From positions 1 through 24,690 of IMG/VR virus record IMGVR_UViG_3300025138_000333: DNA of 24,690 bases. The stretch is one strand, 5' to 3'. The notes under the pieces are model-generated. The model did no database searches. It worked only from the letters and a program-made list of their open reading frames with translations, and was not told the origin of the DNA. The stretch is from a virus. The position numbers were made by a program, and so were the translations under genes. Position 1 is the first letter of the stretch, and every line of letters starts with the position of its first letter. This document shows positions 1-24,690 of the stretch, piece by piece.

Positions 1-154
1 GTTTTTGACCATAGTCAAAAGATAAAGCTGTTACAGTTTCAAATTTATCAAGACATTTAAGTAATAATGTACTTGAATCCATACCACCTGAAAGTGATAC
101 TACTGCGTGTTTTGGACGTTGTGAGTCCTTAAAATTTAATTCCAATTGTGTCAT
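1..154 (-). CDS. queC: QueC, 7-cyano-7-deazaguanine (preQ0) synthase, N-terminal part
   Basis: The gene starts at 154 and runs off the left edge, leaving 51 codons. The visible protein has the N-type ATP pyrophosphatase P-loop SGGMDSS at about residues 20-26, then the QueC-typical ALSFDYGQK at about 43-51. In this family QueC converts 7-carboxy-7-deazaguanine to preQ0 using ATP and ammonia. Bacteria use preQ0 for queuosine; phages with a DpdA-type enzyme use it to modify DNA. A DpdA-like gene lies about 0.5 kb upstream on the same strand, so I infer a DNA-modification role. The C-terminal zinc site and any queD, queE or folE partners would lie beyond the window. SGG(M/Q)DS also occurs in related PP-loop enzymes (GuaA, TilS, ExsB), but FDYGQ directly after the second strand favours QueC. 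Confidence 0.88.
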   Translation of the reverse strand, partial: MTQLELNFKDSQRPKHAVVSLSGGMDSSTLLLKCLDKFETVTALSFDYGQK

Positions 155-161
155 TTTTATT

Positions 162-169
162 TATTTATA
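162..169 (-). promoter_or_regulatory. TATAAATA box before queC (possible T4-type late promoter)
   Basis: The minus strand reads TATAAATA just upstream of the queC start, identical to the -10 box of T4 late promoters. A second copy precedes the 90-aa membrane protein gene near 8190. The region is so AT-rich that chance matches are likely, and the box lies only about 8 bases from the ATG, too close for a normal leader. This is a weak call. Confidence 0.15.
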
Positions 170-201
170 TTTGCCAGGTATTTTAAGCGTATAGGCAAAC
201 G

Positions 202-426
202 CTATTGCATATCTCGTAATTTAAGTAGTTTTTCTTGAACAACCACTTTAAAATGGGTACCTTGTATTTTTGTACTTCCACCTTGTTTAAGAAGTTTTCT
301 AAATAATGCTTCTTCTCTATCAGCCCAAAATTCACTTAAAGCCAGAATTTCATCTTTACTTGCTGGTTTATCATTCTTATTAATAAAAATAGTTTGATTA
401 GATCTTATTGATTGTTTTTTTAACAT
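202..426 (-). CDS. hypothetical protein, 74 aa
   Basis: Not recognised. This is a small basic soluble protein with no membrane segment or cysteine. A helical-looking middle part, about residues 25-45, holds the run EFWADREEALFRKLLKQGG. The start is four bases after the stop of the upstream 64-aa gene, the tight spacing seen throughout the cluster, which supports a real gene. It lies between the DpdA-like gene and queC and probably shares their transcript, but nothing in its sequence links it to deazaguanine chemistry. About 50 bases separate it from queC, and they contain a weak inverted repeat (186-203). Confidence 0.7.
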   Translation of the reverse strand: MLKKQSIRSNQTIFINKNDKPASKDEILALSEFWADREEALFRKLLKQGGSTKIQGTHFKVVVQEKLLKLRDMQ

Positions 427-430
427 ATCT

Positions 431-625
431 TTATTCTTCTACAAATTCTGGTTCACTATAATCATCGATTGGTTTATCTCTTACTAGATCCCAATCTGCA
501 TTATCTATAATCTCTTGTTGGATATCTTCATCACCCGTTTTCCACTGTGCTAATTCTTTTTCTGTTAACACATATTCTTCCCATCTGTAATTTGCGTAAT
601 TTACATTTCTTGTTAGTTTTGCCAT
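431..625 (-). CDS. hypothetical acidic protein, 64 aa
   Basis: Not recognised. The small protein is strongly acidic in its C-terminal half (many D/E, ending EPEFVEE) and rich in tryptophan and tyrosine near the N-terminus. There is no signal peptide or membrane segment. The start follows the stop of the DpdA-like gene with a TAAAATG junction, so it is probably translationally coupled to it. Small acidic phage proteins are often inhibitors or DNA mimics, but that would be speculation here. Confidence 0.7.
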   Translation of the reverse strand: MAKLTRNVNYANYRWEEYVLTEKELAQWKTGDEDIQQEIIDNADWDLVRDKPIDDYSEPEFVEE

Positions 626-626
626 T

Positions 627-1418
627 TTATAAATTATTTATTTTTTTAAACATATCTAAATTGTAAGTTAAAAGATCATAATCTATCTGATCATCTAACA
701 TATAAAAGAAATCATTCATATTTGCTTTTGGTTTTTTATATAAACCATGATTTCTGTATTGTACATCTTCTAATGTTGCCATTACTGGGTTAGATGTGTC
801 AATAGATTCTATACAGTTAATATCTTCGTACCATCCAAATTCTTGAGGGACAGCACAACCTAATAAATGAATCCTATCATCTTGTCTTAACTCACCAGTT
901 CTTAATAAAGTTGAAATTACCATTAGTCTACCTAAAGCTTTTCCTAAATCTTTATTAGGGTGGGTGCAAATATCATTATAATAAGATGCACCATAAGAAA
1001 AACAAATTTTCCCATACCCTAAATCTTTATAGGCTCTAGCACATTGGGCTGCTTCATGTAAGGTTTTAGCTTGAACTACTGCTACTTTTTCAGTGTTTTT
1101 AGGAAAATCATAAAGTGTCCAAATTTCAGCATTTATAACGGATTCTGTGCAGTTTTCCCAAACATCTGGTACTATAAATTCATTAGGTTCTAATTCATTA
1201 ACCCAATGTATAAGACGCTCATGGTTATAGGCTTCACCTAATTCATGAAGTGAATTATCCATTATAATATAACGCCCTTGTTTTTTAGATTCTAAAAAAT
1301 ATTCTAAATAACCTGGTTCTTCATCCAATAAATGGGGAAGACAATAGTCATAATCATTAAATCGTCTACTATCATTTAATAGACATAGGGGTGTTTCGTG
1401 ACTTATTTTTATTGCCAT
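627..1418 (-). CDS. dpdA: DpdA-like / TGT-fold base-exchange enzyme for 7-deazaguanine DNA modification
   Basis: This 263-aa protein has the order of active-site blocks seen in tRNA-guanine transglycosylases and phage DpdA proteins. They are IIMDNSLHELG (D54, aligning with the first catalytic Asp), FIVPDV (D85, substrate-base Asp), VAVVQAKT (Q116, base contact), HLLGCAVPQE (184-193, glycine-rich loop) and ESIDTSNP (D207, candidate nucleophile). The TGT zinc cluster (CxCxxC...H) is absent and the protein is much shorter than tRNA enzymes (about 370-400 aa), as expected for phage DNA-acting relatives. Known members swap guanine in DNA for preQ0 or derivatives; partner QueC is encoded downstream at the window edge. 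A promoter-like site lies at 1438-1466. Family assignment rests on motifs read by eye. The exact base inserted and the target sequence cannot be told from the sequence. Confidence 0.72.
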   Translation of the reverse strand: MAIKISHETPLCLLNDSRRFNDYDYCLPHLLDEEPGYLEYFLESKKQGRYIIMDNSLHELGEAYNHERLIHWVNELEPNEFIVPDVWENCTESVINAEIWTLYDFPKNTEKVAVVQAKTLHEAAQCARAYKDLGYGKICFSYGASYYNDICTHPNKDLGKALGRLMVISTLLRTGELRQDDRIHLLGCAVPQEFGWYEDINCIESIDTSNPVMATLEDVQYRNHGLYKKPKANMNDFFYMLDDQIDYDLLTYNLDMFKKINNL

Positions 1419-1548
1419 AACTGTTTAATTTGTATTTAATATACGAAAATGGAGCTGATAGTCCAAGTCCACCTAAAATAATTGTAAAAATATTTGGGTG
1501 CCAATGTTCACCACATAAACCCAAAGCATGTTTTAAAAATTCTACCAT
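1372..1548 (-). CDS. small membrane-anchored hypothetical protein, 58 aa
   Basis: The ORF begins MVEFLKHALGLCGEHWHPN, followed by a short hydrophobic stretch (about residues 20-38, IFTIILGGLGLSAPF) and a basic, polar C-terminus rich in K and N. The start follows the thyX stop with a TAAAATG junction, the same spacing as neighbouring true starts. Its last 47 bases overlap the beginning of the DpdA-like gene in another frame, and the putative dpdA promoter lies within it. It could be a small membrane peptide, or the overlapping tail could be fortuitous. No function is recognised. Confidence 0.55.
   Translation of the reverse strand: MVEFLKHALGLCGEHWHPNIFTIILGGLGLSAPFSYIKYKLNSYGNKNKSRNTPMSIK
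1438..1466 (-). promoter_or_regulatory. putative promoter for the DpdA-like gene (TTGG-N19-TATATT)
   Basis: Read on the minus strand, a TTGG (-33 element) is followed 20 bases after TTG by TATATT, preceded by TTCG. This matches six other sites in the window with the same TTG-N19/20-TATATT layout and the TTC(G/T) extension, and fits the Bacteroidetes TTTG/TAnnTTTG pattern. The -7 box lies about 20 bases before the dpdA ATG, inside the 58-aa ORF. Confidence 0.6.
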
Positions 1549-1549
1549 T

Positions 1550-2203
1550 TTAAAAATTTAAGGCTTCCGATATTACTGGAAGATTTGTTTTTAGTTGTTT
1601 TTTAATTTCTTTTGAAATTAATTGAATTTCTTTTTGAGCATGACTATCATCCCTTAATTCAAGAAAATGAATCCATGAACGAATTGAACCTGTCATTTGG
1701 ATTTTAGTTGTAGTTGCTAGTGGTAAAACCATTCTTGCTTGCTCTCTAGCAATCCCCGCTTTTAATAAATCATTATATAATTCATGAGTAACTCTAAAAT
1801 GCTTTTTAATTACATCACTAGCTTTATCATTCATAAAAACATCATCTTCGTACATAATAGGATCAATAATATCAGTTGAACTTTGTCTATTATCCTCACA
1901 TTGAGCTCTCAACTCAATATTTTCAAACATCTCATCTAACTGATTAACATCTTGATATCGTTGACTAAACTCTTGAAAAGAAAACGAACGGTGACGGATG
2001 AGCTGAATTCCGATTGCTTTGGAAGTTTCAATCTCGAACGTCGCGTGACTATGTTCAAACGGCGACCAGTGCTTGTGGCGTACAAGGTATTTGAGAAGGC
2101 CTGCTGCATTAGTTTTCTTATCCTTACGTGAACTAGATACACGTGCAATCTCCACAATATGCTCTTCAGCATTAGGAGTAATATTTAATAGTTTTACTTG
2201 CAT
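1550..2203 (-). CDS. thyX: ThyX, flavin-dependent thymidylate synthase
   Basis: The 217-aa protein carries the diagnostic ThyX motif RHRx7S at residues 70-80 (RHRSFSFQEFS). This is followed by QRYQ and, near residue 150, the helix AREQARMVLPLATTTK, where family members bind dUMP and FAD. HWSPFEH at about 45-51 is also typical. The enzyme forms dTMP from dUMP using methylenetetrahydrofolate, NADPH and FAD, and works as a homotetramer. With the NrdAB genes it supplies dNTPs during infection. The length matches the family (about 210-250 aa). The start overlaps the end of the upstream 166-aa gene by 32 bases. Bases about 1981-2100, coding for residues about 35-74, are clearly more GC-rich than the surroundings. 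Confidence 0.95.
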   Translation of the reverse strand: MQVKLLNITPNAEEHIVEIARVSSSRKDKKTNAAGLLKYLVRHKHWSPFEHSHATFEIETSKAIGIQLIRHRSFSFQEFSQRYQDVNQLDEMFENIELRAQCEDNRQSSTDIIDPIMYEDDVFMNDKASDVIKKHFRVTHELYNDLLKAGIAREQARMVLPLATTTKIQMTGSIRSWIHFLELRDDSHAQKEIQLISKEIKKQLKTNLPVISEALNF

Positions 2204-2672
2204 TTAATTTGTTTAAAGTGTCTATGTTATAATTTTTAATCTTTGCTATATGAAAATACAACTCTTCAGTAGTACCCCCAAACTGTTCCATAATATCTTG
2301 AACTTCTTGTTTACTAATTTTAAATACTTTACCTAATTTTTGTTTTAAATCATCCATCCTTTCATACTCGGTTTTCATACCATCTTCAAACAATTTATTA
2401 TAACGTTTCCTAGCACGTAACTCAATTTCAAGATAAAGTCTATCTTGCTCTGGTTCTCGACCTTGGTAACTATCAATAAATTCTTTTTGTTCATCCTTCA
2501 TCCACTCTAACTCCCATTCTGCTTGTTGGAAGTATTCGGGATATTCAAAATCTCCATTTCTAATTTTATCTAAAAGTGAAAATTTATAAGGTAAAGATTT
2601 ATGAGTTCTAAAACGTCTCCACCAATAAAAGGGTAAAGCTCTTCTCCCACTTGGTTTTCTAGGAGTTTTCAT
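2172..2672 (-). CDS. hypothetical charged helical protein, 166 aa
   Basis: Not recognised. The frame is open further upstream, but I place the start at 2672 (MKTPRKPSGRR), which follows the stop of the SET-domain gene with one base between (TAATATG). An upstream start at 2747 would overlap that gene by 74 bases. The N-terminus is very basic with a WWRRFR cluster. The rest is predicted helical, with alternating E/K/R-rich stretches and no membrane segment. The N-terminus suggests nucleic-acid binding, but this is only inference. It overlaps the thyX start by 32 bases, indicating one transcript. Confidence 0.7.
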   Translation of the reverse strand: MKTPRKPSGRRALPFYWWRRFRTHKSLPYKFSLLDKIRNGDFEYPEYFQQAEWELEWMKDEQKEFIDSYQGREPEQDRLYLEIELRARKRYNKLFEDGMKTEYERMDDLKQKLGKVFKISKQEVQDIMEQFGGTTEELYFHIAKIKNYNIDTLNKLNASKTIKYYS

Positions 2673-2673
2673 A

Positions 2674-3069
2674 TTATACTGGGGATTTATTTTTAGATGG
2701 CCAATAATCATCTCCATAATAAGTGCATATTTCTTCTCCGATTTCAATATTTTTTATAGCAATAAAGTCAAAGTGATAAGAAATATCTTTAGTATTATCC
2801 CACATTGCATTGCTATTATCATTACTATGGTTGTATATACAACCAAAACCTAAAGGTAATACGTGTTCTGCTCCATCTTCCATACTCCTACCTCTAGGAT
2901 AATTAAATACATAATCCATTAAAGTATCATTAACATGGTCTTTTGGACTACCTGTTTTTATACAATAGCACCTTTCAATAAGTTCCCCCTCTTTAATAGG
3001 TGTGTCTGTAAAAACTCCATAACCTTTTTTATCAGTCCACTTTACATATAAATTATTTGGAACTTTCAT
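2674..3069 (-). CDS. SET-domain protein, putative protein-lysine methyltransferase
   Basis: The 131-aa protein is essentially a minimal SET domain. Near the N-terminus is KGYGVFTDTPIKEGELIE (typical G-x-G opening strand). In the middle is FGCIYNHSNDNSNAMW (the NHS motif that binds S-adenosylmethionine). The end is FIAIKNIEIGEEICTYYGDDYW, with the GEE(I)xxxYG closing motif and the catalytic-type tyrosines. SET enzymes transfer methyl groups from SAM to lysines of proteins. Compact versions occur in viruses, such as chlorovirus vSET. No pre-SET or post-SET cysteines are present. I chose the start at 3069, one base after the preceding stop (TGATATG); an ATG at 3087 would overlap the upstream gene. 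Its target (host RNA polymerase, nucleoid or ribosomal protein) cannot be inferred. Confidence 0.85.
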   Translation of the reverse strand: MKVPNNLYVKWTDKKGYGVFTDTPIKEGELIERCYCIKTGSPKDHVNDTLMDYVFNYPRGRSMEDGAEHVLPLGFGCIYNHSNDNSNAMWDNTKDISYHFDFIAIKNIEIGEEICTYYGDDYWPSKNKSPV

Positions 3070-3070
3070 A

Positions 3071-3208
3071 TCAGAATGGTAAATCATCTTCTTCCCCTTC
3101 TTCAGTAAGGAAAATTCCTGGGTTTTCTAATAGTTCTTCTTGGAGTTGGTTTATTAGTTCTTGTTCTAATTCCCACTGATCTGCTAATACTTCAATGTCT
3201 ATAAACAT
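3071..3208 (-). CDS. 45-aa acidic microprotein with SSB-like C-terminal tip DDLPF
   Basis: The short ORF encodes a very acidic, leucine/glutamate-rich helix (about residues 5-28) followed by an acidic tail ending in EEDDLPF. The last residues match the C-terminal tip of this phage's own gp32-like SSB (SDDLPF), the type of peptide by which SSB recruits replication proteins. Translation runs ATG to TGA, and the following SET gene starts one base after the stop, the spacing seen for neighbouring real genes. I infer it is expressed and could compete for SSB-tip binding partners. The alternative is a chance acidic terminus. Confidence 0.6.
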   Translation of the reverse strand: MFIDIEVLADQWELEQELINQLQEELLENPGIFLTEEGEEDDLPF

Positions 3209-3223
3209 AATTTTATTTTTTAA

Positions 3224-3550
3224 TTAAATACTTTCATTCGCCCATTCAAAATCTAATGCTGATGAACATTCAACCTCGATTTCTTTTGGGGTAATATCTT
3301 TATAATTTATTTTACCTACTGCTTTCTTACCTAACATATCAAATGTATACAATGTAACACAGGTAGGACCCCATTTAGTAACATTCATACCATGATATCC
3401 TGACCAAATAGATCCTGCATCTTTATCTATTGTAAATACTTTCGGATTCATTCCATATTTACCATTATCATCTTTACAATAAGTAGTAATACCTTTAACT
3501 GTAAATTTAACATTACCTTCTTTTAGCACTTCTTTAATTTCTTTTGACAT
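3224..3550 (-). CDS. hypothetical protein, 108 aa, in a promoter cassette
   Basis: Not recognised. It is a soluble, beta-rich-looking protein with G/Y/W turns (for example SIWSGYHGMNVTKWGP at about 58-73) and an acidic C-terminus. The frame is open to 3583, but the ATG at 3550 has the leader AATAAAGGTTATGTC, identical to that of the neighbouring 93-aa gene, so I start there. It has its own promoter (3597-3628) and a short 5'-UTR hairpin. The arrangement suggests a host-takeover type accessory gene. Confidence 0.75.
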   Translation of the reverse strand: MSKEIKEVLKEGNVKFTVKGITTYCKDDNGKYGMNPKVFTIDKDAGSIWSGYHGMNVTKWGPTCVTLYTFDMLGKKAVGKINYKDITPKEIEVECSSALDFEWANESI

Positions 3551-3573
3551 AACCTTTATTTTAATTAATATTA

Positions 3574-3585
3574 GGGCTTGCACCC
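3574..3585 (-). promoter_or_regulatory. 5'-UTR mini-hairpin with GNRA-type loop
   Basis: The minus strand reads GGGTGCAAGCCC: a 4-bp stem (with one G-U) closing the tetraloop GCAA. It lies between the promoter and the start of the 108-aa gene, a few bases after the shared GGGTAAAATG. The sister cassette at 3928-3938 has a different sequence that folds the same way, which suggests a selected structure, perhaps for mRNA stability or translation. Confidence 0.4.
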
Positions 3586-3596
3586 ATTTTACCCTG

Positions 3597-3628
3597 TAAA
3601 TATACGAAATATATTTGGCTTATCCAAA
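3597..3628 (-). promoter_or_regulatory. putative promoter (TTTG-N20-TATATTTA) of the 108-aa gene
   Basis: On the minus strand TTTGG lies exactly 20 bases (after TTTG) before TATATTTA, preceded by TTCG. From TTCG onward, about 21 bases through TATATTTACAGGGTAAA match the promoter at 3951-3982. The layout fits the Bacteroidetes -33/-7 consensus. The -33 element overlaps the end of the preceding gene. Confidence 0.75.
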
Positions 3629-3901
3629 TATTTCTGCACGCATCTCTTGAAGACCTTCAAGAACTACGGGATCAGAAAAACTAACATCATGTTCTCTATA
3701 CTCATATTTACAATGCTCATTACTATAATTAGCAAGCATTTGATCAATGGATTCAACCATTTCCTCCTTTTCAACATACATTACCCAATCACTACTAACT
3801 GGAAATATAAACTCTTGACCACCCTTAGGCTTCCAATATGGAGTTTTAGTGTCTGAATAGTTTTCGAAATACTGTGCTTGAACTTTAATTTTTGCTGACA
3901 T
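3620..3901 (-). CDS. hypothetical protein, 93 aa, in a promoter cassette
   Basis: Not assigned a function. The protein begins MSAKIKVQAQYFENY, has a hydrophilic middle (WKPKGGQEFIFPV) and an acidic helical C-terminal half. There is no signal peptide or TM helix. It has its own strong-looking promoter (3951-3982), a leader hairpin and the AATAAAGGTTATG start context shared with the 108-aa gene downstream. The terminator at 3996-4026 insulates it from the outer-membrane protein gene. It is likely a small accessory protein made from its own transcript. Confidence 0.8.
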   Translation of the reverse strand: MSAKIKVQAQYFENYSDTKTPYWKPKGGQEFIFPVSSDWVMYVEKEEMVESIDQMLANYSNEHCKYEYREHDVSFSDPVVLEGLQEMRAEIFG

Positions 3902-3927
3902 AACCTTTATTTTTAATTTAAATGCTT

Positions 3928-3938
3928 GGCTTCGCGCC
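3928..3938 (-). promoter_or_regulatory. 5'-UTR mini-hairpin of the 93-aa gene
   Basis: The minus strand reads GGCGCGAAGCC: a 3-bp GC stem closing a GCGAA loop, at the same position relative to promoter and ATG as the hairpin at 3574-3585 but with a different sequence. The flanking promoter and ATG leader are nearly identical in the two genes. Confidence 0.35.
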
Positions 3939-3950
3939 TCATTTACCCTG

Positions 3951-3982
3951 TAAATATACGAACCCTCTCCCGCTTCTCCAAA
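3951..3982 (-). promoter_or_regulatory. putative promoter (TTTG-N20-TATATTTA) of the 93-aa gene
   Basis: On the minus strand TTTGG is followed after 20 bases by TATATTTA, preceded by TTCG. The -7 box and downstream CAGGGTAAA are identical to those at 3597-3628, while the spacer differs, so conservation is focused on functional positions. It sits immediately after the terminator of the upstream gene. Confidence 0.78.
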
Positions 3983-3995
3983 TGTTTTCGCATAG

Positions 3996-4026
3996 AAAGA
4001 AAAAAGGCGCCAATTAAGGCGCCTTT
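3996..4026 (-). terminator. rho-independent terminator after the outer-membrane protein gene
   Basis: The minus strand forms a 9-bp stem AAAGGCGCC/GGCGCCTTT with a TTAATT loop, followed by TTTTTTCTTTC. It lies about 23 bases after the stop of the beta-barrel protein gene and is the clearest intrinsic terminator in the window. It separates that gene from the promoter at 3951-3982. Confidence 0.85.
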
Positions 4027-4048
4027 CTTTAATATTCAGACTATGTAA

Positions 4049-4471
4049 TTAAAACTTTAACCCAAACCCTAACTGTAAGTTAGTAGTTTTAGCCTGTGTA
4101 TCGTATACAACTTTAGGATCTAAGAATACTCCCTTATGAAAGGTAAACATTCTACCAACTCCTAATTTCATACCATCTGTGTCTAGTCCATCTGTAGCTA
4201 CATATGCAAAATATCCTTTATAGAAATATCTTGCATGTAGATCTAGACTTAAATCCTCAGAAGAATCTGCTTGAGAAACATTTGCCCCTATCATAAGGTC
4301 ATCTGTTATAGCATATCCCACTGTTGGGCTTAAAGACCATTCAGTCCATGATACATTTGCAACATCACCAGTACCTATGTACCAATCACCTTTTGCGTTT
4401 TGCACTTCTTGTGCGTTAGCTCCAACTGCAATAAACAGTCCTAAAGCTAGTGTTAAAATCATTTTTTTCAT
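4049..4471 (-). CDS. outer-membrane beta-barrel protein with signal peptide
   Basis: The 140-aa protein starts with a clear Sec signal peptide (MKKMILTLALGLFIAVGANA, likely cleaved before Q21). The mature part has alternating amphipathic strands (LSLDLHARYFYKGYFAYVA, TTNLQLGFGLKF) and ends in aromatic F, the terminal signature used for outer-membrane barrel insertion. Its size would suit a small (about 8-strand) barrel. This is not a virion or replication protein. It is flanked by its own terminator and a 158-base upstream region full of inverted repeats, so it looks like an independently controlled cargo gene. Phage-encoded surface proteins can block superinfection by masking receptors; here that is inference. 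Confidence 0.8.
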   Translation of the reverse strand: MKKMILTLALGLFIAVGANAQEVQNAKGDWYIGTGDVANVSWTEWSLSPTVGYAITDDLMIGANVSQADSSEDLSLDLHARYFYKGYFAYVATDGLDTDGMKLGVGRMFTFHKGVFLDPKVVYDTQAKTTNLQLGFGLKF

Positions 4472-4510
4472 TTTTTTGATTTTGGTTAATAAATAAATTA
4501 ATTTGAAAAC

Positions 4511-4524
4511 GTAGTGGCCACTAC
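4511..4524. promoter_or_regulatory. 14-bp perfect palindrome GTAGTGGCCACTAC (possible operator)
   Basis: This perfect palindrome lies 40-53 bases upstream of the beta-barrel protein ATG, in a 158-base gene-free region (4472-4629). Nearby are two more inverted repeats: GATAACTTATC at 4529-4539 and ACATTTTTCAAATGT at 4552-4566. There is also a TTG-N20-TATCGTT site on the minus strand (about 4576-4605) that only partly matches the window's promoter pattern. Dyad sites of this kind are typical of dimeric regulator binding. Confidence 0.4.
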
Positions 4525-4528
4525 TTTG

Positions 4529-4566
4529 GATAACTTATCGTGACCATTCCTACATTTTTCAAATGT
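4529..4566. repeat. two further inverted repeats upstream of the beta-barrel gene
   Basis: GATAACTTATC (4529-4539) and ACATTTTTCAAATGT (4552-4566, 6-bp arms, 3-base centre) lie next to the 14-bp palindrome. With the CAACCT/AGGTTG pair at 4602-4622, they make most of the gene-free stretch self-complementary. They may be operators or hairpins in the leader. Confidence 0.35.
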
Positions 4567-4601
4567 CGAACCGGAACGATAATAAAATTGACCATTGTAT
4601 C

Positions 4602-4622
4602 CAACCTAAAATAAAAAGGTTG
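4602..4622 (-). terminator. hairpin after the 368-aa membrane protein gene (weak terminator candidate)
   Basis: The minus strand reads CAACCT, a T-rich 9-base loop, then AGGTTG, just after the stop of the 368-aa gene. There is no following U-tract, so it could be a processing or pausing hairpin rather than a true terminator. Confidence 0.3.
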
Positions 4623-4629
4623 AATATTT

Positions 4630-5736
4630 TTAATAACGGATAACTAGATCGTCATCACTATCATTATTTTTTCCTTTGAGTTTTTGTAGTTTTACTTTTA
4701 AAGCATTTAAACCCTTAGGACCCCTTTTATTAACTATTGGGGTATTTTTAATTTGTTCTTCTAATTCTTCTACTTCTGATAAATACCCTTGTGGAAGTCC
4801 CGACTCTTTATTTGGGATTGTTGGTTCTTCATCAATTTCGTAATCATAAATATCAGTAGGTTTATCATCATCAATGTTTTTTTTTGGTTTAACTATTACT
4901 TTTTCACCATAAAGGTTTTTTTTTGTAATAGGACGTATTCTTTCGAATGCATAATTAGCAGCTATTACTAAAGCAATTGCTAGTGGGTCGAATACAAATA
5001 TAATAGTTAATAGTAAATAATTAATAATTTGATCCATAGGTAAACCTGTTAACCCTGATAGGTATTTTAAAGGACCTAATTCACTGGCAACAGAGCTACT
5101 TGTTTTTACTTCAACTATTTCTGTTTCATAATTAAATAATTTCTCATTTAAAATATCTACCTTATCATTGATTTTAGTTTGTCTATCAATAGCTTGATCT
5201 AATTGATTTTCTAAAGCATTACGAGTTGCTCTTGAAGTTGTAGTAACCAATACACCTTCGGCGTTTGTATATTGTATAACGTTGTTTGCTAAACCAGTAC
5301 GTAAATCGGCAACGGCTTTATTGATGTTTTCTTTTTCGTCGTTATATACATCAAGTTGTCCCCTAGTATTATCTCTTCTAGTTTCAATTAATGCAATTTG
5401 TGAATCTATATTTCCTGCTTTTGCTGCTGTTTCTTGATATGCTGATGAAAGAAATCCATAAATCCCCATTGAGGTAATAAGAATTAATACTATACAAGCT
5501 ACTGATAGGTAGTATTTTAATAATTTAGGTAATCCTTTTCTGTATTGGTATAAAAGAGATGCAATTACTAGTTTTGCTATTTCTAAAGATGTTGCCATTA
5601 TTATAACAGCAAAAGTTGCTCCTGCAAATAGTTTACTAAGACCACTAATTGAATAAAAAGCAGCAGAGGCACTTACTGACAAAGCAGAGAGTGCTATTAT
5701 AAAAGGAAATATTCTTTCTTGAATTTTTTTAAGCAT
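4630..5736 (-). CDS. four-TM membrane protein with periplasmic coiled coil, 368 aa
   Basis: Hydrophobic helices lie at about residues 9-31, 38-63, 73-98 and 237-262. Between the third and fourth is a long charged, heptad-like segment (about 100-215, rich in D/N/E/L), probably a coiled coil outside the inner membrane. The C-terminal 105 residues are charged and low in complexity (KPKK, DDDKPTD, SDDDDL) and probably cytoplasmic. No catalytic motif is seen. It lies directly downstream of the holin gene and upstream of the regulated outer-membrane protein gene, so an envelope-remodelling or lysis-timing role is possible. I cannot name a family with confidence. Confidence 0.75.
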   Translation of the reverse strand: MLKKIQERIFPFIIALSALSVSASAAFYSISGLSKLFAGATFAVIIMATSLEIAKLVIASLLYQYRKGLPKLLKYYLSVACIVLILITSMGIYGFLSSAYQETAAKAGNIDSQIALIETRRDNTRGQLDVYNDEKENINKAVADLRTGLANNVIQYTNAEGVLVTTTSRATRNALENQLDQAIDRQTKINDKVDILNEKLFNYETEIVEVKTSSSVASELGPLKYLSGLTGLPMDQIINYLLLTIIFVFDPLAIALVIAANYAFERIRPITKKNLYGEKVIVKPKKNIDDDKPTDIYDYEIDEEPTIPNKESGLPQGYLSEVEELEEQIKNTPIVNKRGPKGLNALKVKLQKLKGKNNDSDDDLVIRY

Positions 5737-5747
5737 GTTTAAAAGTT

Positions 5748-6161
5748 TTAGCTTCTAAAACCCTTGTGCTTATCTATGCGATCTAAAATTTTATTTAAAT
5801 GTTCTGCTTTTATTAGACCGGCCATAGATGCATTTTTAAGGGCACTTATTAGCTGTAATATCATGAACGGTACAACAACTACTTCTGATAGCCAACCTGT
5901 CCCAGCAAATCCCCTTTCAATCATCAAAATGACAGTAAGGATTGCTAACCATGAAAATGTGTTTCTTGTTATTTTTAGGGCCTTATATGTTTTAAACCCT
6001 TCTCTCTTTATTCCTGCCCAGATACCAAATATTCCATCTAACCATAATATAGCTACTACAGCTAAATATTGTTCCATGTTATCCATTGATAAATCTAGAA
6101 AATAAGTACACAAATATGTACAAAATGATGATACTCCCACTATAGTAATTTTTGTTTGCAT
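5748..6161 (-). CDS. holin-like membrane protein, 137 aa
   Basis: The protein has three to four hydrophobic segments (about residues 5-24, 31-51, 69-84 and 90-108). The block LDGIFGIWAGIKREGFKTYK after the second helix resembles the D-x-x-x-G-x-x-x-A-x-K-x-x-x-x-x-S/T turn of the phage_holin_4 (toxin secretion/phage lysis holin) family. The C-terminus is charged and short. It follows the endolysin stop by two bases. Holins form the inner-membrane holes that release endolysin and set lysis timing. A second small membrane protein upstream of the endolysin is an alternative or accessory holin. Confidence 0.65.
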   Translation of the reverse strand: MQTKITIVGVSSFCTYLCTYFLDLSMDNMEQYLAVVAILWLDGIFGIWAGIKREGFKTYKALKITRNTFSWLAILTVILMIERGFAGTGWLSEVVVVPFMILQLISALKNASMAGLIKAEHLNKILDRIDKHKGFRS

Positions 6162-6163
6162 GT

Positions 6164-7045
6164 TTATAAATTTATTAACATTTCTAATAATTCAGGTTGA
6201 GGGGACATATCAAATTTATCTTTACGAGTGTTTGTATGAGTCCACAAACCTTTTACTTTACCATAATAAGCATCTGGGTTAAATTCAAAGGCTTTAGCTC
6301 CATGTTGTTTAACTAATAATGGAAGTCCTGCTCTAACATCAATATTATCTCTGTTAGCAATATATATTATAAGTTTACGTAAAGATTCGATTTGTTTACT
6401 TGAATATTTATGCCATGTTTTATATCCTCTAAATTCTTCATCCAACTCAATAATTTGGGATTCATCAGCTATAGTTCCAGCATAAGTTTTACCGTCTTTT
6501 AAATAACCAAAATTATTAACTTCAATACCTACAGAATGAACATGCATGTGTTGTGAACCATTTTTACCTAAATGCCACCCATAACATCCTTCAGGAAAAG
6601 CTTGAACTACTTCCCCATCAAATTCATCATCATTTCCTTTTATAGATTGACCACCTAATACAAATTCAGTTGCTATAGCTCCTCTATTATCTCTTCCCCA
6701 ATGATCAATTGTTCTATAGGGATTATTCCACCCTGCAGTATGATGGAGGAATAAAAATTCAGGTTCAACATTACCTTCTTTATATTCTCCTTTAGGTAAA
6801 TAGTGTTTATGAATTAATAACCCACTATCTGTAGTGTATACTGATTCTGAATTATCTGTACTTACTAAACCCATAGATTCAATTGTAGCCTGACCTACTA
6901 TCCCATCAACTACTAAATGGTTTTCTTTTTGGAAGTTTTTAACTGATTTTTCTGTTCCTTTTCCAAAAATACCATCAGCTTTAATCCCTAAAAATTCTTG
7001 CAAATCTTTAACATCCCTTCCTTTTGAACCTAATTTTAATACCAT
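6164..7045 (-). CDS. endolysin: peptidoglycan-binding domain plus N-acetylmuramoyl-L-alanine amidase
   Basis: The 293-aa protein begins with a PG_binding_1 domain (about residues 3-60: LGSKGRDVKDLQEFLG, then DGIFGKGTEKSVKNFQ, a repeat-like pair). After a linker comes an Amidase_2 domain (about 95-290). Zinc ligands appear to be H101 or H102 (LHHTAGW), H270 (WTHTNTRKDKFD) and D279. H158 (GWHLG) and E175 (GIEVN) are typical conserved residues. It cleaves the amide bond between MurNAc and the stem peptide. The frame is open to 7096, but I place the start at 7045, one base after the previous stop (TAAGATG); this puts the binding domain at the very N-terminus. There is no signal peptide, so export would need a holin. 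Confidence 0.92.
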   Translation of the reverse strand: MVLKLGSKGRDVKDLQEFLGIKADGIFGKGTEKSVKNFQKENHLVVDGIVGQATIESMGLVSTDNSESVYTTDSGLLIHKHYLPKGEYKEGNVEPEFLFLHHTAGWNNPYRTIDHWGRDNRGAIATEFVLGGQSIKGNDDEFDGEVVQAFPEGCYGWHLGKNGSQHMHVHSVGIEVNNFGYLKDGKTYAGTIADESQIIELDEEFRGYKTWHKYSSKQIESLRKLIIYIANRDNIDVRAGLPLLVKQHGAKAFEFNPDAYYGKVKGLWTHTNTRKDKFDMSPQPELLEMLINL

Positions 7046-7046
7046 C

Positions 7047-7280
7047 TTATTTTGTTTCGGTTTTTTTAAAAATTTTAGTAGCTCCATCAATGCCAAAGCT
7101 TCCTAAAGTCATAATTAAAAAAGAATTGAAAATTGTATCACTAATAATTAATTCTTTTCCCCATACACCTGTTATAATATCTACAATTGCAAATACTGTC
7201 ATTACGGCAAATGAAGAAAAACCTACAATTGTTTTTTCATTGTAAGTATTGTCATCTTTAAATATTTTTGTAAAAGACAT
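7047..7280 (-). CDS. small two-TM protein, candidate second holin or antiholin, 77 aa
   Basis: The frame is open to 7367, but the likely start is 7280 (MSFTKIFKDDN), which has an A-rich leader. After a polar N-terminus there are two hydrophobic helices (about residues 18-40 and 46-65) joined by a short turn, then a basic C-terminus (KIFKKTETK). This is the class II holin layout. It lies one base upstream of the endolysin start. Size, topology and position support a lysis role, but no family signature proves it. Confidence 0.6.
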   Translation of the reverse strand: MSFTKIFKDDNTYNEKTIVGFSSFAVMTVFAIVDIITGVWGKELIISDTIFNSFLIMTLGSFGIDGATKIFKKTETK

Positions 7281-7346
7281 AATTTTATTTTTAAATTTTT
7301 GTACCATCTTACAACATTTTAGGGAAACTATTCGTGTATAAATATA

Positions 7347-7372
7347 GAGGGATACATTAATATGCATCCCTC
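7347..7372 (-). terminator. 11-bp stem-loop after the lipoprotein gene (terminator candidate)
   Basis: The minus-strand RNA would pair GAGGGATGCAT with ATGTATCCCTC around a 4-base loop, with one G-U pair. The plus-strand RNA has an A-C mismatch at that position, so the fold favours minus-strand transcription. It lies 28 bases after the lipoprotein stop and is followed by TATATTTATA, a poor U-tract. It probably reduces read-through into the endolysin unit. Confidence 0.5.
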
Positions 7373-7399
7373 TTTTAATTACTTTTTATGAAAAAATTA

Positions 7400-7891
7400 T
7401 TATTTTGCTTCAGTTGTAATGGTAACGGTGTTTGTCGCGTTTGTTTGAACACCTGAAGGTAATTTCCATTCTGTTACATAAATCCAATTACAACCATAAC
7501 AAAAATCTTTTGTTGGATTGCCTGCATTTTTAACATTATCAGCATAAACACGAGCAATGTGTCCATCCCAACCATAAGTCATTTGAAATATTCCGTCTGT
7601 TGGGTTTGGTTGATCTACTGATGTTGGTGGTAACGGTTTTAAAGTTATAACATCACCTCCAGTTTCATTAGAAGCTAATTCTACAGTATCACCTGCTTTC
7701 ACTACTCCAGAATCTGGACCTGTCATAGCCCATGTTTGAGCCCATTCCATATCTTGGTCTGTATTGTTTATTACAGTTAATGTAAATTTAGCTGGTTCTG
7801 TTGTAATTAGAGTTTCAACTGGTTTTGTTTGTTTGTTATTACATGCTGTAAATAATACAACTGCAATTAAAAGTGTTAATATTCTTTTCAT
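7400..7891 (-). CDS. lipoprotein, 163 aa
   Basis: The N-terminus is a lipoprotein signal (MKRILTLLIAVVLFTAC) with lipobox FTAC and the lipidated cysteine at position 17. The following linker is rich in T, K and P. The mature part looks beta-sandwich-like (FTLTVINNTDQDMEW, DTVELASN, TNTVTITTEAK), with a CYGC pair at about 132-135 that may bind metal or form a disulphide. It lies next to the lysis genes and may be an outer-membrane spanin component or a superinfection-exclusion lipoprotein; the sequence does not decide this. A hairpin at 7347-7372 ends its transcript. Confidence 0.75.
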   Translation of the reverse strand: MKRILTLLIAVVLFTACNNKQTKPVETLITTEPAKFTLTVINNTDQDMEWAQTWAMTGPDSGVVKAGDTVELASNETGGDVITLKPLPPTSVDQPNPTDGIFQMTYGWDGHIARVYADNVKNAGNPTKDFCYGCNWIYVTEWKLPSGVQTNATNTVTITTEAK

Positions 7892-7895
7892 TTTT

Positions 7896-8168
7896 TTATA
7901 GTTTATTAATTAATTTTAAAATTGATGTTTTAGCTAGATCCCAATTTCGTGTAGCAAATACACCAAATGCAAATCCTGCGTAAATTTTAAATCCAAAAGA
8001 CCAAAGTATTAATCCTAGAACTAATCCTAAAATTCCTTCGATTCCGTTTCCTAAAATCCAACCCTTAATTGCGTTGAAAGTTCTTTTAATCCAACTAAGT
8101 TTTACTGGTGGTAAAGTTGGTCCATCATCTTTTTTTACAGCTTTTGCTGTTTTTGCTTTTTTTGCCAT
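7896..8168 (-). CDS. small membrane protein with Lys/Ala-rich N-terminus, 90 aa
   Basis: A basic N-terminal tail (AKKAKTAKAVKK, about residues 2-13) and a proline turn precede a hydrophobic hairpin (about residues 42-72, GILGLVLGLILWSFGFKIYAGFAFGVF) that could span the membrane once or twice, then an amphipathic C-terminal helix. It is four bases upstream of the lipoprotein start. It may belong to the lysis/envelope group, but no family is recognised. A TATAAATA box lies about 20 bases upstream. Confidence 0.65.
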   Translation of the reverse strand: MAKKAKTAKAVKKDDGPTLPPVKLSWIKRTFNAIKGWILGNGIEGILGLVLGLILWSFGFKIYAGFAFGVFATRNWDLAKTSILKLINKL

Positions 8169-8189
8169 TTTTTATATGTTTTTTAAGTT

Positions 8190-8205
8190 TGACTATTTAT
8201 AAATA
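8190..8205 (-). promoter_or_regulatory. TATTTATAAATA box upstream of the 90-aa membrane protein
   Basis: This short intergenic gap (8169-8207) holds TATTTATAAATA, which contains the T4 late-promoter box TATAAATA about 20 bases before the ATG. No TTG-N20-TATATT element is seen here. The chance of a random match is high in this composition, so confidence is low. Confidence 0.25.
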
Positions 8206-8207
8206 TA

Positions 8208-9923
8208 TTAACCATCACAAGATACACACTCAGCCATTCTACTTCCTAAATCTCCTTTAATAACCGAATCTGTTCTTAAATAATAAAAAGTTTTAATTCC
8301 TAACTTCCATCCTTCTAAATGTACTTGATTTATCCATTTTGGTGAATCATTTACATCAAAGGATAAATTTAAGGATTGAGTTTGATCAATATATCTTTGT
8401 CTTAAAGCTGCTTGCCTAACTAACTCTAACTGGTTTACTTCCGGGAATGTTAAAAATAATTCTTTTTCTTCAGGTGTTAAAATAGTATCTGGAAGATTCA
8501 TAACTGATCCTCCATCTTGTAACATTTGATCCCACCATTCATTTTTATCTTCACCTTTTTCTTTTAATAATGATTGTAATGATTTATTTTTTCTAATAAA
8601 TGTACCTTTAGCACCATTAAAAGTATAAATGTTAGCTGGTAGTGGTTCAATACCAGCACTTATACCCCCTACAATAACAGAATTAGAAACTGTAGGTGCT
8701 ACGGCTAGTAAGTGAGTATTTCTCATTCCTGTACCTTTACACCATAGAGGTTCGCCATATTCTTTAGCTAAATCCATAGAAGCTTTTTCAGCTTTACCTC
8801 TAATATCACTAAAAATTGTATGAGTCCAAGCTGTTGATGCTATTGAATTAAAAGGTAATGATTTTTGTTGTAAAAAAGTATGCCAACCCATAACACCTAA
8901 ACCTAATGCTCTTCCTTTTTTAGCATGTTGGTGGGTTCTCCTTAATGAATCCTTACCATTAGATTTATCAATAAATTCTTGCATTACTCCATCTAAAAAC
9001 CAAGTAGCTAATTCTACTGTATCTGTATCTTTCCATTCTTCATATTTGGCTAAGTTTAAAGATGATAAACAACAAATAAAACTATGTTCTTCATCTGTAA
9101 ATAAAGTAATTTCAGAGCAAATATTAGTCATACTTACATCTAAATTATTTAGTCTATAAGCAATCGGGTTGTCTTTATTAACATTATCCTTATACATTAT
9201 ATAAGGTTCACCTGTTTCCATTCTTGATTTTAAAACTGTAGCCCACCTATTCATAGATTCTGGGTCTCTAGCTTCTAATTTTCTCATAAATGAATCACCT
9301 ACAACAACACATTGATGAAGATTTAAACATTGTCTATTAGGATCTCCTTTAGGTCTACGAATTTGTAAAAACTCATCTATGTCTCCATGCTCAATGTCTA
9401 AATTAACGGATGCTGCTCCTCTTCTAACATTTCCCTGATTAGTAGCTATAATTGATGAATCATAAATTTTAGCCCAAGGTACTACCCCTTCACTTTTACC
9501 ATTTCCTGTAATTTCTTCCCCACGTTGTCTAATGCGAGATAGTGAAATACCTACACCCCCACCGGATGCTGTTAATTTCATTAGCTCTGCGTTTGTTAGG
9601 CCTATACCACGTATAGAATCAGGTGTATCAACACCAAAACATGAAATAGGCAAGCCGCGATCAGTTCCCATATTTGATAATACAGGTGATGCTAATCCTA
9701 ACCAACCATTCCACATTATTTTAAAGAATTTATTAGATAGTTCTGGTTTTTTAAGCCTTATAGCAGCTGCATTAGCTACTCTTTTATAAGCTACTCTTAC
9801 TGTTTCTCCTGGGAGTAAGTATCCTTTAGAAATTGTGGCTAAAGATATTTCATCCATCCATTCTGGGTATTGTTTCCCAGCTTCCCATTGGCTGTAATCT
9901 ACTTGTAGTGCGTTGTTTTCCAT
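8208..9923 (-). CDS. nrdA: NrdA, class I ribonucleotide reductase large subunit, no ATP-cone
   Basis: The 571-aa catalytic subunit shows all active-site residues. C95 (LPISCFG) and C284 (FICCLSS) form the redox pair. N267/C269/E271 (TNICSE) are the radical site. Y547/Y548 (FYYLRT) relay the radical, and the C-terminal C566/C569 (CVSCDG) re-reduce the active site. The N-terminus goes straight into the catalytic domain: the roughly 90-residue ATP-cone of E. coli NrdA (761 aa) is absent. It reduces NDPs to dNDPs with NrdB. The start is three bases after the nrdB stop, so the pair is co-translated. Loss of the cone should remove dATP feedback inhibition. Confidence 0.96.
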   Translation of the reverse strand: MENNALQVDYSQWEAGKQYPEWMDEISLATISKGYLLPGETVRVAYKRVANAAAIRLKKPELSNKFFKIMWNGWLGLASPVLSNMGTDRGLPISCFGVDTPDSIRGIGLTNAELMKLTASGGGVGISLSRIRQRGEEITGNGKSEGVVPWAKIYDSSIIATNQGNVRRGAASVNLDIEHGDIDEFLQIRRPKGDPNRQCLNLHQCVVVGDSFMRKLEARDPESMNRWATVLKSRMETGEPYIMYKDNVNKDNPIAYRLNNLDVSMTNICSEITLFTDEEHSFICCLSSLNLAKYEEWKDTDTVELATWFLDGVMQEFIDKSNGKDSLRRTHQHAKKGRALGLGVMGWHTFLQQKSLPFNSIASTAWTHTIFSDIRGKAEKASMDLAKEYGEPLWCKGTGMRNTHLLAVAPTVSNSVIVGGISAGIEPLPANIYTFNGAKGTFIRKNKSLQSLLKEKGEDKNEWWDQMLQDGGSVMNLPDTILTPEEKELFLTFPEVNQLELVRQAALRQRYIDQTQSLNLSFDVNDSPKWINQVHLEGWKLGIKTFYYLRTDSVIKGDLGSRMAECVSCDG

Positions 9924-9926
9924 TAA

Positions 9927-10913
9927 TTAAAATATTGAATTAGCATCCCAATCTTGAACTCCTTTGGAATAATTAGTAACTCGATTCGCAAAGAAATCTG
10001 TGTGTTGTTTACCACCTGATAGACTGTCAAACCATTTCATTCTTTGTACTGCATCTTTATCTATACCATTAACAATTGCACCATACCCTAAATCACCCAT
10101 TTTAGTATTTACTCTATGTTTAATAAATGATACTAAATCATATTTTGGGCATCCTTTTAAATCCCCCATTTCATAAACTTTATCAATAAAATCTAATTCT
10201 AATTTTAAAGATAGTTTAGCTGCTTCTTCAATGTCAGCTTTTAACTCTGGGGTATTAAATTCAGGGTGTTCTTGCATTAAGGTTCTAAATAACCAACACC
10301 CAGCATTTGAGTGTAATGATTCATCTCTAATACTCCACTCAACTATTTGACCTACACCTTTAAGTTTGTTATCTAATTTAAAAGATAATAAAACAGCAAA
10401 TGAAGAAAATAAATTAACCCCTTCTGTAAATGCTGAGAATATAGCTAATGATTTAGCTCTTTCATGCCAATTAGGTTCTCCATTATGTGAATCTCTTACA
10501 GTAGTTAAAGCTTCAATTTTAGCCATAGTTGCTTCATCTTCTAAAAACTCACTAAAATCATCTAAACCTAATTCTTCATTTAACAATGAATAAGCTTCAG
10601 CATGAATGGTTTCAAACGCCCCAAATGTAACTGCCATTTTAATTATTTCAGGTTTTCTAAACCATTTTGTAACTAAAGTTGACCAATAATCATTTACAAC
10701 TGTTTCAGTTTGAGCGAATCCTTTTAATATAGTTCCAATTATATTTTTTTCATTATCTGTTAAATTTTGTTTCCAATCATTAACATCACTCATCATTGGA
10801 ACTTCTGTATGTAACCAATGAGCTTGTTGTTGTTGTAACCAATAATCTGATGCCTCTTGGTATTCAAAGGGTTTGTATACTATACGTTCTTTTAGTAGTG
10901 AAGTTTTAGCCAT
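9927..10913 (-). CDS. nrdB: NrdB, class I ribonucleotide reductase small subunit, class Id-like
   Basis: The 328-aa ferritin-like subunit carries the dimetal ligands E70 (QTETVV), E101 and H104 (ETIHAEAY), E164 (FTEGVN), and E198 and H201 (RDESLH). Spacings are the same as E. coli D84/E115/H118/E204/E238/H241. Y108 holds the place of radical tyrosine Y122. The first ligand is Glu, not Asp, as in the Mn-using subclasses; with the tyrosine retained, this resembles the class Id enzymes described from Flavobacteria. There is no N-terminal ATP-cone, unlike some Bacteroidetes NrdB. It generates the radical used by NrdA, encoded next downstream. Confidence 0.95.
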   Translation of the reverse strand: MAKTSLLKERIVYKPFEYQEASDYWLQQQQAHWLHTEVPMMSDVNDWKQNLTDNEKNIIGTILKGFAQTETVVNDYWSTLVTKWFRKPEIIKMAVTFGAFETIHAEAYSLLNEELGLDDFSEFLEDEATMAKIEALTTVRDSHNGEPNWHERAKSLAIFSAFTEGVNLFSSFAVLLSFKLDNKLKGVGQIVEWSIRDESLHSNAGCWLFRTLMQEHPEFNTPELKADIEEAAKLSLKLELDFIDKVYEMGDLKGCPKYDLVSFIKHRVNTKMGDLGYGAIVNGIDKDAVQRMKWFDSLSGGKQHTDFFANRVTNYSKGVQDWDANSIF

Positions 10914-10919
10914 TTATTT

Positions 10920-12284
10920 TTATTTATTTAGTTCGAAAAATTTATTTTTTAATACTTGTTTATCAAAGGTATCAAAATCACCATAACCTTTATTTTGTGG
11001 AGTGGGTTCATCTGATTCATAGTCATCTGGGTTGTAATCATGGACTTCGAAATGTCCTGTAGAAGTATCAGCTTTTACGCCAAACGTTAAACCATCCATA
11101 CCATACCTATTCTTCATAATGTGAAATCTTCCTGTTCCATTTACCTTATCTTGTTTTTTTCTTGATAAAGACATACAGAAATCAGTAATCATAATTTTAT
11201 CATATGATCCTGCTGCTTTGTCTCCTTCAATAACATCATCTTTTGCACCTGCACGATTTACTTGAGAAACTGACCAAATTGGTACATCTAATTCTCTAGC
11301 AAGTCCTTTAGTGCTTGTATAAATATCATCAATTTCACCTTTACGATCAGCTGTTCTTTTCTTTGTTGAGAGAAGATCTACATAATCAATTATAATTAAA
11401 TCTGCTTTAGTTCCCAAATCTTCTACTTTACGAATGTGAGATTCAATTGTTGAAATTGTTGCTCTCCCTGTAGGGAATTCTTTGATAATAAGTTCTCCAG
11501 GTAGTTGAGGTAAAATTTCTTCAATTTTATCTCGATTTTTAAGTACTTGATCTACTGGGATTTTGCTGAAGAAAGCATCATATCTTCTACCGACATACTG
11601 CTCACCTAATTCAAGAGTATAATGTAAAACATTAAATCCCATCCTTACAGCATACCCACCTAAGGCAACTAGTGACCAAGATTTACCACCTCCTGGATTA
11701 CCAAATATAAGACCAAAATCTCCATTTCCCAATCCACCCTGCAATATGTCGTTGACATTTTCCCAAGGAGTTGGTAATGTAGTTCTTGAATCTTCTCTAA
11801 AACGTGATTCGATATCTTTATTATATTCATGACCTACATTTTTATCGTTCCCTGCTTTTAATGCAGATTCTACTAAATATTTAATCCCATCAAAATCCCC
11901 AGCCTTAAGTAAATCTACACTATTAAGTAAGGCTTTTTTTAATTGTTGATTTTTACAAAAAGTAGAAAATTCTTCTTGAACATACTCTAGATCTTCATCA
12001 GATGATTCATATGCTGATTTGAGTTGTTCTCTTACTGATAGTTTTAATACTTCATTTTCAATTTTTTGAAGTTCTACCTTAAGGGTATCCATTGAAGGTG
12101 TAGTATGGTATTTATCATAATACCTAAGAATTTCATTAATAACCCATTGGTGTGCTTGGTTATCAAAATATTCATCACTTAAAATATCATGAATATTGGT
12201 TAAAAATTCTTTATGGGTTAAAAGTGAAGATAGTACCTTTATTTGGAAATGGTTTCCATATTGATTTAAACTGGTTAATGTCAT
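10920..12284 (-). CDS. 41: replicative DnaB-type helicase, T4 gp41-like
   Basis: The 454-aa protein has a helical N-terminal domain (about 1-140) followed by a RecA-type motor. Walker A is GNPGGGKS (195-202) and Walker B is LIIID (296-300). Downstream SVSQVNRAG (sensor/Gln motif) and a GxxxGRFHIMKNR arginine-type region are typical of DnaB/gp41 helicases. It unwinds DNA 5' to 3' as a hexamer at the fork. It sits with the 5' nuclease, UvsX, SSB and polymerase genes, as in T4-like replication clusters. The acidic, polar C-terminal tail (DYESDEPTPQNKG) is probably flexible. No primase gene is visible in the window. Confidence 0.93.
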   Translation of the reverse strand: MTLTSLNQYGNHFQIKVLSSLLTHKEFLTNIHDILSDEYFDNQAHQWVINEILRYYDKYHTTPSMDTLKVELQKIENEVLKLSVREQLKSAYESSDEDLEYVQEEFSTFCKNQQLKKALLNSVDLLKAGDFDGIKYLVESALKAGNDKNVGHEYNKDIESRFREDSRTTLPTPWENVNDILQGGLGNGDFGLIFGNPGGGKSWSLVALGGYAVRMGFNVLHYTLELGEQYVGRRYDAFFSKIPVDQVLKNRDKIEEILPQLPGELIIKEFPTGRATISTIESHIRKVEDLGTKADLIIIDYVDLLSTKKRTADRKGEIDDIYTSTKGLARELDVPIWSVSQVNRAGAKDDVIEGDKAAGSYDKIMITDFCMSLSRKKQDKVNGTGRFHIMKNRYGMDGLTFGVKADTSTGHFEVHDYNPDDYESDEPTPQNKGYGDFDTFDKQVLKNKFFELNK

Positions 12285-12298
12285 AACTTTTATTATTT

Positions 12299-13327
12299 TT
12301 ATTTAATTTGTAATGATTCAAATATTTCCTTTACCCAAAAATTAACATTTCTTATCATTCCACCTAATTTATCTTCATTATAGAATGCTACGAATTGATC
12401 AGGAAGATAATGATAATCATTAGTTTTCACAACCTGAGTGAGGTATTTTTTATCATTTTCATCTAACATTGGGTTAGATAAATCCATTATTTTAAAATTC
12501 TTTTCTAATTCATCAATATGTTGAATTACCCTAGCATATATAACATTTTCCTTAAATTTTGATTCACAAATATTATAGATATCATCTAATGATAAATCTC
12601 TTTCACTTAATTCAGGAAATAGTTTTCTTAGTTTCTTTTCACCTAGCCCTTTAACTCCTTTTACTTTATCTGAATTGTCTCCCATTAGGGTTTTATATAA
12701 AATAAAATTATGAGGGGACATATTAAATTTTTCAACTACTGTTTCTTCAGTATAAAATTCCTTTTCCATAGGACGATACACAATAACATTTTTATTAATT
12801 AGTTGTAAAAAATCTTTATCTGAGGATACTATAAACACTTTATCTTCTGGTTTTTCAGGGATAATATCTGACAAATATGCTATAACATCATCAGCTTCAA
12901 CTTTAGGCAATGTTATAGTTTTAACAGGTAAAGTTTTTAGATATTGAATTACCCTGACCATTTGATCTACTTTAGCATCATGTTCATCTTCAATATCATC
13001 AAAAGCTTCCCAATTAGTAATGCGTTGTAAATCCCTACCTGATTTATATTCAGGGAGGAGATTTTTCCTAGCATTAGCTGATCCAGCACCGTCAAATATT
13101 ACATAAACTTGAGTAGGATCAACTCTACGAATTTCAGCTCCTAAAGATCTAAAAAATCCACCTAACCCTCCAATATGAACCCCATCGGGATTTACCATAT
13201 TCATCATTGCAAAGTTTCTAAAAAATAGATTTAATCCATCTATCATTAGAATTCTTTCTCCTTCTACAGTTTCTTCCCCATGCTCCTCAATATTGTTGAG
13301 GAGATTTAATAATTCCTTTTGTTTCAT
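12299..13327 (-). CDS. rnh: 5'-3' exonuclease / T4 RNase H-like flap nuclease
   Basis: The 342-aa protein belongs to the FEN/5' nuclease superfamily. Acidic metal ligands are seen at D30 (LMIDGLNLFFR), D79 (VIFDG), E144/D146/D147 (VEADDVIAY), D170/D172 (SSDKDF) and D217/D220 (MGDNSD). A helix-hairpin-helix follows (VKGVKGLGEKK, about 222-232). T4 RNase H of this family removes RNA primers from lagging-strand fragments. An N-terminal extension of about 25 residues is present. A promoter-like site inside an inverted repeat lies just upstream (13342-13378), so it can be expressed separately from uvsX. Confidence 0.9.
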   Translation of the reverse strand: MKQKELLNLLNNIEEHGEETVEGERILMIDGLNLFFRNFAMMNMVNPDGVHIGGLGGFFRSLGAEIRRVDPTQVYVIFDGAGSANARKNLLPEYKSGRDLQRITNWEAFDDIEDEHDAKVDQMVRVIQYLKTLPVKTITLPKVEADDVIAYLSDIIPEKPEDKVFIVSSDKDFLQLINKNVIVYRPMEKEFYTEETVVEKFNMSPHNFILYKTLMGDNSDKVKGVKGLGEKKLRKLFPELSERDLSLDDIYNICESKFKENVIYARVIQHIDELEKNFKIMDLSNPMLDENDKKYLTQVVKTNDYHYLPDQFVAFYNEDKLGGMIRNVNFWVKEIFESLQIK

Positions 13328-13341
13328 TTGATTTTTTTTAT

Positions 13342-13374
13342 ATACCCGGAATATACGAAAGATATCCCGGGTAT
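13342..13374. repeat. inverted repeat ATACCCGG...CCGGGTAT surrounding a -7 promoter box
   Basis: Two 8-base arms (13342-13349 and 13367-13374) flank a 17-base centre in the 53-base gap between uvsX and the RNase H gene. The -7 box of the promoter at 13350-13378 lies in the loop. No U-tract follows on either strand, so it is more likely an operator or an RNA leader structure than a terminator. Confidence 0.55.
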
Positions 13375-13378
13375 CAAA
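13350..13378 (-). promoter_or_regulatory. putative promoter (TTTG-N19-TATATT) of the RNase H gene
   Basis: On the minus strand TTTTG is followed after 19 bases by TATATT, with TTTCG directly before the -7 box as in the other copies. It lies about 23 bases before the nuclease ATG and is embedded in an inverted repeat. It would drive the nuclease, helicase and NrdBA genes. Confidence 0.62.
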
Positions 13379-13380
13379 AT

Positions 13381-14457
13381 TTATTGTGGCTCGTCTGTGT
13401 GAGATGTTATATCATGATATTCTTGATCTTCTTCTGCGATCTTGAAATCACTTCCACCTAATATAGCAGCCCATTCTTCTGCGTGATCTTCTTTATATTT
13501 CTTCAAATCTTTATCATTATCCAAAATAAACCCATGAGGTGTCATTACAAGTTTTCCTCTAGTTGTCATACCATTAATGTGGTTTTTATCAACCTGAACA
13601 TTTACACGTTTAGCAAATTCTACTTGCTTTCCTCCTTTAATAGCTTTTATTTTAGAAGTCCCAGCATTCATAATATTACCAAAGGTTACAACAAATGTTG
13701 AATCAAACCACATAGCAAATCCACCTTTATTCATAAGTTTTGGTTTACCCATTGGTGATTCTGCTTTTGCTGTCCAAACTTTATTAATACAAACTAAAGT
13801 ATTAGTGTATGGAGATGATTCTTTACGAGATAATGTAATGCGTTGGTTTACACTATTTCCAAATTGAGTAGACATAGCTCCAGCATTCCACTCATTATTA
13901 TTTTTATTAGATTTAATTGACATTTCACATGGTACTGATCCTATTGAATCCCAAAGAAATAATAAATCATAAGGTAAATTGCCATTTTTCTGCTCATCAA
14001 TTAAATCAAGAATAAACCCTGACACATCTTCAATTGAATGAATAGTTTCTCTATCTACATAAATAAAATTACCATTATAATCTGTTATTTCACCTGTTTC
14101 TTCATCAATAACTTCATTAACTTTTAAACCCATCTGTATAGCATGCTCCCAATTCCATTTCATCTCTGTGATGATAAAAACCGGAAGTACTTTACGTTTT
14201 TGAGCTTCAACTGCTGTTTCTAATAGAGCTGTGGTTTTTCCAGTATCAGAATGACCTCTAAGTAAAACTATATGACCCATAGGAATACCAGGTACTGATG
14301 TTATTTCCTGATATGCTGGTGATAAAGGAATCCATTCTTGTTCCTTAAACTTAGCTTTAGATGTTAAACCTTTTTTAGATTTAAACCCATCTAGGTTAAA
14401 ATTTGCCTGTATTTCTGAGGAGACTGCCTCCGATAGTGATTTTTTCTTTCTAGCCAT
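13381..14457 (-). CDS. uvsX: UvsX, RecA-family recombinase
   Basis: The 358-aa protein has a RecA core: Walker A GHSDTGKT (68-75), catalytic-type glutamate E98 (FIITEMKW) and Walker B LLFLWD (165-170). Next comes a NxxAxxMSTQFGNSVNQR stretch corresponding to loop regions, and VCINKVW (RecA motif for ATP sensing). The N-terminal 40 residues are basic and polar, and the C-terminus is acidic (EEDQEYHD), as in phage UvsX. It forms filaments on single-stranded DNA and drives strand exchange and recombination-dependent replication, helped by gp32-like SSB, whose gene is 10 bases upstream. Confidence 0.93.
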   Translation of the reverse strand: MARKKKSLSEAVSSEIQANFNLDGFKSKKGLTSKAKFKEQEWIPLSPAYQEITSVPGIPMGHIVLLRGHSDTGKTTALLETAVEAQKRKVLPVFIITEMKWNWEHAIQMGLKVNEVIDEETGEITDYNGNFIYVDRETIHSIEDVSGFILDLIDEQKNGNLPYDLLFLWDSIGSVPCEMSIKSNKNNNEWNAGAMSTQFGNSVNQRITLSRKESSPYTNTLVCINKVWTAKAESPMGKPKLMNKGGFAMWFDSTFVVTFGNIMNAGTSKIKAIKGGKQVEFAKRVNVQVDKNHINGMTTRGKLVMTPHGFILDNDKDLKKYKEDHAEEWAAILGGSDFKIAEEDQEYHDITSHTDEPQ

Positions 14458-14467
14458 AAATTATTTA

Positions 14468-15310
14468 TTAAAACGGTAAGTCGTCTGATTTATTCTTATC
14501 ATCTGAAAACAAGTCATCAAACTGTGCTGCTTTTGACTTTTTAACATTAGTAGATGTTGTATCTAAAGAATAATTAGACTTCTTTTCATCACTATCAAAT
14601 GCTACTGCAGGTTCTGAAGTAATTTCTCCTTCTTCTTCACTACCTTCTGGTGCTAACCACTCTTGAAGGGCTGCTTTCATTTCATCATAAGGAATTGGTT
14701 TAAATACCTTCATTGGATCGGCTTGATCATTCATCAAACTTTCAACTAATGTAGCATCTTCAGAAAGTGGAGATGTTTTTAGAGATGGTCCAATTGATGT
14801 TTTATTATAAGGAGTACCTGTTGTTTCTGGTCCTACTGTAGATAATTTAATATCTCTACCACCAGCAATATCAGTAAAATCACCAATTTCATCATCAGCA
14901 GCCATATTTAAAAATTCTTGATAAACTTCTTTACCAAACTGCCATAGTTTAACACCTTCATCTTCTTGCCCACGAATAACTACAGGAGCAAAAATACGTG
15001 TTTTTGGGTCTAATTTTTTAGCTAGTCTCCAATTTTCTCTATCACTAGTTCCACGAAGTTGTTTAGCAAATTCCATAATTGGATCTTTCTCACCCCAATT
15101 TGAAGGAGATGCCATTACTCGTTTACTACCAATTCCATAGTAGAATTTCATTTCTGTAAATGGAAAATCTTTGTTGTATTTGTTAGGTGCAACTCTAATT
15201 AGTTGTTTACCTACTGATGGTTTCCAGAATAGTTGTTTTTGTTGACCTCCGGAACTGTTTGTCTGATTTTGAAAATCGTTCAGACGCTTTTTAATTGCAT
15301 TTAAATCCAT
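14468..15310 (-). CDS. 32: gp32-like single-stranded DNA-binding protein without zinc site
   Basis: The 280-aa protein has a short basic N-terminus (DLNAIKKRLNDFQ, cooperativity-type region). A core follows with LFWKPSVGKQLIRVAPNKYN and DFPFTEMKFYYGI, the LAST-like/OB-fold opening of phage gp32 proteins. A long acidic flexible tail ends in KSDDLPF, the tip that binds partner proteins. It contains no cysteine at all, so the T4 gp32 zinc subdomain (His/Cys3) is absent. It coats single-stranded DNA and recruits UvsX, helicase loader and polymerase. It has its own promoter (15348-15376) and a long A-rich leader, suiting high expression. Confidence 0.88.
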   Translation of the reverse strand: MDLNAIKKRLNDFQNQTNSSGGQQKQLFWKPSVGKQLIRVAPNKYNKDFPFTEMKFYYGIGSKRVMASPSNWGEKDPIMEFAKQLRGTSDRENWRLAKKLDPKTRIFAPVVIRGQEDEGVKLWQFGKEVYQEFLNMAADDEIGDFTDIAGGRDIKLSTVGPETTGTPYNKTSIGPSLKTSPLSEDATLVESLMNDQADPMKVFKPIPYDEMKAALQEWLAPEGSEEEGEITSEPAVAFDSDEKKSNYSLDTTSTNVKKSKAAQFDDLFSDDKNKSDDLPF

Positions 15311-15347
15311 GTTTTATAACTTTTTGTTTTTAATTTATAACTATGTT

Positions 15348-15376
15348 AATATAAGAACTATTTTTGGGTAAACCAA
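15348..15376 (-). promoter_or_regulatory. putative promoter (TTG-N20-TATATT) of the SSB gene
   Basis: On the minus strand TTGG is followed 20 bases after TTG by TATATT, preceded by TTCT. The -7 box lies about 38 bases before the SSB ATG, leaving an A-rich leader (AAAAACAAAAAGTTATAAAAC). It matches the window-wide pattern. Confidence 0.7.
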
Positions 15377-15377
15377 C

Positions 15378-15866
15378 CTAAAGTTCAATAATCTTGAAAA
15401 TCTTTGTTTTTAGTTGCTTTAACTCATCATGTTGAGTAAGAAGAACTGTGTTTCTATAATGCTGCCAATCAATTGGAAATTTAGTATCAACTACTCCCCC
15501 ATTTAATTTTTTAATTAATTCATTTAAGGCATTAATAGTATATAAAGTGTTTGTATCTTTTTTTCTATGTACCATTATAGTATTAGATGGGAGTGAATTT
15601 CTATCTAAATGAGATGTGTTTCCCTGATCTATGTTGTATGTGCAAACATATTCATCATTACTTTTTATATGTAGGACAAATATCTTATTATACATTATAG
15701 AGTAACTAGATGTTATATGGTCTAAAAGATCATCTAATCCCTCTAAAGTTGTAAAGGTGCAAAATAGTTTATTATTCAAATCGCTAATGTTTAAGTTATT
15801 CAACTCCTGAAAGTCGTCTACCTTATACATATGCGAAGGTTTATTTAAAATTGTATGTGTTGCCAT
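15378..15866 (-). CDS. hypothetical protein, 162 aa, downstream of the DNA polymerase
   Basis: Not recognised. It is a soluble protein with no TM or signal, rich in N, L, K and D, with a helical C-terminus (DELKQLKTKIFKIIEL). The first ATG (15866) overlaps the polymerase end by 26 bases in another frame. A second ATG at 15830 would start 10 bases after the polymerase stop and give 150 aa; both are plausible. A promoter-like site inside the polymerase gene (16022-16050) could drive it. Its place between polymerase and SSB suggests a replication accessory role, which is only guilt by association. Confidence 0.72.
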   Translation of the reverse strand: MATHTILNKPSHMYKVDDFQELNNLNISDLNNKLFCTFTTLEGLDDLLDHITSSYSIMYNKIFVLHIKSNDEYVCTYNIDQGNTSHLDRNSLPSNTIMVHRKKDTNTLYTINALNELIKKLNGGVVDTKFPIDWQHYRNTVLLTQHDELKQLKTKIFKIIEL

Positions 15867-17100
15867 AGTTGAATTTTATGTTTAATTTATAATCTTTAAA
15901 TATATTTAATATCTCCACCATTTTTACCCTTTCACTTCTATCTAAATCAAACAAAAAAGAATCGTAAGTATATAGTATTAATTTTGTATTAGCACCGTTT
16001 AATATCTTAAATATTTCCCACAATATACGAATGTTGTATGACGTCTCCAAGTTTTGGAGTAAATAATTTAACAACTTTTGAGGCTTCATATTATCTAATT
16101 CATCTCTATAAAATATTTTCTTGGAAATAGGACATTCAATGTAGCCTTGATATTGGAAAGTATCCCACAAATCATCAGTATATATTTGCACTTTTCTAAA
16201 GAATTCCAGATTCTTATATTTGTCAAATACTCCTCCGTATAGTTGTTTAAACGTTAGCTCCTTAGCTTTTTGGTAATCCACCCCATACATTTCCGCAAAG
16301 GCAGAATGAATATCTTTATCACCAAAATCATAATCGACCAACTTAGCCAACAAAGTAGGGTGATAAGCACCAATATCAAGCTCAAGCAAACAATCGTTAC
16401 TTGCAATAAAACTGTCTCTACTACCGTCATCTTTAGGTATCGCCGCATAATTTACTCCTTTGAATTTATTACTTGGTCTTCCTGTAAGGGTTTTAAAGTT
16501 GAATTGTGTGTAGACATACTCTCCATCGACATCGTGAAAGTGCGATTGGAATTTTTCTCTATCAATTCGTAAACCACTTCGCTCCACGGCGTTGAATACC
16601 ACTGAGGCATATGTGTTGTAAAATTCGTTGATTGGCTCATTTATTTTGTCTTTTAAATCATTAAATAGGTTTTCACAATATTCATAATGTTTTACTATTG
16701 GAATAATGCGGTTTAAATCTTTTTTATCACCCATCTTGCTATAGAAATAAGAGTGGGTTTGTGTTGTTTCACGTATATACGTATGAGAACTAATAGTTAT
16801 GTCGTAAAGAGTTTTTAAAGGAAAATAATGTAGAAATTCTTTTTTATCCCGCACATACAATGCATCATATTTTGATAGTATGTGTTTTATATTGTCAATA
16901 TTAATGTTAATCGTTTCGCTATGCGAAATGGGCAACATAAATCCTTTTGTGGATACTAACGGACGAATATAAACAGCACAAATTTGATTTTGTGTAGGGT
17001 GTACAGTGTCATTATATGGAATTATTTCTACGAATGCTTCCTTATAACTACTTTGAAAAAACCTTTTTATTTGATCCTCAGATTCTACTAACCAAAACAT
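15841..17100 (-). CDS. polA: minimal family-A DNA polymerase with degenerate exonuclease region
   Basis: The 419-aa protein carries the palm and fingers motifs of Pol I enzymes. They are TLTGRPSNKFKGVNYAAIP (204-222, the T-x-GR...NLQNIP block), R228 (RDSFIA), motif A LELDIGAYHP (catalytic D242), motif B KELTFKQLYGG (K280, F284, Y288 at the spacing of Pol I K758/F762/Y766), Q349, and motif C YTYDSFLF (catalytic D380, replacing the usual HDE). The Pol I R754 position is Y276. Residues 1-150 look like a decayed 3'-5' exonuclease: strand patterns remain but the DxE pair is lost. It is far shorter than Pol I (about 930) or T7 polymerase (704), and so probably lacks proofreading. Position in the T4-like cluster makes it the likely replicative or repair polymerase. 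Confidence 0.85.
   Translation of the reverse strand: MFWLVESEDQIKRFFQSSYKEAFVEIIPYNDTVHPTQNQICAVYIRPLVSTKGFMLPISHSETININIDNIKHILSKYDALYVRDKKEFLHYFPLKTLYDITISSHTYIRETTQTHSYFYSKMGDKKDLNRIIPIVKHYEYCENLFNDLKDKINEPINEFYNTYASVVFNAVERSGLRIDREKFQSHFHDVDGEYVYTQFNFKTLTGRPSNKFKGVNYAAIPKDDGSRDSFIASNDCLLELDIGAYHPTLLAKLVDYDFGDKDIHSAFAEMYGVDYQKAKELTFKQLYGGVFDKYKNLEFFRKVQIYTDDLWDTFQYQGYIECPISKKIFYRDELDNMKPQKLLNYLLQNLETSYNIRILWEIFKILNGANTKLILYTYDSFLFDLDRSERVKMVEILNIFKDYKLNIKFNYGNTYNFK
16022..16050 (-). promoter_or_regulatory. promoter-like site inside the polymerase gene
   Basis: On the minus strand TTGGA lies exactly 20 bases (after TTG) before TATATT, with TTCG in front of the -7 box: a full match to the window's promoter pattern, but within polymerase codons about 351-360. 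It is about 155 bases before the 162-aa gene. It could give extra expression of that gene and SSB, or be a coincidence. Confidence 0.42.
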
Positions 17101-17116
17101 AACTTTATTTTAACGT

Positions 17117-17146
17117 AATATAAGAAAGGATTTGGGTTTAGCCAAA
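17117..17146 (-). promoter_or_regulatory. putative promoter (TTTG-N20-TATATT) of the DNA polymerase gene
   Basis: On the minus strand TTTGG is followed after 20 bases by TATATT, preceded by TTCT. The -7 box lies 17 bases before the polymerase ATG, whose leader is AAAATAAAGTTATG. It marks the switch from the upstream tail/membrane genes to the replication genes. Confidence 0.7.
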
Positions 17147-17159
17147 TTAAAATTAAAGT

Positions 17160-17399
17160 TTATTGAGAAACTCTAACACTATCTTCTCCAATAACTCCAA
17201 TTTGACTACTTGAGGGTTTTGCTATTGTTGGGTGTTTGGGGTTTTGGAGGGAGGATTTAACACTGTTATGTTTTTTAATTGTTTTTTCTATATGTGTTAA
17301 ATTTGGTTGTGTTGTGATGCTATAAACCATAGCTATAACAATTATTACTAATATTACTATTGAAAAACGGAATGTTGTTGTTTGTGAAAGCTTTGTCAT
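17160..17399 (-). CDS. single-TM small protein, 79 aa
   Basis: One strong hydrophobic helix (about residues 12-28, FSIVILVIIVIAMVYSI) follows a short polar N-terminus. The C-terminal 50 residues are polar and basic, rich in K, S and P, and end in an acidic/serine tail. Its ATG overlaps the stop of the 95-aa coiled-coil membrane protein (ATGA), so the two are translationally coupled. That arrangement recalls Rz/Rz1-type spanin pairs, but it has no lipobox. Function unknown. Confidence 0.65.
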   Translation of the reverse strand: MTKLSQTTTFRFSIVILVIIVIAMVYSITTQPNLTHIEKTIKKHNSVKSSLQNPKHPTIAKPSSSQIGVIGEDSVRVSQ

Positions 17400-17683
17400 C
17401 TTGATTTTATTCTATCTAGCTCACGTTCCAAAAATTCTACTTTAACTTCTAATGCGGCAGCTTTAGCTTTGACATTCATTAGCTCATCATTCTTTGCCTC
17501 ATTTACTTTTTCTAACCTTTCAACTCTTGCTATTAGGTCATCTCTATAAATAGTCTGCTCAGATTTATCTTCCTTTTGTTTTTCTCGTTTACTACGAATT
17601 AAAAACTCATAAAACTTCCAACCTCCAGCTCCAAATAGAACTGAAATTGTAGTAATAATTATTGTTGTTAAATTTTCACTCAT
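17396..17683 (-). CDS. N-terminal TM plus coiled-coil protein, 95 aa
   Basis: An N-terminal hydrophobic segment (about residues 5-25, LTTIIITTISVLFGAGGWKF) is followed by a highly charged continuous helix (about 28-95) with heptads ending in VEFLERELDRIKSR. This resembles inner-membrane spanins and other phage membrane coiled-coil proteins. It is coupled at both ends: TAATG with the upstream 142-aa gene and ATGA with the downstream 79-aa gene. An i-spanin role is possible but unproven. Confidence 0.68.
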   Translation of the reverse strand: MSENLTTIIITTISVLFGAGGWKFYEFLIRSKREKQKEDKSEQTIYRDDLIARVERLEKVNEAKNDELMNVKAKAAALEVKVEFLERELDRIKSR

Positions 17684-18111
17684 TATAATGATTTGTGTAG
17701 TATTTCTTTTTTGACTTTAAATAAAATCCAAACCCACATAGAAGCATACCAGCATGTAACTAAAATATTTTTAAAATCCATAACAGCAAATACTTCATCA
17801 TTGCTAAATATGTTTACTAAATATCTTATGGTTGAGAATAAATATATAATTAAATAATAAGTAATAAATCTAGCAAGCCATTTTTTATTGTGTAAAAATA
17901 TTAACATGCCTACACTTCCAACTAAATACGCAAAATACAACCAATATGTATTTGGTTGACCCTCAATTTTCCAATATGATAATGATGTCCATAATGCCAT
18001 ATTATTTAATATATCGCTTACAACCCACATAAATAAAAGAGGTTCAAAATCATAATAGATTAAGGCTTTTTTAATTTTAGAAAAATAAGTTGTAATTTTT
18101 TTATACATCAT
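17683..18111 (-). CDS. polytopic membrane protein, 142 aa
   Basis: Not recognised. About four hydrophobic segments can be drawn (about residues 25-45, 55-75, 80-100 and 115-135). They are rich in aromatic residues (W, Y, F), with basic ends (MMYKKITTYF, KVKKEILHKSL). The start overlaps the previous stop (TAATG). It lies at the end of the tail gene block with two other small membrane proteins, perhaps an envelope or DNA-entry function. Confidence 0.68.
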   Translation of the reverse strand: MMYKKITTYFSKIKKALIYYDFEPLLFMWVVSDILNNMALWTSLSYWKIEGQPNTYWLYFAYLVGSVGMLIFLHNKKWLARFITYYLIIYLFSTIRYLVNIFSNDEVFAVMDFKNILVTCWYASMWVWILFKVKKEILHKSL

Positions 18112-18791
18112 TATCCTATTAAGGCATTTGCAAGTGGGGTTCTATAATATTTTAACCAATTACCTCTTAAAAATTCATTTAACCCTATTACTTTATTTCT
18201 TCTTTCTGCTAATGTTATAATATTTTTATTAGTAGTAGCTACGTAATTTTCACTCCCTACTAAAGCCCATTGTAAAGTTACTAATTTGTAAGGTTGCCAT
18301 AACCACTCTCCACTTCTACTTTCAAGTTTATCAAATGTATCTGAGGATATTTCAAGCCAAACTGGTTGGTTGGCTTTAACACAGAAGTATCTAGTAAAAC
18401 TACCAATACTATAGTCTTCTTCTGTTGGGGAAGGATATTCCTGTGTAGGCATATTTATTAAGGTTGATTTTGATAAATCTACTTTTTGTAAAGTAGCATA
18501 TTTTACTACCATACTTTCTGAGTATCCTGGTGTGTTAATATCTTCAAATATAGTAGGTGCATCACTATAAGCTATTGAATTTTGGGGTTGCTCAACAAGA
18601 GGAATTGAATTTATATCTTCTACTAATTCTAATTCTTCATTAGGTGGGTCATTTTGGGTTTTACCTGTAAAGTATTTACCTTCAAAGGTTTTGTAGTAAA
18701 ATCCCGTATAAACTTCTTTATTTGATTTATATACTAATGAGTTATCATTACTATATTGGTTGGTTAATATTCTACTTTTTGGTATATACAT
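18111..18791 (-). CDS. putative structural (tail/baseplate-associated) protein, 226 aa
   Basis: Not recognised by family. The frame is open to 18830, but I start at 18791 (MYIPKSRILTNQYSN), two bases after the stop of the 975-aa gene. The protein is soluble, rich in T, N, Y and P, with beta-strand character and no TM helix, as in phage appendage proteins. The block EVYTGFYYKTFEGKYFTGKT is a tyrosine-rich beta segment. Placement directly after the baseplate genes suggests a virion component such as a connector to tail fibres. Confidence 0.6.
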   Translation of the reverse strand: MYIPKSRILTNQYSNDNSLVYKSNKEVYTGFYYKTFEGKYFTGKTQNDPPNEELELVEDINSIPLVEQPQNSIAYSDAPTIFEDINTPGYSESMVVKYATLQKVDLSKSTLINMPTQEYPSPTEEDYSIGSFTRYFCVKANQPVWLEISSDTFDKLESRSGEWLWQPYKLVTLQWALVGSENYVATTNKNIITLAERRNKVIGLNEFLRGNWLKYYRTPLANALIG

Positions 18792-18793
18792 AA

Positions 18794-21721
18794 TTATGTT
18801 GCGGGTGCTGTAAATATTAAATATGTCCAATTATCCCCTACCCTAGATCTATATGGGAAGTCTGTATTGTAATTTGATTTTGTAGATGTTGTCCATCCAA
18901 CAGAGTTAATAGTCCCAACATAAACTTGTGTGTGGCCATATTTTACATGGGATTCTTGTGTAGGACCATTATTACAATAATATGCTACTACGTCTCCATA
19001 ACCCCAAGTACGAGTAGATAAATCCGATAATAGTTGAGTTTTAGTAACAACAGATTGTGTTTTAGTATATCCTAAAGCTGTTAAGTTATTATAATATTCT
19101 TGGTTATTGTTAGCATTACCACCTGCTGCTAATTGTCTTTTTTCTGGTGCATTACCACGTAAATATCTCATGTAATTTAAAGCTAAATTATAAGAATATC
19201 TAGCACACATCCCACTTACTTCTCCATCTCTACCAAATACATAATTGTAAGAGGCTTGCATAGCATTAAATCTTTCAACTGATTCTGGATCATCAGATGC
19301 TGGTGCCTCATTTGTTGATAAAGGTAATGAATTACCTTGAGCTGATGATTGTTGGGATGTTGCTGATGATACTAATTGACTGGGTCTTGCAGGTGCCCCT
19401 AAAGTTTCGGCGGCTACACTTTGAGTAGTTAACTCTGTAATCCAAGCTGATGTATCTATTTTGTGGTTTATACCTGTAATTTGTAAATCAACCCCATCAT
19501 TAGTATATGTAGGTGGTAAAATATCATCAGTCATTAAAAATTTCTGATATAATTTCATACCTGAAAGTCCATCCATTTCAAGTTGGAAGTTAAATGGTAG
19601 AAAGAAAGGTGCTTGTATTTGGTTATCTTTAGTTAATTTTCCTACTAATAAAGAAGCATGGGTTTTATTGTGACTTACTAAAGAACCTATATTATCATTT
19701 AAAAATTTTAAGCTTGTATCCCCATAAATTTTTAAAAATAAACTTGCACCTTCTTCATTAGTTGCATTTATATTATCATCAAAATTGGTTTTTATTGTTA
19801 CTTCATCTACTTCATCTTCATTAGTTGGAGTTTTTTTAGGGTAAATACTTTCTTTTACTTTTATAATCCTATCTGCTAACCCCATATTATAGTTTGAAAA
19901 CGAAGTTGCATTTTCAGATAATTGATTTCCATTACCTTGGGCCCCAATAGATATCATAGTAGCAAAATTTGAAGGAATTGAAGCATTTAAACTTACATTT
20001 CTAATAAAACTTCCCTCAACTCCAGGTTTTACACCATACACATTAAACCTGGTGTACTCACTTGTTGGGGTATCTGGTGTTCTTCTTTGGGGAATATTTT
20101 CATTAAATATTAACTTTAAACCATCATCAGATAATTTAATTTTAAATTCATTTATATCTCCCAATGCTGTTATTAACCCATTATTAATACTTTTAAGATA
20201 ATTAATAACATTAATATTACCTTTTTCATCAGAGGCATCTACTAAACAAGTAGCTAAAAAATTAACATTTATCATGATATTACCTACTCTACCTAAATAA
20301 GTTTGATATTCCCAAGCTGTTGCCGAGACAACTTCATTTATTTTTGTTTGGGGTAGAGATACACCATCTCCTATATTAGTATTTGAATAAGGAATTATAC
20401 ATATTCTAGGATCTGCTGAAAATTGTCCAGGTACTTTGAATATTACATTTTCATCTTTATCGAGGTTTTTAAAATCCATATCAAAAACAACCAAAGGCGT
20501 ATCAGTACTATTATCATATAGTAGAATTTTTGATTGTAGGTAAGCTAAAAAAGCTCCATATTTTATATAAACTTGGGGTGATTGGTTTTCTTCTATATCT
20601 GCCGTTGTTCCCGGGATTGTTAGTAGTCCTTTAGAGAATATTACTGATGATGGGGTTTCAGGTTTTCCATCTTCATCTATACCTCTATATTCTACAAGCT
20701 CATAATCTAAAAGTTGTAATTGAGGATCTGAAACTTGAGCAGCTTGGTATATACCATATAATTCTCTATTTACTATTGTTTTATTTGCATTTGCTACTAA
20801 GGGGGGTTGTTGTGTAGGGTCTGGATCTGATGTCCATAATTTTTTCCACCATCCCCTTGTATCTGTTTTAATTTCTATTAAAGAAGGGTCTGTAATATTA
20901 CACTTTAAGGCTGAGATAACATCTCCTAAGGATGTTAATTGAACTTGACAATCATAGCTACCATCACTATTAAATTGCCAATTAAAATTACTTATTTGAC
21001 CAAAAAAAGCTTCATAATTATAATCATAAGTTTCTCTAGCCGTTTTAATAGATTGATAAATTTCGTACTGGTTTGTTCCTTCATCAGGTGAAAGAAATTT
21101 AGACATAGGTTCTGTTAAGAAACTATCCATAGATTTTAGATTTTGTTCATTATCTAACCACACAGAATGTCCAAATTCCATTAATAAAGTATATCCTGGT
21201 CTTAAATAGAGTATATCAATTAATTGAAATTGAGCCTTACTAAAGCATTTTATATTAATATTACACTTAGCTAAAGCTCCATTATTGTAGTATGTTACAT
21301 CGGCTGTTGTAATACCAGGCATAGGAACATATCCTCTTTCTGATGTACCTCCCCACCCATAAGCACCATTAAAAACATTACTACCATCATTTAAACCAAA
21401 TTTTAATTTTCCTGGATTTGAACCTTCATCAAAATCTGCTGACATTACTCCTCCTTGAAGTATTATATTTTTTGCTAAGTAATATCCATCCCATGTATCT
21501 ACAGGATATCCTAAATTTTTTAATTGTTTAGGTACTCCTTTTAGGGGGCTATAAAATTCTAAATCAACTGAACTTGCTAGTCTTAAAAATGGGGTTTTTG
21601 TATTATAATATTGAAGATCTTTAGAAGGAATATTAGTATATTTTCCTAAAGATTTTTGTCTTGTTTCTATTTGAGTTTTTACACCTTGATCAAAAGGGGT
21701 TCCTGTAAATGATTGACCCAT
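18794..21721 (-). CDS. baseplate hub-like protein with C-terminal CHAP-like lysin domain, 975 aa
   Basis: The large protein starts MGQSFTGTPFDQGVKTQIE. The body is beta-rich with blocks typical of tail hub proteins: YLRPGYTLLMEFGHSVW around residue 180, and DLQITGINHKIDTSAWITEL around 745, the 'G-x-x-H-x-I-x-x-x-x-W' strand seen near the end of hub domains. A Ser/Gln/Ala-rich linker (about 770-805) leads to a C-terminal domain with C839 (GMCARYSYNLA) and H930 (KYGHTQVYVG), the Cys/His pair of CHAP/NlpC peptidoglycan amidases. It would sit at the tail tip and cut the cell wall during DNA injection, like T4 gp5 does with a different enzyme fold. Hub identity is inferred from motifs and position. 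Confidence 0.72.
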   Translation of the reverse strand: MGQSFTGTPFDQGVKTQIETRQKSLGKYTNIPSKDLQYYNTKTPFLRLASSVDLEFYSPLKGVPKQLKNLGYPVDTWDGYYLAKNIILQGGVMSADFDEGSNPGKLKFGLNDGSNVFNGAYGWGGTSERGYVPMPGITTADVTYYNNGALAKCNINIKCFSKAQFQLIDILYLRPGYTLLMEFGHSVWLDNEQNLKSMDSFLTEPMSKFLSPDEGTNQYEIYQSIKTARETYDYNYEAFFGQISNFNWQFNSDGSYDCQVQLTSLGDVISALKCNITDPSLIEIKTDTRGWWKKLWTSDPDPTQQPPLVANANKTIVNRELYGIYQAAQVSDPQLQLLDYELVEYRGIDEDGKPETPSSVIFSKGLLTIPGTTADIEENQSPQVYIKYGAFLAYLQSKILLYDNSTDTPLVVFDMDFKNLDKDENVIFKVPGQFSADPRICIIPYSNTNIGDGVSLPQTKINEVVSATAWEYQTYLGRVGNIMINVNFLATCLVDASDEKGNINVINYLKSINNGLITALGDINEFKIKLSDDGLKLIFNENIPQRRTPDTPTSEYTRFNVYGVKPGVEGSFIRNVSLNASIPSNFATMISIGAQGNGNQLSENATSFSNYNMGLADRIIKVKESIYPKKTPTNEDEVDEVTIKTNFDDNINATNEEGASLFLKIYGDTSLKFLNDNIGSLVSHNKTHASLLVGKLTKDNQIQAPFFLPFNFQLEMDGLSGMKLYQKFLMTDDILPPTYTNDGVDLQITGINHKIDTSAWITELTTQSVAAETLGAPARPSQLVSSATSQQSSAQGNSLPLSTNEAPASDDPESVERFNAMQASYNYVFGRDGEVSGMCARYSYNLALNYMRYLRGNAPEKRQLAAGGNANNNQEYYNNLTALGYTKTQSVVTKTQLLSDLSTRTWGYGDVVAYYCNNGPTQESHVKYGHTQVYVGTINSVGWTTSTKSNYNTDFPYRSRVGDNWTYLIFTAPAT

Positions 21722-21726
21722 AACTT

Positions 21727-22047
21727 TTACCTATTTAATATATTATAACTATCTACTATTTGGACTATGTTTGTTGGGATTCTTATTTGGGCGCCTGGGT
21801 CTAAAAATAAGGAGCCCATATTAATCTTATTTGGATTTGCTATAGATATTACCCAATATAAAGTAACATCATTATAAAATTGAAATGCTAATGAATCTAA
21901 TCTATCACCAAATTCTGTTTCAACCCATATATCGTTTTCATTTGGGGGAACTTCAGGATAAGTATTATTAGTATAATATTTAGTACCAATAGTTCCTACA
22001 AATTCATTTGTATTTCTTATTTCTTTTACGTTAGAGTACCTATTCAT
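21727..22047 (-). CDS. gp53/LysM-like baseplate wedge protein, 106 aa
   Basis: The C-terminal half has the LysM-like tail-protein signature: ETEFGDRLDSLAFQFYND, then YWVISIANP, then a closing PGAQIRIP. This is the 'D-x-L-d-x-i-A-x-x-x-Y-g-d-x-x-x-w-x-I-x-x-a-N' pattern of gp53-type wedge and tail assembly proteins. It is a small soluble protein. It starts on the stop of the 700-aa gene (TAATG), so it is coupled, and lies just upstream of the hub gene, as expected for baseplate assembly genes. Confidence 0.72.
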   Translation of the reverse strand: MNRYSNVKEIRNTNEFVGTIGTKYYTNNTYPEVPPNENDIWVETEFGDRLDSLAFQFYNDVTLYWVISIANPNKINMGSLFLDPGAQIRIPTNIVQIVDSYNILNR

Positions 22048-24149
22048 TATGTTTGACTTTGATTATCTCCCCCACTACCTGCAGTTGGTTGGTATGTTTC
22101 ATATACATCACTATAATTAGTATTAACTCCATTACTTAATGCAATAAATTTACTATTTGGGTTATTTGCATTGTTTGGTTTTTCTGGTAGGAATGTATGA
22201 ATTGGAGTAAATGAAAACCCGCTTACTTTAATAACATGAGGAAGTTCTTTAACACTACTATCTGATCCTCCTTCTGCATCAATAGCTATTTCCCAAGTTG
22301 AAGTATCAGGTATATCATATGTTAGTGATGTAATAAAACCAGGTTGTTCATATAAATACCCTCCTACTGTTAATCTAACTAAATTCCCTCTCATAAATCC
22401 AGCTGCGGTGTAATCAGGAGCTAAAGTTGATGCTAAATAATTTAATTTTTTATACATAGGAATAAGTTCAGCTTTTGATTGTGCTGCAACTGTAAAACCT
22501 AATGATATAGTTCTACCAAATCCTTCATAGTTATATAATGGTTCTCCTCTTCCAACATACTTAACACTATTCCAATTGGCTTCATAATTATCTGACATAT
22601 TATCTAAAAATGCTCTAAAATGCATATAAACAGCTTCACCATCTGTACCGTCATTATTTATAGCTGCTATTCTAAACTTAACTAAATCATTAATTGGTTG
22701 GTTTGTGTCAGGCCCAGTACCATCATACATAGGCATAGCTGTGATCTTATCTAATGCTTCTAATTCATTTGCTGGGATTCCATAATTCCATACATTTTTA
22801 TTTCCTGTGTAATTTGCTCTATATTCACCACCTTCTCTTCCAGGCGCACCCATATTAAGCCTTTCATCTATATTTTTAACTCTATAATTGGGAGATAAAC
22901 TTATTATAGATGATTCTTTTGTATCTTCTAAATTAACCCCATCTACATCATATAGTTCTTTTCTAAAATCTGTAGGATATAAACCTGCAGCTCCTCCTTC
23001 AATTACATTTTCTTTACCTATTAATTGTGGTTGTGAGTATGTTCTTGAGTTATTTTTGTATAATACATCATTATTTACTATAAATTTTTGAGTATTATAT
23101 GTTGTTACTTCTCCAGTTTCATCATCTGTAAAGGAATTTATTTCATTTACTAGCCCATCTACCTTATAATTGAAAGTTTGGTAAGGACCATTTATTCCTT
23201 TTAATATTGCGGGACCATTAACATCATCAAATAAAAATTCTCTATTTCTCTGGTATTTAAATTTTTCATTTGATGTTAAATATAATTGACCATATTTAGC
23301 TGTAGCACTATTTTGGATGGAGAGTTGATATTGGAATTTAGATAAATCATCAGTTTGATATGATCTTCTAGTAACCCCACCTAAGTAAAACTGTCCAGGG
23401 TTTGATACAGATTGAGGATTTGCTACTCCTGTTCGTTGATCTGCAAACCTAATATTTGTTTTACCTATCCCTAAAATAGCACCAGGTCCTCCACTATAAG
23501 CAAAAATATTTTGGTCTGGGCTGTTGCCTACTTCTTCAGCTCTAGTTAAGAATGTTACTAATCTATTATTTTCAGCTGTTTCATTTAATTGTTTAGTAAC
23601 TGCTTCATAGGTATTTAAACCTAAATTACCCCCAAATAATGAACCCTCTACTACACCACTCATAGGTGAAAAAGGATCTAAACCTAATAAATTTGCATGA
23701 AATCCTAACCCATTTCCTAAAGCTGTTGCTATAGTACCTATAGGAGTATAAACTCCTTGATTTATATTACCACCACCTTCAGCTATTAGTCCATTTTCAT
23801 TTACACCCCAAACATAAGGTGTCAAACCTGCATACCCTAAACCAAATGAAGCTGGGGTTTTAACTGATGTTCTTGATAGGATATTTTGTTTAGCTATAAA
23901 CCCTAAACCTGCTGATGGGTTTTTAGTATCCACAAACATTTGAGCTAATCTACCTACATCATCTAACGCATTTGAAACTGCCTTTAATCCTCCCCTAACG
24001 ATAAAATCCGGTCCTGATCTTACAGGGAGATTATCATCACCTTGAGGAATATCTTTAGTAATATAAGGTTGACGACTATCATCACTATTACGTCTGTCTC
24101 TTCCCCAAGGCAGACTTGTAAAATCTGTTTGGAAATTAATTAAAGGCAT
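22047..24149 (-). CDS. large tail/baseplate structural protein, 700 aa
   Basis: Not matched to a named T4 protein. The N-terminus (MPLINFQTDFTSLPWGRDRR) is followed by a hydrophobic, glycine-rich region (about 50-180), then long beta-rich segments (SLGFTVAAQSKAELIPMY, GGYLYEQPGFITSLTYDIPD near 590-610) resembling tail-tube or hub-adjacent proteins. The last 40 residues are low in complexity (N, S, T, G). There is no cysteine-rich or enzymatic motif. It sits between the small structural gene and the gp53-like gene, so a baseplate or tail-tube-initiator role is likely. Confidence 0.7.
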   Translation of the reverse strand: MPLINFQTDFTSLPWGRDRRNSDDSRQPYITKDIPQGDDNLPVRSGPDFIVRGGLKAVSNALDDVGRLAQMFVDTKNPSAGLGFIAKQNILSRTSVKTPASFGLGYAGLTPYVWGVNENGLIAEGGGNINQGVYTPIGTIATALGNGLGFHANLLGLDPFSPMSGVVEGSLFGGNLGLNTYEAVTKQLNETAENNRLVTFLTRAEEVGNSPDQNIFAYSGGPGAILGIGKTNIRFADQRTGVANPQSVSNPGQFYLGGVTRRSYQTDDLSKFQYQLSIQNSATAKYGQLYLTSNEKFKYQRNREFLFDDVNGPAILKGINGPYQTFNYKVDGLVNEINSFTDDETGEVTTYNTQKFIVNNDVLYKNNSRTYSQPQLIGKENVIEGGAAGLYPTDFRKELYDVDGVNLEDTKESSIISLSPNYRVKNIDERLNMGAPGREGGEYRANYTGNKNVWNYGIPANELEALDKITAMPMYDGTGPDTNQPINDLVKFRIAAINNDGTDGEAVYMHFRAFLDNMSDNYEANWNSVKYVGRGEPLYNYEGFGRTISLGFTVAAQSKAELIPMYKKLNYLASTLAPDYTAAGFMRGNLVRLTVGGYLYEQPGFITSLTYDIPDTSTWEIAIDAEGGSDSSVKELPHVIKVSGFSFTPIHTFLPEKPNNANNPNSKFIALSNGVNTNYSDVYETYQPTAGSGGDNQSQT

Positions 24150-24158
24150 ATTTTAAAT

Positions 24159-24458
24159 TTAAATTCCTGCTGCTCCTTCAGGTAAGTTATTTGAGTACCT
24201 ATTTACAGGTTCCTGATATGCTTGTGTTTGTTCACCTAATTGAGAAGTACTTGGATTAGTATATCCCATAGCTCCTGCACCAAAATTATCGTATGCTGGG
24301 TTTGTTAGTGTCGGATCTCCAATATTTGAGTATTGGTTGTGAAGTAATGAATTACCTACAACACTAACTGCATCTGGAGCTTGTGGACTTGCTGGTGATA
24401 CAGGAACACCTAAAGGTGATCCGTTAGTATCAAACATTTTTTGAATTGAATTTGCCAT
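24159..24458 (-). CDS. small low-complexity structural protein, 99 aa
   Basis: A short protein rich in P, S, N, G and A (SPLGVPVSPASPQAP; YDNFGAGAMGYTNPSTSQ) with no hydrophobic helix or cysteine. It lies between the tape-measure end and the 700-aa tail gene. The composition is typical of small virion or assembly proteins. Not recognised further. Confidence 0.65.
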   Translation of the reverse strand: MANSIQKMFDTNGSPLGVPVSPASPQAPDAVSVVGNSLLHNQYSNIGDPTLTNPAYDNFGAGAMGYTNPSTSQLGEQTQAYQEPVNRYSNNLPEGAAGI

Positions 24459-24498
24459 AATTGTATGTGTTTAATTTGTTGTTTTGTTATAAATATTA

Positions 24499-24690
24499 TT
24501 AAATATTGGAAGTCGCCATAACCATTGCTTTACCTGCTTTAGCTCCATCAATATAAACATCACCGCCACTTTTTACTGCTGATATTAATTCTTTTAATAG
24601 AGTTACTACTTGAGAATTATCACCTCCACCTGTAAGATTAGTTCCTCCCATTATAATATCATCAGCTCTAAACTTTTGAATAGGTTGTCC
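24499..24690 (-). CDS. C-terminus of a tape-measure-like tail protein (partial)
   Basis: The last 63 codons of a gene entering from the right edge end at the TAA at 24499. The visible part has KFRADDIIMGGTNL, a glycine turn, a helix (VVTLLKELISAVKSGG), DVYIDGAKAGKAM and a short tail. The blocks 'DD-x-I-x-G-T-N-L' and 'LLKELI...GGDVYIDG.K.GKA' recall the C-terminal end of tape-measure (tail length) proteins. The position before the baseplate genes agrees. With only the end visible, the call stays tentative. Confidence 0.6.
   Translation of the reverse strand, partial: GQPIQKFRADDIIMGGTNLTGGGDNSQVVTLLKELISAVKSGGDVYIDGAKAGKAMVMATSNI

Follow-up and report, generated by a model that had tools for sequence, protein, structure and literature searches.

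A 24,690-base fragment of virus DNA (the window) very probably carries one end of a DpdA-type 7-deazaguanine cluster, with dPreQ0 as the predicted base, proposed recycling of the released guanine and a QueC that presumably works without zinc. The cluster type is already known. Two apparently unreported features of its relatives go beyond it: a phosphoribosyltransferase (PRTase) encoded among the pathway genes and a QueC lacking its zinc ligands. The original prediction was 7-deazaguanine hypermodification of the phage DNA, and this reading is supported by the fold and active site of a transglycosylase (TGT), by its linkage to QueC and by the occurrence of queD, queE and folE in relatives. The source is an uncultured virus of bacteria, probably marine. 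The window would come from a T4-like phage and form the left portion of its genome, with the remaining cluster genes lying beyond the contig end.

All ORFs of the system are on the minus strand (Table 1), and the four that had been predicted are all present where they were placed. The order in the direction of transcription is ThyX, a 58-aa ORF, the 263-aa transglycosylase, ORFs of 64 and 74 aa (s64 and s74) and QueC, whose frame is open at the contig end with 51 aa visible. ThyX is found near dpdA in only 17 of 113 loci, and we regard it as a neighbor that is not counted in the system. The commonest upstream neighbor of dpdA among relatives is a 181-aa protein, for which family searches gave no match. 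Homologs of it occur in 70 of the 113 loci, most of them 0.4-4 kb before dpdA, and it is more frequent than s64 or s74. A phage-encoded SET-domain gene overlaps the frame of the gene for the 181-aa protein.

Table 1. Features in the left part of the window
Feature	Position	Strand	Basis
QueC N-terminus, residues 1-51 (SGGMDSS P-loop, FDYGQK)	2..154	-	PF06508, phrog_1550, identity to QueC of relative L002
Small ORF s74, 74 aa, lineage-specific	202..426	-	dN/dS, presence in related loci
Small ORF s64, 64 aa, lineage-specific	431..625	-	dN/dS, presence in related loci
DpdA-type guanine transglycosylase, 263 aa (CP220/immuto group)	627..1418	-	Fold match, conserved active site
ThyX thymidylate synthase, dpdA upstream neighbor	1550..2203	-	PF02511, E 2.6e-51
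181-aa protein, dpdA upstream neighbor	2172..2714	-	Homologs near dpdA in relatives
SET-domain protein	2674-3087	-	PF00856, E 2.9e-11, above cut-off

Searches of Pfam and NCBIfam with the 263-aa protein returned no significant match, and its best PHROG (19058, E 8e-42) is annotated as "unknown function". Sequence searches of the PDB that used the single protein or a narrow alignment found no TGT. The profile comparison with DpdA that had been suggested as a check finds the bacterial DpdA structure 7ui4 (E 3.9e-4) when a deep alignment of the family is used; designed TIM barrels rank above 7ui4 in this search, through repeat-driven matches. When a profile of the DpdA alignment was compared with individual actinophage proteins, the match as a whole lacked significance, although the first two Asp motifs were aligned. 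Sequence comparison by itself points only weakly to DpdA.

We built an AF2 model of the protein from 21 relatives (mean pLDDT 87.8), and the 50 best Foldseek matches shown in the PDB are all TGT or bacterial DpdA. The top TGT match is 2pot (E 1.1e-7), and the DpdA structure 7ui4 (E 6.9e-6) has the best rmsd, 4.6. TM-scores to TGT are moderate (0.55-0.63). In the BFVD viral library, the model matches the phiST protein M4SLA5 (E 6e-16). An alignment of 31 relatives, of 20-87% identity, has D54, N55, D85, R164, H184, L186, G187 and D207 invariant and Q116 nearly so (>90%), and the protein contains the loop H-L-L-G-C-x-V-P-Q-E. Based on motif order and context, we take D54, D85, Q116, G187 and D207 to correspond to D102, D156, Q203, G230 and D280 of TGT in Zymomonas numbering. 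As modeled, the protein has the TGT (beta/alpha)8 fold with a conserved active site. The TGT-type residues pointed out in the original prediction (D54, D85, Q116, the loop and D207) are present and conserved, and the non-TGT fold named there as contrary evidence was not found, since the fold is that of TGT and a DpdA structure is matched.

Homologs of the transglycosylase occur in 32 of 50,697 phage records. Their sources are Flavobacterium phage vB_FspM_immuto (Immutovirus, MW353176; hereafter immuto), Campylobacter phages such as CP220, Bacillus phages of the BSP7 type, Cellulophaga phages of the phiST type and a few more. The immuto DpdA and CP220 gp056 are 36-37% identical to the window's protein over 98% (E about 1e-38), which belongs, by this measure, to the CP220/immuto transglycosylase group. 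The immuto homolog is annotated as DpdA and is located beside QueD, QueE, FolE and QueF, while those of the CP220-type phages are annotated as "hypothetical". Que or FolE genes are found near the homolog in immuto, BSP7, phiST and MA9V-3. In the Campylobacter phages, QueC is present in the genome, away from the DpdA homolog. A 2023 NAR paper reportedly gave the Campylobacter-phage enzyme, which we take to be CP220 gp056, the name DpdA3 and linked it to complete replacement of G. This transglycosylase group went unrecognized in Hutinet 2019, and no DpdA was known that year for CP220 or CPt10 (PMC6884629). Among phages with measured DNA, these two hold the nearest relatives of the window's transglycosylase, and in both, 100% of dG is replaced by dADG (PMC8306585).

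Scanning IMG/VR yielded 32 close loci, and an alignment-based search at least 570 relatives among the matches listed. The DpdA proteins of relatives are up to 89% identical to that of the window. Only 11 MAG contigs emerged from the genome scan for relatives. Given that they are so few and that several are of mixed taxonomy, they are probably binned phage DNA, and we rejected a cellular origin.

A near-complete relative (G001, 163,571 bases; locus L002) has the gene order dpdA, 64-aa ORF, 74-aa ORF, queC, transmembrane (TM) protein, thioredoxin, queD, queE, SNase, thioesterase, PRTase, 490-aa protein, folE, PRA-PH/MazG-like, 184-aa protein and DNA polymerase B in two ORFs. The halves of this split B-family polymerase are at 18718-20400 and 20397-20789 of L002, and several relatives have an s74-type small gene between them. 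In G001 (L038-L046), 199 of 201 called genes are on one strand, which is unusual for a T4-like genome. The QueE of L002 (13113-13886, plus strand) has a widened radical-SAM motif, CX3CX7C (GCTHRCYFGEGGWCDSW) as opposed to CX3CX2C, and the widened form also occurs in immuto (L034) and phiST (L054).

Across 103 related loci, with only those long enough counted for each gene, dpdA is followed by QueC in 63 of 63, QueD in 55 of 56, QueE in 52 of 52 and FolE in 35 of 39. In 23 of 25 loci, FolE is followed by a PRA-PH/MazG-like gene, 76% identical to that of immuto. A search for QueF in 12 related records gave none, with immuto as a positive control that did give QueF. Formyltransferase and HD/kinase relatives were also sought in related loci and are rare. 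Hence, leftward extension, performed in relatives, produced the anticipated queD, queE and folE, but not, in those 12 records, the reductase QueF. Because QueC, QueD, QueE and FolE follow dpdA in relatives, a complete preQ0 pathway is likely for the window phage; the placement of queD, queE, folE and the PRTase gene rests on these relatives, and the window shows the 51 aa of QueC. In phages CAjan and Rosebush, FolE, QueD, QueE, QueC and DpdA without further enzymes give dPreQ0 (PMC6884629). With the same five-gene set and no QueF in those records, dPreQ0 is, by analogy, our prediction for the DNA base.

The two small ORFs between the transglycosylase and QueC had been proposed as possible new accessory factors. 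Both are under purifying selection relative to L002 (dN/dS about 0.21 for s64 and about 0.13 for s74). We found s64 in 41 of the 103 related loci, in variable positions that include upstream of dpdA, and its immuto homolog (L047, 7156-7353) is near queC, not dpdA. In 47 of the 103 there is an s74, often at another place, such as 3-5 kb (and up to 5.6 kb) before dpdA or in the gap between the two polymerase ORFs. Neither ORF has a family match. The predicted structure of s64 is a beta-beta-alpha-alpha-beta mini-domain (pLDDT 79), and a fold search with it gave no structural match. Judging by this conservation and distribution, s64 and s74 are real genes that are lineage-specific and mobile. Since neither ORF is present in 47 of 88 dpdA-queC intervals, we rejected a core accessory role. 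Thus, the genes stand, but not their proposed function, in view of their presence in less than half of loci, variable position and lack of a family; they may take part in DNA modification, but nothing indicates it.

A guanine-type PRTase is encoded in relatives between queE and folE, or just 3′ of folE. In L002, it is an HGPRT (TIGR01203, 149.2 bits, where the cut-off is 150), while other relatives have a shorter XGPRT-like protein (NF006613, E to 5e-17, far below the model cut-off). The PRPP loop is present in 34 of 35 HGPRT and all 19 XGPRT-like proteins. QueE and FolE are both present in 47 loci, of which 45 encode a PRTase: 31 have HGPRT, 14 the XGPRT-like protein, none both and two neither. 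HGPRT is the type in the window's nearest relatives. The PRTase type changes 10 times along a tree built from 89 DpdA proteins, and at least 7 of these changes are forced by well-supported branches. It looks like one guanine PRTase has repeatedly been replaced by the other, and this repeated replacement along the DpdA tree suggests that the activity is needed. Guanine recycling is not obligatory, since a PF00156 PRTase is missing from CP220, CPt10, BSP7 and MA9V-3. CAjan, phiSM, the Rosebush group and Sonali are likewise without one.

Among IMG/VR relatives of the two enzymes, preQ0 genes are located within 8 kb in 69 of 69 cases for HGPRT and in 66 of 80 for XGPRT. In reference phages, each of the two queries matches 18 of 50,697 records. 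The XGPRT matches are in immuto, the phiST group, FolE fusions of the Bhz54 type, a cyanophage (gene order QueE-XGPRT-QueD-FolE) and Brevundimonas phages (XGPRT beside FolE in the one inspected). Stenotrophomonas phage Bhz54 has the order QueE, QueC, QueD, PRTase-FolE and a TGT-annotated gene. Its fusion gene (L279, OR797041, 5938-6831) is annotated only as GTP cyclohydrolase, and the N-terminal ~100 aa of the product match an XGPRT profile (E 1e-14). Judged solely by title and length, several HGPRT matches (OR847266, OR849405, OR845007 and others) resemble bacterial contigs that had been entered as phages.

The gene context suggests that the PRTase, whose predicted substrate is guanine, recycles the guanine released by base exchange. 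We met no description of such a guanine-recycling PRTase in a literature search, which missed key papers. A different explanation is that the enzyme serves general purine salvage, or supplies GTP from host guanine, and does not recycle the exchanged base. Salvage is the ordinary role of HGPRT and XGPRT, and the Bhz54 fusion shows coupling to GTP supply only. However, PRTases are rare in reference phages, the XGPRT matches are nearly all in phages with FolE or Que genes, and general salvage would give no reason for preQ0 genes to be nearby in 69/69 and 66/80 loci. We therefore consider salvage somewhat unlikely and favor recycling.

The QueC of the window matches PF06508 (E 1.8e-9, above cut-off), the QueC-like phrog_1550 (E 7e-12) and an NCBIfam model. 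Its residues 1-51 are 98% identical to the QueC of L002, which is a zinc-less one. The matches bear out the QueC N-terminus originally recognized from SGGMDSS and FDYGQ. Only the SGGMDSS and YGQ motifs are visible in the window, and the C-terminal zinc region is off the contig. Among 91 QueC proteins of related loci, the motifs SGGxDS, YGQxHxxE, VPxRN and YPDC are kept in 86-91. In canonical QueC, the zinc motif reads C(x)8CxxCxxC, and PMC13329287 describes zinc as a requirement for function. S-D-S-S replaces the four cysteines in 84 of the 91 proteins, and three others are truncated at a contig end and show S or S-D where they can still be read. The four that keep C-C-C-C are all distant (L129, L130, CPt10 and BSP7). 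The equivalent of Tyr189, beside the first cysteine position, is kept in all.

QueF reduces the nitrile preQ0. Since immuto has a zinc-less QueC together with QueF, which needs the nitrile, the zinc-less QueC probably still makes preQ0. Alternatively, the QueC of this lineage could stop at the amide (ADG), or act as a ligase like the defense proteins QatC and Cap9. The replacement of all four cysteines in 84/91 proteins, when zinc is described as required (PMC13329287), is consistent with a changed product. On the other hand, the signature motifs (86-91/91) and the essential Tyr are kept, immuto pairs this kind of QueC with QueF, and CPt10, whose DNA has dADG, keeps the zinc motif. We find a changed product unlikely. 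The last two observations also led us to reject zinc loss as a marker of an ADG product. The QueC of Bhz54 (L279, 4651-5502) has a degenerate zinc motif (THTSYDG...GHDHATLLR), apparently a second, independent loss judging by its sequence.

The joint reading, namely a recurrent guanine-recycling arm (two analogous PRTase families and one FolE fusion lineage) combined with a zinc-free QueC, is in our view an even call.

In the mechanism that we propose, FolE, QueD, QueE and QueC, a set ascribed to the window phage from its relatives, would convert GTP to preQ0. By homology to TGT, the 263-aa protein would remove guanine from DNA via a glycosyl-enzyme intermediate at Asp207 and insert a 7-deazaguanine base, with Asp54 as the probable general acid/base and Asp85, Gln116 and Gly187 reading the base. 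The resulting dPreQ0 could be at most or all G positions, as with the complete replacement in CP220. The cluster's HGPRT or XGPRT would turn the released guanine into GMP, and thence GTP for FolE, and the QueC without the four zinc cysteines presumably works zinc-free. The modified DNA would resist host nucleases. Such resistance is known for other 7-deazaguanine phages.

The main rival to this mechanism is a pre-replicative mononucleotide route in the style of T4 hydroxymethylcytosine, whereby a DpdA-like exchange would occur on dGMP or dGTP, a kinase and the polymerase would incorporate the product, and the MazG-like protein would remove dGTP. Kinase-like genes adjoin distant members (AAA_28 in CP220 and immuto, AAA_18 in phiST and MA9V-3), a PRA-PH/MazG-like gene follows FolE in the 23/25 loci noted above, and DNA polymerase genes are near the cluster. 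Moreover, replacement in CP220 is complete, and modified dGTP has been put forward for phages of Campylobacter (PMC6884629). However, in the window's nearest relative, the kinase homolog is ~68 kb from dpdA, and MazG-like and kinase genes are common among phages generally. To our knowledge, every protein of the TGT fold whose substrate has been tested acts on a polymer, which also counts against this route. We regard the pre-replicative route as quite unlikely, and prefer base exchange in DNA. That the 263-aa protein is a TIM-barrel protein without transglycosylase activity, or acts on tRNA, could explain its non-recognition by Pfam and NCBIfam and its TM-scores to TGT (0.55-0.63), but is highly improbable given active-site residues that are invariant over a very diverse set, the constant linkage of dpdA to queC, and the modified DNA of CP220 and CPt10, which have no other known DpdA (PMC6884629, PMC8306585).

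Among known systems, immuto has in common with the cluster the DpdA group (37%), a zinc-less QueC (69%), QueD, QueE, FolE, an XGPRT-like PRTase, the PRA-PH/MazG-like protein (76%) and an s64 homolog. Beside its dpdA it also has QueF and a formyltransferase, and it differs in gene order, with queC 15 kb from dpdA. Campylobacter phages CP220 and CPt10 share the DpdA homolog (gp056, 36-37%) and QueC, but CPt10 QueC keeps the zinc motif, both genomes are without the PRTase, and their genes are dispersed. The dPreQ0 phages CAjan and Rosebush, along with bacterial DpdA (7ui4), have the FolE-QueD-QueE-QueC-DpdA pathway and the TGT fold in common with it. By contrast, their DpdA sequences are unrelated at the BLAST level, the QueC of the two phages keeps the zinc motif, and CAjan and a Rosebush-group record are without a PF00156 PRTase. 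In siphophages of the Bhz54 type, which infect Stenotrophomonas and Pseudomonas, a guanine PRTase is likewise tied to the preQ0 pathway, there as a PRTase-FolE fusion, and QueC has a degenerate zinc motif. These phages have a different TGT-annotated protein and small genomes.

Our analysis assigns at least 570 uncultured IMG/VR relatives to a transglycosylase group that is tied to complete replacement of guanine, and no more radical form of 7-deazaguanine DNA is known. Should the recycling arm be true, the release of guanine in base exchange would be a measurable metabolic load, and the presence of the PRTase may predict heavily modified genomes. If QueC proves to be zinc-free, a zinc site thought essential would be dispensable, and such enzymes may be of use for making preQ0 and preQ0-labelled DNA.
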